From: Acidobacteriaceae bacterium
GTDB lineage: Bacteria; Acidobacteriota; Terriglobia; Terriglobales; Acidobacteriaceae
DNA: 64,000 nucleotides
Direction: 5' to 3'
Assembly: GCA_003138515.1 (NCBI GenBank)
Contig: PLGG01000074.1
Coordinates: 1 to 64,000 of the forward strand
Position 1 is the first letter of the stretch, and every line of letters begins with the position of its first letter. Below are positions 1 to 64,000 of the stretch, piece after piece. Below the pieces are notes generated by a model. It was not told the origin of the DNA. It ran no database searches and saw only the letters and a program-made list of their open reading frames with translations. The position numbers were made by a program, and so were the translations under genes.

Positions 1-157
1 CGAAAAAGTCTGGACACTACCCGACGGCGATCGGAACGGCTGCAACGTAGTTTGCGATCGTCTTCGCATATGTGAGCTCCTAATCTGAAGGATTCTTCAT
101 CTAATGATTGTACGAATCAATTCTCAATCGAGACAAAGGCAGATTCCGAGGAGACAG
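1..157. other. Left edge: no complete gene
   Basis: This stretch precedes the first complete gene. A plus-strand reading frame open from the window edge ends with TAG at 48-50 and could be the last ~15 codons of an upstream gene, but it is too short to identify. The rest is leader of the aldo/keto reductase gene; no convincing promoter hexamers were seen. Confidence 0.3.
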
Positions 158-1051
158 ATGACTGAGCAATCAAATACTGGCGGCACATTTACCCTTCGCA
201 ACACTTCAATCACGTTGAACCGCATGGGCTATGGCACGATGCAGCTTGCCGGGCGGGATGGCGACAAAGTAGTGTGGGGACCCCCGCGCGATGTTCCGGG
301 TGCGATCGCGGTTCTGCGCGAGGCCGTCGCCTCCGGCGTGAACCACATCGATACGAGCGACTATTACGGCCCGCACGTAACCAATCAATTGATCAAACAG
401 GCGCTCCATCCTTACCCGGACGATCTGACGATCGTGACGAAAGTGGGCGCACGCCGCGGCAGCGATGGCTCATGGCCACCCGCACGCTCGCGGCAGGAGA
501 TTGTCGACGCGGTGCACGACAATCTGCGTAATCTCGGCCTTGAAGCGCTCCATGTGGTCAATCTACGCCTTGGGGGCTTCGCCGGGCCGACTGACGAGCC
601 ATTCGAAGAGCCGCTGACCGCGCTTGCCGAACTCAGGCAACAGGGGCTTATCCGGCACATCGGCCTGAGCACTGTGTCCGCCGAGCAGCTAGCCGAGGCG
701 CAGGCGATTACCGAGATTGCTTGCATCCAGAACTTCTACAACGTGGCGCAACGCACCGACGACAGTTTCATCGACGCTCTGGCCACGGAAGGCATCGCTT
801 ACGTGCCGTACTTTCCACTGGGAGGATTCTCTCCGCTGCAGTCGTCCAGGCTGGATGCGATAGCCGCTTTGGTTCGGGCCACTCCCATGCAGGTAGCGCT
901 TGCGTGGCTCCTGCAGCGGTCGCCGAACATCCTTCTCATCCCCGGCACATCGTCGGTGAAGCATCTCCGGGAGAATCTGGCGGCTGCAACTCTGGAGTTG
1001 CCAAAGGAAGCTCTTGCCGAGCTGAATAGCATTGGAGCCGCAGCCGCTTAG
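158..1051 (+). CDS. Aldo/keto reductase family oxidoreductase
   Basis: Predicted 297-residue NADPH-dependent cytosolic oxidoreductase of the aldo/keto reductase superfamily (TIM barrel); the substrate cannot be told from sequence. Start is placed at ATG 158 because GAGGAG lies just upstream (149-154); an in-frame ATG at 104 would add 18 unconserved residues. Visible family signatures are HIDTSDYYG (Asp65, Tyr70), VTKVG (Lys95) and the C-terminal phosphate-binding stretch IPGTSSVKHLREN. The segment that normally supplies the fourth catalytic residue (His) reads VVNLRLGG, with Arg at that place, as I recall for YdbC-like members; this recall is not verified. The gene stands alone, convergent with ftsY. 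Confidence 0.85.
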   Translation: MTEQSNTGGTFTLRNTSITLNRMGYGTMQLAGRDGDKVVWGPPRDVPGAIAVLREAVASGVNHIDTSDYYGPHVTNQLIKQALHPYPDDLTIVTKVGARRGSDGSWPPARSRQEIVDAVHDNLRNLGLEALHVVNLRLGGFAGPTDEPFEEPLTALAELRQQGLIRHIGLSTVSAEQLAEAQAITEIACIQNFYNVAQRTDDSFIDALATEGIAYVPYFPLGGFSPLQSSRLDAIAALVRATPMQVALAWLLQRSPNILLIPGTSSVKHLRENLAAATLELPKEALAELNSIGAAAA

Positions 1052-1181
1052 TAGCCGATCTCAAAGCAAGTGGCGCTTCGAATTGGCGGGTCGCTCGCCA
1101 AGTGGCCGGGAGGCATCTGCCGACACAAGAACGGTAGGATGCGAATTGATACCGAGACGGCTTTTGCTGAGTTCGTCCGCG

Positions 1182-2153
1182 CTACCCGAGCAATGAATCG
1201 ACGAAGGCTTCGGGTGAGAACTCGAGCAGATCGGACATTTTTTCGCCGACGCCGACGAAGCGGACGGGGAGCGAAAGCTCTCGGGCGATGGCGACGGCGA
1301 TGCCGCCCTTGGCGGTGCCGTCGAGCTTGGTGAGCAAAATGCCGGTGACGCCTGCGGATTGGGTGAAGAGGCGGGCCTGCTGGAGGCCATTTTGTCCCGT
1401 CGTCGCGTCCATGACGAGAAGGACTTCGTGGGGCGCGCCGGGGACGAGGCGGGCGGCGGTGCGGCGCATCTTGTCGAGTTCGTCCATGAGGCCGGATTTG
1501 GTGTGAAGGCGGCCGGCGGTGTCGACGTAGAGATCGTCGATGGAGCGGGACTTGGCGGCGGAGATGGCGTCAAAGAGAACAGCCGAGGGATCGCCGCCAG
1601 GCCGAGTCTTGATCATTTCCACGCCGGAGCGCGAAGCCCAGATTTCGAGCTGTTCGATTGCCGCGGCGCGGTAGGTGTCGGCAGCGCAGAGAAGGACCGA
1701 ACGGTTTTGCGCGCGGGACCAGGCGGCCAGCTTGCCGCTCGAAGTGGTTTTACCGGTGCCGTTGACGCCGACGAGAAAGGTGACTTTGGGCGGTGACACC
1801 TGCAGTGCGGCGGCCCCTCCTTGCGGGGCTTGAAGGATGGCGATCAATTGCTCTTTCAAGAGCGCGCGGAGCTCGGCTCCGCCTTCGATGGCTTGATGAC
1901 GGGCGCGATCGCGGAGGGCTTCGAGGATGGCGGTGGTGGTCGGGACGCCGAGATCGCTTGAGAGGAGGGCCGTTTCGAGATTGTCGAGAGCGGACTCGTC
2001 GACAGTGCGGGTGAGCGCGGCGAGATCGGAGATTTTGGCGGAGAAGGACTCGCGGGTGCGCGATACGGCCTGGCGCATGCGGTTGAAAAAGTTTTTTTCT
2101 GGTTTTGAACCAGGTTTTTCGGGTTCTTCGCTGCCAAAGAGGGTGGTGATCAT
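1182..2153 (-). CDS. ftsY: Signal recognition particle receptor FtsY
   Basis: SRP receptor GTPase of 323 residues, which docks ribosome-nascent chain-SRP complexes at the inner membrane for co-translational insertion. An N-terminal helical (N) domain (about 20-110) precedes the NG GTPase domain. G-motifs seen: P-loop GVNGTGKTT (129-137), DTAGRLH (211-217), TKLDGT (275-280) and closing GVGEKMSDL. Start ATG 2153 gives the usual length; the frame is open far upstream into metH, but that extension has no FtsY similarity. The acidic A-domain is short (about 20 residues), as in many non-enteric bacteria. It is divergent from metH with a 306-bp gap. Identification is firm. Confidence 0.96.
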   Translation of the reverse strand: MITTLFGSEEPEKPGSKPEKNFFNRMRQAVSRTRESFSAKISDLAALTRTVDESALDNLETALLSSDLGVPTTTAILEALRDRARHQAIEGGAELRALLKEQLIAILQAPQGGAAALQVSPPKVTFLVGVNGTGKTTSSGKLAAWSRAQNRSVLLCAADTYRAAAIEQLEIWASRSGVEMIKTRPGGDPSAVLFDAISAAKSRSIDDLYVDTAGRLHTKSGLMDELDKMRRTAARLVPGAPHEVLLVMDATTGQNGLQQARLFTQSAGVTGILLTKLDGTAKGGIAVAIARELSLPVRFVGVGEKMSDLLEFSPEAFVDSLLG

Positions 2154-2459
2154 CGACTCCAGTCTAATGGGAGAGAGGGGTGGTAGGCAGCGAATCAGCG
2201 GGTCAGGGGATTTCGCGAGTTGGCGAGTTAGCCGTCCGCTTAAGCGGACGTGTTCGCGAGTTGGCGAGTTCGTGCTGCCCCAGCCGAGCGGCAAAGAGGA
2301 AAGCACCGGGAGAGTGGGGCGCCTGGTTTCTGGTCCGGCTCCGTTCAGGCGGGAGTTGGGGCAGTTCAGTGACTTTGGAGACACCTTCGGCGCGGAATCG
2401 GTCCGGGCACGGGTTGAGGTCCGATATTCTTGAGAAAGGGCCGCAGATCGTTGGAAAAC
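2154..2459. other. Divergent ftsY/metH intergenic region with repeats
   Basis: Gap of 306 bp between divergently transcribed ftsY and metH, so it must hold promoters for both. It contains a perfect 18-bp palindrome flanked by two identical 18-bp direct repeats (2212-2270, listed separately). A CTGCCCCA / TGGGGCAG pair (2275-2282 and 2357-2364) could fold the metH leader. No SAM, SAH or cobalamin riboswitch consensus was recognised. Confidence 0.5.
2212..2270. repeat. 18-bp palindrome between 18-bp direct repeats
   Basis: TTCGCGAGTTGGCGAGTT occurs at 2212-2229 and again, identical, at 2253-2270. Between them sits the perfect palindrome CGTCCGCTTAAGCGGACG (2233-2250). The arrangement could be an operator, a small mobile palindromic element or a stem-loop in the metH leader. 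The sequence itself does not decide between these. Confidence 0.8.
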
Positions 2460-3643
2460 ATGACTGAAGCGCACAAACATTTGCTGCAACGCGTGATCGA
2501 GAGCCGGATCGCCATCATCGATGGAGCGACGGGGACGACGATTCGCAACTATGGGATGAAGGAAGCGGACATTCGCGGGGAGCGGTTTGCGGACGCGAAG
2601 AAAGACCTGCTGAACAATGGGGACCTGTTTACGCTGACGCGACCGGAGCTGATCGGCGACATTCATCGGCGATTTCTGGAGGCTGGGGCGGACATTCTGG
2701 AGACGAATACGTTTGGCGCGACGAGCATCGCGCAGAGCGAGTTTTTTGTGGACGATCCGCGGGAGCGCGGAGGACGGAAGGATCCAGAGTTTTATCAGCG
2801 AGTGATTGACGACAAGTTTCTCGGCGAGTTGGCGTGGGAGATCAACGAGAAGTCTGCGCGGCAAGGGCGGGAGTGGGCGGATCGCGTGGGCAATGAGACG
2901 GGACGGCAGCGGTTTGTGGCGGGAGCGATGGGGCCGCTGACGGTGTCGCTGTCGAATTCGCCGGACGCGGACGATGCGGGGTTTCGGGTGGTGACGTTCG
3001 ACCAGGTGAAGACGGCGTACAAGCAGCAGGCGCGAGCGCTGATTGCGGGCGGCGCGGATTTGCTGCTGGTGGAGACGATCTTCGACTCATTAAACGCGAA
3101 GGCGGCGCTGGTGGCGATCCGCGAGGTGTTCGACGAGGATGGGCTGGCCGCGAGCGACAAGGAATTGCCGGTGATGATTTCGGCGGCGGTAGGGCGCGGC
3201 GGAGAGACGATGATTTCGGCGCAGACGATTGAGGCGTTCTGGACCGCGGTGCGGCACGTGAAGCCGTTTAGCGTGGGGCTGAACTGCTCGCTGGGCCCGG
3301 ATTTGATGGCGCCGTTTTTGCGCGAGCTGGCGGAGAAGGTGGACGTAGCAGTGTCGTGCTATCCGAATGCAGGCTTGCCGAATCCGCTGTCGGCGACGGG
3401 GTTCGATCTGGGACCTGCGGACATGGCGCGGTACCTGAGCGAGTTTGCGCGCGAGGGGCTGATCAACATTGCCGGCGGTTGCTGCGGCAATACGCCGGAG
3501 CACATCGCAGCGATCGCGAAGGCGCTGGATGGCGTTCGGCCGCGCAAATTGCCTGCAACCGCGACCGCGGAGCCGTGCGGCGTTGAGAGCCACCCCACCC
3601 TAGGCGCAAAAACAGAAACGCGCCAAGAGTGGGGCACCCAAGT

Positions 3644-3647
<4 letters not shown>
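2460..3647 (+). CDS. metH: Methionine synthase, homocysteine-binding module (split MetH, N-terminal part)
   Basis: 395-residue homocysteine S-methyltransferase domain corresponding to the first module of cobalamin-dependent methionine synthase. It would bind zinc and homocysteine and accept the methyl group from methylcobalamin on the partner protein encoded next. Seen: IIDGATGTT near the N-terminus, METNTFGA-type segment ETNTFGATS (81-89), and zinc ligands Cys276 (GLNCSLGP) and Cys341-Cys342 ([10 protein letters not shown]). Start ATG 2460 follows TTGGAAAAC; a TTG at 2430 is possible. In canonical MetH this domain is fused to the rest. Here the frame ends at 3647, and the last ~20 residues are encoded by a REP-like palindrome. 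The stop overlaps the next start (ATGA), implying coupled translation and a two-subunit enzyme. Confidence 0.92.
3593..3634. repeat. REP-like inverted repeat at the metH split
   Basis: Arms CCCCACCCTAGGCGC (3593-3607) and GCGCCAAGAGTGGGG (3620-3634) pair over 15 positions with two mismatches around a 12-nt A-rich loop. It lies inside the 3' end of the first metH gene, directly before the start of the second. From memory, similar GGGTGGGGCACCC-type palindromes recur in Acidobacteriaceae genomes; this needs a genome search. No second copy was found in this window. Confidence 0.7.
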
Positions 3648-6379
<2,732 letters not shown>

Positions 6380-6674
6380 GCGGCGCGCACTGGGGAAGAT
6401 CGGCACGGAAGCCGACGGTTCTTTTCCAAGGCCAGGCACGGCGTTGGGGCGGTGGTATGCACCGTCCGTTGGACAAATAAACCCGTGATCGCGTTGCGCC
6501 GGACGGTTCAGCTTTCTTTTTGTCACTCCGCTTAGAAAACATTTTTAAGAAACCGCGAAACTTTTGAATCCTCCGAGGGTTCGTGTGTCTAATTGGGGAT
6601 TTTCCGTTCACTGCGTCTTGCGGGAGTCGATCCCGGCGAGAGGCACAGGGATTCTTTGCCTTGGAGGGCAGTGT
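6380..6674. other. Intergenic region after metH with weak hairpin
   Basis: About 295 bp without a recognisable gene. ACCGTCCG (6461-6468) and CGGACGGT (6500-6507) can pair over a 31-nt loop and are followed by CTTTCTTTTTG, so this may terminate metH transcription, though the loop is long. The downstream gene has a strong GGAGG ribosome site at 6663-6667. Confidence 0.35.
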
Positions 6675-7694
6675 ATGAAGCGTGTCATGTTCGTAGTGTT
6701 CTCACTTCTGCTGACGCCATCGCTGTTTGCGGACGCCAGCTCGCGGATGATCCCGGCAGGAGCGCTGGTATCGTGCACGACCGGCGACGGGAAAATCTCT
6801 TCAAAGACAACTGCTGTTGGCGATCCGGTGCTGTGCAAGGTGCAGTTCCGGCGCGGCGACTTTATGCTGCCTTACGGAAGCTATCTGGGCGGGCAATTCT
6901 CGGAGTACAAGGATCCGGGACACTTTGTTGGCAAGGGCTGGATGGAACTGGACTTCGACCGGCTGTACGTGGGCGATACAGTGGTTCCGATCAGCGCGAA
7001 GGTAGTGGATGTGCCGGGGTACAAGATCGATGCGCAGGGGCGCATTCTCGGCAAGGGCCATGCTGTTCGTGACACGGTGCTGTGGATGATTCCGGTGTTG
7101 TGGCCGATCGATTTGATCAATCTGCCGCGGCGCGGACCAAGACCGACGCTGAAGTCGGAGACGACGCTGACGCTGCGGATGATGGATGACATTCAAGTTC
7201 CGGTGGTGCCGGAGCCGCAGCGCGATCCGTATGGGCTGTACCAGCGCGGGCCGAATTCGTATGCGCCGCAGCCCGCGCCGCCGACGCAGGCGCCGGATGA
7301 GGGACCGGAGCAGTCGTATGCGCCCGAGCAGCCCGTACCGGATGAGCAGCCCGCGCCTCCGGCGATGGCTTATGCGCCGCCAGTGGCGTATCCCGCGCCA
7401 ATGCAGTACGCGCCGCCGGTGGTGTACGCGCCTTATCCGAGCGTGTTGCCCTATGTGGGAGTTGCAATCGGGCCGCGCGTTGAATTTTATGGATACGGGC
7501 CGAGACCGTATGTTGGAGGACCGGTCGTGCGCGGATACGGATATGGATATGCGCCACGAGCTTATGCGCCAGTTGCGCGGGGGTACGCGTATGGATATAC
7601 CGGGCGCGGATATGTGAGCGGAGGCTATGCCGCACGGGGATCGATGATGGCTGCGCGCGGCGGATTCGCCGTGAGAGGCGGAAGAGCGCGGTAG
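6675..7694 (+). CDS. Secreted protein with Pro-rich middle and Tyr/Gly-rich C-terminus
   Basis: 339-residue exported protein of unknown function. ATG 6675 follows GGAGG with good spacing and begins a clear signal peptide (MKRVMFVVFSLLLTPSLFADA). Residues ~25-175 form a globular part (MIPAGALVSC, VGDPVLCKVQ, LPYGSYLGG, HAVRDTVLWMIPVLWPIDLI) that loosely resembles the beta-rich domains of VirB10/TrbI-like or LysM-associated acidobacterial proteins; this likeness is only impressionistic. Residues ~190-270 are Pro/Gln/Ala-rich, and the last ~90 residues repeat GYG, AYAP and RGY motifs. A surface or periplasmic location is likely. It appears monocistronic. Confidence 0.75.
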   Translation: MKRVMFVVFSLLLTPSLFADASSRMIPAGALVSCTTGDGKISSKTTAVGDPVLCKVQFRRGDFMLPYGSYLGGQFSEYKDPGHFVGKGWMELDFDRLYVGDTVVPISAKVVDVPGYKIDAQGRILGKGHAVRDTVLWMIPVLWPIDLINLPRRGPRPTLKSETTLTLRMMDDIQVPVVPEPQRDPYGLYQRGPNSYAPQPAPPTQAPDEGPEQSYAPEQPVPDEQPAPPAMAYAPPVAYPAPMQYAPPVVYAPYPSVLPYVGVAIGPRVEFYGYGPRPYVGGPVVRGYGYGYAPRAYAPVARGYAYGYTGRGYVSGGYAARGSMMAARGGFAVRGGRAR

Positions 7695-7904
7695 GCAAAA
7701 AAGCGCGCGCGAGCGCCGAGAACATTGCGGCCGGAGCGGAACTCAAGAGAATTGCAGCCTCGCTTCGGCCGTTTGATTTTTGGGGACTTGCGGAGACCCC
7801 GGGAACCAAGTTCGCAACGAGCGGGCGGAATTTGAACAGGAATTTTGCACTGTTTTCGCAGCACATTGACCGTGCGTTGACAGTCGCGGCGCAATACTGG
7901 TCGC

Positions 7905-8846
7905 GTGATTTCAGATACTCTCCCGAGAGTCCCGTCGAAATTTGCGTCTGACGCCAATTCGCTGGTGGAAATTGCGCTTCCGGCAGGCATTCCAGCACAT
8001 TCCGAGGCGACGCCTGCTCCCCGTGTTCGCGCCGATGTGGGGCGCTACCGGCTGCGGCTGGCAGAGACCGCGGAAGACCGCGAAGCGGCCTGCCGGTTGC
8101 GCTTCAAGGTTTTCAATATCGAGTTGGGCGAGGGACTGGAGAGCTCCTACGAGACGGGGCTCGACATGGATCGATTCGACGCCGTCTGTGCGCACTTAAT
8201 TGTGGAGGACAAGACGAGCCGGCGCGTGGTGGGAACGTACCGCATGCAGTCGGGAACCACGGCGGCGCGGAATCTGGGCTACTACTCCGAGCAGGAGTTC
8301 AACCTCGGGCCGTACGAGCCGCTGCGGCCGGGAATTCTGGAGCTGGGGCGCGCGTCGATCGACCGCGAACATCGTACGCCAGAGGTACTGATGTTGTTGT
8401 GGCGAGGGATCGCGCAGTATGCTACCGACATGGGGCTTCGTACCTTGCTCGGTTGCTCTTCTTTGAATTCCAATGACCCGGCGGAGGGCTGGCTGATGTA
8501 TCGCCAGCTCGAAAATTTCAGGGTTCCAGCGGAGTTTGAGACCGAGCCGACCGCAGCGTACGCGTGCCCCCCAGGAAGCTACGATCTGGCTCAGCAGAGC
8601 GCAGACGCACAGCCGTCGCCCTGCCAGATGGATCAATTGCAGCCGGAGAATTCTGCTCTGGCGCCAGCCTCAAATGCGGTGAAGGTTCCCAAGCTGTTGA
8701 AGACCTATCTTGCGATTGGCGCGCGCATTGCAGCGCGGCCGGCGTGGGACCGCGAGTTCCGCACCATCGATTTTCTGACGCTCCTGGACTTGAATTTACT
8801 TTCTTCCGCGGCTCGCCACCGCTTTCTGGCGCCGTTGACGACTTGA
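7905..8846 (+). CDS. olsB: GNAT-fold N-acyltransferase, OlsB-like
   Basis: 313-residue acyltransferase of the OlsB/hemolysin-like GNAT group, which transfers a 3-hydroxyacyl chain from acyl carrier protein to an amino group (ornithine in known OlsB enzymes), giving lyso-ornithine lipid. Family features: YRLRLAETAEDREAACRLRF, the SSYETGLDMDRFD segment, HLIVEDKTSRRVVGTYRM, and LELGRASIDREHR, the usual core of this family. The GTG start at 7905 is accepted because the first in-frame ATG lies within the domain; no strong ribosome site is visible. The next gene, 11 bp downstream, is a PlsC-type acyltransferase, which matches the OlsB-OlsA pair. The substrate is inferred from family and neighbour. 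Confidence 0.72.
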   Translation: MISDTLPRVPSKFASDANSLVEIALPAGIPAHSEATPAPRVRADVGRYRLRLAETAEDREAACRLRFKVFNIELGEGLESSYETGLDMDRFDAVCAHLIVEDKTSRRVVGTYRMQSGTTAARNLGYYSEQEFNLGPYEPLRPGILELGRASIDREHRTPEVLMLLWRGIAQYATDMGLRTLLGCSSLNSNDPAEGWLMYRQLENFRVPAEFETEPTAAYACPPGSYDLAQQSADAQPSPCQMDQLQPENSALAPASNAVKVPKLLKTYLAIGARIAARPAWDREFRTIDFLTLLDLNLLSSAARHRFLAPLTT

Positions 8847-8857
8847 CGCTGCGGAGT

Positions 8858-9604
8858 ATGCGGCGCGCTGTGGCGCTGGCATTCGCTCTTGCAATGTGCG
8901 TGGTTCGCTATTGGCTGGCGCGGTTGCGCGGGCCGATGACGCTGGAGCGTCGCGCGTTGTGGCTGCAGGGCGCGGCGCAGGCAATTCTGAAAGTACTAGA
9001 CATCAAATCGCAGGTGCAGGGCCGGCCGCCTATGTGCGGGCTGGTGGTGTCGAACCACCTGAGCTATCTCGACATCATCATTATCAGTGCGACGATGCCG
9101 TGTTTCTTTGTGGCGAAGATGGAGATTGGCAGCTGGCCGTTTTTCGGCAAGGCGGCACGGTCGGGGGGAACGATTTTTCTTGATCGCTCGAGTCTGGCCA
9201 GCGCGATGACGGTTGCGGAGCAGATGACCGAGCGGCTCAAGCTGCCGATTTCTGTGCTGCTGTTTCCCGAAGGCACGAGCACGGATGGCGCGCAGGTGCT
9301 CAGGTTCCATTCGCGGCTCATCGACCCCGCGACTACGGCGGGAGCACCAATTACGGCGGCGGCGATCCGGTATGTGATCGAGGGCGGCGTGGAGGAACGG
9401 GAGCTGTGCTGGTACGGCGATGAGGAATTCATCTCGCATCTGTGGAAGGTGCTGGGCGTGACCGGCTTCTCGGCGCAACTGCACTTCGGCGAGCCACAGA
9501 TTTATTCGGACCGGCGCGTGGCGGCGGACCAGACGCACGCGGAGATCACGGCATGGCGCGAGGGCAATGTGGTTGAGAGCGAGAGCGCGGTGGCGATGCA
9601 GTAG
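8858..9604 (+). CDS. olsA: 1-acyl-sn-glycerol-3-phosphate acyltransferase family, OlsA-like
   Basis: 248-residue PlsC-type membrane acyltransferase. It starts at ATG 8858, just after the stop of the OlsB-like gene, with GCGGAG as ribosome site. One N-terminal hydrophobic segment (VALAFALAMCVVRYWLA) anchors it. Catalytic motif NHLSYLD (NHX4D), FFVAKMEIG, GGTIFLDR and FPEGTST are present in family order. In ornithine-lipid synthesis OlsA adds the second acyl chain to the lyso-lipid made by OlsB; here that role is inferred from the gene pair, and a general lysophosphatidate acyltransferase is the alternative. Confidence 0.78.
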   Translation: MRRAVALAFALAMCVVRYWLARLRGPMTLERRALWLQGAAQAILKVLDIKSQVQGRPPMCGLVVSNHLSYLDIIIISATMPCFFVAKMEIGSWPFFGKAARSGGTIFLDRSSLASAMTVAEQMTERLKLPISVLLFPEGTSTDGAQVLRFHSRLIDPATTAGAPITAAAIRYVIEGGVEERELCWYGDEEFISHLWKVLGVTGFSAQLHFGEPQIYSDRRVAADQTHAEITAWREGNVVESESAVAMQ

Positions 9605-9620
9605 AGCGGGGACGGGTGCG

Positions 9621-9790
9621 CTAGGCGGTCGACCGGGCGGCGGTTCCGGCTCCTTGAAGCACACATTCGCCAAGAACAAGAGATGATTGTGGATTCGCGT
9701 GGACGCTGCGACCGGCGGGACCGCCGCCAATGACGGGGCGATCGACATGGCGGCTGGAGGCGCTGCGCACCGCGGCGCTCAAGGCGTTTT
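9621..9790 (-). pseudogene. Possible remnant of FAD-dependent oxidoreductase
   Basis: Just downstream of the PKS-linked methyltransferase, the minus strand encodes RHVDRPVIGGGPAGRS, which matches the dinucleotide-binding GxGxxG start of FAD-dependent oxidoreductases (usual form VxIIGGGPAG). The frame then runs ~30 unlike residues to a stop and into the olsA-like gene in opposite orientation, so the remaining ~350 residues are missing. Type III PKS clusters often carry PKS, methyltransferase and FAD oxidoreductase in this order, so a truncated third gene is plausible. The match is short and chance cannot be excluded. Confidence 0.35.
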
Positions 9791-10537
9791 TCTCCGGCTG
9801 ACGCAAAGGCGCGCTGGCCACGACGGCTGGATTGAGACGGCACGGGCGTTAATACTCGTGTCAAGAGTCGAGTTAAGGCCGGCGGCTGCGCACATTCGCT
9901 GCCAATCCTTGGGAACAAAGGAGCGGGCGATGGAAATTGGGCCATCGTGTTGTACGAAGGGATGAAGGCGGGTCAGCCGAGTGAAGATGCGGAGGAGATG
10001 ATAGGGAACCACGGCACGAGAGAGATCGTTGATGAACCAGCCAAGTCCAGCGTGGGTTTCCATCCATTGCAGGAAGCGAATGACGTCAGGCTCGGTGAGG
10101 TGGTGGGTAAAAAGAGAACTGACGACGAGGTGAACCGGCCTGTCAGGCTGCCATTCAAAGATGTCGGCCGCGATCCAACGAATTGCGCTTGAGTGCGGAC
10201 AAGCTTCGGCGGCGATGGCGATGGCATCGGGATTGAGATCGATGCCCGTGAGCTCGACCGCGACGCCGCGCGCGCGGGCCCAGCGCTCGACGCGGCGGAG
10301 GGTGTCGCCGTAACCGCAGGCGACGTCGACGATGTGGAGCGGTTCGACAACGGAAGATGTGGCGGGAGTTGCGGCAACGGAATTGAGCCAACGCAACAGC
10401 GGGCGGTAAGCCAGAAACCAGCGATTGAGGCGCGCGAGGTCGCGGAGGCAAGCGCGGAGCTGCTCGCGGGAGCAGGGCTCATCCATTAGTTCGGTGAGCT
10501 GGGCGCGACGACGGAAATCGATCGCGTCAGATTGCAT
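9779..10537 (-). CDS. Class I SAM-dependent methyltransferase linked to type III PKS
   Basis: 252-residue methyltransferase. SAM-binding motif I is IVDVACGYGDTL, followed by ELTGIDLNPDAI (motif post-I), IRWIAADIFEW and VVSSLFTHHL. The start overlaps the end of the PKS gene by 11 bp, so they are co-transcribed and probably coupled. In related clusters such enzymes methylate the alkylresorcinol or alkylpyrone made by the PKS; the exact atom is unknown. Length is normal for the family and no key motif is missing. Confidence 0.82.
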   Translation of the reverse strand: MQSDAIDFRRRAQLTELMDEPCSREQLRACLRDLARLNRWFLAYRPLLRWLNSVAATPATSSVVEPLHIVDVACGYGDTLRRVERWARARGVAVELTGIDLNPDAIAIAAEACPHSSAIRWIAADIFEWQPDRPVHLVVSSLFTHHLTEPDVIRFLQWMETHAGLGWFINDLSRAVVPYHLLRIFTRLTRLHPFVQHDGPISIARSFVPKDWQRMCAAAGLNSTLDTSINARAVSIQPSWPARLCVSRRKTP

Positions 10538-11627
10538 GAAAGAGCATGGTTTCCGCGGTGACTCCCGGCCCGAAGGACATGGCGCAGCCGAGTTGGCCGG
10601 GGCGGGCGCGCTGCATCAGTTTCTGCAAGACGAACATGACGGAAGCAGAGGACATGTTGCCGAAGTTGAGGAGAATGTTGCGCGAGTCGGCGAGAGCTTC
10701 GGCCGGGAGAGCAAGCCCTTGCTCGGCGGCGTCGAGGATGGTTCGGCCGCCGGGATGAACCGCCCAGAGATCGATCGTGGAGAAATCGTGCCCTCGGGTG
10801 ATTCGGGTGCCCGCTTCAGCAAGCCCATTGCGTAACTGGACGGGGACCTGCCCGGACAGATGCATGTCGAATCCCTGTTCGCCGATGCGCCAGGTGATGA
10901 GGTGATCGGTGCCGGCGAGGTTGACGGCGAGAAAGCTGTCGAGGGCGAAGCCGATGGGCTGCGCGGTGACGAGATAGGCGGCGCAGCCATCGGCGAAGAC
11001 TGTGAAGGCAAGCAATTGCTCGAGGTCCTGTGTTTCCTGCATGTGCAGGGAGCAGAGCTCAAGCGAAAGGAGCAGGACTTTGGAGTCTGGCTCGGAGCGA
11101 ACGATGTGACGTGCGGCCTTGAGCGCGTTGATGGCGGCATAGCAGCCCATGAAACCGATGAAGGTGCGCTCGACCGAGGGGTTGAGGTGGAGAAGCTCGA
11201 CGACTTCGTAGTCGAGACCCGGCGCGTAGAGACCAGTGCAGCAGGTGACGATGACGTGCGTAATTCCCTGGCGTTCGGCGTCGGTAAGCGCGAGCTTCAA
11301 GAGGGCGCAACGCGCGAGTTGAGGAGCGAACTGTCGAAAGGCCTCCATGCGACGCCCCGTGGAGGGGAAGTTGCCGCGCGCGAAGAGCGCGTCTGCGTCC
11401 TGAAGGGCGCCGTCGTCGGTAACGATGGGCTTGAGGAAGGAATAACGGTGGTCGATGGCCGCGAGACGAACCATGCGGCGATAGAGACTGCGGCGCGTAC
11501 CTTCGGGCAGGAGGCTCTCAGCAAAGGGGATGAAGGCGCTGTGCATGTCATGCGGCGGGACAGCCGTGGCGATGCGGTTGATATGGGCAGTCGTCAAGGC
11601 GTCACTCCGAGAGTCATAGGCTTTCAT
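10527..11627 (-). CDS. Type III polyketide synthase (chalcone synthase-like)
   Basis: 366-residue homodimeric ketosynthase that condenses a starter acyl-CoA or acyl-ACP with malonyl units. The full catalytic triad is visible: Cys162 (GFMGCYAA), His291 (WAVHPGGRTIL) and Asn324 (NFGNMSSAS). CCTGLYAPGLD and the C-terminal GFGPG-like FGPGVTAE match the family. Bacterial homologues paired with methyltransferases make alkylresorcinols, alkylpyrones or similar phenolic lipids; the product here is inferred only to that level. It forms an operon with the methyltransferase and lies ~95 bp downstream of a LacI-type regulator in the same orientation. Confidence 0.9.
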   Translation of the reverse strand: MKAYDSRSDALTTAHINRIATAVPPHDMHSAFIPFAESLLPEGTRRSLYRRMVRLAAIDHRYSFLKPIVTDDGALQDADALFARGNFPSTGRRMEAFRQFAPQLARCALLKLALTDAERQGITHVIVTCCTGLYAPGLDYEVVELLHLNPSVERTFIGFMGCYAAINALKAARHIVRSEPDSKVLLLSLELCSLHMQETQDLEQLLAFTVFADGCAAYLVTAQPIGFALDSFLAVNLAGTDHLITWRIGEQGFDMHLSGQVPVQLRNGLAEAGTRITRGHDFSTIDLWAVHPGGRTILDAAEQGLALPAEALADSRNILLNFGNMSSASVMFVLQKLMQRARPGQLGCAMSFGPGVTAETMLFHAI

Positions 11628-11722
11628 TCCCTTCTGACAGCATATCGCTCCAAATGCCGTAGGGTTGCAATCGCGGTGTCATCGAATTGCAATCGTTGGA
11701 CGTTTTGAATGTGGATTTGGGT

Positions 11723-12778
11723 TCACGCCGCGAAAGATGGAGGGGCGGCCGTGGAGCCGCGAACGACGAGACTGGTCGAGACCAGGAACTCGCGCTGCAA
11801 TCGGGTACTGTCGAGGCCTTCAATTTGGGCGTGGAGAGCATTGAAGGCGGCGCGGGCAAGATCGATGCGCGAGAGGCGGATGGTGGTGAGCGGAGGCAGC
11901 GTGTACTCCGCGAAAGCGATGTCGTCGAGGCCGATGACCGAGAGATCCTGCGGCACATGGAGGCCTTTCATATAGGCGGCGCGCAGAACGCCGATGGCGG
12001 TCATGTCGTTAGAGCAGACGATGGCGGTGGGGCGATTGGCAAGGTTGTTCAACTGCTCGAAGCCGGCGACGCCTCCCTTGAGTGTGTGGTCGCATTCGAT
12101 GACCCACTTCTTTTGCAGTTGCAGACCAGCGGCCTGAATGGCAGCGCGGAAGTCGTTCTCGCGCGTGATGGCGGAATGCAGGCTGTGCGGGCCGGAGAGA
12201 AAGGCGATGGAGCGGTGGCCGAGCCAGGCCAGATGGCGAACGGCCTGATGAATGCCGGTGGAGTAGTCAAGGAGAATGGTGCTCGCCTTGGGATCATCGA
12301 GTTTGAACTCGGCAAGGACAATGGGCACGCCGCGGTGCGTGAGCTGATCGAGCACAGGTTCTTCTTCACCAAAGGTCATGACGGCGACACCGTCGACCTT
12401 GCGCTCCAACATGCGGCGGGCACATGAAGCCAGAACAGCGGGGTCACTGTTGGTGGAGCTGACGAGAATCTCGTAACCGCGGGCGACGGCAATCTCTTCA
12501 AAGCTCTGGATCAGTTCAGGAAAGAAGGGATTGGTGATGTTCTCGACGATGATACCGAGGAGGCGGCTGCGGCCGGAGACGAGGGTGCGGGCGTGGGTAT
12601 TCGGCAGGTAGTTCAGTTGCTTGATCGCCTGCCAGACACGTTTGCTCAGGCGTTCGCTCACCAGGGAAGAGCCGTTCATGGTTCTGGAGACTGTGGCGAT
12701 GGAGACTTTGGCTACGGCTGCAACAGCGCGAATGTCGGGGAGTTTAGCCGCGGTCCTGCGTTTGGGTTTTCGAGGCAC
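11723..12778 (-). CDS. LacI family transcriptional regulator
   Basis: 351-residue LacI/PurR-type regulator. The N-terminal helix-turn-helix and hinge are typical (DIRAVAAVAKVSIATVSRTMN, then LNYLPNTHARTL), followed by a periplasmic-binding-protein-like effector domain (GIIVENITNPFFPELIQS, VDGVAVMTFGEEE, AIVCSNDMTAIGVL, GLDDIAFAEYTLPPLTTI). The GTG start at 12778 keeps the basic leader MPRKPKRRT. It lies between the glycerate 2-kinase gene upstream and the PKS downstream, all in one direction. Control of glycerate/sugar-acid metabolism is the likelier job, since LacI members usually sense sugars, but a role at the PKS promoter cannot be excluded. Confidence 0.9.
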   Translation of the reverse strand: MPRKPKRRTAAKLPDIRAVAAVAKVSIATVSRTMNGSSLVSERLSKRVWQAIKQLNYLPNTHARTLVSGRSRLLGIIVENITNPFFPELIQSFEEIAVARGYEILVSSTNSDPAVLASCARRMLERKVDGVAVMTFGEEEPVLDQLTHRGVPIVLAEFKLDDPKASTILLDYSTGIHQAVRHLAWLGHRSIAFLSGPHSLHSAITRENDFRAAIQAAGLQLQKKWVIECDHTLKGGVAGFEQLNNLANRPTAIVCSNDMTAIGVLRAAYMKGLHVPQDLSVIGLDDIAFAEYTLPPLTTIRLSRIDLARAAFNALHAQIEGLDSTRLQREFLVSTSLVVRGSTAAPPSFAA

Positions 12779-12867
12779 GAACTAATCCTAATGCAGCAAG
12801 ACTGAGAGCAAAAAGGAAAATAATTCGATTTTCCACCGGGGATTCCGAGCGCGGGAAGGGAACGGAG

Positions 12868-14322
12868 TCAGGCGCTTTCAGAGATGAGCAGGCGCAGGTC
12901 GCGGAGGTTTTGGCCGGTGGGTCCGGTGGCGACTGAGTCGCCGATGGCGGTGAAGAGCGGACAGGCATTGAATTCGGCAAGGGACTGCTCGGGATCGAAG
13001 CCAAAGGCGCGAGCACGAGCGACCGTGGAGGGATCGGCGATGGCGCCTGCCGCTCGCGTGTTCCCATCGATGCCATCGGAGCCGGCACTCAAGACGGCGA
13101 TGTGCTCGCCAGGATGGTTGGCGAGCTCGAGGGCGCAGGTGAGGGCGAATTGCTGATTGCGGCCGCCCGCGCCCGGCGTGCGCGTGAGGGTGACAGTGAC
13201 CTCGCCGACAGAGATGAGGCAAAAGCGTTTGTGCTGGACGCGGAATGTGTGGAAGCGCTCCAGCAGATAACGGGCCGCATCGGCATAGTCCCAGTCGTCG
13301 CAGCTGTTGTCGACCACGACGTGATAGCCGTGTTGCCGAGCCAGTGCGCGCGCGTTCTCGACCAGGTCGTGGCTGGAGAGAAGAATTTCGAAGACGGAAT
13401 CGCGAAATGCTGCATCCTCGCCGCTCATGCTGGCGGCCGAGGTGATGCGGCGGGGCCGAATGGGGTCGGTCCACGGGAGCTTGGGGAGGAACGACGTGCG
13501 CCGACTCTTGTTCCCGGGTGACTCGGGCAAGTCTTCGCGCTCAAAGAAGGCGCGAATGGAGGGCGGCAGCCTGGGGGCGAGGTCGTACTTGGCTAGCAGC
13601 TCGCGCACTTCTGCGACGGTCGAGTGGTCTGGGGTGGTGGGACCGGAGGAAAGCGCATCGAGCGAACGCAGCGGAACATCGGGGAGAAGCAGGCTGACCT
13701 TGACAGCCTCTGGTGCGGCCATGGCGAGACGGCCACCCTTGACCGCGGAAAAATGCTTGCGGAGGGTGTTGATCTCGTTGATGGGAGCTCCCGAGGCAAG
13801 CAGCAACTGGTGAAAGGCGACGGTTTCTTCGAGGGTGATATGGGGATCGAGGGGCAGATCGAAGATGGCAGAGCCGCCACCGGAAATGAGGAAGAAGACA
13901 AGCGTGTCTTTTCGAGCTTTGTGCAGCAGGGTGAGAGCGGCGCGCGCAGCAGCAAAGGAGTCTTCATTGGGGAGAGGATGGCCACCTTCGAAGTAGCGGA
14001 AGCGCCAGTTGCGAGCGGTGGGCATCTGGTTGGTGCAGCAGATGCCGCGCAGGCCTTTGCGTCGCTTCATGCGCTCAAGCAGAACCTGGAGCATGGGGCC
14101 GGCAGCCTTGCCGATTGCGATGACGTTGATGCGCTTGTAGGCAGCGAGATTGATGGCGGCAGGACCGCTGCCGTCGGGCATGAGGCGGTTGAGTGTGTGC
14201 CCGTCGAAGCGCAGCCGGCGATCGAAGGCGGAAGCGATGTTGCAGGCCTTGATAGCGCCGGTAAAGATTCCGGTAGCCGTCGCGTGAATGGACTCAAGAG
14301 CAGCGTCGCTGACGTTAGTCAT
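12868..14322 (-). CDS. Glycerate 2-kinase (DUF4147/MOFRL family)
   Basis: 484-residue class II glycerate kinase, phosphorylating D-glycerate to 2-phosphoglycerate. The N-terminal DUF4147 half shows VIAIGKAAGPM, GGHPLPNEDS, FFLISGGGSA (phosphate-binding) and INTLRKHFSAVKGGRLA; the C-terminal MOFRL half shows GEVTVTLTRTPGAGGRNQQ and AVLSAGSDGIDGNT. It is somewhat longer than typical members (~420-450) because of an insertion around residues 265-300 (RTSFLPKLPW region). Start ATG 14322. It is divergent from the M20 peptidase gene and followed 89 bp later by the LacI regulator, which may control it. Confidence 0.9.
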   Translation of the reverse strand: MTNVSDAALESIHATATGIFTGAIKACNIASAFDRRLRFDGHTLNRLMPDGSGPAAINLAAYKRINVIAIGKAAGPMLQVLLERMKRRKGLRGICCTNQMPTARNWRFRYFEGGHPLPNEDSFAAARAALTLLHKARKDTLVFFLISGGGSAIFDLPLDPHITLEETVAFHQLLLASGAPINEINTLRKHFSAVKGGRLAMAAPEAVKVSLLLPDVPLRSLDALSSGPTTPDHSTVAEVRELLAKYDLAPRLPPSIRAFFEREDLPESPGNKSRRTSFLPKLPWTDPIRPRRITSAASMSGEDAAFRDSVFEILLSSHDLVENARALARQHGYHVVVDNSCDDWDYADAARYLLERFHTFRVQHKRFCLISVGEVTVTLTRTPGAGGRNQQFALTCALELANHPGEHIAVLSAGSDGIDGNTRAAGAIADPSTVARARAFGFDPEQSLAEFNACPLFTAIGDSVATGPTGQNLRDLRLLISESA

Positions 14323-14531
14323 GGCAGCAACTCCTTCGGCCCAAGCGCCACGCCGGCGAGATGTGTCTCAAAAGGAGTAAATATGAGGGCAGAAATCATT
14401 TCACCTTTGATTCTACGCTTTGGCGAGGGGCGCGCCGAGGGGCGGCAGAGGGCCGCCGGACGGGTGCTTGCGTGGGGCCGCGCTGGCTACTGGCAAGGGG
14501 GGGCTGGCCGCTACGGTATTCTGGCAGCATC

Positions 14532-15575
14532 ATGAACGAGCCTTCGAAATTGCTTCCTTTTGACCCGATTGGGCTGACGCGCCAGTTATGCGAGATCGAA
14601 TCGACGACCTACCACGAGGGCGCGGTGGGCGATTTTCTGGCGGAGTTTCTTGAGGGGCGCGGGTGGGAAGTTGAGAAGACGGCTGTGCCACAGCCGGCGG
14701 AGAGCGCGACGGCCGGGCCGCGCTGGAATGTGTATGGCGGACCGGCAGGGAACACGCCGGATCTGGTTTTTTCGACGCACATGGACACCGTGCCGCCATA
14801 TATCCCGTTCAGCGAGGATGCGGAGTGGATGTATGGGCGCGGGGTGTCGGACGCGAAGGGAATACTTGCGGCGCAGGTTGCGGCGGCGGAAGCGCTGCGC
14901 GCGGCGGGCTTTCGGATTGGTTTGTTGTTTGTATCAGGCGAAGAGCGCGACTCGGCCGGGGCGAAGGCGGCGAACCTGAAGCCGAAGGGAAGCCGCTATC
15001 TGATCAATGGCGAGCCGACGGATAATCGCGTGGCTCTCGCGTCAAAAGGGGCGCTGCGGGTGGTGTTTCGCGCGACGGGCAAGATGGCGCACTCGGCGTA
15101 TCCCGAGTTGGGCGAGAGCGCGGTGCACAAGCTGGTGCAGGTGTTGGGAAAGCTGCTGGAGCTGAAACTTCCGGCGACGGAGGATGTGGGGCCGAGCACG
15201 CTGAACATCGGGCAGATTCATGGCGGACACGCACCGAATGTGATTGCGGATAAGGCCGAGGCGCAGGTGCTGGTGCGGCTAGTTGGCGACTCTGCGCCGG
15301 TGAAGGCCGCGATGCTTGAGGCCGCAAAGGGGCTGGCGGAGGTGGACTTCACGCTGGAGATTCCATTTGCGAGGCTGCGCGCGCCGGAGGGATTGCCGAC
15401 GATGGTGGCGAAGTTCACGACGGACATTCCACAACTGAGCAATTGGGGCGAGCCGGTGCTGCTGGGGCCGGGCAGCATTCACGTGGCGCACACGCCTTTC
15501 GAGAAGCTGGCGAAGAGGGAATTACTGGAGGCTGTGGAGCTTTATGTCAAGGTGGCCAAGCAACTGCTTTCGTAG
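14532..15575 (+). CDS. M20 family metallopeptidase / deacylase (ArgE/DapE-like)
   Basis: 347-residue zinc-dependent amidohydrolase of the M20 family. Metal and catalytic residues: FSTHMDTVPP (His and Asp), GRGVSDAKG (bridging Asp), SGEERDSAG (catalytic Glu pair), INGEPTDN, and C-terminal His in GPGSIHVAHTPFE. The dimerisation domain (HSAYPELGESAV) is present. ATG 14532 is chosen because the upstream extension is unconserved. Family members hydrolyse N-acyl amino acids or short peptides; the substrate (N-acetylornithine, succinyl-diaminopimelate, other) is not resolved. Single gene between divergent and convergent neighbours. Confidence 0.87.
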   Translation: MNEPSKLLPFDPIGLTRQLCEIESTTYHEGAVGDFLAEFLEGRGWEVEKTAVPQPAESATAGPRWNVYGGPAGNTPDLVFSTHMDTVPPYIPFSEDAEWMYGRGVSDAKGILAAQVAAAEALRAAGFRIGLLFVSGEERDSAGAKAANLKPKGSRYLINGEPTDNRVALASKGALRVVFRATGKMAHSAYPELGESAVHKLVQVLGKLLELKLPATEDVGPSTLNIGQIHGGHAPNVIADKAEAQVLVRLVGDSAPVKAAMLEAAKGLAEVDFTLEIPFARLRAPEGLPTMVAKFTTDIPQLSNWGEPVLLGPGSIHVAHTPFEKLAKRELLEAVELYVKVAKQLLS

Positions 15576-15641
15576 CAGAGTTTCGCCGATCGCCGGGCAC
15601 AATTACGGAGCAGGCCGAGGGCTGGCGGGCTGAAGCGCGGT

Positions 15642-16085
15642 TTACGGAGTGGCAGGCGGCTGCTTTGTGAACTCGAAGGTGCAGGTGCGGCCTACGATGC
15701 CGAGACCCTGGCCTTTGGTTCCCGTCCCCGTGGTCTCTTGAAACTGAGCTTTGACATCCCATGTATAGTTCGCGCCTTCGCGTACGAAGACGCCGCGAGC
15801 ATACTCTTTCGAGCCGACGATGCCATTGGCGGTGAGCTTGGCGCTGCCGTCGCTGGCGATGGGGCCGTCGATGGCGAAGTAGCCAGGCTGGCCCGCCGTG
15901 CCCCGTTCTCCATGGAGGCTGCCGTTCTGGATGACGCTGACAAACTGCCAGGTATAGCCTTCAGTGTTTCCTTTGGGCGGGCAAGTGAGCTTAGTGAGCC
16001 ATGCTCCGTCGAAGCGCTCGCTGCCAAATGAGATTGCCGGTAAGAAGATGAGTGCGATGACTACCAGGAGCCGGATCGTGCGCAT
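15642..16085 (-). CDS. Small secreted protein of unknown function
   Basis: 147-residue exported protein. A signal peptide (MRTIRLLVVIALIFLPAISF) precedes a compact domain beginning FDGAWLTKLTCPP. It has alternating beta-like segments (TWQFVSVIQNGSL, PGYFAIDGPIASDGSAKLTANG, YTWDVKAQF) and two cysteines, one near the start and one near the end (GRTCTFEF), that could form a disulfide. I recognise a loosely conserved pattern of small periplasmic proteins with an FDGxW start, but no named family. Convergent with the M20 gene. Confidence 0.7.
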   Translation of the reverse strand: MRTIRLLVVIALIFLPAISFGSERFDGAWLTKLTCPPKGNTEGYTWQFVSVIQNGSLHGERGTAGQPGYFAIDGPIASDGSAKLTANGIVGSKEYARGVFVREGANYTWDVKAQFQETTGTGTKGQGLGIVGRTCTFEFTKQPPATP

Positions 16086-16252
16086 GACCTTTCCCCCCTA
16101 CGGCTGGAAAGTCTAGCACTCGCGGCGGAGGACCGTCGGTGACGAGCGGGAAAATGCTCGTTCGACCAGGCTCGTGATTGAGAGTTGCCGTGGCGGAAGA
16201 CCTTCGCATTCGAATCATGCGGAGTGCTTTTTTGCGCCGTACGGCATCGCTG

Positions 16253-17506
16253 TCAGGGGCGGGCATTCGCCGTTGCGGGAGGGGGAGTGCGGAGGGCGAA
16301 GTCAGCGTCCGCGGAACTGCGGTTCATGACAGGATGCTGATGCATGCCCTGCGACGAGACGCTTTTCGAGACCTGCTGCGCGACCGAATCATAGACCTGG
16401 CTCAATGGCGTCTGGCCCTTGCCCGTCTTGAGAGCCTGGAGCAGGAAATAGGTGAAGTAGCCGTGGTGGAGCTGGCTGCTTTCAAGCGACTCTTCGTTGA
16501 CTTCGCTGGCGGCCATGACGATGCGGCCCGTTCCGTCCGACATGTGCGTAAGCATGGCGCCCGAGGGAGCGGTGTTGGCAAGCGGGGCGGAGGGTTGCGA
16601 TCCGTTGTCGCCGGCCGCGCCACCGCTGTAGCAGGTGTCGAGAAAGACGGCGGTGCGGAGGGCCTTCATGCGCGTGGAGACGGCGTCGGCCAACTCGACC
16701 ATGGGATACGCCGTGGCGTAGAGGGCATCCTCGTCGAGTTTTCCGCCGGAGTAGACTTCGGTGTCGTAGGTGATGAGGTAGTTTGCGCCGCCTGCCGTGT
16801 CTGTAGTGCGCGGCGTGCCATGCGTGGCGACGTAAATCACGACGAGATCGTTAGGCTCGGCGTGGCGCGCAATCCAGTTGAGCTGTTCCTTGATGTTCTT
16901 TGTAGTGGCCTGATCATCGGTGAGGACGTGGACGTTGTCCACGGGAAAACCGCCGATAGAGGGGTCTTTGAGCGCAGTGGCGAAGGCGGTGGCATCGGTG
17001 CCAGTGTAGTTGAGCTGAGGAATGGTCGTGTCAGTAAAGTGACCGATACCGATGACGAGCGCCCACTTCTGTTGCACTGGACCGGGCTTGACCGGCGGGG
17101 CGGCAGGTACGGGAGTCTCAGTGCCCTCAGCCTCGATGCCGCGCGAGGCCGGAGTTGAAAGGCTCAGTGGATTCAGATCCTGATCGAGCGCCTCAGAGCC
17201 GTTGAAGCGCGCCTTGTCCATAGCGTAGTTGGCGAGAGCGGCGTGGCCAAGGCGCTTTTCGACGAGACTGCGGTAGTACCACGCATCGCCCAGTTCGGGG
17301 CATTCAGCGAGGGCGGATTTGAGCAACTGCAGCGCGTTTTCAAACGCGTCATTTCCGCTTTGCGGTGTGATTTGCTCGAGCGCCTGAACGATGAGGTCCT
17401 GGCCTGCGCCGCAGCGAATTCCCTGAGCGCGCGCGCAGGGAGATGCGACGAGCGTTGCGGCCAGCAACGGCAGAACGGCGAGTCCGAATCGATTGCGAGA
17501 GTTCAT
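16253..17506 (-). CDS. Secreted caspase family (C14) peptidase with helical N-terminal domain
   Basis: 417-residue caspase-like cysteine peptidase. A signal peptide (1 to ~28, ending ASPCARAQ) is followed by a TPR-like helical segment (~35-105) and a Pro-rich linker. The C14 domain starts at WALVIGIGHF (148-157) with catalytic His229 in VVIYVATHGTPR and Cys292 in VFLDTCYSGGA; both are intact. Bacterial caspase-like proteins of this type cleave after Arg/Lys or Asp; specificity is not predicted here. Its ATG overlaps the TGA of the upstream gene (ATGA at 17503-17506), so the two are translationally coupled. Export means the target would be periplasmic or extracellular. Confidence 0.88.
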   Translation of the reverse strand: MNSRNRFGLAVLPLLAATLVASPCARAQGIRCGAGQDLIVQALEQITPQSGNDAFENALQLLKSALAECPELGDAWYYRSLVEKRLGHAALANYAMDKARFNGSEALDQDLNPLSLSTPASRGIEAEGTETPVPAAPPVKPGPVQQKWALVIGIGHFTDTTIPQLNYTGTDATAFATALKDPSIGGFPVDNVHVLTDDQATTKNIKEQLNWIARHAEPNDLVVIYVATHGTPRTTDTAGGANYLITYDTEVYSGGKLDEDALYATAYPMVELADAVSTRMKALRTAVFLDTCYSGGAAGDNGSQPSAPLANTAPSGAMLTHMSDGTGRIVMAASEVNEESLESSQLHHGYFTYFLLQALKTGKGQTPLSQVYDSVAQQVSKSVSSQGMHQHPVMNRSSADADFALRTPPPATANARP

Positions 17507-18987
17507 TTTTCGGCTACGTGCCCTGTGGATGACCCCGGCTTCTTTGCGGACCGAGCTTTCATTGCGTCCAGGACATGGGCGCTTACACCGCTACTGACGA
17601 GAGTTTGCTGACCGGCAGGGCTGAGGTCGAAATCGATGGCATTCGCACCGTTAATCGCCTGGATGATGGTTCCCTCTTCCATGCCCGATTTCACCATGGT
17701 GATGATCTGAGTGTTGTTCAGCCCCTTGTGCACAACAGCGTGCGGCTTCTTTGCGGCCTGTACCTTCATCTCGGCGAGGAGATGCACGCTGACACCCCCC
17801 GTGGTGAGGGCTTTCTGACCGGCCGGCGTGAGATCGAAGTTGACCGCGCTGGCCCCGCGAATGGCCTGAATGACGGTGGCGTCGTCCATGCCGGACTTGA
17901 CCATGGCGATCACCTGATCGTTGGTCAAGCCCTGGGCCTTGGAATTCGCGGCGTCGACAGACTGGTTCCTGGCTTTGTCCGCGTCACGCTGTTTTTGCAA
18001 ATCGAGTTCTTTGTAGTGCGCGATCGCGGTCTCGATGCGCTTCTGCGGCTCGACGAAATACTTCTCGGTGGGCTTGGAATCAATTGCCTTGCCGTAGTTG
18101 ATGGCGGCCTGGTCGAGGTACTTCATGGCTATCTTCTCATCGTCGGCCTCATAGGCAAGCGCCTCGTAGGCCACGCCAATGTCGTAGAGCCGGTAGGCGT
18201 CTTCGTCCGGTTTAGGAAACGCTGGGGCGGTCTCAAAGGTTTCGAGGGCGCGCTCCCAAAGCCCTGTCAGGGCGTCCTTATCGCCTTCCTCAAGCGGGCC
18301 GTCCTTGCGCGCAAGCAGCACGTCGATGGCTTCATCGGAGTTGACGATATGCTCGGCAATCTGCTGCACGGCGTCGATAATGAGCTTCGAGCGCACCTCG
18401 GAAGTGCCGAGGGCAGTGTTGTCCGCGGTTTTCTTGCCTTTTAGCTTGTTCCAGGTGCCGCTCAGCGACCCCTTGACGCCGTTAGAGGTCGAGATCCCCG
18501 AGCTATCGAATTGCTCGTCGTACTTTGCGCTGACGTTATCGGAAGCCAGGATCCTGCCATCGGCCGTTTTCGCCTGAAACGAAACGATCAGGTCGCCGGA
18601 AACGCGCTGAAATGTCTGGGTTGTCGGAGCTCCCCTGACAAGGGCCACCGCTGGCGCCGTGGTGTCAGTCTCATGCGGAGGTTCGTACTGGGTTATGCGG
18701 CAGGCGATGGCGGTGTTGGGATTGTCATCCTCACGCAGATCGGGATCGTCTTTGAGCAACTCGGTTTCGAGCACCGCCTGAAAGTCGTATGGCAGGGCGC
18801 CGTCTTCGCTGTCCGCGGTCACCGTAACCTTGATCGAATTACCCGGCAGACGCACTACTGCGGGCAATTTGCGGTGAAGCGTGACTTTTTCCTTATTGGC
18901 GCCAAAACCTTGCGCGCCGGCGGGAGCAGTCACAAGCGCTGCGACACTCAAAGTTGCCAATACGACGAATTTTACCGAACGGCTCAT
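17503..18987 (-). CDS. Exported protein with duplicated C-terminal module, coupled to caspase gene
   Basis: 494-residue exported protein. Start ATG 18987 (MSRSVKF) is chosen because GGGGGATGAG precedes it; the longer frame to 19068 lacks conserved sequence. Signal peptide ends near TAPAGAQG. The middle has beta-rich (LPAVVRLPGNSIKVTV) and helical TPR-like parts (LYDIGVAYEALAYEA, YLDQAAINYGKAID). Residues ~353-415 and ~422-480 are two copies of one module: QVIAMVKSGMDDATVIQAI / QIITMVKSGMEEGTIIQAI, each followed by FDLTPAGQKAL / FDLSPAGQQTL and a GVS-x-H-L helix. Similar modules occur singly in many bacterial exported proteins, without known function. Stop overlaps the caspase start, suggesting the two act together. 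Confidence 0.78.
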   Translation of the reverse strand: MSRSVKFVVLATLSVAALVTAPAGAQGFGANKEKVTLHRKLPAVVRLPGNSIKVTVTADSEDGALPYDFQAVLETELLKDDPDLREDDNPNTAIACRITQYEPPHETDTTAPAVALVRGAPTTQTFQRVSGDLIVSFQAKTADGRILASDNVSAKYDEQFDSSGISTSNGVKGSLSGTWNKLKGKKTADNTALGTSEVRSKLIIDAVQQIAEHIVNSDEAIDVLLARKDGPLEEGDKDALTGLWERALETFETAPAFPKPDEDAYRLYDIGVAYEALAYEADDEKIAMKYLDQAAINYGKAIDSKPTEKYFVEPQKRIETAIAHYKELDLQKQRDADKARNQSVDAANSKAQGLTNDQVIAMVKSGMDDATVIQAIRGASAVNFDLTPAGQKALTTGGVSVHLLAEMKVQAAKKPHAVVHKGLNNTQIITMVKSGMEEGTIIQAINGANAIDFDLSPAGQQTLVSSGVSAHVLDAMKARSAKKPGSSTGHVAEK

Positions 18988-19087
18988 CTCATCCCCCATC
19001 GATTTACCGTTTGTTGACGCCGCCAGATGCCAGGGGCGGCGCCATTCACAACCAGCATACCCGCACACGCGGGCAACCGTCAGCTCT

Positions 19088-20311
19088 CTAATCCGCTTTC
19101 GCCTTGGGAGTTTCCTCTTTGGGCTTGGGAGCTTCTCCGTTGGTCGTGGGAGTCTCCTGTTTGGACTTGGTCGTGCTCTTTTTGGTGCTTGATGATGAGC
19201 AGGATGATGAAGTCGAGGAGCTGGAAGCAGCGGGCCTGCTCAAGTTTGTGTCGGAAGGCTGAACTGTGATGTGCATTGAGGCGTAAGTAATCCCGGGAAC
19301 CGAATTCTCCGCGCGCTCCGGTAGCGGCAGATTTGGATCGGCGTCTTTGGCGACAAGGTAGCCCTGGATCAAGTCGAGATTCGGCAGAGCTTTGGCCAGC
19401 TCGTCGACATGCCTCTGCGGAACCATTAGATAGTCGCCCGATTTGAGGCCGATATAGGCGGGATCACGATCGGGATCGTCCAGCGCCTGTTGCGTGGCTA
19501 CGGCGTGAGTGAGGTTGCCGGCCATGATGAATCGTGTGCGGTCTTCCCAGTAGCTGAGCGCCTCAGTAAACGTGCTGAGAGCGGGCACGCTGATGGCCGG
19601 AAGACTGACGATGGGAGCCGCGATTTTCGCGCCCTGAATCATAATGTTGAGGGCCTTAACGAACATCGATTGGGCTGCGGCTCTGGAGATGTTCACAGCC
19701 AGCTTGCCGGTTCCCTCCGTGAGCAGGATCTTGCTGGTGCCTTGCATGGCCTGGGGCGAGCGAAAGCCGAGCGCGTCGAGAGAGACCTTGCCCGCATTGT
19801 TGGGCGAAACCGACGCGATGGCCGACCAGGCAAGAGGCGTGAGGATATTGACGAAGGGGTGAACCTGCGTGGTGTCGACTCGCAGTTGCGAAACTTTCAG
19901 ATTGCTTTCGCCGGCTCCGGGACGAAACTGGGCGAGGGCAATGCTGACACCGACGTCACCGTCGTGATCGAGCAACTCTTCCTTCCGAATATCTGAGGCG
20001 TAGCGAAGGCGCTTGTTGTCGGTGTCATAGTGCAGGTATTGGGTTTGGGCCGCAGGATCGGGAAGCTGGTCTGTGGGACCGCGTGAAGCAGCTTTGCTGC
20101 CGTAGTTCCCGCTGTAGGGGTTGACCGAGTCGTAGAACCCGGTCCAGAAACTGTAGGAATCGTGAGGCAAGTCTTCCGCCGGGACTGGACGAGGAGGAGG
20201 AGGAGGAGGAGGAGGCGTGGAAGCCTGTGCGGCGGCGAGCTGGGGAAGCAGCGCCGTGATCATGCCGAGCGCGGAAGCGTCGGCGAGGAAAAGGCGTCGA
20301 GAAACTGGCAT
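19088..20311 (-). CDS. Exported protein with Tat-like signal, Pro tract and Ser/Lys-rich tail
   Basis: 407-residue protein of unknown function. ATG 20311 has an excellent GGAGGGTG ribosome site. The N-terminus SRRLFLADASAL (residues 4-15) followed by a hydrophobic stretch fits a twin-arginine signal. An eight-proline tract follows cleavage. The central part has no recognised domain (SYSFWTGFYDSVNPYSGNYG, VGVSIALAQFRPGAGE, ALSYWEDRTRFIMAGN, GLKSGDYLMVPQRHVDEL). The tail is low complexity: a Ser run then Lys/Thr/Glu/Pro repeats (PKPKEETPKAK). It lies between the two caspase-like genes in the same direction, so a linked role with them is inferred. Confidence 0.75.
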   Translation of the reverse strand: MPVSRRLFLADASALGMITALLPQLAAAQASTPPPPPPPPRPVPAEDLPHDSYSFWTGFYDSVNPYSGNYGSKAASRGPTDQLPDPAAQTQYLHYDTDNKRLRYASDIRKEELLDHDGDVGVSIALAQFRPGAGESNLKVSQLRVDTTQVHPFVNILTPLAWSAIASVSPNNAGKVSLDALGFRSPQAMQGTSKILLTEGTGKLAVNISRAAAQSMFVKALNIMIQGAKIAAPIVSLPAISVPALSTFTEALSYWEDRTRFIMAGNLTHAVATQQALDDPDRDPAYIGLKSGDYLMVPQRHVDELAKALPNLDLIQGYLVAKDADPNLPLPERAENSVPGITYASMHITVQPSDTNLSRPAASSSSTSSSCSSSSTKKSTTKSKQETPTTNGEAPKPKEETPKAKAD

Positions 20312-20432
20312 CGGTTCACCCTCCATATGCCTTGCCGGAGTGATTCAATGAGCTGCCGGCTGCTCAATTGGTGTATGGGTCCGATTCATGAAACCGGTCG
20401 ATGATACAAGAAGCCTGATTGATGCATGAAGC

Positions 20433-22841
20433 CTAATTGGTCGTGCTTTGAGGGGCACTGTGAACAGTCATGAGCCCAATGCTCCAATTGGTGGGGACCT
20501 CGCCGGAAAATCCGCGGGTTCCTCCGCTGGTTTGACTCAAGAGTTTTTCCAGGGGCGACGCGACTCCGCGCGTGCCGCGCGAGGCGACGCCTTCAAAGTT
20601 CAGTACGTATGGGTCGGCGAGCGGCTGCTCGGTGCTCAGCATGATGAGCGTATCCACGCCATAAGGCGGACCGATGCGCAGGACCGGCGCGCCGGGAAGA
20701 ACGAACTGGCGGCCATTTTCAGAATCGTTAGGAAACTGATTCTCAGAGTAGTCGCGCGGGTAAAGAACGGTGCCCTGACCGTAGCAATCGATGTCGAGGA
20801 CATAGACCCAGCGATGATCGATGATGCGGTCGTTGGAGGCGAGGGCCATTTTGAGCTGATCGCCCTGGTGCGTGGTCTGATTTGCCGGAAGCGGCGAGGT
20901 GGCGTTGGAGGGAAGCAGGGTCAGCGAATAATATTCGTCGCTGGACGCGTCCGCAGGGCTGTTAGCCAGTTCGAGCCAGCCGTGGACCTTGGCGAGCAGG
21001 GACGAGTAGTGGTTCAGTTTGTCGCCGGCGGCATCGATGGCGGAAGCGCTGCCGACGGGCACCCAGTCAGTGCGCACCGGGTACTGCGAGGAAGCCGAAC
21101 AGCCGGGGCTGTGCGGGGGCGCATTGGGCGAGGGCGGTCCAGCCGCAAGTTCGCTCTTGTGATACCAGGCGTAAGCCGGACCATTGGCGGTGAGGACGCC
21201 GGTGAGCGCGTAGTTCGCGACAGACATATTGCCGGCGACTTGAACGGCGCTGTCGGCGCCGGCCGCCTTGACCTTTGCGGCCAGCTCCTGCGAGGGCGGA
21301 AGATTGACCCACAACTTAGCGCCGGCGGGAAGGTTCTTCTTGACTGCATCGGCGGTCAGCGGCGCACCGAGGTTGGTGGAAGTGGGCGAACCGGCCTGCT
21401 GCAGCGTCCAATTCGTGCCGTCCCAACTGAGGACGTGGGTCCACGGCTGCTCGGCAGGATCGGAGACCAAAGCAGCGCCAGATGATTGAAGCTGCGCGGC
21501 GGCTGCGTCGATCTGGTCCTCGGAGAGATTGGATGGCCAAAGCCAGACGAGCAAAGGAGGATTATCGGCGGGGATCCATTTGCTTAACTCGAAAAGGTCT
21601 CCGGGAGAAACTTTCGCTCCCGCCGGACTGACGATTTCGGCAGAGGAGCGTGCGAGGCCGTCGAGGCTGGTGATGCGAAGGAGAACTTTTGGGCCAGTGC
21701 TGTTGGCGATAGCGGCGGTGAATTCGCTGCCGACACCGAGGCCGGAGGCGCGGCCGATGTCGAGTGAGACAGAGCCGTCATCGTTTGTGCCGAGCGCAGC
21801 AGCGCGCACTTTGTCAGACTTGGCGGCGGCGCCACCGAAGAGCGGTTGTTCGCGCCGCGCGGCCGTAGCATCGAGGTCAGGCTCCTGATCGGGCACGTTG
21901 CTGCCCTCGAGGACGGCCTTTACACGCTCGTAAACGACGGAAGCAGGCGTGTCGGCAGGCAATGCCTGCAGAGCTTGAAGTAGCGCGGCAGTAAAAGCGC
22001 CGTGCGGCTCAGTACCCGCCGGCATTTCCTTGGCGGTCTGATCCTGTTGCGCCGCGGAAAAGACCAGCGCGGAATTGTCGGTGCGTTGGGTTGGCGCAGG
22101 GCGCGGTTGGCCGTTGGGCAGCGCGTCTGGAACTTCATTGATGTCGCGGGGATCAAAGGCCAGAGCGCGTTCGCGGTAAACCGGGCCGATGCCGCGGCTG
22201 ATACCGCCGGAGTGACAACTGTCGAAGATGACGGTGAGATGGACGCCCTTGTCGAGAGCGGCATTGAAGATGCGCGTCATCTCGCGGTCGCGGACGTCGT
22301 AGCCGCCCTTGTAGGCGTCAGAGGGAACCATTGTGCTGTCGGCGTGGACATACTGACCGCCGACCAGCACGGTGAGCTTGTTGCCCTTGCTGTTGACTCG
22401 AAGCGAGCCATGGCTGGCGTCGTAAAAGACAACGGTGTCGCCCTTTTGCGGGACGTCCACTAGATATTTCTGCATGGCGGCAAGAATGCCATCGTGCGTG
22501 GTCTGATCGGCTGGAAGGAGGACCACACCCGGACTCGAATGGGGCGGCGCCGGGTTGGTGAGCAGAACAACGTTGGTGGCCGGGAAGCCGAACTTCGGAC
22601 TGGTGAGGAGGTCGGCCATGGCTTGCGCGTCGTTGACGGACCCGTCGAGATTCTCGAAGGTCCCCAACTCGCAGCGGCCATAGATGCAGCCGGCCGGATG
22701 ATCCGGCGTGGTTCCCGCGGGTTGATATGTATTGATGCCGATGAGGAGGGCTCGTTCGGTTTGGGCAACAGCGGACGACCCAGCGAGCGAGCCAGCGAAC
22801 ACGAAGGCCAAGGCGGAAAATCCGGCGACGTACGCTCTCAT
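20433..22841 (-). CDS. Large secreted caspase family (C14) peptidase
   Basis: 802-residue caspase-like protein. ATG 22841 (MRAYVAGF) follows GGGAG; signal peptide ends near SSAVAQT. The C14 domain runs from ALLIGINTYQ (31-40) to ~260, with catalytic His144 (VFYDASHGSLR) and Cys209 (VIFDSCHSGG) both present. After ~400 comes a beta-rich region (DLFELSKWIPADNPPLLVWL; WVYVLDIDCYGQGTVLYPR; VDTLIMLSTEQPL) similar to the DUF4384-like modules that often follow bacterial caspase domains, so a two-part protease-sensor design is likely. It is first in the minus-strand series 22841-16253, behind a ~1.2-kb gene-poor stretch that presumably carries its promoter. Confidence 0.87.
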   Translation of the reverse strand: MRAYVAGFSALAFVFAGSLAGSSAVAQTERALLIGINTYQPAGTTPDHPAGCIYGRCELGTFENLDGSVNDAQAMADLLTSPKFGFPATNVVLLTNPAPPHSSPGVVLLPADQTTHDGILAAMQKYLVDVPQKGDTVVFYDASHGSLRVNSKGNKLTVLVGGQYVHADSTMVPSDAYKGGYDVRDREMTRIFNAALDKGVHLTVIFDSCHSGGISRGIGPVYRERALAFDPRDINEVPDALPNGQPRPAPTQRTDNSALVFSAAQQDQTAKEMPAGTEPHGAFTAALLQALQALPADTPASVVYERVKAVLEGSNVPDQEPDLDATAARREQPLFGGAAAKSDKVRAAALGTNDDGSVSLDIGRASGLGVGSEFTAAIANSTGPKVLLRITSLDGLARSSAEIVSPAGAKVSPGDLFELSKWIPADNPPLLVWLWPSNLSEDQIDAAAAQLQSSGAALVSDPAEQPWTHVLSWDGTNWTLQQAGSPTSTNLGAPLTADAVKKNLPAGAKLWVNLPPSQELAAKVKAAGADSAVQVAGNMSVANYALTGVLTANGPAYAWYHKSELAAGPPSPNAPPHSPGCSASSQYPVRTDWVPVGSASAIDAAGDKLNHYSSLLAKVHGWLELANSPADASSDEYYSLTLLPSNATSPLPANQTTHQGDQLKMALASNDRIIDHRWVYVLDIDCYGQGTVLYPRDYSENQFPNDSENGRQFVLPGAPVLRIGPPYGVDTLIMLSTEQPLADPYVLNFEGVASRGTRGVASPLEKLLSQTSGGTRGFSGEVPTNWSIGLMTVHSAPQSTTN

Positions 22842-24104
22842 GCGAACTCCCATTGCAAACTGCAAGCCGGGGCGTTCCCCCATTTTCGCGGCAGCATCCG
22901 CGGACCCCAAAAACCAAGCGTGGCAACCTCATGAGGAGGGACCACACGCCTCGCGGTCATCAAGCCACGCGACATCAAGAATCGCTCCGGTTCACGCCGG
23001 ATGAAACACTGACCTTTTCAGGAAGTTGCTCAACCGGCGCCGCAAGAAAAGGTATGCGCCGAAGCTTATTCCCCTGCGTTTATCGACGTAAACCGAGGCG
23101 CAAGGGTTTCAATGAAAATTGGTGTTCCTTGGGGGGGCGAATCTAATCAAGTCCTCGCCGCGAAACCACTCGCTGTCGAGAACAGCAAGAGTATAGCTCT
23201 CCGACGCAACAAAGCAATCAAAAATGTTCCGGCGCGGGGATGGCGGGATTCCTCGTCAAGGGAGCGCAGAAGAGGGCACGGGGAGATGAACCGAATTTAC
23301 GTCCTGCCTCCGCCCAGGAAGGGCAGGGGTGACCATCTCCGTGCAGGAAGATCGGCGCGTAGGCGCAGCAACGCATCGTTCCCCAGGCCAGCCGATCTGT
23401 CAATGAACTGTTGCGGGAAGATCCTTCGGTGAGGTCTTTCGACGGTCTGCTGCAAGCGCTCGCACTCCGACGAAAAGCTCGCGATGGAACTTATCCGGTG
23501 CGGCTTGATCGGCCAACCGGAGCGGTTCCAGCACGCCACCATGGCTGGCAAATAGTGCGGACATCAATCAGCATGGTCCTGTACTGCGGATGCCGGCAGC
23601 CCTCATCGATGGTGCAAAGATCGGGGTGCAAAGATCGGGCAGGGAACAGGCGCGAGACGTAATTCAAATGTCATACAGCGTCTCGCGTCCGATTTCCTTC
23701 ATGGATTGTCTGCGTAGACTAAAACATGTGGAATGAAAATGATATAAGATGCTGTGAATTCACGATTGTCAATCATTTGTCTCACAATCTTTCTTGCGTT
23801 GCTCGCCGTTTCTGCGTGATACTTTTAGGATATTCTGGACTCCGGCTCAATGCGAATGGAGCGTTGTGGCCCTTTTGTCAAGGGTGGGGTGACGTGTGTC
23901 CCACAGTTGGAAAAGCATATCTGTTTAGCTTAGAGATTTCACCGATCATCTGGGACTTACAGGGGCGGAGCCTACCCTAAATCAAAGCAAGCCGACGATT
24001 CAAGAAGGGCCCAAGTATTCTCATTCCTTCCCTTACCATTCAAGAATTCTGGTGAGTAAACGGTGTAGTTCTACATCTCGAAGCCAGGCTCAGGGGGTTC
24101 AATT
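22842..24104. other. Gene-poor intergenic stretch (~1.26 kb)
   Basis: No frame here resembles a known protein. Frames of 60-106 codons exist on both strands, but none has both a good start and conserved-looking sequence; an 84-codon plus frame at 23726-23980 is the least unlikely. Seen: a 14-bp tandem duplication GTGCAAAGATCGGG (23612-23625, 23626-23639), a 10-bp palindrome GTGAATTCAC (23754-23763), and GATTGT/ACAATC arms (23764-23769, 23784-23789). Composition becomes AT-richer after ~23700, marking the change into the polysaccharide locus. Confidence 0.5.
23612..23639. repeat. 14-bp tandem duplication
   Basis: GTGCAAAGATCGGG is present twice head to tail without spacer. It lies in non-coding sequence ~470 bp before the ribbon-helix-helix-like gene. 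No function is assigned. Confidence 0.85.
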
Positions 24105-24377
24105 ATGGCAGGTCTGAGGCTGCGGTCACGCACGATAAGCGTTCGTCTTTCCGAAGAGGAGTACTTGACTCTCAGGCGCGTCTGCTCCTTGACCGGAGCA
24201 CGCAGCGTATCGCACCTCACGCGCGAAGCTATGCGCTCCATTCTGGGAGATGCGAATCGAGAGGTTCCATTGGGACGTCATCTCGAAGAATTTCGCGCTG
24301 ACATGAAGAATTTAGAGAAGAAGGTAGAGCGATTAGAGGCGAAAATCACAACGTTCAAGGCCAAAGGCGCAGAGTGA
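24105..24377 (+). CDS. Small ribbon-helix-helix-like protein with coiled coil
   Basis: 90-residue protein. ATG 24105 is preceded by CAGGGGG at suitable distance. Residues ~9-47 (TISVRLSEEEYLTLRRVC, then SVSHLTREAMRSIL) fit a CopG/Arc-type ribbon-helix-helix: one beta strand with alternating residues, then two helices. Residues ~57-85 (HLEEFRADMKNLEKKVERLEAKI) form a heptad coiled coil. It would be a dimeric or higher-order DNA-binding protein. It stands at the left border of the polysaccharide locus, 88 bp before the export gene in the same direction, so local regulation of that locus is the simplest hypothesis. No family name is claimed. Confidence 0.7.
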   Translation: MAGLRLRSRTISVRLSEEEYLTLRRVCSLTGARSVSHLTREAMRSILGDANREVPLGRHLEEFRADMKNLEKKVERLEAKITTFKAKGAE

Positions 24378-24465
24378 GCGAGAGTGAGTCATTGAACACG
24401 AATAAGGTTGCAAGCTTTGCACCATCAACATGAAACGACAAACCCACGCGTCAAAAGGTTAAGAA

Positions 24466-27195
24466 ATGCCCAGCGTATTGCTTTACATTCGAAGAATGTC
24501 TGAATCCAGGCCGCGTTGGACCCACATCCGCAGCTTCATGTTTGGATTTGGATTGGCCGTATTGTTTTGTGGCGTCATCACTGTCCAGCTTGGTCGCGCC
24601 CAGGGAACGGACCAGAGCAGTAACGGCGAGGGCGCCAACCAGGGATCGGGATCTGCCCCGAACAGTGACGCCCAGGCACCATGTCCTGCACGGAGTGGCG
24701 CCGAGGGAACGGACCAGAGCAGTAGCGCCGAGAGCCCCGCTCAGACATCGGCCCCGGGCAGTGACACTCAAGCACCATGTCCACCAGGTAGCAGCAGCGA
24801 GGGAACAGCACCGGGCAGTGAAGCGCAGGCACCGGGCCAGAGCGTTGGCACGACACCATCGTCTCCCCAAAGTAACAATACCCAAACACCAACCGAGAAT
24901 AGTCGTAAACAAGCAACAGGTGTGAATGCGACGCCTAAGGGAACGGGTACCGAGAGCCATCAAAGTGAACCCCAAGATATACAGCAGCCCAATCCATATA
25001 CGAATATGCCCTCGCTGCACGATCTCTACACCCAAGTCCCCGCCACCGGAGGCAAGCTGCAGCGCTTTGGCAGCAACGCTTTTATTGTTGGCACAGGGAA
25101 CGCGAACGAGTTGCCGATGGATCTCCCGGCTGGCCCCGATTATGTTCTTGGACCGGGAGATAGCCTGATCGTGAATATGTGGGGCGGCCTCTCAAACCGG
25201 CTGACCAGAATGATCGACCGCCAAGGCCAGATTGAACTGCCTGAAGCGGGCACAATCATGATCAGCGGAATGACGATCGCGGAGGCGCAGAGCGCCATCC
25301 AGCGGGTCCTTAGCGCGCAGTTTCAGAGTGAGCACGTCGAAATCTCTCTTGGCCGGCTTCGAACGGTGCGAGTCTATGTCGTGGGAGACGTGCAGCGGCC
25401 CGGCGCTTATGATGTCAGCTCTTTGTCAACACCGCTGAGCGCCCTTTACGCCGCCGGCGGCCCAACTAGCCGCGGCTCGCTGCGCGTCCTGCGACAATAT
25501 CGTGGCATTCAGCTGGTCCGTGAGATCGACCTTTACGATTTTCTTTTGAAGGGCGTCCGCTCGGACGTCGATCGTCTTTTGCCTGGAGATACTCTCCTGG
25601 TACCAACGGTCGGTCCGGAGGTTTCAGTAGAAGGAATGGTGCATCGCCCCGCGATATACGAACTGAACGGTGAAAAAACACTGAATGAGGTTCTCGAACT
25701 GGCGGGGGGTGTGCTGCGTACTGCGAGCTTGAAACAAATCAATGTCGCGCGAATTGTGGCCAACCAAAGCCGCACCATGTTAAGTCTGCAACTCCCCGAC
25801 AACCCGGCCGAGGCGGCGCAGAAGCTGGCCGACTTCCCGGTAGAGGGTGGCGACGATGTTGTAATTTCGCAGATTTTGCCCTACAACCAAGGCGCAGTTT
25901 ATCTCGAAGGACATGTCTATCGTCCCGGCGCGTATCCCTACAAGGATGGGATGACGATTAGTGACCTTTTGCGTTCGTACCAGGACGTGCTACCCGAACC
26001 GGCTGACCATGCGGAACTTGTTCGCCTTCTGCCGCCCGACTACCGGCCCGAGACCACCAGCTTTAATCTCCACGACGCGCTGATCGGAAATGATTCGTTT
26101 CCTCTCGAACCTTTCGATCTGATTCGTATCTATGGCAGGTACGAGATCGATTCACCCACCGTTTCCATCGAAGGGGAGGTCCTTCGTCCCGGCGCCTATC
26201 CGATGTCTCAGGGTATGACCGTGGCCGGACTGGTAAGCATGGCCGGAGGATTCAAACGTAGCGCCTATCGGGATGAAGCCGACCTTTCCAGCTATGTGGT
26301 ACAAAATGGCCAAAAGGTGCTAGTGAGCCATAGCACCGTCGCAGTGGAGAAGGCGCTCGATGGCGACAAAGAGGCCGATATGGCCCTTAAGCCGGGGGAT
26401 GCCGTTAGCATTCGGCAATTGGCCGGCTGGCAAGATATCGGTTCGTCGGTGACGATAACCGGCGAGGTCGAGCATGCCGGCAGCTACGCGATTGAACCGG
26501 GAGAGCGCCTTAGCTCCGTGCTGAGGCGAGCGGGAGGGTTTAGAGAAGATGCGTATCCGCCCGCCGCGGTTCTGGAGCGGGAGCAAGTCCGTATGCTGGC
26601 CGAGCAGGCGCGTCAGCAAATGATTCAACAAATCGAGAACACCCCCCCCGAGGTCAAACCAGGAATGATCGGCGCGCAAGCAGCGGCAGATGTGAAGCAA
26701 TCTCTCGAGTCGCAACGGCAGGAGATTCTCGCGAGCCTTCGAAGCCATCCCGCCAGTGGCCGACTGATCATCAACATATCTTCTGACGTCAGCAGGTGGG
26801 AGAATACCCCCGCGGACATTGAACTGCGCGCAGGTGACACCTTGCTCATACCCAAGCGGCCAAACTTCGTCCTAGTGAGCGGCCAAGTTTATAACCCAGC
26901 CGCGATTAGCTATGTGCCGGCGCGAAATCTCGCCTGGTACCTGCGCAGGGCGGGCGGCGCGACACCTGTCGGCGACAAGAAGGACATCTACGTGCTCCAC
27001 GCCGATGGGTCAGTTATGCCGCACGACAACAGCTGGCTGAGCGATAAGTTTATGAACGCTCGCTTGCGGCCCGGCGACACTATCTTCGTGCCCCAGAGGA
27101 TTGTCGGCGGTTCTACGGTCTGGCAGAACGTAGCGGCAGTGGCGCAGGCCATGTCGGCGGCTGCCTTGCCGATCGCTATCGCCGCAACCTACTGA
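24466..27195 (+). CDS. Polysaccharide export protein with multiple SLBB domains (Wza-like)
   Basis: 909-residue periplasmic/outer-membrane export component. An N-terminal hydrophobic segment (MFGFGLAVLFCGVITVQL) without lipobox precedes ~130 residues of low complexity (Ser/Gly/Thr/Gln/Pro). The polysaccharide-export domain begins at YVLGPGDSLIVNMWGG. At least five SLBB-type units follow: VYVVGDVQRPGAYDV, VYLEGHVYRPGAYPY, VSIEGEVLRPGAYPM, VTITGEVEHAGSYAI and VLVSGQVYNPAAISY. E. coli Wza has about 380 residues, so this is a greatly extended form. AAAAGG upstream supports ATG 24466; ATG 24496 is possible. First structural gene of the locus, followed by the Wzz-like gene, as in Wzy-type pathways. 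Confidence 0.9.
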   Translation: MPSVLLYIRRMSESRPRWTHIRSFMFGFGLAVLFCGVITVQLGRAQGTDQSSNGEGANQGSGSAPNSDAQAPCPARSGAEGTDQSSSAESPAQTSAPGSDTQAPCPPGSSSEGTAPGSEAQAPGQSVGTTPSSPQSNNTQTPTENSRKQATGVNATPKGTGTESHQSEPQDIQQPNPYTNMPSLHDLYTQVPATGGKLQRFGSNAFIVGTGNANELPMDLPAGPDYVLGPGDSLIVNMWGGLSNRLTRMIDRQGQIELPEAGTIMISGMTIAEAQSAIQRVLSAQFQSEHVEISLGRLRTVRVYVVGDVQRPGAYDVSSLSTPLSALYAAGGPTSRGSLRVLRQYRGIQLVREIDLYDFLLKGVRSDVDRLLPGDTLLVPTVGPEVSVEGMVHRPAIYELNGEKTLNEVLELAGGVLRTASLKQINVARIVANQSRTMLSLQLPDNPAEAAQKLADFPVEGGDDVVISQILPYNQGAVYLEGHVYRPGAYPYKDGMTISDLLRSYQDVLPEPADHAELVRLLPPDYRPETTSFNLHDALIGNDSFPLEPFDLIRIYGRYEIDSPTVSIEGEVLRPGAYPMSQGMTVAGLVSMAGGFKRSAYRDEADLSSYVVQNGQKVLVSHSTVAVEKALDGDKEADMALKPGDAVSIRQLAGWQDIGSSVTITGEVEHAGSYAIEPGERLSSVLRRAGGFREDAYPPAAVLEREQVRMLAEQARQQMIQQIENTPPEVKPGMIGAQAAADVKQSLESQRQEILASLRSHPASGRLIINISSDVSRWENTPADIELRAGDTLLIPKRPNFVLVSGQVYNPAAISYVPARNLAWYLRRAGGATPVGDKKDIYVLHADGSVMPHDNSWLSDKFMNARLRPGDTIFVPQRIVGGSTVWQNVAAVAQAMSAAALPIAIAATY
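24602..24828 (+). repeat. Imperfect ~100-bp repeats in export gene
   Basis: Units starting AGGGAACGGACCAGAGCAGT begin at 24602 and 24704; a diverged third starts at 24800 (AGGGAACAGCACCGGGCAGT). Each encodes an EGT-rich Ser/Gly segment with SDxQAPCP. The periods of 102 and 96 bp keep the frame, so copy-number change would lengthen or shorten the linker without breaking the protein. Confidence 0.75.
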
Positions 27196-27380
27196 CAAAA
27201 TAAAGGACCGCCTTGAGGTAGTTTCAAGAATCCGGATAAATGCGCGGCATTTACCCATAAGACCGAAAGCTGGCGCGAAAGCGGCAAGACGCCCCTTCGT
27301 CAGCCTTTCAATGTGAACGTCGACTCAGTTTGCAGGCAGCGAATCCGGTATCGCAACGTTTCCCAGAGAGTGAGTTTCAA

Positions 27381-28730
27381 ATGGACGATTCTCAAAGTGC
27401 AACACCAGCCTCGGAACTGTCCGCCCAGACAGATGAAGTTGAAGCCGCCGATGCCGAGGAAGCCGGCGAAGCGCTAAGCTCAAAAATCGCTCGTTTCCTG
27501 CGGACATGCTGGGTAAGAAGATGGATGGTCATTGGCATTCTTGTCGCCGGCATTCTCGTCTCGTTGCTCTATGCTTTCCATCTTCCAGCCGTCTATACAT
27601 CGACAACAACTTTAATGCCTCCTGACAGCACCTCTCCGGATTTCAGCATAATGGACGCGCTGTCGAGCAATCCCGCAACCAGGCTTGGCAGTGAAGAGCT
27701 GGGGCTGTATACCCCCGGCGACTTATTCACAAGTATTCTGGAAAGCCGGAACGTCCAGGATGGATTGATAAATCGCTTCGATCTCGCACATTACTATAAG
27801 ACGCGCCTTATCGAGGACACTCGCAAATCGTTGGCGGCCGACACCAATATCGTGGTAGACCAAAAGAGCGGAGTTATCACGATTAGTGTTACGGCGAGGA
27901 ATCCTGTACTCGCTTCAAATTTGGCGCGGGGATATGTAGAGGAACTTAATCGTGTAATGACCGAGAATTCCACGTCCGCTGCGCGCCGTGAGCGGATCTT
28001 TCTCGAGGAGCGGGTAAAAGATATTAAACAAAAGCTCGATGAATCCGCTAAGGAACTTAGTCAGTTTTCCGCCAAAAGCGGTGCAATCGACATGGCCTCG
28101 CAGACGAGATCGACGGTAGAAGAAGGGCTCAGACTGCAGGCCGAGTTGATCGATGGACGCAGCCAACTGGCGGCACTACGGCAGACCTATTCGGAGGATA
28201 ATCTCAAAGTGCGCGCTCTAGAGGCGCATAATGCGGAGTTACAGCAACAACTCAACAAGATGGGCGGGCTGCCTCAAGGATCGGGTGCCGACACAGATAC
28301 AACCAAGTCTCCTTATCCTACCGCTGACGAATTGCCCACCTTGGGACTTACTTACTATGACTTAGAGCGTGAAATGCGCGTTGAGGAAGCGCTGTGGGAG
28401 GCCCTCACAAAGCAGTATGAGGCGGCCAAAGTGGAGGAGGCCGAGGAGCTTCCGACGGTTCGCGTTTTAGACGTTGCCGAAATCCCCGGGCGGAAGTCTG
28501 GGCCTTCGCGGCAGATGATTGTCGAGTCAGGCGCCCTGTTTTCACTTGTCGTGGCCTTGATTGCGGTTCTCGTGGGGATGATTTGGGAGGCAATGGATCC
28601 TCAGGATGAGCCTATGCGAGGGCTAACAGAGATCATAGAGGGCGCTTTGAATTCTCGACGGTGGTATTGGAAGCTGCCCGGAATGGGGTGGATTCGCGGA
28701 TGCTTAAAGGGATCGGGAGGACCAGGATAA
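27381..28730 (+). CDS. Chain-length determinant (Wzz/GumC-like) inner-membrane protein
   Basis: 449-residue polysaccharide co-polymerase. ATG 27381 has AGAGAGTGAG upstream; the longer TTG frame from 27330 is less likely. TM1 lies at about residues 48-68 (WMVIGILVAGILVSLLYAF), then the Wzz motif region (YTSTTTLMPPDS), a long periplasmic coiled-coil part (RREIFLEERVKDIKQKLDES-type; TRSTVEEGLRLQAELIDGR), the Pro-containing approach PGRKSGPSRQM and TM2 (LFSLVVALIAVLVGMIWEAM). It has no C-terminal tyrosine-kinase domain, so phosphorylation control, if any, must come from elsewhere. It lies 185 bp after the Wza-like gene and should regulate polymer length and contact that exporter. Confidence 0.88.
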   Translation: MDDSQSATPASELSAQTDEVEAADAEEAGEALSSKIARFLRTCWVRRWMVIGILVAGILVSLLYAFHLPAVYTSTTTLMPPDSTSPDFSIMDALSSNPATRLGSEELGLYTPGDLFTSILESRNVQDGLINRFDLAHYYKTRLIEDTRKSLAADTNIVVDQKSGVITISVTARNPVLASNLARGYVEELNRVMTENSTSAARRERIFLEERVKDIKQKLDESAKELSQFSAKSGAIDMASQTRSTVEEGLRLQAELIDGRSQLAALRQTYSEDNLKVRALEAHNAELQQQLNKMGGLPQGSGADTDTTKSPYPTADELPTLGLTYYDLEREMRVEEALWEALTKQYEAAKVEEAEELPTVRVLDVAEIPGRKSGPSRQMIVESGALFSLVVALIAVLVGMIWEAMDPQDEPMRGLTEIIEGALNSRRWYWKLPGMGWIRGCLKGSGGPG

Positions 28731-28900
28731 CCCGCCGGAACCGTCTCGCGATTGGTGGCTATGATTCAGCTTAATTCAATTCTGGATCGCCGCAACGCAG
28801 TCATATCTAAGGCCAAGAACCGAGCGCGATTTGAACTGGATCGCTGATGCGCCGACGCGAGGAGTCACACATTTAAAGGTCGGAGAGCCGCTTCACTAAG

Positions 28901-29764
28901 ATGAAAACTATCGATGGTTTGGCCAATTTACAGCGCCAATTCGCAACGCATCCGCTTACGAGTAACGCGCCCCTGAGAGCATGGGCACGCTTCGTATCGT
29001 GGCAACTACGGAGCCGTCTTAAACACGAGATTCTTTTCCAGTGGATCGGGGGGCAACGACTCGTGGTCCAGCGCGGTATGGAGGGGGCGACCCAGAACAT
29101 CTACGTTGGTTTGCACGAGTTCCCGGACATGATGCTTCTTCTCCACTTTCTTAGGAAGGGTGATCTGTTTCTGGACGTTGGCGCCAATATCGGAAGTTTC
29201 ACAGTACTTGCCTCCGGGGTTTGCGGGGCAGAAACCTGGGCGTTTGAGCCAGACCCGGATACATTGCGACATCTCAAGCAGAACATTGCTGTGAACGGCC
29301 TGGACGCACTTGTAAAGGTCTATCAATGTGCGCTGGGAGCAGAGCAAGGTGAAGTGGCGTTTACATTCGGTCTCGATTCGATAAACAGAATTGCTTGTGC
29401 CAATGACAGGAATGTTCGAATGACTCGCCTGGAGAGGCTCGACAATGTTATCGGTTGTTCTGACCCGATTATGATCAAACTCGATGTCGAAGGAGCCGAA
29501 CAAGCTGTCCTTGAAGGAGCGAATGCACTACTCGCGAATCCGAGCCTTAATGTCGTTGAGTTAGAAACGCTCACACCGGAGAGCGCTGATATTCTGAAGG
29601 GAAATGAATTCGCACGGGCGTTCTATGATCCATTTCGCCATAAGTTAAGCCGAGAACCAATTGGTCTAAAATCATCAAACGCCTTGTTTGTCAGAGATTG
29701 GTCTCTTGTTGCGGACCGTTTGGCGGGGGCCAGGAAGATTGAAATCTTCGGCCGTGAGATTTGA
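28901..29764 (+). CDS. FkbM family methyltransferase
   Basis: 287-residue SAM-dependent methyltransferase of the FkbM family, common in polysaccharide loci where members O-methylate sugar residues. Motif I is LFLDVGANIGSFTVLAS (Asp92), followed by WAFEPDPDTLRHLKQNIAVN and the family hallmark IMIKLDVEGAEQAVLEGA. ATG 28901 follows GGAGAGCC. It precedes a minus-strand block, so it ends the first plus-strand run (24105-29764). The acceptor sugar is not predictable. Confidence 0.87.
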   Translation: MKTIDGLANLQRQFATHPLTSNAPLRAWARFVSWQLRSRLKHEILFQWIGGQRLVVQRGMEGATQNIYVGLHEFPDMMLLLHFLRKGDLFLDVGANIGSFTVLASGVCGAETWAFEPDPDTLRHLKQNIAVNGLDALVKVYQCALGAEQGEVAFTFGLDSINRIACANDRNVRMTRLERLDNVIGCSDPIMIKLDVEGAEQAVLEGANALLANPSLNVVELETLTPESADILKGNEFARAFYDPFRHKLSREPIGLKSSNALFVRDWSLVADRLAGARKIEIFGREI

Positions 29765-29931
29765 GCGACTTCTTGAAACCCTTCTCATGAGAATCTGCAA
29801 CGGTCATGTCTGCGGTTTCCCTCTGCAACTGGCAGCACAGGAGCCGCTACGGTAGATTGTGCGGAAGGAAAGACGTGACGCGACAATTCACCGCAACTTC
29901 CAGGCAAGCCAATGGAGCTCAAGTTCGGACC

Positions 29932-31377
29932 TCAATTGACTGCGTCTACCGATTGCGAATGCGGCTCACCTGAGGATTGAGCGAACTTGTTCAAGACATT
30001 CCTTGTGACAACGGTCAGCGGAACCACTTGCGCAACAAGGACTGAGATGACGGTTCCCAGGACCGCACCGATGATTCCATAACGGAAGACAAAGAGGATG
30101 GAAAGGGCGAGGTTCAGCACAGCCATCACAAGCGCGCCGACGACTTGAACCCGGAGTTGCCCCACGCCGTTCAGTAAGAAGTTCATTGGTTGCAGGTAGG
30201 CGTAGAGAACGCATTGAAGGCCGAATACGGTCAACAATGCAGGCGAGGCATGCATCTGAGGGCCTACCCAGACGGCCAGGATTTGGTTTCCGAAGATAGC
30301 CAGGAAGGCTGCGGCAATGATGGTTAGCGCGGTCCCACTAACAGCGATTCGCGTGAAACTTCTGCGAATCCAGGGTCCGTCTGAGTGAGCCACTGCATCC
30401 GCGTAAGCTGGCCACATGGCACTGGAAAGCAGAATCAAGAACGAATTGATCATGCTGAACAGCCGCGCCGGAACGGCATAGGCGGCCACCGACTTAGCAC
30501 CGAGAATCTGCGCGATGACGATGTTATCGGTCTGCATGCCAACCGATATGGCAAGTTGCAGCAGGAAGAACATCATTCCGGTATGGAAGAGCCGCGATGC
30601 CGATTCTCGCGAGAAGGCGCTGGGGCTCGGCAGCAACTCCGGATGAGACCGGCCAAAGAGTTCCAGACCATTAAGCATTGAAACTATGACCGGCGGGGCG
30701 GCAAGGCTCAGCACAAGAAGCGGAAGACCCCCGTGGATGCGAATGGCAAACAGCAGAGCAGCCAGAGAAGCTATGCTTCCGAGGCTGTCCCACAGGTTGT
30801 TTGCGAATCCGTTCTGCATGCCTGTCTGAATATTCCGAATTGCGAACAAAGGCACGTTGAGGACGAAGCAGTAAAAGAAGACCAGAAGCGCTGGTCCGGC
30901 TTCGCGCATGGCCAGCGGGGAACGAAGGTTAAACAGCCGGCTCGTATCGATAAACGGATAGGCGGCAGCCATTCCCAGAGCAAGGAGGGCCGCAATTACA
31001 CAGAGCGTCCAAAATCCGCTGGCGCTTGCCTGTCTCGCCGCACGCAAATCTTTACGGCCCACGGCGTTTGCCACGATGTTGATCAAGCCGTTGCCGATGC
31101 CGAGATCGGCAAAACTCATCATCATGACAACCGATGTGATTGTCATCCACATCCCATAGCGCTCGGCGCCGAGGTAACGAAACGTCAGGCGGACGGTAAG
31201 AATCGACGTCGCCATCGAGACGATTTTGCTGAACGAAGCCGCTGCTGCTGTCATCGAGGCGCGACGATAGCGCTCACGCGACCGGTCTCCGGCGGTCTCG
31301 ATTTTGCCGGACCGGAGCCGCAGGAACGAGCGCAGCCAGGGTAAGGCACTTCTTGCGTACGAAGCGAACGATTTCAT
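29932..31377 (-). CDS. Polysaccharide flippase (Wzx/MATE-like membrane protein)
   Basis: 481-residue membrane protein with about 12-14 hydrophobic segments, e.g. GMWMTITSVVMMMSFADLGIGNGLI, AGPALLVFFYCFVLNVPLFAI and ALVMAVLNLALSILFVFRYGIIGAVLGTV in shortened view. Early segment FSKIVSMATSILTVRLTFRY and GAERYGMW fit oligosaccharide flippases. It should translocate lipid-linked repeat units across the inner membrane. Its ATG overlaps the stop of the upstream GT4 gene (ATGA, 31374-31377), so they are translationally coupled. Confidence 0.87.
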   Translation of the reverse strand: MKSFASYARSALPWLRSFLRLRSGKIETAGDRSRERYRRASMTAAAASFSKIVSMATSILTVRLTFRYLGAERYGMWMTITSVVMMMSFADLGIGNGLINIVANAVGRKDLRAARQASASGFWTLCVIAALLALGMAAAYPFIDTSRLFNLRSPLAMREAGPALLVFFYCFVLNVPLFAIRNIQTGMQNGFANNLWDSLGSIASLAALLFAIRIHGGLPLLVLSLAAPPVIVSMLNGLELFGRSHPELLPSPSAFSRESASRLFHTGMMFFLLQLAISVGMQTDNIVIAQILGAKSVAAYAVPARLFSMINSFLILLSSAMWPAYADAVAHSDGPWIRRSFTRIAVSGTALTIIAAAFLAIFGNQILAVWVGPQMHASPALLTVFGLQCVLYAYLQPMNFLLNGVGQLRVQVVGALVMAVLNLALSILFVFRYGIIGAVLGTVISVLVAQVVPLTVVTRNVLNKFAQSSGEPHSQSVDAVN

Positions 31378-32498
31378 TGAATCCCGAACGGGCGACTGGC
31401 GGCCCGATGAAACAAGGCAGAAAATTTCTTTGCGACGATGGATGGCGCGAAATATTGGTCGAATCTTTGTTTTGCACTCAAGGCTAACCTGGTCCGCAGA
31501 TCGCTATCGTCACAAAGACACTCCAAACTGGCTGCCAGGTCACCCGCATCTCCACTTGTAACAATGCCGGCTTTGCCATCATCGACAATTTCCCGTTGCA
31601 CTTCCCAGGCGGGGACGACCGGAATAGCGCCCTGGGCCATTGCTTCAAGGTAAACCAACCCGTAGCTCTCAAAATAGGATGGCATAAGGAGAACGTCGCT
31701 GTCCTGCATCCGCTGCAGCACCTGGCCGGAGGGCAGCGCATTTGTGACCTGCAGGTTTGGAAGCGGAGGCGCAGCAATCGGGCCGTCGGTATGCGCGGAA
31801 ACAACGGTAAGATGAATCCGCTTTTGAACGCTGGCGGGCAGGCGAACCATCGCTGCGTAGACTCGGTCAAGCCCCTTTCTTCGCGCTTCGTTGCCTACGA
31901 AGAGGCAGCGGAGCGGTCCGACCCGTTCAAGCTTCTTGTTCATGCGATCTGGGGCGATTGGTTTCACATCGGGCAAAAAGAAAGGCACCGCAACAAACTT
32001 GTCAGCAATCCGAGGAAACCATTGGCCCAGCCGCGTTCGTTCCGCCTCAGTGGAAACCAGGACGGCGGCAGCTTTCTGAAAGCCCCTCGACTTTATTTCA
32101 CGTTCAATGGCAAGGTCATCATCCAAAGCGCCGCGCGCCCGGACCATTGCAGGATCGAGGATTGAGTTATGCCACACAACGGGGATCGAGTCTGCGTTGC
32201 GCGGAAAATCGTCGTGGCAGAAGACCAGGTCGCAACCACTTTTTGCAAATTCTCTTCGGTCAAGCGTTGAGCTCTTATCGTGTGCCTCAGAAATCTTCAG
32301 CTCGCGGTAGATAACGCCGCGAGCCCACTTCAGGTGCACACGCAGGACCGTTGAATTTGACCGCGCGAGGTAAAAAGCGCAATTTTGAACGAATTCGCCG
32401 ATTCGTGGGATCAGGAACCGTGTGTATCGCCAATCTGTGTTCCTCCGGCGGATGAACCATTTCGGGGTTTGGATATACACCTTGACGGGAATTTCCAT
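31374..32498 (-). CDS. Glycosyltransferase family 4
   Basis: 374-residue GT-B retaining glycosyltransferase. Start ATG 32498 (MEIPVKVYIQTPKW) has AGAGG upstream; the frame runs further but without conservation. The C-terminal nucleotide-sugar domain shows RCLFVGNEARRKGLDRVY and the EX7E element in DVLLMPSYFESYGLVYLEAMA (Glu...Glu), both GT4 hallmarks. It transfers a sugar from a nucleotide donor to the growing lipid-linked oligosaccharide at the cytosolic face. It is coupled to the flippase and divergent from the next membrane glycosyltransferase by only 75 bp. Confidence 0.88.
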   Translation of the reverse strand: MEIPVKVYIQTPKWFIRRRNTDWRYTRFLIPRIGEFVQNCAFYLARSNSTVLRVHLKWARGVIYRELKISEAHDKSSTLDRREFAKSGCDLVFCHDDFPRNADSIPVVWHNSILDPAMVRARGALDDDLAIEREIKSRGFQKAAAVLVSTEAERTRLGQWFPRIADKFVAVPFFLPDVKPIAPDRMNKKLERVGPLRCLFVGNEARRKGLDRVYAAMVRLPASVQKRIHLTVVSAHTDGPIAAPPLPNLQVTNALPSGQVLQRMQDSDVLLMPSYFESYGLVYLEAMAQGAIPVVPAWEVQREIVDDGKAGIVTSGDAGDLAASLECLCDDSDLRTRLALSAKQRFDQYFAPSIVAKKFSALFHRAASRPFGIQ

Positions 32499-32573
32499 CG
32501 TGCCTCTTGGTTCCAAACGAATATACCACTGGTCAGTGTCGCGAGCGGTTTCATCGGATTCGGAAAGGACCAA

Positions 32574-33872
32574 ATGAAGCTGGTGCGGGTATTTCTTGTC
32601 GTAGCCCTTGTAGCCAATCTTGGCTTCGGGTTGAGGCAATTGGTGCTGCGGGGCGGATACGGGGACTTCTTTGTCTATGACACGGCCGCCAGCCTGGTCC
32701 GCTCAGGCCAGAGCATGTCGATCTATGACGGAGCCGACACTGGCGTCGATCCTCAGGTACGCTGGGCCGACCCGGGCTCAAAGTTCGCCGCCGCCGCACG
32801 TTCTTTGGGAATCTCTCCGGTGCGACTCTATGTCTATCCCCCCTTGCTGGCGGACCTCCTGGTTCCGTTTTCTCTGTTGCCAGTCATCGCCGCGGCGCGC
32901 CTTTGGTTTGCCTTATGCACAGCGATGCTTGTCGCGGCAGGAGCTATCGCGGCGCGCTCAATGGGCGCGCGATGGCGATCGTGGGCCATGCTGGCTTGGA
33001 TGTCCGCCATTTTGGGACTAGGTCTATATTCCCTATCCTGGGGACAAGTAACTCCACTGCTTTGTCTTCTGTGGTCTCTGGGAATCTTCACCTACAAAAA
33101 GGAATCGCCCTATCTCTCCGCTGTGGCGCTGGCGATGGGCACAGCGATCAAATTGACGCCTGTGCTGGCGGTCGTCCCATTTCTGGTTTGCCGCGAGTGG
33201 AAATGGCTTCGCGCTTATCTGCTCTTGCTCGTTGCTTTGATAGCGGCGATGGTCATGCTGAACGGTCCCGCCAGCCTTTTGGATTATCAGGTGCACGTTC
33301 TGCCTTCAATGTCGGCCGGTTACCCCGACCCATACAATTTCTCGATCTCGTCGGCCTTCCGGCTTTTCTATCTTGTAGTGCATCGCCCGTCATCTCTCAC
33401 CTCCGCTGCGCCGCAAGCGATCGCTACCCTCTGCTCGGTGTTGACGGTGGCTGTGACCTGCTGGATGATCCGAAAGCGCCGCGAAACTCTTTCGCAGAAA
33501 GAACGGTGGGCAATTCTCGCCGCCATATCCATGCTGTCAGTGAGCCTGGCACCGGTCTCCTTCCAGCAGGCCTACATCGTGGTTGCGTTTCCGCTGGGCT
33601 TTCTCTGGCTCGATCTCCTGCGAGGCGGCCTGCGGCCCTTCTTTACTCCAGTAGTGATTGCGGCAACGCTCGAGTACGCCACGTTTGCTACAAAGATTTT
33701 TCGGAGCGCGCGGTTTGCCCCGATCGGCGGGGGGGTGTGTGCCTTGATTCCTCCTACTGTGGGAATTGTCATTGCGCTGCTCTGCATTGCGCGGGCGCCT
33801 GACCCGCAATCGCAACTCGTGCCCAAGTTAGCAAAGACGGATTGCAATGAGGCCATTGCCGGACCGGATTGA
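32574..33872 (+). CDS. GT87-like (DUF2029) membrane glycosyltransferase
   Basis: 432-residue polytopic protein. ATG 32574 follows GGAAAGGAC; upstream extension overlaps the divergent GT4 gene and is rejected. It has ~10 transmembrane segments with a first loop YGDFFVYDTAASLVRSGQ, containing the Asp expected early in GT-C enzymes, and VYPPLLADLLVPFSLLP and AMGTAIKLTPVLAVVPFL, which is the DUF2029/GT87 pattern (K-x-x-P). Such enzymes use polyprenyl-phosphate sugars on the periplasmic side. It may decorate the EPS repeat or another glycan. Confidence 0.83.
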   Translation: MKLVRVFLVVALVANLGFGLRQLVLRGGYGDFFVYDTAASLVRSGQSMSIYDGADTGVDPQVRWADPGSKFAAAARSLGISPVRLYVYPPLLADLLVPFSLLPVIAAARLWFALCTAMLVAAGAIAARSMGARWRSWAMLAWMSAILGLGLYSLSWGQVTPLLCLLWSLGIFTYKKESPYLSAVALAMGTAIKLTPVLAVVPFLVCREWKWLRAYLLLLVALIAAMVMLNGPASLLDYQVHVLPSMSAGYPDPYNFSISSAFRLFYLVVHRPSSLTSAAPQAIATLCSVLTVAVTCWMIRKRRETLSQKERWAILAAISMLSVSLAPVSFQQAYIVVAFPLGFLWLDLLRGGLRPFFTPVVIAATLEYATFATKIFRSARFAPIGGGVCALIPPTVGIVIALLCIARAPDPQSQLVPKLAKTDCNEAIAGPD

Positions 33873-34002
33873 GCGGCTTTTTGAACAGCTCTCGAGTGAC
33901 CCGCCGGGCTCAATTTAACGACATCAACACCGAAAAAGAGATTTTCACCCTGGTCTCAATGGTGAGACTCGGTGCGCCAGGTTCGATTTCTATTGGAATG
34001 GC

Positions 34003-34983
34003 ATGACACCCGGGCCGCCCACCTGCTTTCTGGGAGTACCTGCGACGATGACAAATGTGATCAAGTTACTGAACATGCCGGAATATCTTTACCAACCCGG
34101 CGCTGGCCTTCGAAGGGTATTCGGCCGCGAAACAAGCACCGGCAGCACGATCGTTCAACTCCCCTGGGGTCTTCAAATCGAAGTGGATTTGGGAGAGGCC
34201 ATTGGCCGAGCGTTATGCCACCACGGGCTGTTTGAAATTTCAGTTGTTGAAGCGATCTTCAGGCTCACAGATCCAAGCGATATATTCCTCGATGTGGGCG
34301 CCAACATCGGATTTATGTCGGCAGCAGCGGTTTCGGCGAATGCCAGGGAGATTTATTCGTTTGAACCACACCCCGCACTCTTCGATCGACTTTCACGCAA
34401 CATCGCCATGTGGGAAAAGGCGCGTCCGGCTATCGCTGGACGGGTCAAGTGTATGCAGGTGGCGATTAGTGAGAAACCCGGCCATACAACGCTCTATATC
34501 CCGTCGGGGTTCAATACTAACAAGGGAATTTCCTCTCTCGAAGTCGGCGCTGGCGAAGTCCCGGGCCTCACTCTCGATGTCCGCGCGACGACCCTCGACG
34601 AGATTATCGGCGAGTGCTCTATCGGCATTCTAAAGATCGATATCGAGGGACACGAATTGAAGGCGTTTGCCGCCAGCAGGAAAACACTCGACGCGGGCAG
34701 AGTGCGAGACATCATTTTTGAAGATTTCGGGGGTATGACCTCTCGGGTAGCGCGCCTGCTGTCCGAAGCCGGATACACTGTCTTCGGACTGAACAAGACG
34801 GTCTTTGGGCCGGCGCTGCTCGATACCGAGAATAGGGTCCGACGCTTTCGCTCATTCTCCAATGAGTCGCGCAATTTTCTGGCCACTCTTGATCCGGATC
34901 GAGCTCGCAGTCGCATGATGAAACGGGGCTATAGATGTCTCGCCAAGCAGAGATGGTCCGCGGGCAATTCGTTATTACCTTGA
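34003..34983 (+). CDS. FkbM family methyltransferase (second copy)
   Basis: 326-residue FkbM methyltransferase. Motif I IFLDVGANIGFMSAAAVS (Asp97), IYSFEPHPALFDRLSRNIAMW, and GILKIDIEGHELKAFAAS. Two starts are possible: ATG 34003 (TTGGA upstream) and ATG 34048 (GGGAG, long spacing); the first 15 residues are Pro/Gly-rich and unconserved-looking, so 34048 may be right. It differs strongly from the 28901 copy, so it is not a recent duplication and probably methylates another position or sugar. Confidence 0.85.
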   Translation: MTPGPPTCFLGVPATMTNVIKLLNMPEYLYQPGAGLRRVFGRETSTGSTIVQLPWGLQIEVDLGEAIGRALCHHGLFEISVVEAIFRLTDPSDIFLDVGANIGFMSAAAVSANAREIYSFEPHPALFDRLSRNIAMWEKARPAIAGRVKCMQVAISEKPGHTTLYIPSGFNTNKGISSLEVGAGEVPGLTLDVRATTLDEIIGECSIGILKIDIEGHELKAFAASRKTLDAGRVRDIIFEDFGGMTSRVARLLSEAGYTVFGLNKTVFGPALLDTENRVRRFRSFSNESRNFLATLDPDRARSRMMKRGYRCLAKQRWSAGNSLLP

Positions 34984-35316
34984 GGGCCGGCTCTGGCACA
35001 AGCTGGCGGGGGTCAATTTCGAGTGAAGAATCGCGGGGGCATATCCGCTCGCTACTTTGAGTTGCAATTGCACACCTGGCGTTTGTCACGTTCTTGCTCA
35101 CTAAATTACCCATAGTCAAGCATCAAGTGGACTTCGGAATCTTTTTGCTTGAATCTCATCGGACCGAATGGAATATTGCTTCCCATGGAGGAATATTCCC
35201 CCCGTTACGAGCCGCTGCGGCGCACCAACTTTGTCGCGATCCGCGGCCCCCGCGGCTTCCGCCCGACCGATGACCATAGATGATTTGCATAATCCCAACC
35301 GTGCTTTCGAGCTAGG
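34984..35316. other. Intergenic region with paired GGAATATT sites
   Basis: 333 bp without a recognisable gene before the polymerase-like gene. GGAATATT (35170-35177) and AATATTCC (35192-35199) form an inverted pair centred 22 bp apart, operator-like in spacing (two helical turns). A GC-rich CCGCGGCCCCCGCGG block follows at about 35239. No promoter hexamers are convincing. Confidence 0.4.
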
Positions 35317-36678
35317 ATGAATTCTATTTCGACTCAAGCTAAACGCTCCGTTGAGACGCCTATGCGTAGGCGCGCGAGGCGGTATGACAATGCCGACATT
35401 CTGGTCTTTTTCATCCCCTGTCTGCAGTTCATTCATCTCAAAGTCATCGGTGTCTTGGAAGGCTCTGACTTGCTGATGTTAGCTGCCTTCTTGTACCTTG
35501 CTTTTCGCGGGAAGATCAGGATCGCGACGCCGTCCGGCAAGAGATTCCTGGTGCTTTGTTCGCTGTGGCTTGTTTCACAAATTGTGACGGACGTCGTGAG
35601 GCACTCCGCATTCGCCGACTATGCGCGTGGCTGGAGCATGATCGGGCTCACGCTCATCGGTTTTGTGGTGCTCTATACGCTGCTGTACGAACGGCCGCGC
35701 CGGCTGGTGATCTATGGTTGGGGGCTAGTTGCAGGCAGTCTGCTTGAGTTGTTGATTAGTCCCAACGATTATGAGCGAGGCAGCCCGTGGAAGTTTGGAT
35801 ATTCATTTCCAGTGAGTCTGGCATTATTCCTGCTTGTTTCAAGCGAGAAGTGTCGCGGCCACTGGCCAATCACTCTGGGCGCGTTGATGGGCGTAATCAA
35901 CATCTGCCTGGGAGCCCGCAGCCAGGGCGAGTTTTGCCTGATCGCCGCCTGTTACGTTTTCACCACTCGCTTTCTGAACGCAAAGAGAAAGGCAGGTTCC
36001 AAGGTGAAGGCCGGAACGATACTGGCTCTAGTTACTTCAATCTTACTGGGCGTCGCCGGCACCGCATGGGCTTATCGATACGCGGCTACCGCGGGGATTC
36101 TGGGTGAGGACGCAAAAGACAAATATGAGCAAGAATCGAGCGGGAAATACGGAGTACTTCTTGGCGGCCGTCCGGATTTATTGGGGGCTCTTCCCGCAAT
36201 TTACGACTCCCCCATTTTAGGACATGGTGCATGGGCCGAGGATTGGACGTATATCAAAGCGGAGAGAATGGCGCTGGTCCTCTTGGGATACAAAGAGCCT
36301 GTCCTGATGACGCGTGACGATTTCATAGCAGGGAACATCCCGGCGCATTCGTATTTATTGCAAGCTTGGGTATGGGCGGGTATTGTTGGCGCGATTTTCT
36401 GGGCGTGGGTCTTTGGATTCACAGCGAGAACGATGATGCGTATTTATCCACCTACGGCTGCTCTACTGCCGCTATTCTCGCTCGTCGCATTTTCGTTACT
36501 GTGGGAAATTCTGTTTTCTCCCTTTGGCGAAGAGGTTCGTATCGTTTTTCCGTACTACATGGTAATGGTGATGACCTTCTCGAGCTTGGCGCCTCGCAAG
36601 GCTGCACGCGCCGCGACGAAGATGGCGAAAAAGAAAAACCAGCGCCGGATTGCCACTTCAACCGCAGCTCCGATCTGA
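35317..36678 (+). CDS. O-antigen polymerase/ligase-like membrane protein
   Basis: 453-residue protein with about ten transmembrane segments (ILVFFIPCLQFIHLKVIGVL; MIGLTLIGFVVLYTLLYE; FPVSLALFLLVSSEK; LGALMGVINICLGARSQGEF) and a large extracytoplasmic loop (~265-345) before the last helices. The GARSQG stretch and the later loop PILGHGAWAEDW resemble the Wzy/WaaL (O-antigen polymerase/ligase) pattern. In a locus with Wza-, Wzz- and Wzx-like proteins, it is the best candidate for the repeat-unit polymerase. Assignment as Wzy rather than ligase is inferred. Confidence 0.75.
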   Translation: MNSISTQAKRSVETPMRRRARRYDNADILVFFIPCLQFIHLKVIGVLEGSDLLMLAAFLYLAFRGKIRIATPSGKRFLVLCSLWLVSQIVTDVVRHSAFADYARGWSMIGLTLIGFVVLYTLLYERPRRLVIYGWGLVAGSLLELLISPNDYERGSPWKFGYSFPVSLALFLLVSSEKCRGHWPITLGALMGVINICLGARSQGEFCLIAACYVFTTRFLNAKRKAGSKVKAGTILALVTSILLGVAGTAWAYRYAATAGILGEDAKDKYEQESSGKYGVLLGGRPDLLGALPAIYDSPILGHGAWAEDWTYIKAERMALVLLGYKEPVLMTRDDFIAGNIPAHSYLLQAWVWAGIVGAIFWAWVFGFTARTMMRIYPPTAALLPLFSLVAFSLLWEILFSPFGEEVRIVFPYYMVMVMTFSSLAPRKAARAATKMAKKKNQRRIATSTAAPI

Positions 36679-36710
36679 ACGCATATGTTTTCGCAGCGGG
36701 GATATGCGTT
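36678..36710. terminator. Hairpin between convergent genes
   Basis: AACGCATAT (36678-36686) and ATATGCGTT (36702-36710) pair perfectly over 9 bp with a 15-nt loop directly at the end of the polymerase-like gene, which converges on a minus-strand methyltransferase gene. A second GC-rich stem GCCGC/GCGGC lies at 36751-36765. No long T-run follows, so termination is only probable. Confidence 0.4.
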
Positions 36711-36765
36711 CTCGCGAATTGCTCTTCTTCGCAGTCAGGCTGTAAGTATTGCCGCGAGAAGCGGC

Positions 36766-37704
36766 TTACTCTGCGAGACGCCTGAGAAAGATGGCGCTGG
36801 GAAATTGCCCGCTCTCGATGGTGAGACCATCTTCGAAGACTGTAGGGCGAATATCCGGGAAGATTTTTCGCAGTTCGCCGGGCCGCTGATGGTGAAGCAT
36901 GGACAATGAGCCGGCGATCTCAAAACTGCGGTTCATCAAGAGAAAAGCGTAGAGCAGTGCCGATTCATGGGAGAAGAACAGCGCCGTCGACAGCAAGTCG
37001 GGAGCGTAATCGTAGGGAAAGTAGATGTCGTGAAAGTGGGCGTAGACGCCGGGTGCGAGACGGGGCAGCATTTCCAGAATGATGAGGTTCAGTTCGCCGG
37101 CCGGGGCGAGGGTGTGGCTGGAGTCGACAAAGAAAAGATCTCCGGCGCCGAGCTTCTGGACGCATTCGGAGCCAACATCCTGGACCTTTTGAGGGACGAG
37201 ATCGATCCGGCCCGTCTTGCTTTCACGTTGAAGAAAAGCGGTCGGGTAGGGCTCGATGCAGACGATGCGCGGCGAATAGCCTTCGTCCTGTGCGGCCATT
37301 AAGCAGACGGCGGTGGAAACGCCGCAACCGATCTGAACGATCTGCTTTGGCCGGCGCGCGCGAATAAAGCAATACAGGAAGTCGGCCTCGACTTCGCCGT
37401 ACCCCTCGTCACTGCCGTTCATTCTTACGGCGGAATTGTGGATAGCGAACTGCTTCAAAGCATCGCGGTAGTTCTCGGTACATTCGTCGATCCATGCCAC
37501 CTGAGAATCGATGTCGCCTAAAACGCCCTGGAAACTGCGCGGCTTCCGCCACGAGGTAGTTCCGCGCAAGGTGCGGATGTCGGGGATCTCCGAATAAAAA
37601 TGGCGCGGAAGAATATCGATACGAAATCGCTGGCCGATCTCGAAGGCGCTCCTTAGAAGGTTCTTACCTCGCGTCTTGAGAAATCGCTTGAGCGTAGGTG
37701 GCAT
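36766..37704 (-). CDS. SAM-dependent methyltransferase (Methyltransf_24-like)
   Basis: 312-residue class I methyltransferase. ATG 37704 is preferred over TTG 37713 because AGGAG fits its spacing. Motif I is IVQIGCGVSTAVCLMAAQ, then PRIVCIEPYPTAFLQRE, DLFFVDSSHTLAPAGELN and VYAHFHDIYFPYDY, which is the pattern of metal-using sugar O-methyltransferases related to MycE and the Methyltransf_24 group. It stands alone on the minus strand inside the polysaccharide locus. A role in sugar methylation is inferred from context. Confidence 0.8.
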   Translation of the reverse strand: MPPTLKRFLKTRGKNLLRSAFEIGQRFRIDILPRHFYSEIPDIRTLRGTTSWRKPRSFQGVLGDIDSQVAWIDECTENYRDALKQFAIHNSAVRMNGSDEGYGEVEADFLYCFIRARRPKQIVQIGCGVSTAVCLMAAQDEGYSPRIVCIEPYPTAFLQRESKTGRIDLVPQKVQDVGSECVQKLGAGDLFFVDSSHTLAPAGELNLIILEMLPRLAPGVYAHFHDIYFPYDYAPDLLSTALFFSHESALLYAFLLMNRSFEIAGSLSMLHHQRPGELRKIFPDIRPTVFEDGLTIESGQFPSAIFLRRLAE

Positions 37705-38018
37705 GACTCGCAATCTCCTGTACTGGCATCAAGCCGCGCAATTGTTCCGCCTCGCTGGGAGGTTCTGCCAGGGTTTTCCGTTTCAACGGGAACCCTCATC
37801 TCGGCGGCTCAATCGCAGCCAGTGTACACCGAGCCACCACGTGAAGGAGCAATGCAATACTTAGCGCGTTATGTCCAGGTTGCGGTGAGCCGGAATGCGG
37901 ATGGCGCGTTTCACGATTCTCTGCCTAACTGCCGATCGGCCTGTTCAGGTCATGAGCCCAAAACTGATCCGCGCACTTTTACGAGAAAAATTAGCCAGAA
38001 TAGGCGGCGGAGAACCGC
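37705..38018. other. Divergent intergenic region with strong hairpin
   Basis: 314 bp between a minus-strand methyltransferase gene and a plus-strand glycosyltransferase gene. AGGGTTTTCCGTT (37770-37782) and AACGGGAACCCT (37785-37796) form a ~12-bp stem with one bulge and a tiny loop. It lies in the presumed leader of the minus-strand gene. GGCGGAGAACCGC directly before 38019 provides the ribosome site of the plus-strand gene. Confidence 0.45.
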
Positions 38019-38813
38019 ATGAAAATCAGTATTGTTACTTTGTCCTATAACCAGCGGGCCTTTCTTCGAGAGGCGATCGACTCGATTCTGCAGCAAGACT
38101 ACCCCGACTTGGAGTACATTGTTGTCGATCCTGGCTCGACGGACGGCAGTCGCGAATTAGTTCGGAGTTATGGAGAGCAGATATCACATGTTATCTTCGA
38201 ACCTGACCAGGGCGCCGCGGATGGTCTAAATAAGGGGTTTGGCCGGGCGACCGGTGAGATTTTCGGATTTCTAAATGCCGATGACTTCCTGTTGCCCGGC
38301 GCCCTGCGCAGGGTTGCGGAGTTTTTCCAGTCGCATCCGCGCTGCGATATGGTCTTGGGAAACGGGTATGTTGTGGACGCTCACGGCCGCAATCTGCGTC
38401 AGGTGAGGGCTAGAGATTTCACGGTTCGGCGATATCTCTATGGGGGGACGCAATGGCTCCAGCAATCAACGTTCTTCCGTCGCGAGGCATTCCTGCTGTC
38501 GCCCCGTTTCAATACCGAGAATCGAACCAGCTGGGATGGCGAGTTATTCGTGTGCCTGGCGCAGATGGGAGCTACCGTTGGCTATATCAACGCGGATCTT
38601 GCTGCCTTTCGGATTCACGGCGGATCCATTTCAGGAACCGGCAGGTTAGAGGATGCTTATAGGGAAGATTGTAGGCGCATTTTTCGGCAGATTCGCGGGC
38701 GGGAATGGCGCGTGACGGATGACTTATTGCGGCAACTCTATAGAGTCGAAGGTCTACTTCTCCGCACCGGATTGCGGTTGAAGGTTGCGGCTGGGAAGCG
38801 GGATGCTGCATGA
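38019..38813 (+). CDS. Glycosyltransferase family 2
   Basis: 264-residue GT-A inverting glycosyltransferase. Donor-binding start ISIVTLSYNQRAFLREAIDS, YIVVDPGSTDGS, and the DXD-type LNADDFLLPGAL are clear, followed by acceptor-site residues near TSWDGELFVCLAQMG. Soluble, no transmembrane segment. Its stop overlaps the ATG of the next gene (ATGA, 38810-38813), so both are coupled and probably add consecutive sugars. Confidence 0.9.
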   Translation: MKISIVTLSYNQRAFLREAIDSILQQDYPDLEYIVVDPGSTDGSRELVRSYGEQISHVIFEPDQGAADGLNKGFGRATGEIFGFLNADDFLLPGALRRVAEFFQSHPRCDMVLGNGYVVDAHGRNLRQVRARDFTVRRYLYGGTQWLQQSTFFRREAFLLSPRFNTENRTSWDGELFVCLAQMGATVGYINADLAAFRIHGGSISGTGRLEDAYREDCRRIFRQIRGREWRVTDDLLRQLYRVEGLLLRTGLRLKVAAGKRDAA

Positions 38814-39877
38814 GAGCCGCGGTTCTTTGGACTGGCCTGTCGGGATATCTCAATGCGTGCCTCAAGGAGCTTGCCAGCCGCGAAGGGGTGGAACTGTTTG
38901 TAAGTCACCAGGCGCCTGTCGAGGACGCTCCCTTCGACGACGGTCAGTTTGAATGGATCCCAAATCGCCTGGTATGGCGATCAACGGTCGATGTCGCGCT
39001 GCTAAGGACCCGATTGCGCGCGTTTGATCCGGAGATATTGGTTTTCTGCGGGTGGCACGTCCCTGGATATCGACAAGTCGCGAAGGAATTTGCCAAGAGG
39101 TGCTTTCGCGTTATGGCCATAGATAACCCCTGGGAGGCCACGCTGAAGCAGAGGATAGGCACACTCATCGCGCCTTGGTACATCCGCCCCCTTGCAGATG
39201 CAGTCTGGGTTCCAGGGGAGCGGCAGGCGGCTTTTGCCAGGAGGTTGGGAATTGAACAGCGCGCCATTCTTTGGGGCTCGTTGTCCTGCGATCAGCCCTC
39301 GATTGAAACCGTGCACCTTTCGCGCTTAGCCGAGGGACGAGCCGTTCCGCGCTCCTTTGTTTTTGTGGGAGAGTTTGCCGCGCACAAGGGCGTGGATGAG
39401 CTTGCAAAAGCCTACGAGACGTACCGGGAGAAATCAGTCGATCCCTGGCCTCTGGTTTGTTGTGGTGCTGGTCCCTTGGGTTCTCGTCTCGAAGGCAACC
39501 CTGGCATTCGCGTCGATGGATTTGTGCAGCCGGATCGCCTATGCGAGATACTAGGCTCAGCCGGATGTCTGGTTCTGCCGAGCAGCATTGATCACTGGGG
39601 AGTTGTGGTTCACGAGGCGGCTTCAGCGGGGCTGCTGATTCTTGCATCGGTGAATGTTGGCGCAGCGGTGCACCTCGTCCAGGATAACTACAACGGGTAC
39701 CTATTTGATAGCCGGGACGTGAAAGGGCTCGCCGCCCTTATGTCCCATATCAGCGATCTGAGCGAGGCGCGCCTTGATGCAATGTCCCGGGCCAGTCATC
39801 TGCTCTCAAAGCAGTATTCACCGGTACGGTGGGCCGATACACTTCTAGATGGTTTCCGCGCTTGTTCGCGGCATTAA
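38810..39877 (+). CDS. Glycosyltransferase family 4
   Basis: 355-residue GT-B glycosyltransferase. N-terminal acceptor domain (LWTGLSGYLNACLKEL) and C-terminal donor domain with FVFVGEFAAHKGVDELAKAY, GNPGIRVDGFVQPDRL and GCLVLPSSIDHWGVVVHEAAS, in which the EX7E motif reads Asp/His...Glu (first Glu replaced by Asp-His), a variation seen in some GT4 members. Starts within the stop of the preceding GT2 gene and is followed by another glycosyltransferase gene 7 bp later, forming a run of three. Confidence 0.85.
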   Translation: MRAAVLWTGLSGYLNACLKELASREGVELFVSHQAPVEDAPFDDGQFEWIPNRLVWRSTVDVALLRTRLRAFDPEILVFCGWHVPGYRQVAKEFAKRCFRVMAIDNPWEATLKQRIGTLIAPWYIRPLADAVWVPGERQAAFARRLGIEQRAILWGSLSCDQPSIETVHLSRLAEGRAVPRSFVFVGEFAAHKGVDELAKAYETYREKSVDPWPLVCCGAGPLGSRLEGNPGIRVDGFVQPDRLCEILGSAGCLVLPSSIDHWGVVVHEAASAGLLILASVNVGAAVHLVQDNYNGYLFDSRDVKGLAALMSHISDLSEARLDAMSRASHLLSKQYSPVRWADTLLDGFRACSRH

Positions 39878-39884
39878 GGTGGAT

Positions 39885-41021
39885 ATGTCATCGGTTCGAT
39901 TCGCCATCTCATACACAGTAAAAGATGAGTCAAGGATGTTGCCTGCCGCAATCGACTATCATCTCGCCGCCGGCTGTTCACGCATTTATGTTTTCTGGGA
40001 TGGAACATCTGACGGCTCAGATTTGCTGCTCTCCGCATACCCATCAGTCATTGCGCGCAACTCTATTACCCCCGACGAGGCGGCAGATGCGCCCCAGTGG
40101 ATCACCAAGATTCTTCCTTGGTGGGATGTAGATATGGATGTTCGCAAGTGCATTAATGCCTATTACGCGGCAAGGAGCGCTGCACGCGAAGGTATTGATT
40201 GGTTGATCAGTCTTGATGCCGATGAGTTGATTTGGATGGAGAATGATAGTCCGATAAACCAAGACAGTGTTGTAAGACAGTTATGTCGTGTGCCGGATAA
40301 CATCGACCAACTGCTTTTGCCCAACCTGGATTCTGTGGCCACATCCGGGGAGTCTAAGAGCCCGTTTTCGGATTGCGTATACTTTATGAATCGCTTTCCT
40401 GCGACTGAATTCGTTTGGCGATCCTCCCGTGCATTGTTGATTCGGATAGGAGGGTCACCAGAACTCGTCGCATGGTACGATTATTTCTTTTATCAGGTTC
40501 GGTTTGCTGGAGCGCTGCCTCGGTTGATGCGCGAGCCCAAGAGCCGGCGCAGAATCCCAGCGGGCTATTTCTTAGGTTACAGCAGCTATAAGTCTTTCAT
40601 TAGAATAGCGACATTCTCGAACTTCAAGTTTGCAACGCATCGCTGGATGCGTGATGTGAGAGCACCCCGAACCATGGCACTTGGTAATGTACTTCACTAC
40701 GATATGCCGGATGCGGCCTATTTTGCCGCTAAATTCCGGAAACGGCAAGAAGGAATATTACAGAAATTCTTTTACCTGAGATATCGACTTGCATTAGTAG
40801 CGAGGAATTGCTCTGATAGCGAGATCAAGGAGTTCTTTGACGACTACATAGCAATACGGGAGCCCGCTCGGATTGCACGTCTGGAAAGCAAGGGGATCTT
40901 GTTAAGAATCGATGCGGTCGCGGATTTCATGAAGGGAAGACAAGGAGATGCAGTGTTGGCGAGGCCTTCGATTATGGCGCCGATTGCTCCGAGTTGCACC
41001 GGTTGCGAGGGGGATGTGTGA
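39885..41021 (+). CDS. GT2/GT92-type glycosyltransferase
   Basis: 378-residue protein starting at ATG 39885, with AAGGTGG as ribosome site 7 bp after the previous stop. The N-terminus VRFAISYTVKDESRMLPAAIDYHLAAG (shown in part), IYVFWDGTSDGS and the metal-binding LISLDADELIW place it in the GT2_5/GT92-like group, in which substrates vary widely. Several RRIPAGY/SYKSFIRI segments follow without known motifs. Base composition is AT-richer than its neighbours, consistent with more recent acquisition. It completes the coupled trio beginning at 38019. Confidence 0.78.
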   Translation: MSSVRFAISYTVKDESRMLPAAIDYHLAAGCSRIYVFWDGTSDGSDLLLSAYPSVIARNSITPDEAADAPQWITKILPWWDVDMDVRKCINAYYAARSAAREGIDWLISLDADELIWMENDSPINQDSVVRQLCRVPDNIDQLLLPNLDSVATSGESKSPFSDCVYFMNRFPATEFVWRSSRALLIRIGGSPELVAWYDYFFYQVRFAGALPRLMREPKSRRRIPAGYFLGYSSYKSFIRIATFSNFKFATHRWMRDVRAPRTMALGNVLHYDMPDAAYFAAKFRKRQEGILQKFFYLRYRLALVARNCSDSEIKEFFDDYIAIREPARIARLESKGILLRIDAVADFMKGRQGDAVLARPSIMAPIAPSCTGCEGDV

Positions 41022-41101
41022 AATGAGTGGAACGTTTATGGTTGGGAAACCGCGCCGCGGCCTGACTTTGAAAAGATATGGCCCGATAGAGCGATGATCG
41101 A

Positions 41102-41746
41102 ATGACCAGGGAGATTCACTACAACTCTGCCGATCACATCTCTGCCAGCTCGGCAGAGGATCCATACCTCCGCCCATCTTTCCCGTTCCGTGACAGACTG
41201 GCGCGGCAGCTATGGAACATCTGTTGGTTACTCCTGTATCGAACATCCCCGCGCCCGCTCCATTCATGGCGTGCGCTGTTGCTTAGGGTGTTCGGAGCCA
41301 AGATAGGGCCGAACTGTCACTTTTATCCCGGATCGAAGATTTGGGCCCCGTGGAATCTGACATGCGCCGACCAGGTGGCGGTAGGCGATGGCGCCGAAAT
41401 CTATAACCCCTCGCCAATGCGCTTCGGATCGCACGCAATCGTGTCGCAGGGCGCCTATGTCTGCGGCGCAACCCACGATCTCGATGATCCCGCATTCCCG
41501 TTGCTTGCTTTTTCCATGGTCATCGGAGCCAACGCCTGGATTTGCGCGCGGGCATTGGTAAGCCCCGGAGTCAACGTGTGTGAAGGCGCCGTGCTTGGAC
41601 TAGGATCGGTAGCAACTCGCGACCTTGAGCCATGGGGAGTGTACGCGGGAGTGCCGGCCGTCAAAGTGAAGGAGAGAAACCGCACGGTGGTTGGCGCAGC
41701 AACTCCAGCGCCGCCGTCATGCCAACCGCTCCCACCCAGGCCCTGA
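41102..41746 (+). CDS. WcaF-like sugar O-acetyltransferase (left-handed beta-helix)
   Basis: 214-residue acetyltransferase. After a ~65-residue N-terminal part with LARQLWNICWLLLYRTSPRP, typical of the WcaF/colanic-acid acetyltransferase group, hexapeptide repeats begin (GAKIGPNCHFYPGSKI, DQVAVGDGAEIY, SHAIVSQGAYVCGATHD, GANAWICARALVSPGV, GAVLGLGSVATRDL). The catalytic His is likely in CGATHDLDD. It would transfer acetyl from acetyl-CoA to a sugar of the exopolysaccharide. Closely followed by the WecB-type gene. Confidence 0.87.
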   Translation: MTREIHYNSADHISASSAEDPYLRPSFPFRDRLARQLWNICWLLLYRTSPRPLHSWRALLLRVFGAKIGPNCHFYPGSKIWAPWNLTCADQVAVGDGAEIYNPSPMRFGSHAIVSQGAYVCGATHDLDDPAFPLLAFSMVIGANAWICARALVSPGVNVCEGAVLGLGSVATRDLEPWGVYAGVPAVKVKERNRTVVGAATPAPPSCQPLPPRP

Positions 41747-41783
41747 GCTTTGCACGCTAGATTCGCGCCTTCACACTGACGAT

Positions 41784-42551
41784 ATGACTTCTCCGGTGTC
41801 ATTCCATGACCGCTATCAGATGATCCTGGGCGTTCGCTTTTTTATCGGGACGGCTCAGGAAGCCATCAATGAGATATCGCGAGAGGGTGGCTTGGTGATC
41901 GTACCGGCCGCGCCTGCGCTTAAGAACCTTCCACGCGACAAGGGGTACCGGGAAGCGTTGCTTGGCGCAGACTTCGCCCTCGCCGACAGCGTCCTGATGG
42001 TGTTGCTCTGGAATCTGATGCAGCGCAACCGGATCGCCAAGCTTTCAGGGCTGAAGTATCTGCGTGCGCTGATCGAACAGGCCGATTTTCGTCCGTGTGG
42101 CAGAAGCTTCTGGGTGATGCCTTCCAGGGATGCGGCCGAGCGCAATGCGGCATGGCTGCGAGCAAAGGGCGTTTCCGTGGGCGATGAGGATGTTCACGTA
42201 GCGCCCATTTACGGCGCGGAGATCCGCGACCCTGTTCTCCTTGAGCGGCTTGAACAGCACCGGCCAAAGCACGTGGTACTCGGCATCGGTGGCGGAATTC
42301 AGGAGCGGCTGGGATTCTATCTCAAACAGAACCTGAGTTATCAGCCGGCGATTCACTGCGTGGGTGCGGCCATAGCGTTTCTTTCTGGAGATCAGGTTAG
42401 AATTCCGGTTTGGGCCGACAAACTGGGCCTCGGCTGGCTATGGCGCAGTATCTCCAATCCGAAGCGTTACGTTCCCCGGTACTGGGACGCCCGGCATCTG
42501 GTGCCATTGATGTTGCGGTATCGGGACCGCCTGCCAATTGCCGGCTCCTGA
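41784..42551 (+). CDS. WecB/TagA/CpsF family glycosyltransferase
   Basis: 255-residue GT26-type glycosyltransferase (N-acetylmannosaminyltransferase family), which usually adds the second sugar to a polyprenyl-diphosphate-linked primer. ATG 41784 is chosen; longer frame from 41691 overlaps the acetyltransferase gene. Visible: VRFFIGTAQEAINEI, GADFALADSVLMVLLWNL (the conserved DGxG-like region is here ADSVLM), HVVLGIGGGIQERLG and CVGAAIAFLSGD. The C-terminal WLWRSISNPKRYVPRY is typical and membrane-contacting. Family assignment is firm, sugar specificity unknown. Confidence 0.85.
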   Translation: MTSPVSFHDRYQMILGVRFFIGTAQEAINEISREGGLVIVPAAPALKNLPRDKGYREALLGADFALADSVLMVLLWNLMQRNRIAKLSGLKYLRALIEQADFRPCGRSFWVMPSRDAAERNAAWLRAKGVSVGDEDVHVAPIYGAEIRDPVLLERLEQHRPKHVVLGIGGGIQERLGFYLKQNLSYQPAIHCVGAAIAFLSGDQVRIPVWADKLGLGWLWRSISNPKRYVPRYWDARHLVPLMLRYRDRLPIAGS

Positions 42552-42642
42552 GCTGCCCTTATTCTCAAGCCTTGCCAGCGAGCGCTGCGCCTGCGCTTAA
42601 CTCTACTGACTTACGAATTCTTTTTTGACCTGCCGATCTAAT

Positions 42643-42678
42643 TGTATAAGTCATATTATGTGTATAAGTCATATTATC
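42643..42678 (+). repeat. 18-bp tandem duplication upstream of GT2 gene
   Basis: TGTATAAGTCATATTATG (42643-42660) is followed directly by a copy differing in the last base (42661-42678). Each copy contains TATAAG and TATTAT, both -10-like. It lies 39 bp before ATG 42717 in an AT-rich pocket, so it may be a duplicated promoter or binding site for the glycosyltransferase gene. Confidence 0.6.
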
Positions 42679-42716
42679 CCACGGCGGCACCATCCATTGT
42701 GTACGAGGATTTTGCG

Positions 42717-43637
42717 ATGAGTGAAAGGGCAAGTATTGCAGTTATCATCTTGACCTACAATGAAACTCTACATTTGTCGCGGGCCCTTGAGCACATTGTG
42801 GGTTTTGCCCAGGAGATTTTTGTAGTGGATTCGTTCTCGACCGACGGGACTGCAGATCTGGCCAGGTCCTACGGCGCGCATGTCCTGCAGCACACCTTTC
42901 AGAATTACGCAAAGCAGTTTGAATGGGCGCTCGATAACGCGCCGATCGCTGCCGAATGGGTAATGCGTCTTGATGCAGACGAGGTTGTCGAGGCCGACCT
43001 TGCGGGAGAGATTGCTTCGAAGCTTGCCAAACTTCCCATCGATGTTACTGGAGTAAATCTCAACCGCAAGACAATTTTTCAGGGAAGATTTATCCGTCAT
43101 GGAGGAAGATACCCTCTGACACTCCTTCGGATCTGGCGCCGTGGCAAGGCGCACATCGAAGACCGTTGGATGGACGAACATATGTATCTCTCGGAGGGCC
43201 GTTCAGTAACCTTCGAAGGTGGCTTTGCGGACCACAGTCTGCGAGACCTCACGTTCTTCATTGACAAACACAATTGGTATGCAAGCCGGGAAGCGTTGGA
43301 CGTGCTGAACAAGCGCCTTCATCTATTTGAGCCGTCGTGCGCTCTCACCGCTGAAGCGACGGCGCGACAGGCAAAGCTGAAGCGCTTCTTTAAGGAATCG
43401 GTCTATAATAGGATTCCGTTTGGATTCTCAGCCTTCGCTTATTTCCTGTATCGATATTTCATCCAACTGGGCTTTCTTGATGGGCGCCAAGGTCTTGTCT
43501 ACCACGTCCTGCAAGGGTTTTGGTACCGGTTTCTGGCGGGGGCAAAAATTCGCGAACTAGAAGCAGCGGTACGCAATGCCTCGTCCGCCGACGACATTCG
43601 CAGCAAGATTGCCGGCTTAACACGGCAGAAGTTTTAG
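42717..43637 (+). CDS. Glycosyltransferase family 2 (WaaE/KdtX-like)
   Basis: 306-residue GT2 enzyme. ATG 42717 with GAGG upstream is preferred; the frame opens earlier across the tandem duplication. Motifs: IAVIILTYNETLHLSRALEH, EIFVVDSFSTDGTADLA, WVMRLDADEVVEADLAGEI (DXD), and later RWMDEHMYLSEG; this arrangement is typical of the WaaE (LPS core beta-glucosyltransferase) group. The C-terminal part has one hydrophobic stretch (GFSAFAYFLYRYFI) for membrane association. Confidence 0.88.
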   Translation: MSERASIAVIILTYNETLHLSRALEHIVGFAQEIFVVDSFSTDGTADLARSYGAHVLQHTFQNYAKQFEWALDNAPIAAEWVMRLDADEVVEADLAGEIASKLAKLPIDVTGVNLNRKTIFQGRFIRHGGRYPLTLLRIWRRGKAHIEDRWMDEHMYLSEGRSVTFEGGFADHSLRDLTFFIDKHNWYASREALDVLNKRLHLFEPSCALTAEATARQAKLKRFFKESVYNRIPFGFSAFAYFLYRYFIQLGFLDGRQGLVYHVLQGFWYRFLAGAKIRELEAAVRNASSADDIRSKIAGLTRQKF

Positions 43638-43649
43638 GAGGAGCCTCTC

Positions 43650-43778
43650 TTGCTCACCCCGCTGCGATCCTGGATGAGCCCGAAAACTCCTTGCACTCTC
43701 TACTCAATGGATTCCTGGAAAGCTCGATTCTGCTCTGCTAGTCTGTATTGTCAGTCTGCTGGATTACTGTCCCGTTAA
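43650..43778 (+). CDS. Possible 42-codon ORF with strong ribosome site
   Basis: A near-perfect AGGAGGAG (43636-43643) overlaps the stop of the preceding glycosyltransferase gene. Six bases later a TTG begins a 42-codon frame to TAA 43776-43778. The peptide (MLTPLRSWMSPKTPCTLYSM...) is not recognised and is Cys/Ser-rich. The Shine-Dalgarno quality suggests translation, perhaps of a decayed gene start, but the peptide itself gives no support. Confidence 0.25.
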   Translation: MLTPLRSWMSPKTPCTLYSMDSWKARFCSASLYCQSAGLLSR

Positions 43779-43857
43779 GAATGCCGGGCATATTCATACG
43801 CTGTATTTATATCTGTGCGAGCCCTATTCAACATCCACCTTCGAGGAGAAGAACGAC

Positions 43858-44862
43858 ATGGCGATAAGGAAAGCGTTGGTTTGCGGCGCCGGCGGCTTTA
43901 TCGGCAGTCACATGGTAAAGCGTCTTCGAGCTGAAGGCTACTGGGTGCGTGGAGCGGATCTGAAGCAAACCGAATACAGTCCGTCGGAAGCGAATGATTT
44001 CGTGATTGCTGATCTGCGTCTTCGCGAGAGCTGGGAGGCAATTCTTGACGAGGGGATAGATGAGGTCTATCAGTTCGCAGCGGATATGGGCGGTGCTGGT
44101 TATATTTTTACCGGGGAAAATGATGCCCACGTCATGCATAACTCGGCGATGATTAATCTCAATGCGGCGGACTTTGCCGCGCGTCGCAAAGTAAGGAGGA
44201 TATTCTACTCATCTTCTGCCTGTATGTACCCTGCTTATAATCAGGAGGACCCGAACAACCCCAAGTGCGCTGAGGAAACCGCCTATCCTGCGGCTCCCGA
44301 CAGCGAATATGGATGGGAAAAACTCTTCAGCGAGCGCCTGTACCTGGCGTTCGCACGTAACTTCGGGCTCGACGTCCGGATCGCCCGCTTTCATAATATC
44401 TTCGGCCCCGAGGGCACCTGGCAGGGCGGAAAGGAAAAAGCTCCTGCCGCTCTCATGCGTAAAGTGGCTGAACAGGCCGACGGCGGACAGATCGAAATAT
44501 GGGGCGACGGCCTGCAGACCCGCTCGTTCCTTTACATCGATGAATGCATTGAAGCCGTCCGCAGGTTAATGGAGAGCTCTTTCCAGGGACCAGTCAACAT
44601 CGGATCGGAGGAAATGGTCACCATCAATCAGATGGCCGAGATGATCATGAAGATTGCCGCCAAGAAACTCGCCATCAAGCATATTCAAGGACCGACCGGC
44701 GTGCGGGGCAGAAACTCCGACAACAAATTGCCGCGCAAGGAGCTCGAGTGGGAGCCTGGTCAGAGCCTCTTCGACGGCCTGTCAAAGACTTATCCGTGGA
44801 TCCACGGTCAGATGCAGGCCGCGTCAAAGAAGATTCCGGAAGTCACTGCCGGCGCCCGCTAG
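43858..44862 (+). CDS. GDP-mannose 3,5-epimerase
   Basis: 334-residue extended SDR enzyme converting GDP-D-mannose to GDP-L-galactose (and GDP-L-gulose). NAD site GAGGFIG (10-16), catalytic Tyr151 and Lys155 (EYGWEK). It aligns closely with plant GME: FAADMGGAGYIF, SSSACMYP, ARFHNIFGPEGTW, WGDGLQTRSFLYIDEC, VNIGSEEMV, GPTGVRGRNSDN. Cys122 and Lys194 fall exactly where plant GME has its epimerisation residues (Cys145 and Lys217 in the Arabidopsis enzyme, a constant offset of 23 that also fits Tyr174/Lys178). Ribosome site GAGGAG. Downstream genes use the same substrate, GDP-mannose, to make GDP-fucose. Confidence 0.92.
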   Translation: MAIRKALVCGAGGFIGSHMVKRLRAEGYWVRGADLKQTEYSPSEANDFVIADLRLRESWEAILDEGIDEVYQFAADMGGAGYIFTGENDAHVMHNSAMINLNAADFAARRKVRRIFYSSSACMYPAYNQEDPNNPKCAEETAYPAAPDSEYGWEKLFSERLYLAFARNFGLDVRIARFHNIFGPEGTWQGGKEKAPAALMRKVAEQADGGQIEIWGDGLQTRSFLYIDECIEAVRRLMESSFQGPVNIGSEEMVTINQMAEMIMKIAAKKLAIKHIQGPTGVRGRNSDNKLPRKELEWEPGQSLFDGLSKTYPWIHGQMQAASKKIPEVTAGAR

Positions 44863-45033
44863 TAGAAGATGAGGCGACGGGACATCGAGGCGCCCGCTCA
44901 CCAAATGCGAACCTTCCACTCGCAAGGGCCAAGGTGAGTTAAGTGGCGCTGTTTGAAGAAGCGGCGTGACGAAGATTATGATCGTCTTAGCTCGATTGCA
45001 TTTGTTAAAGGACCCGGGGGATCCCATCCGAAA

Positions 45034-47021
<1,988 letters not shown>

Positions 47022-47226
47022 GATTCCGGGATGTTGCAATCGTCACGGCCTCTTGCGAACCGCCGGGGAGACCGCATCGCGATGAGATGGAGTGCCGGAG
47101 ACTGTCCGCGCTAAACTAGCACTCATCTTGATACAAGTTACCGGGCAATCTAATCCGAATCACTCTCTATAAGCTGATTTACTATGCCGTGCATCTTATC
47201 CTGCAAGGAACTGAAGCGTATGCTTC

Positions 47227-49083
47227 ATGAACCGGAGTAACTACGTGAACAGAAAAGTTGCCGTGACGGCCTTCATCCGATTTGCGATTGCGTTCGCTGG
47301 ATTTGCCCTGATGGCAATTGGCACACTTGCAGCTCAACAATCAGCGACACCGGGCGGCGCAGGACAGTCTGCAAGTGCCTCAAATAACTCCGGAGCCGAC
47401 TGTGAGCATGTCGCGGGGGAGGTGCCATTTATTCCTGTAGATAGTTGGGTCTATCCGGCGGTGATGCGGCTTTATGCGCTGGGATATATAGACAAAGTCT
47501 TCCTGGGCATGCGTCCGTGGACGCGCGCGAGTTTGAGCAACTTGCTGGATGACACCGAAGACCGTCTCGAAGATGTGGATTATGGTCCGGTGACGAGCGA
47601 AGCCAAAGAAATATACGATGCACTCAGACGCGAGTTACGTAACGACACAGAAGACTCTTGCGTAACGAACAAGGGCAGCGTTCACGTTGAGTCGGTTTAC
47701 AGCGTGTCGCGCGGTATGAGCGGAACGCCGCTCCGGGACAGCTATCATCTCGGCTCGACCATCGTCAACGACTACGGTCGACCCTATGCCAACGGCTTCA
47801 ATAACTACTCGGGAGCCAGCGGCTATGCGTCCGCCGGCCGGTTCGCGCTTTATGTGCGAGGCGAGTTCCAAGGAGCGCCTTCGGCCGCCGGCTACTCGTC
47901 CGCGCTTGTCGGGGAACTTGCAACCCTTGACGGCACGGCCGACTTCTTCAGCCCGACCTGCTTTGCGGCTCAACAATCCGGATCTACAACGTCATGTATC
48001 CCCATGCCGAACCAGGAGCAGACAACGATGCCGGTGGGCCCCGTCGCTGCGGCCACCCGGGTACGCATCATGGAGGTTTACGTCTCCTTCCAGTATCTCA
48101 ACCATGTAATCTCCTTCGGGAAACAGGATGAGTGGCAGAGCCCGGCAATCGGTGGCTCCATGTCTTATTCCAACAATGCTGAAAACATCTACGCATTCCA
48201 CATCAACCGCATTGAACCGCTGGATGTACCGCTACTTTCCCGGCTTACCGGTCCTTTCCGATACGAGTTCCTCGTAGGTCCATTGAAGGGGCACACTTAT
48301 CCCATCGATCCCTGGGTACATTTGGAGAAGGTCAGTTTCCGGCCGACGCAGAACCTTGAACTTGGTTTTGAGCGCACCGCGATATGGGGAGGCAAGGACC
48401 ACACGCCCATCACCATCAAAAGTTTCCTGAGGAGCTTCTTTAGCTTTGCTTCCCCCAGTAATACTGACAAAGACAGTACTCGCGATCCCGGAGCCCGGTT
48501 TGGCGCTTTCGATTTCTCCTATCGGCTTCCCTTCGTCCGCAACTGGCTCACTCTTTACTCGGATTCGGAAGTGCATGACGATGTCTCCCCGATCGATGCT
48601 CCGCGCCGCGCATCCTGGCGGCCCGGTCTATATCTATCCCATGTGCCAGGCATTCCGAAGTTGGACGTGCGCGCCGAAGCCGTTTCTACCAATCCCCCCG
48701 GGGCGATGGGCGGCGGCGGTCACTTCATGTATTTTGAGGCAATTCAGCGCCAGGGGTACACCAACAACGGTCAGATGTTAGGCGACTGGATTGGCCGTGA
48801 GGACCGAGGAGGCCAGGGCTGGATTACTTACCACCTGAGCGGTAATGAATGGATTCAGGTTGGAATTCGTAATCAGAAAGCCGCAAAAGATTTCATTCCC
48901 GGCGGAACGACTCTAAACGACATCAACTTCCAAGTGGTTAAGCGCATCGGCGAAGATTTCGAGATCAACGGCAACTTCGCCTACGAGCATTGGAAGGCTC
49001 CCATCTATCTTCCTGGTCAGCAGACTGTAACCACTACAACCATCCAGCTCACGTGGTTCCCGGGAAGAAAAGTGAGTTTCTAA
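47227..49083 (+). CDS. Capsule assembly Wzi family outer-membrane protein
   Basis: 618-residue beta-barrel. Signal segment FIRFAIAFAGFALMAIGTLAAQ is followed by a Ser/Gly linker and the Wzi-family helical start (VPVDSWVYPAVMRLYALGYID, MRPWTRASLSNLL). Alternating beta strands continue to the aromatic C-terminus (TTTIQLTWFPGRKVSF, ending in Phe), as outer-membrane insertion requires. E. coli Wzi (~480 residues) anchors capsule at the surface; this acidobacterial form is longer. Start ATG 47227 is annotated, but GTG 47245 with GGAG at 8 bp is equally good. Supports a surface-attached polymer. Confidence 0.88.
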   Translation: MNRSNYVNRKVAVTAFIRFAIAFAGFALMAIGTLAAQQSATPGGAGQSASASNNSGADCEHVAGEVPFIPVDSWVYPAVMRLYALGYIDKVFLGMRPWTRASLSNLLDDTEDRLEDVDYGPVTSEAKEIYDALRRELRNDTEDSCVTNKGSVHVESVYSVSRGMSGTPLRDSYHLGSTIVNDYGRPYANGFNNYSGASGYASAGRFALYVRGEFQGAPSAAGYSSALVGELATLDGTADFFSPTCFAAQQSGSTTSCIPMPNQEQTTMPVGPVAAATRVRIMEVYVSFQYLNHVISFGKQDEWQSPAIGGSMSYSNNAENIYAFHINRIEPLDVPLLSRLTGPFRYEFLVGPLKGHTYPIDPWVHLEKVSFRPTQNLELGFERTAIWGGKDHTPITIKSFLRSFFSFASPSNTDKDSTRDPGARFGAFDFSYRLPFVRNWLTLYSDSEVHDDVSPIDAPRRASWRPGLYLSHVPGIPKLDVRAEAVSTNPPGAMGGGGHFMYFEAIQRQGYTNNGQMLGDWIGREDRGGQGWITYHLSGNEWIQVGIRNQKAAKDFIPGGTTLNDINFQVVKRIGEDFEINGNFAYEHWKAPIYLPGQQTVTTTTIQLTWFPGRKVSF

Positions 49084-49273
49084 CAAGTCTGGGGCCAGTT
49101 GCGGCAGCTTGTTGCGCGCGAAAGGCGGCAGCTCCGCCGGCGCGCGCCTACGAGCAATCTCCTCGCGGCAACGAATGACGCCCTCCGGCCCGCCGAAGGG
49201 ATGATTCGCCACAAGAAGCATCGATTGAGCCTGAACGAAGATTCATCTTGCCAAACTGCGGAAGGGCAGTTCA

Positions 49274-50512
49274 ATGCATACGCTCCATATCATCGATTCG
49301 TTTTGCCCAACGACTGGCGGTCCGCCTGAGGTCGTGCGCCAACTTGCAAAAGCCTGTCAGGAAATCGGCACCGGAGTCGAGGTGGTTTGCCTGGACAATC
49401 CCAGCGAACCGTTTCTGAAGGGCATTCCCTGCCCGGTGCATGCTCTTGGCCACTCCTATCTTGGCAGATATTTTTTCTCTCCTCGAATGTGGCGCTGGCT
49501 CCGAGAGAATTCGGGTCGCTTCGAATGCATGGTCATGCATGGGATATGGTCTTTCTCCTCGGTTGCGCTTCGTTTCGCGGCGCGCCGCGCTGGAAGGCCT
49601 TACGGGATATTTGTTCATGGCGCGCTCGATCCATGGTTTCACCAGAGGTATCCAATCAAGCACCTCAAGAAGATGCTTTATTGGCCGGTGCAGTATGCCA
49701 TCCTCCGCGATGCGTTGGTGGTCTTTTTTACCACCGAATCCGAGCGAGATCTGGCGAGAACCAGCTTTCGTCCGAACAAATGGAACAGCGCGGTCGTCCC
49801 ATTTGGGATCACCGATCCGGAAGAGGGCGAGGTGGATCCCGAGGTCCAGATTGAGGCGTTCTACCGCAGGTTTCCTTGCCTTCGCAGCCGCCGCTACCTG
49901 CTGTTTCTGGCCCGTATCCATGCGAAGAAGGGCTGCGATCTCCTCATCGAGGCATTCGCTAAGGTCGCGGCTTCTGTTCCGGATGTGGACCTCGTAATGG
50001 CCGGTCCCGACCAGGAGGGGATGCAGGAGAAGCTTCAGCGCCTGGCCGAACGATCTGGTATTGCCGGCAGAGTGCACTGGCCCGGTCTCATTGGCGGCGA
50101 CCTCAAATGGGGTGCACTTCGGGCCTGCGACGCTTTCGTGCTGCCGTCTCACCAGGAGAACTTCGGCATCGCGATCGTCGAATCTCTCGCCGTTGGACGT
50201 CCGGTGCTCATCAGCAATCAGGTGAACATCTGGGAGGACATAGTGACCGACAAAGTGGGTTTCGTCGAAGACGATACGATCGAGGGCACTGAACGGCTTC
50301 TGCGCCGCTGGTTCGACGTGGCCCCCGCAGAACGCGACACTATGGCCGCGCGCGCGCGATCCAGTTTCCTGAAGCGATACACAATGAACCGGACGGCTGA
50401 AGCCATCGATCGGATATTCTCTTCCGGGGCCACATCATTTAGGAAGGCCCATCGCGGGGACTGGGCTTCGAGTGATGCCGATGAGCATGCGGGCACAAAG
50501 CTGACACTATAA
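49274..50512 (+). CDS. Glycosyltransferase family 4
   Basis: 412-residue GT-B glycosyltransferase. N-terminal IIDSFCPTTGGPPEVVRQLAKA has the Gly-Gly-Pro loop typical of acceptor binding; HGIWSFSSVALRFAARRAGRPYGIFVHGALDPW follows (in part). The donor domain shows LLFLARIHAKKGCDLLIEAFA, HWPGLIGGDLKWGAL and the EX7E element in FVLPSHQENFGIAIVESLAVG. It is close to the EpsF/WcaI-like group with the HGALDPW signature. Ribosome site AAGGGCAG precedes ATG 49274. Role: cytosolic sugar addition to the EPS repeat. Confidence 0.9.
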   Translation: MHTLHIIDSFCPTTGGPPEVVRQLAKACQEIGTGVEVVCLDNPSEPFLKGIPCPVHALGHSYLGRYFFSPRMWRWLRENSGRFECMVMHGIWSFSSVALRFAARRAGRPYGIFVHGALDPWFHQRYPIKHLKKMLYWPVQYAILRDALVVFFTTESERDLARTSFRPNKWNSAVVPFGITDPEEGEVDPEVQIEAFYRRFPCLRSRRYLLFLARIHAKKGCDLLIEAFAKVAASVPDVDLVMAGPDQEGMQEKLQRLAERSGIAGRVHWPGLIGGDLKWGALRACDAFVLPSHQENFGIAIVESLAVGRPVLISNQVNIWEDIVTDKVGFVEDDTIEGTERLLRRWFDVAPAERDTMAARARSSFLKRYTMNRTAEAIDRIFSSGATSFRKAHRGDWASSDADEHAGTKLTL

Positions 50513-50716
50513 ACTCGAAATATGTCTGACTTTCCCTTATCCGGAAAGTTCTTGTTTTTGCTTGCTGGTCCGACGTAACTCTGACGAGCTTCGCTTCGCG
50601 ATTGTCTTGAGCCGACTCTTCCGCGACCAAGGGTGAGTCTTTCAGAAGGTAAAGGAGAAGACAGAATTCCTTGATGATTTCAGATACCGACTTGGGAGCG
50701 GAACGGAGTCAGGTCA

Positions 50717-50992
50717 ATGAGTGAACATATCCTCCAAGGGGCAAAACTTCAAACAGCCAGCAAGTATCTTATTCTTCCGATCACGGATTTGATACGGGAT
50801 GTTCCGCCACATGGCGTTGTGGCTGATTTAGGGTGCGGCAATGGTTCTGTGTTGACCCAAAACCCGAAAACCAAGCCGGCTGGAGTTGACTAGGAAGCGG
50901 CCATGATACTACTTCGAGATACGGCAATTCGTGGCCCTTTAGTCCAAGCAAAAGCCCTGCCATGTAAACCTGAGTTTCCGGCCCTGGGATGA
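50717..50992 (+). pseudogene. Truncated SAM-dependent methyltransferase
   Basis: ATG 50717 after GGAGTCAGG opens a 58-codon frame containing the SAM motif VVADLGCGNGSVL, ending in TAG at 50891-50893 directly after AGVD. Past this stop the same frame continues EAAMILLRDTAIRG and VQAKALPC, fitting the next methyltransferase elements (acidic loop, then the usual AEALPF-like segment), until TGA 50990-50992. The remaining ~150 residues of a normal enzyme are absent. The gene is therefore broken by a premature stop and a 3' truncation. Whether the N-terminal peptide is still made is unknown. Confidence 0.7.
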
Positions 50993-51162
50993 ATGCAAAA
51001 CGATCGTGAGCCGAGTAATCGGATCGTATATTTATAATCTGGAGGGCACAATGTGATTTCCGGATTAGTGACCCCGAGGTACGAGAAGGCTTTTGGAAAC
51101 AGCCACCAGTAAGTCATTGCAGTCCTGCCGAGTTTCTGCCTTGCAACTCTGGAAAAGTAATG

Positions 51163-51209
51163 ACGACACTCCTCCGAACTGGGTATTGCTTCGGGGGAGT
51201 GTGTTCGTC
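51163..51209 (+). promoter_or_regulatory. Stable hairpin directly upstream of the beta-barrel gene
   Basis: ACACTCCTCCGAA (51166-51178) pairs with TTCGGGGGAGTGT (51190-51202) over 13 bp including one G-T pair; the loop is 11 nt. Outer GACG/CGTC bases may extend it across a 2-nt bulge. It ends 8 bases before the AAGGAG ribosome site (51217-51222) of the gene at 51228. It may protect the mRNA 5' end, act as an attenuator, or terminate upstream transcription; no U-run follows. Confidence 0.55.
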
Positions 51210-51227
51210 AACCCTTAAGGAGATATT

Positions 51228-51830
51228 ATGCATTTGAAGCTCCTCCTCAAGCTCATCTTCGCAGTCTTGTTTATCACCGCGGTATTTCCCGTCTATTCCC
51301 AAGTGACGCCGGCTGCCCGCCAAGGTAGCGTGCCGATTTTAGTTGGCGCCGGTTTCTCCGACTTTAGTGTCGATTGGGGACCTGGGAAAAGAATGGAAGG
51401 TATCTCGGCATGGGTTGACTGGTATCCCAACCGTTTGCCGGCGGTTTTGCATGGCCTGGGTATTGAGGCCGCAGGGCACGATATCAACTATGGGCTTCCC
51501 GCGGGATTCAGTCGGATGCGCCAGGATACCGGCGAGGGCGGGGCGATCTACGCCTGGAATCACTTCCACAACTTCCGTCCTTACGTCAAATATTTGGCCG
51601 GCATTGGCAGCATCGACTTTCCCAGCACGAGTACCTACACGCATGACACCTTTTCGGTACTTTCACCCGGCGCAGGGGTGGAGTACCGCGCCTGGGGGCA
51701 TATCTGGATACGCGGCGACTACGAGTACCAATACTGGCACCACACCTTTGGGCCTCACGACCTCAACCCTAACGGCTTTACCATCGGCGCATCTTACGAC
51801 TTCAGACCACCGGTGCCTGAGCGGAGGTAG
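51228..51830 (+). CDS. Outer-membrane beta-barrel protein
   Basis: 200-residue protein with a signal peptide (LLLKLIFAVLFITAVFPVYSQ-type, cut near Gln25) and about eight amphipathic beta strands alternating aromatic residues (GISAWVDWYPN, YAWNHFHNFRPYVKYLAGIG, WIRGDYEYQYWHHTF), ending GFTIGASYDFRPP. The pattern fits the small OmpW/OmpA-like barrel families widespread in Acidobacteriota. AAGGAG gives a strong ribosome site. It lies between two decayed genes, so it may be the only functional gene left in this 2.5-kb stretch. Function unknown. Confidence 0.8.
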   Translation: MHLKLLLKLIFAVLFITAVFPVYSQVTPAARQGSVPILVGAGFSDFSVDWGPGKRMEGISAWVDWYPNRLPAVLHGLGIEAAGHDINYGLPAGFSRMRQDTGEGGAIYAWNHFHNFRPYVKYLAGIGSIDFPSTSTYTHDTFSVLSPGAGVEYRAWGHIWIRGDYEYQYWHHTFGPHDLNPNGFTIGASYDFRPPVPERR

Positions 51831-52001
51831 GTCGCGGTACCCGTCCGATCGTGGTCCGACTGGTCGCCGAGTTCTCAAGGTCGCATTAGAGTTCCCAGAA
51901 CCGTAGGAAGCAGGGCGGATGTACGTGCGTATTTCCACGTCCGAAAAGCGGGATCTGGGCGTCGGGCGAACAGGGGATGTTCATGAGGCTGCGCTGGAAG
52001 T

Positions 52002-52751
52002 TCAGCGCGGCCAATCGCGCCAGATTACGTTGGTGCGGTAGGCAAGAATTGGGCTGTCGTTGGCGAATCGCGCTTTCCACATGGCAGCAGGATCGGGAGC
52101 AGCACGGTATTCGCCCAAGACTTTGCGGCGCAGATGCTTTGTAGCTAACTTGCGATGAAATATCGCTAAGTCGGCAAGAAATAAAATTAGAAAAACGTCC
52201 CCCGAAGTAAATAGAGCAAACCATCAATAACGCTGCGATCCCAAAAGAAACCCATGACCAGCGATCACGATCGTCGAGTATCCGCAGGTAGGCCCAGGTG
52301 AGCCAAGCCGCGAGAAACACGCAGAAGCAGCACTATCCGGTAATGCGCCCGTATTGAAACGCAAAGGGCCAGAGGAAGCCAACAGCAAAGATGGCCCAAT
52401 ACGCTCCTCTTCCAGAAATCCTCCGCGAGGAAACACCGGTGATTAGGACCCCTGCGATGAAGAAGAAGTTGGCGAACACGCGAGCATGAAAGTTTGTCGC
52501 GGCTAGCCAGAAATGCAGGAGGATTTCGAATAAAGGCGGCGCTCATTCGCAGCGTTCCCCGAGACAGCGCTCTGCAGAATCGTCAAAGGCTGGTTACCTG
52601 CGTACGCAACGATAGTGCTTTCGTCGTCCAGGATTGTAAAGCGGGTATTCGTCGAGATCATGGCAACCGCGTAGATCAAGACGACGGCGAGAGTTTCCAG
52701 CCATGGGGACAGCCGAATGTGTAGTCGAGCCCGGACCTGTTTATTTGCCAA
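52002..52751 (-). pseudogene. Broken GT39/ArnT-like membrane glycosyltransferase
   Basis: Three minus-strand frame segments join into one protein. Segment 1 from TTG 52751: LAVVLIYAVAMISTNT then FTILDDESTIVAYAG with the Asp-Glu pair expected in GT39 enzymes. A -1 type shift near 52540 leads to PPLFEILLHFWLAATNF (the conserved HPPLYxxLLHxW region) and WAIFAVGFLWPFAFQYGRI. A TAG at 52333-52335 interrupts it; the frame continues FLAAWLTWAYLRILDD. A second shift in a five-base C run (52199-52203) leads to GDVFLILFLADLAIFHRKL and TNVIWRDWPR before TGA 52002-52004. The middle and C-terminal bulk of a normal enzyme (~500 residues) is missing. A clear pseudogene. Confidence 0.8.
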
Positions 52752-53110
52752 TCAGACCTACATTGCTTCCGCTTCATTTATGCGGAAGAGCTCTTTGATG
52801 TGTTTGAGGGTACCGTTGATATCGCCACGCATAGAGAGCATCTTGAAGGTCAATGATAAAGTGCCTGAACCATAAGACTCTGCGCTGATCGCCGTGTGAA
52901 GATGCTGTCGTCATCATCAACCCAATGACATACAAGCGAGTTGCTTGAGGGCGTATACATTCCGAGGTGTTTCACCCGATCGTCTGATAAAATAGCTACA
53001 CCGTTCAAGCGTGGGGCATTTGTCGTGCTCGGCCTCTTTTGAGTCAGAATCGGTTTAAGGTTCGGAACTCGTGATTGGCGTGCCTTTGATTTGAGCGGGA
53101 GGTTTACTGC
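52752..53110. other. Intergenic stretch left of GT2 gene
   Basis: 359 bp with no recognised gene. A minus-strand frame of 93 codons (52850-53131) overlaps the next gene's start and encodes an unrecognised sequence (VKHLGMYTPSSNSLVCHWVD within it); I do not call it. It may belong to the decayed material that begins at 50.7 kb. A GGGAGG ribosome site at 53097-53102 belongs to the downstream gene. Confidence 0.4.
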
Positions 53111-54049
53111 TTGAATTCCTTGGCGCGTCATCCGATGCAGCTTGACCCACGTCGCGTATCTGAGGAATCAGACCTGACAACCACCATTGTCATCTGCACA
53201 CGAAATCGCCCAACTCATTTGCGAAAATGCCTCGAGGGGATCGCCCACCTGGAGCGCGCACCAGATGAGGTGATCGTGGTCGATAACACTTCGGGAGATG
53301 AAGAGACAGAAGCTGTAGCCCGGGAATTTTCTGCAGTCTACACAGCGGAGCCAATCCTGGGCTTGAGCCGGGCACGCAATCGAGGACTGGCCGAGAGCAA
53401 CTCTGAGATTGTTGCGTACTTAGACGATGACGCCGTGCCCGATGGGCGCTGGTTGAAATTGCTGCTTGAGCCGTTCGCGGACCCGCGCGTAGCCGTAGTG
53501 ACTGGCGGGACCAACTCACCAGAGTCTCGCGCCGGCGGCTGTAACCAGGAGCCAACTCGTTTCCTCAGCAACAAAGACCGTCTATGGTTTGAAATCGCGG
53601 CCTTTGGTGGATTGGGCATTGGCGCCAACATGGCGGTGCGCAAAGCAGCGTGCGTAGGATGGAAGGTCTTTGATGAACGTCTGGGCAGGGGCGGCCCGTT
53701 TCAAGGTGCGGAAGAACACCACGCTTTCGTACACATTCTCTCGCTTAGTTACTGCGCAGCTCATGTTCCTGCCGCGATCGTCTTTCATTCATGTCAGAAA
53801 CCAGGCGATATCAAGCTTGAGGCCCGCAATCAAATTGCATATTCGATGTTGCTGTTTGCCGAGTATCCCGGCCAGCGCCTGAACCTTCTGCGATTCTTTT
53901 TCCGCCGTGCGCTGCGAAAACCGCTAACCTGGCCGCGAGATTCTCCTGACCCCGGTAAGATCATTTCTTGCGGATGGCCTGTGCTGCTAGCAGAGAGCTT
54001 TAACGCAGCCTTGCTCTTTTTCCGCACCAGGAATCTCAGGGACAAATAG
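53111..54049 (+). CDS. Glycosyltransferase family 2
   Basis: 312-residue GT-A glycosyltransferase. TTG 53111 is taken as start because GGGAGG lies 8 bp upstream; ATG 53135 is the alternative. Motifs: TTIVICTRNRPTHLRKCLEG, EVIVVDNTSGDEETEAVA, GLSRARNRGLAES and IVAYLDDDAVPDGRWL (DXD), then GANMAVRKAA and QGAEEHHAFVHIL, matching the GT2 subgroup with acceptor-side EE. The C-terminus ends with a hydrophobic segment (AESFNAALLFF). Convergent with the GT2-deacetylase gene. Confidence 0.87.
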   Translation: MNSLARHPMQLDPRRVSEESDLTTTIVICTRNRPTHLRKCLEGIAHLERAPDEVIVVDNTSGDEETEAVAREFSAVYTAEPILGLSRARNRGLAESNSEIVAYLDDDAVPDGRWLKLLLEPFADPRVAVVTGGTNSPESRAGGCNQEPTRFLSNKDRLWFEIAAFGGLGIGANMAVRKAACVGWKVFDERLGRGGPFQGAEEHHAFVHILSLSYCAAHVPAAIVFHSCQKPGDIKLEARNQIAYSMLLFAEYPGQRLNLLRFFFRRALRKPLTWPRDSPDPGKIISCGWPVLLAESFNAALLFFRTRNLRDK

Positions 54050-54188
54050 CAAGGACGCCTGAAACGGCCGCGCCTCGCCCCCGTCTTGAGTGTGCCGCTT
54101 GAGCTCCAGTATTCTGCTTCCGCTGGTAGCGATTTCCGGGGGCGGGTCTCGATGGCCATCGTCCCGGCTCAAAAGAGCTCGCACTATG

Positions 54189-55967
54189 TTATGGATGAGG
54201 CGAGCCAATGCGGAGCGCCCGCTTCAGCCGTGTGCGCAGGGCCAGCTTGATGCGCCAGTCACGCAGTCTCCTGATCCCACCGCGGCGCACGCTGAGGGCA
54301 AATTCAATAAGTGAATCACCAGGACCAACATAGGCACGCCGGAGAAGATGCGGATCGCCGGAAAGATAGTTCAACCCTTCTTCCACACTGAATGCCAAAT
54401 CGAAGTTTCCTCGAACCAAGTCGCAAACCGCGTCATTGTATTCTCCGTAAGGATATGCAAACGAGACGGGAGGATAACCAAGCAGTGCGGTAAGGTCGTC
54501 TTTGCTGCCGACCACCTCTGCTGCCAGTTCGGAAGCAGGCAGCTTCGACAAATGCGGGTGCGTCCGGCTGTGCGCACCAAACTCGATTCCCTGGCGTGCC
54601 CAGTATTGAATCTGTTCACCGGTCATTAGTTGGAGCGTGCCACAGCCCTGAACCTCGTCCCAGGTGTTGGTCGCGGCCAGCCGTTCGGTCACAACAAACA
54701 CGGCAGCGCTAAACCCATACTTCCTAAGAATCGGCAGGGCATGATCGGCGGTGTCGGCGTAGGCATCGTCGAATGTCACCAGAATTGGCTTCTTAGGCAG
54801 GCTCGTTCCGCGACGAATCCAGTTGAGCCAATCGGAAGGCTTAATGCCGGCATATCCCCTGTGAGCCAACCACCGGATCTGACGCTCAAAACGCTCGGGC
54901 GATACCGTCAATTCGCGTTTGGTACCGGGTCGCGCCGGGCCAACGTGATGATAAAGGAGCGATGAGCAGCTTCGTTCGAACTCTTCTTCCAAGGCCTTCC
55001 ATGAGCCGGCGACACCGAGCGCGCCCTCTAAATGCGCAACGGTCGAGGTCCAATTCAGCAAGCGTGACGCCCATTTACGGATTGTTTCGAAGCGATAGAA
55101 CGACTTCTCCATGCGAAGAGGAAGCGACATGAGCGGAATCAGAGATATGGGTAAGCGTGTTAATGCTTTCAATAGCCATCTTTTCCCGGCATGGCTCTCT
55201 GCCCACGTGGACAAGCCACAGTAGGGCCGGTACTCGTAATGCTTGCGGCTCGCACGAAGGTCGCCCGCCCCCAAAGCTCTTGCCTGCGATTGCAAGTAAG
55301 CCGCTGAAGACTTCACATAGTATTCGTAGACGATGGCGTCTGGCCGGTAACGGAACGACAGCCCCATCTTCCACAGGCGCAAGCCTAAGTCCAGCTCTTC
55401 GGCAGCTAGAAACTGCTCATCGAATCCTCCACATCGTACAAGTACATCGCGGGGCATTGAGCTATTCACGAGATAGGAGAGCACGTAGACCGAGGACATT
55501 CCCTCGGGGAAGCGTAAGCCCATGTCCGGACTGATGCGGGCATAATAGTCAACTCCAATACGCTCGATAGCATTGCGAATGATGGTTTGCGAACTGTCGG
55601 GCGCGATATACATGCGTCCTTGTACCACGCTTGGATCGGCTCCAGCATGTGCTGAATAGTGCTGCCGAACGAGACCTGGCGTCGTGATGAGGTCATCGTC
55701 AAGAAATAAGACGAGCTCGCCCACTGCGGCTCGAATACCCAGGTTCCGTGCGGCGCCTGCGCCAAGGTGCTGCGATTCCAGGACGCGCAAGGAGCACTTT
55801 GGCTTCAAGTCGCGCAGCAGTTCGGCCGTATCATCGGTCGACCCGTCCATCACAACAATCACTTCGTAGTCTTGCGGCGGAAAATCCTGCGCCAAAACCC
55901 CTGGTAGCGTGCGCTCCAGAACATGTCGCCGATTATACGTGGGAATGATGACTGAAATCCTAATCAT
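54189..55967 (-). CDS. GT2 glycosyltransferase fused to polysaccharide deacetylase
   Basis: 592-residue two-domain protein. Residues 1 to ~230 are GT2 (ISVIIPTYNRRHVLERTLPG, YEVIVVMDGSTDDTAELL, LVLFLDDDLITTPGLV, CGGFDEQFLAAEELDLGLRL). After a linker with LLYHHVGPAR, residues ~340-540 form a NodB-type deacetylase: LVTFDDAYADTADHA (Asp400-Asp401), GAHSRTHPHLSKL (metal His pair) and FAYPYGEYNDAV. ATG 55967 with AAAAGG upstream is used. The fusion suggests that one polypeptide adds an N-acetylated sugar and de-N-acetylates it, or that the two steps are physically linked. It lacks a signal peptide, so deacetylation would be cytosolic, which is unusual. Confidence 0.9.
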   Translation of the reverse strand: MIRISVIIPTYNRRHVLERTLPGVLAQDFPPQDYEVIVVMDGSTDDTAELLRDLKPKCSLRVLESQHLGAGAARNLGIRAAVGELVLFLDDDLITTPGLVRQHYSAHAGADPSVVQGRMYIAPDSSQTIIRNAIERIGVDYYARISPDMGLRFPEGMSSVYVLSYLVNSSMPRDVLVRCGGFDEQFLAAEELDLGLRLWKMGLSFRYRPDAIVYEYYVKSSAAYLQSQARALGAGDLRASRKHYEYRPYCGLSTWAESHAGKRWLLKALTRLPISLIPLMSLPLRMEKSFYRFETIRKWASRLLNWTSTVAHLEGALGVAGSWKALEEEFERSCSSLLYHHVGPARPGTKRELTVSPERFERQIRWLAHRGYAGIKPSDWLNWIRRGTSLPKKPILVTFDDAYADTADHALPILRKYGFSAAVFVVTERLAATNTWDEVQGCGTLQLMTGEQIQYWARQGIEFGAHSRTHPHLSKLPASELAAEVVGSKDDLTALLGYPPVSFAYPYGEYNDAVCDLVRGNFDLAFSVEEGLNYLSGDPHLLRRAYVGPGDSLIEFALSVRRGGIRRLRDWRIKLALRTRLKRALRIGSPHP

Positions 55968-56063
55968 CAATGACCTTTTCGGATCGTAGTAATGGTCAAT
56001 GCTTATAAGCGTGTGAATGCGATGGAGACGTTTCGGCCGTCAATGCTCAATGGGTCATGTCCC

Positions 56064-56819
56064 TTAGTGTTTGGGTTTACGGCAGTAGATGTTGGTAACA
56101 ACCGGAAAGCGCGCATCGTATTCATCCAATTCCGCGGGTTTCAGTTCTTCAAGCGCCAGTCCGAGATTGATGGCCACGACGGCTAGGCAATTGCCCTCGG
56201 CCTCCGCGACAACCGTGCAGTCTGGCCAGACGTGCTGGAGTAGTTCCCGCCATCCGTCAGGTGTATGGCGCCAGAAATCAAGACTCACCTTGTCAAGACG
56301 AAAGAGTCCCGCTGCACTCGCGAGAATCACACCGCCGGGCTTTACCACGCGAAGAACGTTGCGGAGACAAAGCTCAAGTTCGCGGAAGTGCTGGAAAGTG
56401 CAGGGAAGCAGGAAACAATCGTAGGCCTCTGACGGCACAATGTTCTCGCAATGGGCAATATCGCAGAGAAATGTGGGGTCGGAGTTTGGATCTATGTCCA
56501 CGCTATGGACAATTCGAAGATCGTGACCGTACCTGCGCGTGTAAGTGTTACGATCGATTTCCAGGACGTCCCCGGTAATGGCGGCGCGGTGCCGCTCGAA
56601 GAACCGGTCAACATAATACCGATCGACTGGTGTACCACGATCCCATCCGAAATCGTTCGAGAATGGCTTTACTCGCCGGAGATTTCCCCACCATGGAAGC
56701 CCTCGTCCTCTAGCAATACAGCGGAGACGTGTCGTCCACGCCGGTCCAAACGCCCGCATCACCTTGTTGCGAAGCGGTTCCGGTGGCGTGTTATTCCGGG
56801 AGATTTCCTTCCTTCCCAT
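56064..56819 (-). CDS. Class I SAM-dependent methyltransferase
   Basis: 251-residue methyltransferase. ATG 56819 (MGRKEISRNN) is preferred to the longer frame because GAGGG precedes it and the upstream part is unconserved-looking. The SAM site is of a divergent type: GDVLEIDRNTYTRRYG, then VHSVDIDPNSDPTF, CDIAHCENIVPSEAYDC and LRNVLRVVKPGGVILASAAG, in order for Methyltransf_11-like enzymes that accompany glycosyltransferases in such loci. Together with its GT neighbours it probably modifies a sugar; the substrate is unknown. Confidence 0.78.
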   Translation of the reverse strand: MGRKEISRNNTPPEPLRNKVMRAFGPAWTTRLRCIARGRGLPWWGNLRRVKPFSNDFGWDRGTPVDRYYVDRFFERHRAAITGDVLEIDRNTYTRRYGHDLRIVHSVDIDPNSDPTFLCDIAHCENIVPSEAYDCFLLPCTFQHFRELELCLRNVLRVVKPGGVILASAAGLFRLDKVSLDFWRHTPDGWRELLQHVWPDCTVVAEAEGNCLAVVAINLGLALEELKPAELDEYDARFPVVTNIYCRKPKH

Positions 56820-57116
56820 ACGTGAATTGTACCCTCTAAAAATGGTCATGCAATTGCGTGCCCCAGGAGAGCTGAATAGCTCCTGGGACTCCTGGGGACT
56901 ACTCTGCTCGATAATGCCGGAATCTCTTGTGGTGTACCTTGCTGATTGTGGGCCGAGTGTGACTTCAGTGTATTGGCTTGGAATGCGGCACAGCATTCTC
57001 GACAGTGCGGTAGGTTGATGTCTATCCCCTGCAGTCGGTGGTCAGCATTTTATGGGTAACCTGGAGATACAGCTCTCATAGAGCACCTGTCATAACTTCT
57101 CGTTAAAGCGATCGCC

Positions 57117-58154
57117 CTAAGTCAAAAGGCAGGCAATGATATCTCGCAGAGCATTGTGAATTCCGACTCCACCTTTTGATGCGTTCCGATACTGGCCCAT
57201 AGCGGCGCCCTGAAGCATCAGCTTAATCCGTGCCCTACGCGACAGAGCCCCGTAGTATCGGGCGCGCAGTTCCATGACATCAGCTCGTTTTGTCATCAGA
57301 TTCATCGACCGAACAAGGCGCCCAGAAGCTAATGTCGCACCTCCACCGAAGGTTTCTATGTCGCAGAGCATGCCTGACAGCAAGACGGAGTGCTTGTGAT
57401 AATATTCCTCGCTTGCCCTGTAATTCTCTGCGAGGTCAGAGGGAAAGATCCGCTTCAAAAGGGAAGTCCTGGCGCGAGGAGGCGCTTTTAGTACCTTTGT
57501 CCATGCGTGATTGGTGTCTGAATACACGCGCCACCGCATCAATACTTCGGGGATATAGAGTACCTTATCCATCCCGGTTGCGAGTTCCAGGAGCAGGACA
57601 TCATGACCGAACTCGACGTCGCCCGCCACTTCTTTATAGTTATGTGGCGCCAAGGAGCGTGAGGTCATTTCCAGAAGCGGCTTTCTGATCACAATTGCAT
57701 GGCCGGGGAAGTCGCTCTTCCGCAGGTATTTTCGAAAGCGGCGGTGGCTGGGGTAGACAACTCCCGTTGGATTGCCATCCTCGTCTACCCATTCGGCCGC
57801 ATGCGCAAGCAGAAAGGCATCTGACTCCTGGCTGGCTTGGACGATACGTGCAAGCTTTTGCGGGAGCCACTCGTCATCTTGATCGCTGAACGCTATTAGC
57901 TCTCCCTGGCACATCCGCGCAGCCTGGAGGAAGTTAGCCGTGTAGCCAAGTCGCGCGGAGTTATGGACGATAACGACTGGAAAGGGAGCCGAAAGAGAGA
58001 AAGTGTTAATGATACTTACCGTGGAGTCTGTCGATCCGTCGTCGCAAACAATTAACTCAGATGGGAGCAAGATCTGCCGGGCGAAACTATCAAGCTGCTG
58101 GCGGATAAAACGCCCTCCGTTATAGGTCGCCATTGCAATGGATATCTTTGTCAT
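57117..58154 (-). CDS. Glycosyltransferase family 2
   Basis: 345-residue GT2 enzyme of the rhamnosyltransferase-like subgroup. ISIAMATYNGGRFIRQQLDS, ELIVCDDGSTDSTVSII, LGYTANFLQAARMCQGELIAFSDQDDEW (acidic QDD motif, in part), then GHDVLLLELATGM and a C-terminal helix region. The QDDEW motif is typical of enzymes adding L-rhamnose or related deoxysugars, though specificity is not certain. It lies downstream of the wzt gene in the same direction, separated by 105 bp. Confidence 0.88.
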   Translation of the reverse strand: MTKISIAMATYNGGRFIRQQLDSFARQILLPSELIVCDDGSTDSTVSIINTFSLSAPFPVVIVHNSARLGYTANFLQAARMCQGELIAFSDQDDEWLPQKLARIVQASQESDAFLLAHAAEWVDEDGNPTGVVYPSHRRFRKYLRKSDFPGHAIVIRKPLLEMTSRSLAPHNYKEVAGDVEFGHDVLLLELATGMDKVLYIPEVLMRWRVYSDTNHAWTKVLKAPPRARTSLLKRIFPSDLAENYRASEEYYHKHSVLLSGMLCDIETFGGGATLASGRLVRSMNLMTKRADVMELRARYYGALSRRARIKLMLQGAAMGQYRNASKGGVGIHNALRDIIACLLT

Positions 58155-58259
58155 CTGAAATCTCGTTCAAGAACCGACCCGCGGGTCACGGTAGGCTGGG
58201 CCGGCAAACAAATCGCAGATCAGGCCGGGACACGGCTCCGAGCCAACACGATAGATGCA

Positions 58260-59585
58260 TCATCCGTTGCCCCGAAGGCCTGCGACAGAAACCGGAAGCG
58301 GCTCAAGCAATTCGGTTTGCCATAGTAGATTTGGCCTCAACGCGCCGGGCCATTGACCGTGGAAGGCACCGCGCAGTTCGCTGGCAGCATCGTGAATTTC
58401 GAAAACCAAAAGGTCCTCCCAATCGGCGACCACAGTGGCGCCGACGCCGTTCAAAAATACCATAAAGTGGAGTCTGTAAGTACCGTTGTTCATCAGGTCG
58501 GCAGGCACAATAAATGAGCTCCGCAGCAGACCAGCCGGAGCTGGAGATTCACGATTCTCGGCCGTGGCAAACACGCTGACACCATGCTCGTTGAATATTT
58601 CTGCCGCTAAATCCAACCGGCTGTGTGCAGCAAGCTTCCAGCATTCAAACTCCACCGCCAGCGAAGTGCGAACTGTGAGCTGGTCCGTGGGAGACCCGTC
58701 AAGTGGGCGGACACGCGCCCGATGAAGGCGGATCATGTCGTTTCCCGGCGCCGACTCAATATCGTCATGGACTACTTCTTTGAAAGCGGGCAGCCAATTC
58801 TGCGAGTAACGGGATGTTACTGCTGCAGGCAGTCCTTCCAGAACGACCCGGCCTTCGTGGAGACAGATAGCTCGAGTACACAGGCTATCGACGGCCAGCA
58901 TGTTATGGCTGACAAAAAGCACCGTCCTGCCCTGGCTCGCGGCATCTCCAATTTTGCCCAGGCACTTTTTCTGAAAAGCGGCATCGCCCACGGCCAGGAC
59001 TTCATCGACTAACAGAATTTCGGTCTCCAAATGCGCCGCAACCGCAAAGGCCAGCCGAACGTACATCCCGCTCGAGTAGTGCTTTATCGGAGTGTCTAAG
59101 AGGCGGCCACATTCTGCAAACTCCACGATCTCGTCGAACTTGCGTTCGATCTCCCGGCGGATCATGCCCAAAACTGCGCCGTTGAGGAATATATTCTCTC
59201 GACCGGTAAGTTCCGGATGGAAGCCCGCCCCGACTTCCAGCAGGCTGCCAACCCGGCCATGAATCTCCGCCTGCCCTTCCGTTGGTTTCGTGATTCGCGA
59301 GAGGATTTTGAGCAGAGTAGACTTGCCGGACGCGTTTCGCCCGATGACTCCCAGCACTTCGCCGCGGCGCACTTCCAGCGACAAATCACGCAGCGCCCAC
59401 AGGTCCCTTTCGTCGTTTGCGGGCTTGTGCCCACGCCGCGCCATCGCGCGCAATGGGGCGCGCACCATCCCGGAGATTGTTTCGCGCAGGGTGCGATAGC
59501 GCGGACGCAGGCCGATCCGATAGCGCTTGCCGATGCCATCGCAACGAATCGCGATTGGGCCGCCACTGTCAGATGAAGTCCGCAA
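58260..59585 (-). CDS. wzt: Polysaccharide ABC exporter ATP-binding protein (Wzt) with C-terminal domain
   Basis: 441-residue ATPase that drives export of lipid-linked polysaccharide with the Wzm permease. Walker A GRNASGKST (82-90; the usual N-G-A is N-A-S here), signature HYSSGMYVRL (ABC signature with Ser-Ser-Gly), Walker B ILLVDEVLAVGD (Asp194-Glu195), and switch His in FVSHN. After residue ~260 comes a beta-sandwich domain (LDLAAEIFNEHGVSVFATAE, YRLHFMVFLNGVGATVVADW), like the carbohydrate-binding domain of E. coli Wzt that recognises the finished chain end. TTG start with GAGG at 6 bp; it overlaps the wzm stop by 17 bp. Confidence 0.92.
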   Translation of the reverse strand: MRTSSDSGGPIAIRCDGIGKRYRIGLRPRYRTLRETISGMVRAPLRAMARRGHKPANDERDLWALRDLSLEVRRGEVLGVIGRNASGKSTLLKILSRITKPTEGQAEIHGRVGSLLEVGAGFHPELTGRENIFLNGAVLGMIRREIERKFDEIVEFAECGRLLDTPIKHYSSGMYVRLAFAVAAHLETEILLVDEVLAVGDAAFQKKCLGKIGDAASQGRTVLFVSHNMLAVDSLCTRAICLHEGRVVLEGLPAAVTSRYSQNWLPAFKEVVHDDIESAPGNDMIRLHRARVRPLDGSPTDQLTVRTSLAVEFECWKLAAHSRLDLAAEIFNEHGVSVFATAENRESPAPAGLLRSSFIVPADLMNNGTYRLHFMVFLNGVGATVVADWEDLLVFEIHDAASELRGAFHGQWPGALRPNLLWQTELLEPLPVSVAGLRGNG

Positions 59586-60420
59586 AGGTGTCCTCGGTTC
59601 TGCGGAAGTAGTAGAGGCCGGTCAACAACAATGCCGTGCCCGTGAAGAAGGCGAGAATGACCGACTGGGCGGGAAAAGCTCCTTGGCCGCGCAACGCCCA
59701 GCGAAAGCCCTGCAACGCCCCAACCATGGGATTCAACTCATATAGCATGCGCCAGCGCTCCGGCACTGAACTGATCGGGTACGCAACAGGAGTCGCGAAA
59801 AACCAAAATTGAACAAGAAAGTTGATCGTATAGCGAACATCGCGGAACTTGACGTTGAGCGCGGAGAGCCACAGGCCCGCGCCCAGCGACGACAAAACTA
59901 CCGGCAACACAAAGAGCGGAAACAGCGCAACGGCGCCGGTCGGCGTGATGCGAAAGTAAATGAGAAACAAAACCAGCACCAGGAGACTAATAGCAAAATC
60001 GAGCTGGCTGGCCAGGATCGCAGAAAGAGGTACAAGAAGCCGGGGGAAGTAGACCTTGGAAATCAGCCGCTCGTTGTTGACAATGCTGTTGCTGGATTCG
60101 GTGACACCCTGCGCGAAGAGCTGCCAAAGCACCATGCCCGCATAGGCGAAGACCGGGTAAGGCAGGTCGTCTGACGTCATATGAACGACACGGCCCAGAA
60201 ACGCGGCCAACGCAAGCGCAACGGCCAGCGGTTGCAGAATAGCCCACGCAACGCCGAGCGCCGTTTGCTTGTAACGGACCTTGATGTCGCGCCAGGTGAG
60301 AAAGTAGAGCAGCTCGCGATGCCGCTCGAGGTCAGCCCATCCCAGCGTCCAGGCGGAATTCGAACTCCTGATGATAGAGGTGGAAACTGCATTCGCTCGC
60401 AGGCTATCGGATGAAATCAT
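59569..60420 (-). CDS. wzm: Polysaccharide ABC exporter permease (Wzm)
   Basis: 283-residue ABC-2 type permease with six transmembrane segments. N-terminal coupling helix region ELLYFLTWRDIKVRYKQTALGVAW is diagnostic; LFAQGVTESSNSIVNNERLISKVYFPRLLVPLSA and FWFFATPVAYPISSVPERWR follow (each in part). It forms the channel for export together with Wzt, whose start overlaps it. Because flippase and polymerase-like genes exist in the same window, the locus carries parts of two export routes. A 185-bp gap to the RidA-like gene precedes it. Confidence 0.92.
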   Translation of the reverse strand: MISSDSLRANAVSTSIIRSSNSAWTLGWADLERHRELLYFLTWRDIKVRYKQTALGVAWAILQPLAVALALAAFLGRVVHMTSDDLPYPVFAYAGMVLWQLFAQGVTESSNSIVNNERLISKVYFPRLLVPLSAILASQLDFAISLLVLVLFLIYFRITPTGAVALFPLFVLPVVLSSLGAGLWLSALNVKFRDVRYTINFLVQFWFFATPVAYPISSVPERWRMLYELNPMVGALQGFRWALRGQGAFPAQSVILAFFTGTALLLTGLYYFRRTEDTFADFI

Positions 60421-60605
60421 TGCGCCGCTCGGGATGTAGCGAAACTGTTGGAATTGAACATGTTGAGTTTACTATAGAGTCGCTTGATTGAATCTTTGCG
60501 GGCTGGCGGAAAAGAGAGGGCGTGCCAGTCCGAGTTCGTTCAGTGATCGAATGCAAGCCACGATAGCAAAGGCCTGGGAGAATGGGCTTTTCGGCGTCCA
60601 TCAAT

Positions 60606-61101
60606 TCACTTAGAGCCTAGGATCGCAATCGCTTCGATCTCAACCAAGAGTTTCGGCCGGCTGAGTGTCGCTTCGATATCTGTGGACGCAGGCAGCGGGT
60701 CAAGCCCGTGCTTCCGATAAAATGCCGTTCGGACTTCGTTAAACACGTCGTAGTCGCGCTCGATATCGCGGAGATAGCACGTGGTCCGCACCACGTCGTG
60801 CCTGGTGTACCCTTCGCTGGCCGGCAGCCCGGTGATGTTTTCAAGCGTGCGCAGCACTTGTCCTCGAATATTGCCAATGTGAGCGGTACCGCCGCGCTCA
60901 TCGCTGGAAAACCTTCCTGAGATAAGCAGAATTGTCAGGTCGTTCAGATCGATTCTCATTCCGCGCGAAAAAGAGCACGGGGTTGGGATCTGCATAGGCT
61001 TCGCTGAGCACGGCCGCGTTGCTGGTGGCACGCTTCTTGATTGGCGTACGGCCGGTCTTTCCGGGAATGGTCGACTGCGCGCCCAAGTGAAAATCTCCCA
61101 T
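60606..61101 (-). pseudogene. RidA (YjgF/YER057c/UK114) family protein with a frameshift
   Basis: Two frames give one RidA-family protein of ~164 residues. From ATG 61101: MGDFHLGAQSTIPGKTGRTP, RATSNAAVLSEAYADPNPVL. A one-base excess in the A5 run at 60968-60972 shifts the frame; the second frame continues FSRGMRIDLNDLTILLISG, GGTAHIGNIRGQVLRTLENI, DVVRTTCYLRDIERDYDVFN, LVEIEAIAILG. RidA proteins deaminate reactive enamines/imines; this longer subfamily has no settled role. The shift lies in a homopolymer, so sequencing error is possible; if real, the gene is broken. It faces away from the adenylation gene to its right. Confidence 0.75.
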
Positions 61102-61324
61102 GAGTCTTATCATTCTATGGACCAACGCCCTGGGTCAATCGCTGAGTGCCGAAGGCGTTGCGGACGCCCCCGGTTGCAGAGGCTTGCGCGTTGTACTTCC
61201 CGAAGCCACTGTCGTTAGGCGGTCTCAGCATTCATTTACAATCAGAATTGTGAAACAGCTCAAAGGTCGCATAAAGCAATGCAGGCGTATCTTTTCTGCG
61301 TCGATGATCCGCGGAGCATGAGCC

Positions 61325-63979
61325 ATGCGCACCTTTTCCTGCGATGCACTCCGGGCGATCGCGCACTACGCTGAGGTCGCACCGCAAGCGCCCGCGCTCA
61401 TCGAGCCGGACGGAATAACTCTTAACTACCAAGAATTATTGGGTCATATTGAGGCCATCAGCCGCCGGCTTCGCGAAGCAGGCATTGGCCCCGGTCAAAG
61501 GGTCGTCGTCCTGCTGCCGCAGGGCGGGCTGCAGGTGCTTGCAGTCACGGGCGCGCTGAGTGAGCATGTCGCTATTCCACTTCAAAGCAGGACAACAACC
61601 GATGAGGTTGAATCGCATCTCCGTCGATTGGCCGCCTCCGCGTTGATTGTCTCTTCAGAACATGAAGCGGAAGCAAGATCGGCTGGCGAATTGGGGTTGG
61701 CTGTCGTGATTGCTCGGCTCGATCAGCCTCCCCAGGTCTGGGACTTGCGATTTGGCGCAACTCCGTTGAGTCAGGCGACTCGGCAATCAGATGCCGCTCT
61801 GTGCCTCGTTACTTCCGCCACGACCGGCCACTCTAAAGTTGTGCCCCTTACGACCGCAAACCTTGATGCCGGAATAGAGTCGAGGCGCAGGACTTTGCAT
61901 TTGACGGCTTCCGACCGTCTGCTTTTGATGACCTCGTTTTGCCACATCATTGGTGTTGAAAATGCACTTGCTCAGTTTGCAGTTGGCGGCGCTTTAATCG
62001 CCACCGGCGGATTTGATCCAGCGAGGTACCTGCATTGGCTTAACGAATTGGGGCCAACCTGGTATGACTGCGCGCCTACAGTGCATCAGGCTGCGCTTGC
62101 ACAATTAAGGAGCGCTCCTCTCGAGATGCCGGTCTCTCTTCGCTTCCTGCAATCGGCTGGAGCCCCACTTCCGGAGGAGGTCAGACAGGGACTGGAGCAG
62201 GTGTTGCAGGTCCCGGTGTTTAACGACTACGGGATGACGGAAGCCTGCCCCATCGCAGTCAATGCGTACCTGGACGGGGAACGCGTCGCGAACTCAGCAG
62301 GGCGTTCTGCCGGGCTGGAGATCGGCATCATGAGTTCTTCGGGGGACCTGCTTCAAGCGGGTGAAGAAGGCGAAATTGCTGTGCGTGGTGCGGCGGTGTT
62401 CCCGGGATATGAAGATGATGCCGCCGCGAACCGGAGCGCTTTTCTCGACGGCTGGTTCAGAACGGGAGACCTGGGCCGTCTGGATCAGGAAGGGAACCTG
62501 TTTGTTACTGGCCGCCTGAAGGAGATGATCAACCGCGGCGGGGAGAAGATTCTGCCCGGTGAAGTCGATGCGGCATTCGAGGCCCACCCCGCGGTGCTTG
62601 AGGCGGCTGCCTTTGCAGTGCCTCACCCAACATTGGGCGAAGATGTGGCTTGTGCCGTTGTGCTACTTGCTGGAACAGAGTCACAGGTGAGTGCGCGCGA
62701 GCTTCGACGCTATGCAACACAGCATTTGGCGTCGTTCAAAGTGCCGCATCGCATTCACTTCGTCGATGAGATTCCGCGCGGCGAGTTGGGCAAACCGCAG
62801 CGATGGCTGCTGACTGAGCGCCTGAGCGGCAGAAGCGCCGCTGCGCCGACGCCAGCGGAGATTTCGGAACAAATTGCGGTCAATGAACTCGTCTTTTATC
62901 TTCATGAAATCTGGGAGCGCATTCTGGACCGCGACGATCTCGGATTCGATGAGGACTTCTTCGAAGCCGGAGGCGACTCGCTGGCTGCCCTGAACATGCT
63001 CGCCGAGGTTGACCTGCGCTTCGGAAGCAAAACAAGCGCTGCAGCCGCAAGTTTTGTCGACGAGCCCACCCTCGCAAATCTTGCCAGAATTATGGGGGAT
63101 CTATCACCGCCCAGGCCGAGCCGAAGCGATTCGAGCGAGATTCAAATCTTCCCGGTCCGCGAGGGAAGTTCCGGCACGCGGCTCTTCTGCTTCCCCCCTG
63201 ACGGAGTTGAAGGCCTGTCCTTCCGCCGCATGGCGAGGCATTTGAAAGGCGAGATGGATCTATCGGTCGTGCGTCCGGCCAATGCTTGGTATGGTCGCTC
63301 GCTCTTCACATTCGAGCACACGGGTGCAGAAGCTGCGGCGCTCATTCGCCGGGCGCAGCCCCACGGTCCGTATTTCCTGAGTGGGTATTGTTTTGGAGGT
63401 GTGGTTGCCGTTGAGGCGGCCCGCCATCTTTCGCTCGAGGGTCAGGATGTTCGGGTCATCCTCATTGATACTCCAATGCCGGGATTCCCCGGTTTCTTCC
63501 GGGATGGGCGGGTTTGGATCGATGGTGCCAGGCGTCAGTGGCATCGGCTCTGGACAAGCGATCATCCGGGATTAACGCGAAATCTTCGCAGATTCTTCCG
63601 CCTTCTGCTTTGGTACGCTGTGGTTCCGCTCCGCCGATTCCTCGCCCCAGTGGAGCGTGTTTCCGCTATCCAGCGGATTCTCCAGTGGGCCCAGGCCGAT
63701 TATTTCCCATTCTACGAACGCAGTCCCGTGGATGCTTCGTTCCTCCACATTCTCAGTTTGAATGAGCTCAACGCGATTGAATCTGCTTCCCGCTTTGGCT
63801 GGAGGAAGATCGCTCGTCGCGGTATCACTGAAAGATTTGTGGCCTGCGACCATTTCAATGTCCTTCACGAGTTGAACCTGCCGGAGACCGTTAGGGTTTT
63901 GACAACATGGGACGGCGCCCACGAGTCACGCGGTCAAAACGGCCGGCCCAAGACAATGAACCCACCGGGCATCCCATGA
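61325..63979 (+). CDS. Adenylation-carrier-thioesterase protein (NRPS-like)
   Basis: 884-residue three-domain protein. Residues 1 to ~510: acyl/aryl-CoA ligase-type adenylation domain with CLVTSATTGHSKVVPLT (divergent core A3), NDYGMTEACPI (A5), GWFRTGDLG (A7), GRLKEMINRGGEKILP (A8) and ELGKPQRW (A10 Lys). Residues ~525-600: carrier protein with phosphopantetheine Ser552 in FFEAGGDSLAALN. Residues ~630-870: alpha/beta-hydrolase thioesterase whose nucleophile elbow is GYCFGG, with Cys689 instead of Ser; His843 lies in CDHFNVLHE. It would activate an acid, load it and release or transfer it, perhaps to the polysaccharide. GGAG at 61313 supports ATG 61325; the stop overlaps the next start. Confidence 0.88.
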   Translation: MRTFSCDALRAIAHYAEVAPQAPALIEPDGITLNYQELLGHIEAISRRLREAGIGPGQRVVVLLPQGGLQVLAVTGALSEHVAIPLQSRTTTDEVESHLRRLAASALIVSSEHEAEARSAGELGLAVVIARLDQPPQVWDLRFGATPLSQATRQSDAALCLVTSATTGHSKVVPLTTANLDAGIESRRRTLHLTASDRLLLMTSFCHIIGVENALAQFAVGGALIATGGFDPARYLHWLNELGPTWYDCAPTVHQAALAQLRSAPLEMPVSLRFLQSAGAPLPEEVRQGLEQVLQVPVFNDYGMTEACPIAVNAYLDGERVANSAGRSAGLEIGIMSSSGDLLQAGEEGEIAVRGAAVFPGYEDDAAANRSAFLDGWFRTGDLGRLDQEGNLFVTGRLKEMINRGGEKILPGEVDAAFEAHPAVLEAAAFAVPHPTLGEDVACAVVLLAGTESQVSARELRRYATQHLASFKVPHRIHFVDEIPRGELGKPQRWLLTERLSGRSAAAPTPAEISEQIAVNELVFYLHEIWERILDRDDLGFDEDFFEAGGDSLAALNMLAEVDLRFGSKTSAAAASFVDEPTLANLARIMGDLSPPRPSRSDSSEIQIFPVREGSSGTRLFCFPPDGVEGLSFRRMARHLKGEMDLSVVRPANAWYGRSLFTFEHTGAEAAALIRRAQPHGPYFLSGYCFGGVVAVEAARHLSLEGQDVRVILIDTPMPGFPGFFRDGRVWIDGARRQWHRLWTSDHPGLTRNLRRFFRLLLWYAVVPLRRFLAPVERVSAIQRILQWAQADYFPFYERSPVDASFLHILSLNELNAIESASRFGWRKIARRGITERFVACDHFNVLHELNLPETVRVLTTWDGAHESRGQNGRPKTMNPPGIP

Positions 63980-64000
63980 GCCGGAATCTGTGGTCAATGC
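63976..64000 (+). CDS. Start of a gene cut by the window edge
   Basis: ATG at 63976 overlaps the TGA of the adenylation-carrier-thioesterase gene (ATGA) and continues MSRNLWSM to the window end. The overlap suggests an operon partner translated by coupling. Too short to identify. Confidence 0.5.

What the first reader, a model, noticed from the sequence alone, without database searches (positions are those of the whole stretch)
16253..22841. Four-gene secreted caspase cluster: possible undescribed proteolytic system
Two C14 peptidases with intact dyads (His229/Cys292; His144/Cys209) sit with two other exported proteins, all on one strand. One partner is translationally coupled to a caspase gene. 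One caspase has a TPR-like front part, the other a large beta-rich DUF4384-like tail. The setting resembles a protease with sensor and substrate partners outside the cytoplasm, and I know of no described system of this composition.
Basis: partly seen in the sequence, partly recalled or inferred. Interest (0 to 1): 0.62.

Follow-up and report, generated by a model that had tools for sequence, protein, structure and literature searches.

The report
Exported caspase cassette in soil bacteria
Some soil bacteria of the phylum Acidobacteriota carry a recurring set of caspase-type proteases predicted to be exported, together with two dedicated partner proteins of unknown function, which suggests a caspase pathway working outside the bacterial cytoplasm rather than inside it.

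Summary
Four genes on one strand encode two C14 peptidases with intact His/Cys dyads (A, D) and two exported-looking proteins that match no Pfam or NCBIfam family over its cut-off (B, C). The neighbourhood is conserved: A-B-C-D in the same order occurs in the window and four other genomes of its genus; smaller combinations occur more widely. C is followed by D in 25 of 25 fetched loci of the order, 17 with a 4-base overlap. B is the hub: 23 of 33 B genes have a C14 hit within 10 kb (0.34 expected) and 3 more a CHAT hit; the 7 misses lie on contigs of 3.6-12.6 kb. Exported-looking TPR-CHAT proteases belong to the set too. A, C and D have Sec-like leaders, B a Tat-like one. C's model has a PelC/CsgG-type envelope domain; B's is weakly C2-like. 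Best reading: an extracytoplasmic clan-CD protease module with C as scaffold or sensor of D and B as shared client. These roles are inferred, not shown. New variant of bacterial caspase/CHAT systems.

The parts
20433..22841 (-). Gene A: Sec-like leader, caspase (C14) domain, long tail with a DUF4384-like stretch (about 802 aa from the ATG at 22841; the ORF is open to 22910)
22410..22412 (-). A catalytic His144 codon
22215..22217 (-). A catalytic Cys209 codon (motif DSCHSG)
19088..20311 (-). Gene B: Tat-like leader (VSRRLFL), family without Pfam or NCBIfam match over cut-off and without PHROG match, model weakly C2-like, Ser/Lys-rich C-terminal tail
17503..18987 (-). Gene C: Sec-like leader, PelC/CsgG-type domain, TPR-like helices, two four-helix repeats (predicted model)
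18340..18861 (-). C, PelC/CsgG/LptE-type domain (residues 43-216 of the model)
   Evidence: Z 12.5, rmsd 2.6, 117 aligned to PelC 5t11
17944..18273 (-). C, TPR-like helical hairpins (residues 239-348 of the model)
17545..17931 (-). C, two copies of a four-helix repeat that also occurs without the rest of C in many other proteins of the phylum
16253..17506 (-). Gene D: Sec-like leader, front part with two Cys (32, 69) that are invariant in 13 of 13 aligned homologues, caspase (C14) domain
16820..16822 (-). D catalytic His229 codon
16631..16633 (-). D catalytic Cys292 codon (motif DTCYSG)
17503..17506 (-). ATGA overlap of C stop and D start (translational coupling)

Best explanation
This is a modular extracytoplasmic clan-CD protease system. 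D and A are Sec-exported caspases of the Arg/Lys-cutting kind (metacaspase/orthocaspase). C, made next to D in every locus of the order that I saw, is an envelope-side scaffold or sensor: its PelC/CsgG-type domain would sit or oligomerise at the inner face of the outer membrane, and its TPR-like and helical repeats would recruit and activate D. B is exported already folded by Tat and is the shared client of whichever clan-CD protease (A, D or TPR-CHAT) stands beside it: most likely a substrate-effector that is cut and thereby switched on or released, perhaps acting on membrane through its C2-like sandwich. Shown by computation: conservation of the genes, co-occurrence, intact catalytic residues, purifying selection. 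Predicted: export, folds. Inferred: P1 specificity, activation of D by C, cleavage of B, and any outcome such as lysis or envelope defence.
For: A-B-C-D in the same order and strand in the window, L059, L060, L061, L064, and with B and C in broken frames in L115. B beside clan-CD peptidases beyond chance: 23 of 33 with C14 within 10 kb, 3 more with CHAT only, expected 0.34 (C14) and 0.74 (either). The association recurs over deep branches of the B tree with different partners: A, C-D, TPR-CHAT, a caspase-TPR protein. Dyad residues: 22 of 23 A (the other, L063, is a fragment without the domain) and 25 of 25 core D with the domain on the contig; 15 of 15 CHAT by alignment. C directly followed by D in 25 of 25 fetched loci of the order, 17 of 25 overlapping by 4 bases with mechanically chosen starts. 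Sec-like leaders on A, C, D and, by eye, on most TPR-CHAT; RR motif before a hydrophobic stretch on B homologues that have their N-terminus, except L116. Two Cys in the front of D invariant in 13 of 13, which would suit a disulphide outside the cytoplasm. C model: PelC Z 12.5. An acidic residue two before the Cys in A and D; a review says that all characterised C14 members other than animal caspases prefer Arg/Lys at P1 (PMC5756287, passages). In 21 of 36 B ORFs whose C-terminal motif was found (41 ORFs in all), the tail after it holds five or more Lys/Arg, possible cleavage sites (my count of the rows; the tail of L071 there includes doubtful sequence).
Against: No evidence that any protease cuts or binds B. 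The Lys-rich tail of B is missing in several homologues that sit beside a caspase (L066 second copy, L072, L074, L076). Of 14 genomes with full-length A, 6 have the A locus without B nearby; 13 of 25 C-D loci have no B ORF by my profile, some of them on short contigs, so B is not required. In L077, L078 and L079 the near neighbour is an M48 metallopeptidase (A also near in L078), and in L116 a trypsin-type one, so the partner need not be clan CD. The C2-like match of B is weak (best Z 6.7; model pLDDT 69; no Foldseek hit at E <= 0.001). Four D-profile hits lack the DxCxxG motif (L072, L076, L083, L109). The four-gene order is confined to one clade of 12 rows, nearly all of one genus.
Confidence: 0.4

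Rival explanations
1. B is not a substrate but an inhibitor, chaperone or guard that keeps exported proteases silent until needed, as periplasmic protease inhibitors do.
For: B has a Tat-like leader unlike the Sec-like ones of its proteases, as would suit a folded inhibitor waiting outside; it sits beside unrelated protease types; its model is a beta-sandwich.
Against: One inhibitor fold for C14, CHAT, M48 and trypsin-type neighbours is less parsimonious; A and C-D also occur without B; no inhibitory loop is evident in the alignment (by eye).
Confidence: 0.2
2. An envelope quality-control or protein-maturation system: the proteases trim or clear exported proteins, and C and M48-TPR partners dock them to outer-membrane machinery. 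No cell death or defence.
For: C's domain resembles PelC, CsgG, LptE, TraT and the TolB N-domain; M48 genes neighbour B in L072, L076, L077, L078, L079 and L109, one of them with TPR hits, recalling the outer-membrane protease BepA (recalled).
Against: Patchy distribution (B in 30 of 397 genomes of the order) is unlike housekeeping; the leaderless B relative L116 sits with an alpha/beta hydrolase and a TPR-S/trypsin-like protein, which looks like a conflict-type set.
Confidence: 0.25
3. The genes merely cluster (a protease island of horizontally moving genes) without acting on one another.
For: Combinations vary from genome to genome; A, B and C-D each occur without the others.
Against: Fixed order and strand, short gaps (13-173 bases between A and B in 11 of 14 A-then-B loci), ATGA coupling of C to D, and recurrence of B beside clan-CD proteases on deep branches.
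Confidence: 0.1

Closest known systems
Prokaryotic metacaspases / orthocaspases (MEROPS C14; PF00656)
   Same: A and D have the domain, the His/Cys dyad and the D-x-C motif; the nearest solved chain to D by sequence is Metacaspase-1 4f6o (E 0.0053; from yeast, recalled). A 2012 survey noted N-terminal helices that may be signal peptides and proposed roles at the cell surface (PMC3501461, passages).
   Different: Two exported-looking caspases in one operon-like set with B and C. The 2012 survey found operons with more than one metacaspase in only four bacterial groups, Acidobacteria not among them (PMC3501461, passage).
EACC1-caspase two-gene system and VMAP ternary systems (PMC7159879)
   Same: A caspase or trypsin-type peptidase with a constant partner gene; VMAP caspases always with an alpha/beta-hydrolase neighbour (passages). 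Here a DLH-type hydrolase lies between B and CHAT in L066, and its homologue likewise in L065.
   Different: EACC1 is a domain around a single TM helix (passage); B and C are larger, with cleavable-looking leaders. D and A miss the NF047832 cut-off (105.5 and 29.0 against 140 bits).
Craspase (TPR-CHAT Csx29 and its substrate) and gasdermin-caspase pairs
   Same: Logic: a clan-CD protease beside a dedicated partner that could be its substrate; TPR-CHAT enzymes occur in this cassette too.
   Different: Those act in the cytoplasm (recalled); here leaders predict export. Cas7-11 was not searched for; B has no PDB sequence relative worth the name (best E 0.16) and no Pfam match.
PelC / CsgG / LptE / TraT envelope domain
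   Same: Fold of the C model, residues 43-216 (PelC Z 12.5, rmsd 2.6, 117 aligned).
   Different: C adds TPR-like helices and two four-helix repeats, and is paired with a caspase.

Membership tests
Peptidase C14 (metacaspase/orthocaspase) | PF00656 match over the curated cut-off | tested here: met
   D 78.3, A 69.1 bits against 21.4
Peptidase C14 (metacaspase/orthocaspase) | Catalytic His and Cys | tested here: met
   Both in the window; 22 of 23 A (one fragment) and 25 of 32 D-profile hits as core D, plus L080 and L086; L096 is a cut fragment, and L072, L076, L083, L109 lack the Cys motif
Peptidase C14 (metacaspase/orthocaspase) | Cleavage after Arg/Lys | not testable with these tools
   Only the acidic residue two before the Cys was seen
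EACC1-associated caspase (NF047832) | Score over the NCBIfam cut-off of 140 bits | tested here: not met
   D 105.5, A 29.0
EACC1-associated caspase (NF047832) | Upstream EACC1 protein with one TM helix | tested here: inconclusive
   B and C match no NCBIfam family over cut-off; no EACC1 model was tried directly
Gasdermin-caspase system | Gasdermin-fold partner | tested here: inconclusive
   No Pfam match for B over cut-off; fold search gave weak C2-like rows
Craspase | Cas7-11 (gRAMP) with TPR-CHAT | not tested
   TPR-CHAT present in some loci; Cas7-11 not searched for
DUF4384 (PF14326) | Gathering score 27 bits | tested here: not met
   A 24.3 bits, E 3.4e-05
PelC/CsgG-type envelope domain (protein C) | Fold | tested here: met
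   On a predicted model: PelC Z 12.5, TraT 11.1-11.7, LptE rows 8.7-10.6, CsgG rows 8.9-10.1; Foldseek prob 1.00, best E 2.5e-4
PelC/CsgG-type envelope domain (protein C) | Oligomeric ring at the outer membrane | not testable with these tools
   none
C2 domain (protein B) | Fold | tested here: inconclusive
   Rows listed are mostly C2-bearing proteins (partly recalled) but best Z is 6.7 and model pLDDT 69

The most novel reading that the evidence does not exclude
Acidobacteriota run a caspase cascade in the cell envelope: an envelope sensor ring (C) fires an initiator caspase (D), which together with a second caspase (A) and an exported TPR-CHAT protease converges on one Tat-delivered effector (B) that attacks membranes, giving an extracytoplasmic counterpart of pyroptosis or a weapon against neighbouring cells.
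Probability: 0.2. Interest if true: 0.88.

Novelty: new variant of a known kind. Interest (0 to 1): 0.62.

Why it matters
The bacterial caspase and CHAT systems whose partners are known act inside the cell (recalled). A conserved set of exported-looking caspases with two dedicated partner families, one of them the common neighbour of C14, CHAT, M48 and trypsin-type peptidases, gives a concrete route to the open question of what exported bacterial caspases do and what they cut. B is a defined, testable candidate substrate.

Tried and rejected
Chance clustering: rejected. A gene-call artefact: rejected by conserved frames and dN/dS 0.05-0.18. Phage origin of B: no relative confirmed in viral contigs (close relatives only), no PHROG match for B, C or the L116 relative, no plasmid match for the L116 relative. 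Known defence system by PADLOC: only the generic caspase model hit A and D; the flanking 147-aa ORF had a weak Cas6 hit, E 0.03. OCTIN (PMC5915273): passages read, an FGE-domain protein, not pursued. Inactive CHAT: a first motif scan suggested a missing Cys in several CHAT proteins; the alignment showed His and Cys in 15 of 15, so that idea was dropped. The Lys-rich tail of B as a strict mark of caspase pairing: dropped, it does not track the neighbours. A TPR front on D: not confirmed (1 of 13 homologues, E 0.08). The C-terminal repeat of C as evidence of C itself: dropped; most of the matches listed cover only that repeat. C-D pairing outside the order: not found; in four loci (five C-like ORFs) no caspase or CHAT was seen with my profiles. 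Promoters and terminators: promoter-like counts no higher than in shuffles and terminator-like counts lower, nothing concluded. In the fold searches, absence of gasdermins or of any other family from the lists is not taken as exclusion; the 'viral' fold library was not searched.
Full report
WHAT IS THERE. The four genes exist as described, on the - strand: A 20433-22841, B 19088-20311, C 17503-18987, D 16253-17506. A and D match PF00656 with His144/Cys209 and His229/Cys292. B and C match no Pfam or NCBIfam family over its cut-off and no PHROG. C ends and D starts in ATGA at 17503-17506. The genome holds three C14 genes, two of them here, and one CHAT gene on another contig. dN/dS is 0.05-0.18 for all four genes against L060 and L059 (NG86; YN00 failed for several pairs). 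The TPR-like front of D is not confirmed: 1 of 13 homologues has a TPR hit, at E 0.08; two Cys there are invariant in 13 of 13.

CONSERVATION. A profile of B (four rows) matched 30 of 397 sampled genomes of the order, 33 places. I fetched the surroundings of all 33 and scanned them with profiles of A, B, C, D, CHAT and M48 built from these loci. All four genes in the order A-B-C-D: the window, L059, L060, L061, L064 (L061 and L064 also have TPR-CHAT after D). B-C-D without A: L026, L070, L073, L074, L075. A with B but no C-D beside them: L027, L062, L063 (A cut by the contig end), L066, L067, L068, L069; B before A in L072 and L076. B with TPR-CHAT: L081, L082, L085, and, from clustering of its cut TPR part, L065. 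B beside a caspase-TPR protein: L080. B with M48: L077, L078 (A also near), L079. L028 has B with D-like and A-like genes 5-8 kb away; L083 has a broken B with two caspases; L071 and L084, contigs of 4.2 and 3.6 kb, show no such neighbour. Outside this sample, L107 (A-B-CHAT) and L115 (A, B and C in broken frames, D, CHAT) came from named records.

IS IT CHANCE. Counting Pfam hits only, 23 of 33 B genes have a C14 hit within 10 kb and 3 more a CHAT hit; uniform placement predicts 0.34 (C14) and 0.74 (either). The seven without a hit lie on contigs of 3.6-12.6 kb. Related genomes are not independent, so the Poisson value printed is not a fair probability. In the B tree of 32 rows the A-B-C-D loci fall within one clade of 12 rows, while B with CHAT, with a caspase-TPR protein, with C-D and with M48 lies on other and deeper branches (several of those rows have long, uncertain branches).

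MODULES. C: a C profile hit 174 of 397 genomes, mostly by its C-terminal repeat; 21 genomes had the core at high score, and three further places (in G357, G186 and a second one in G390) weakly (my count of its rows). I fetched all of these; with L115 they make 25 loci, and in 25 of 25 D follows directly, 17 with a 4-base overlap. Thirteen of the 25 have no B ORF by my profile, some of them on short contigs; L090 and L092 keep only a small B remnant; L089, L091 and L096 have A without B. Outside the order, four loci with C-like proteins had no caspase by my profiles. A: full-length in 14 of 249 sampled genomes. B lies beside or near A in 8 of these (one of them a broken copy) and was not seen in 6 (G115, G142, G252, G272 on a 4.8 kb contig, and loci of G258 and G114, which have a B elsewhere). 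The G258 locus is A-CHAT and the G142 locus has a second caspase beside A. So A, B, C-D and TPR-CHAT are four modules that combine.

WIDER DISTRIBUTION. A scan of a collection of 84,980 species, with patterns that reach close relatives only, found 15 loci, all titled Acidobacteriaceae, Acidobacteria or Terracidiphilus MAGs, many with isolate names of palsa, bog, fen or peat. Across the phylum, 6 of 396 sampled genomes matched a B profile, 3 of them only by short weak matches. The most distant good match, L116, is a B-like protein without a leader, followed by an alpha/beta hydrolase and a TPR-S/trypsin-like protein; 1 of 10 genomes of its order has it. By eye the next gene begins like a TIR domain, but Pfam found only a CBS stretch in that ORF, so I claim no TIR.

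EXPORT. By a hydrophobicity and motif script, A, C and D begin with Sec-like leaders in most homologues; the exceptions in the listing are mostly cut or wrongly started ORFs (A: L027, L028, L063, L068, L107; C: one L115 piece; D: L076, L094). B has RR before a hydrophobic stretch, as in Tat leaders, in the homologues that have their N-terminus, other than L116; L107 and several fragments lack that part. N-termini of TPR-CHAT proteins look Sec-like by eye in most of 15. This is prediction; no formal leader predictor was used. The two different routes are conserved and unexplained; a folded or cofactor-bearing B would suit Tat.

CATALYSIS. 22 of 23 A homologues keep both residues (the other is a fragment without the domain). 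Of 32 D-profile hits, 25 core members keep both, as do the other caspases L080 and L086; L096 is a cut fragment, and L072, L076, L083 and L109 lack the DxCxxG motif. All 15 CHAT proteins keep His and Cys. A review states that characterised C14 members other than animal caspases prefer Arg/Lys at P1 because of an acidic pocket (PMC5756287, passages); that A and D do so is inference.

STRUCTURE. C (pLDDT 72.5, pTM 0.43): residues 43-216 match PelC (Z 12.5, rmsd 2.6, 117 aligned), also TraT, LptE, CsgG and TolB, then TPR-like helices and two four-helix repeats. B (pLDDT 69.2, pTM 0.66): the rows are mostly C2-bearing proteins, best Z 6.7, below the level at which the tool trusts a match; Foldseek gave nothing at E <= 0.001. 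The best PDB sequence match to a B profile has E 0.16.

MECHANISM. I favour: C holds and senses at the envelope and activates D; A is a second caspase; B is the shared client, probably a substrate-effector. What is best supported is association; cleavage of B, activation by C and the outcome are inferred. Rivals are an inhibitor or guard role of B, and an envelope quality-control system, for which C's fold and the M48 neighbours speak. The distant L116 set speaks for conflict.

LITERATURE. PMC7159879 (2020; passages) describes caspase and trypsin peptidases with constant partners such as EACC1, and VMAP caspases with an alpha/beta-hydrolase neighbour; PMC8195603 (2021; passages) mentions CATRA, a caspase-dependent ternary conflict system, which I could not compare: a search for it listed 8 of 12 papers and not its source. 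PMC3501461 (2012; passages) noted possible signal peptides and surface roles of metacaspases, and multi-metacaspase operons in four groups, Acidobacteria not among them. DUF4384 on caspase homologues is known from cyanobacteria (PMC7475262, passages). Ten searches listed no paper on this composition; the library lacks most subscription journals.

VERDICT. It is a new variant of bacterial caspase/CHAT systems, notable for predicted export and for the B family.

Noticed in passing
L116:5200-10378: A leaderless relative of B in another family of the phylum stands in an operon-like set with an alpha/beta hydrolase and a TPR-S/trypsin-like protein; the next gene looks TIR-like by eye at its start, which Pfam did not confirm.
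   Followed up: partly
window 17545-17931 and many places: The four-helix repeat at the C-terminus of C occurs without the rest of C in many proteins across the phylum; no Pfam family over its cut-off covers it in C.
   Followed up: no
L078:1666-3516, L079:4794-6647, L072:13826-15580, L076:3575-5332, L109:959-2134: M48 metallopeptidase genes neighbour B; in L078 and L079 they overlap or nearly touch B on the same strand.
   Followed up: partly
L129:8372-8881 and L132:11406-11867: Two B-less A genes are preceded by small exported-looking proteins that look alike by eye (N-x-TPW and a WGP stretch), possibly another partner family.
   Followed up: no
L028:10559-11509: A ceramidase-like membrane protein (PF05875, just below cut-off) directly beside a B gene.
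   Followed up: no
L115:10001-11054, L083:9141-10204, L090:8165-8446, L092:8421-8621: Broken or fragmentary copies of B next to intact caspases, so B seems to be lost while the proteases stay.
   Followed up: partly
L086:9131-12451 (G000:C85:53298-53996): The third caspase of the window's genome carries Sel1 repeats and has no B or C beside it.
   Followed up: no
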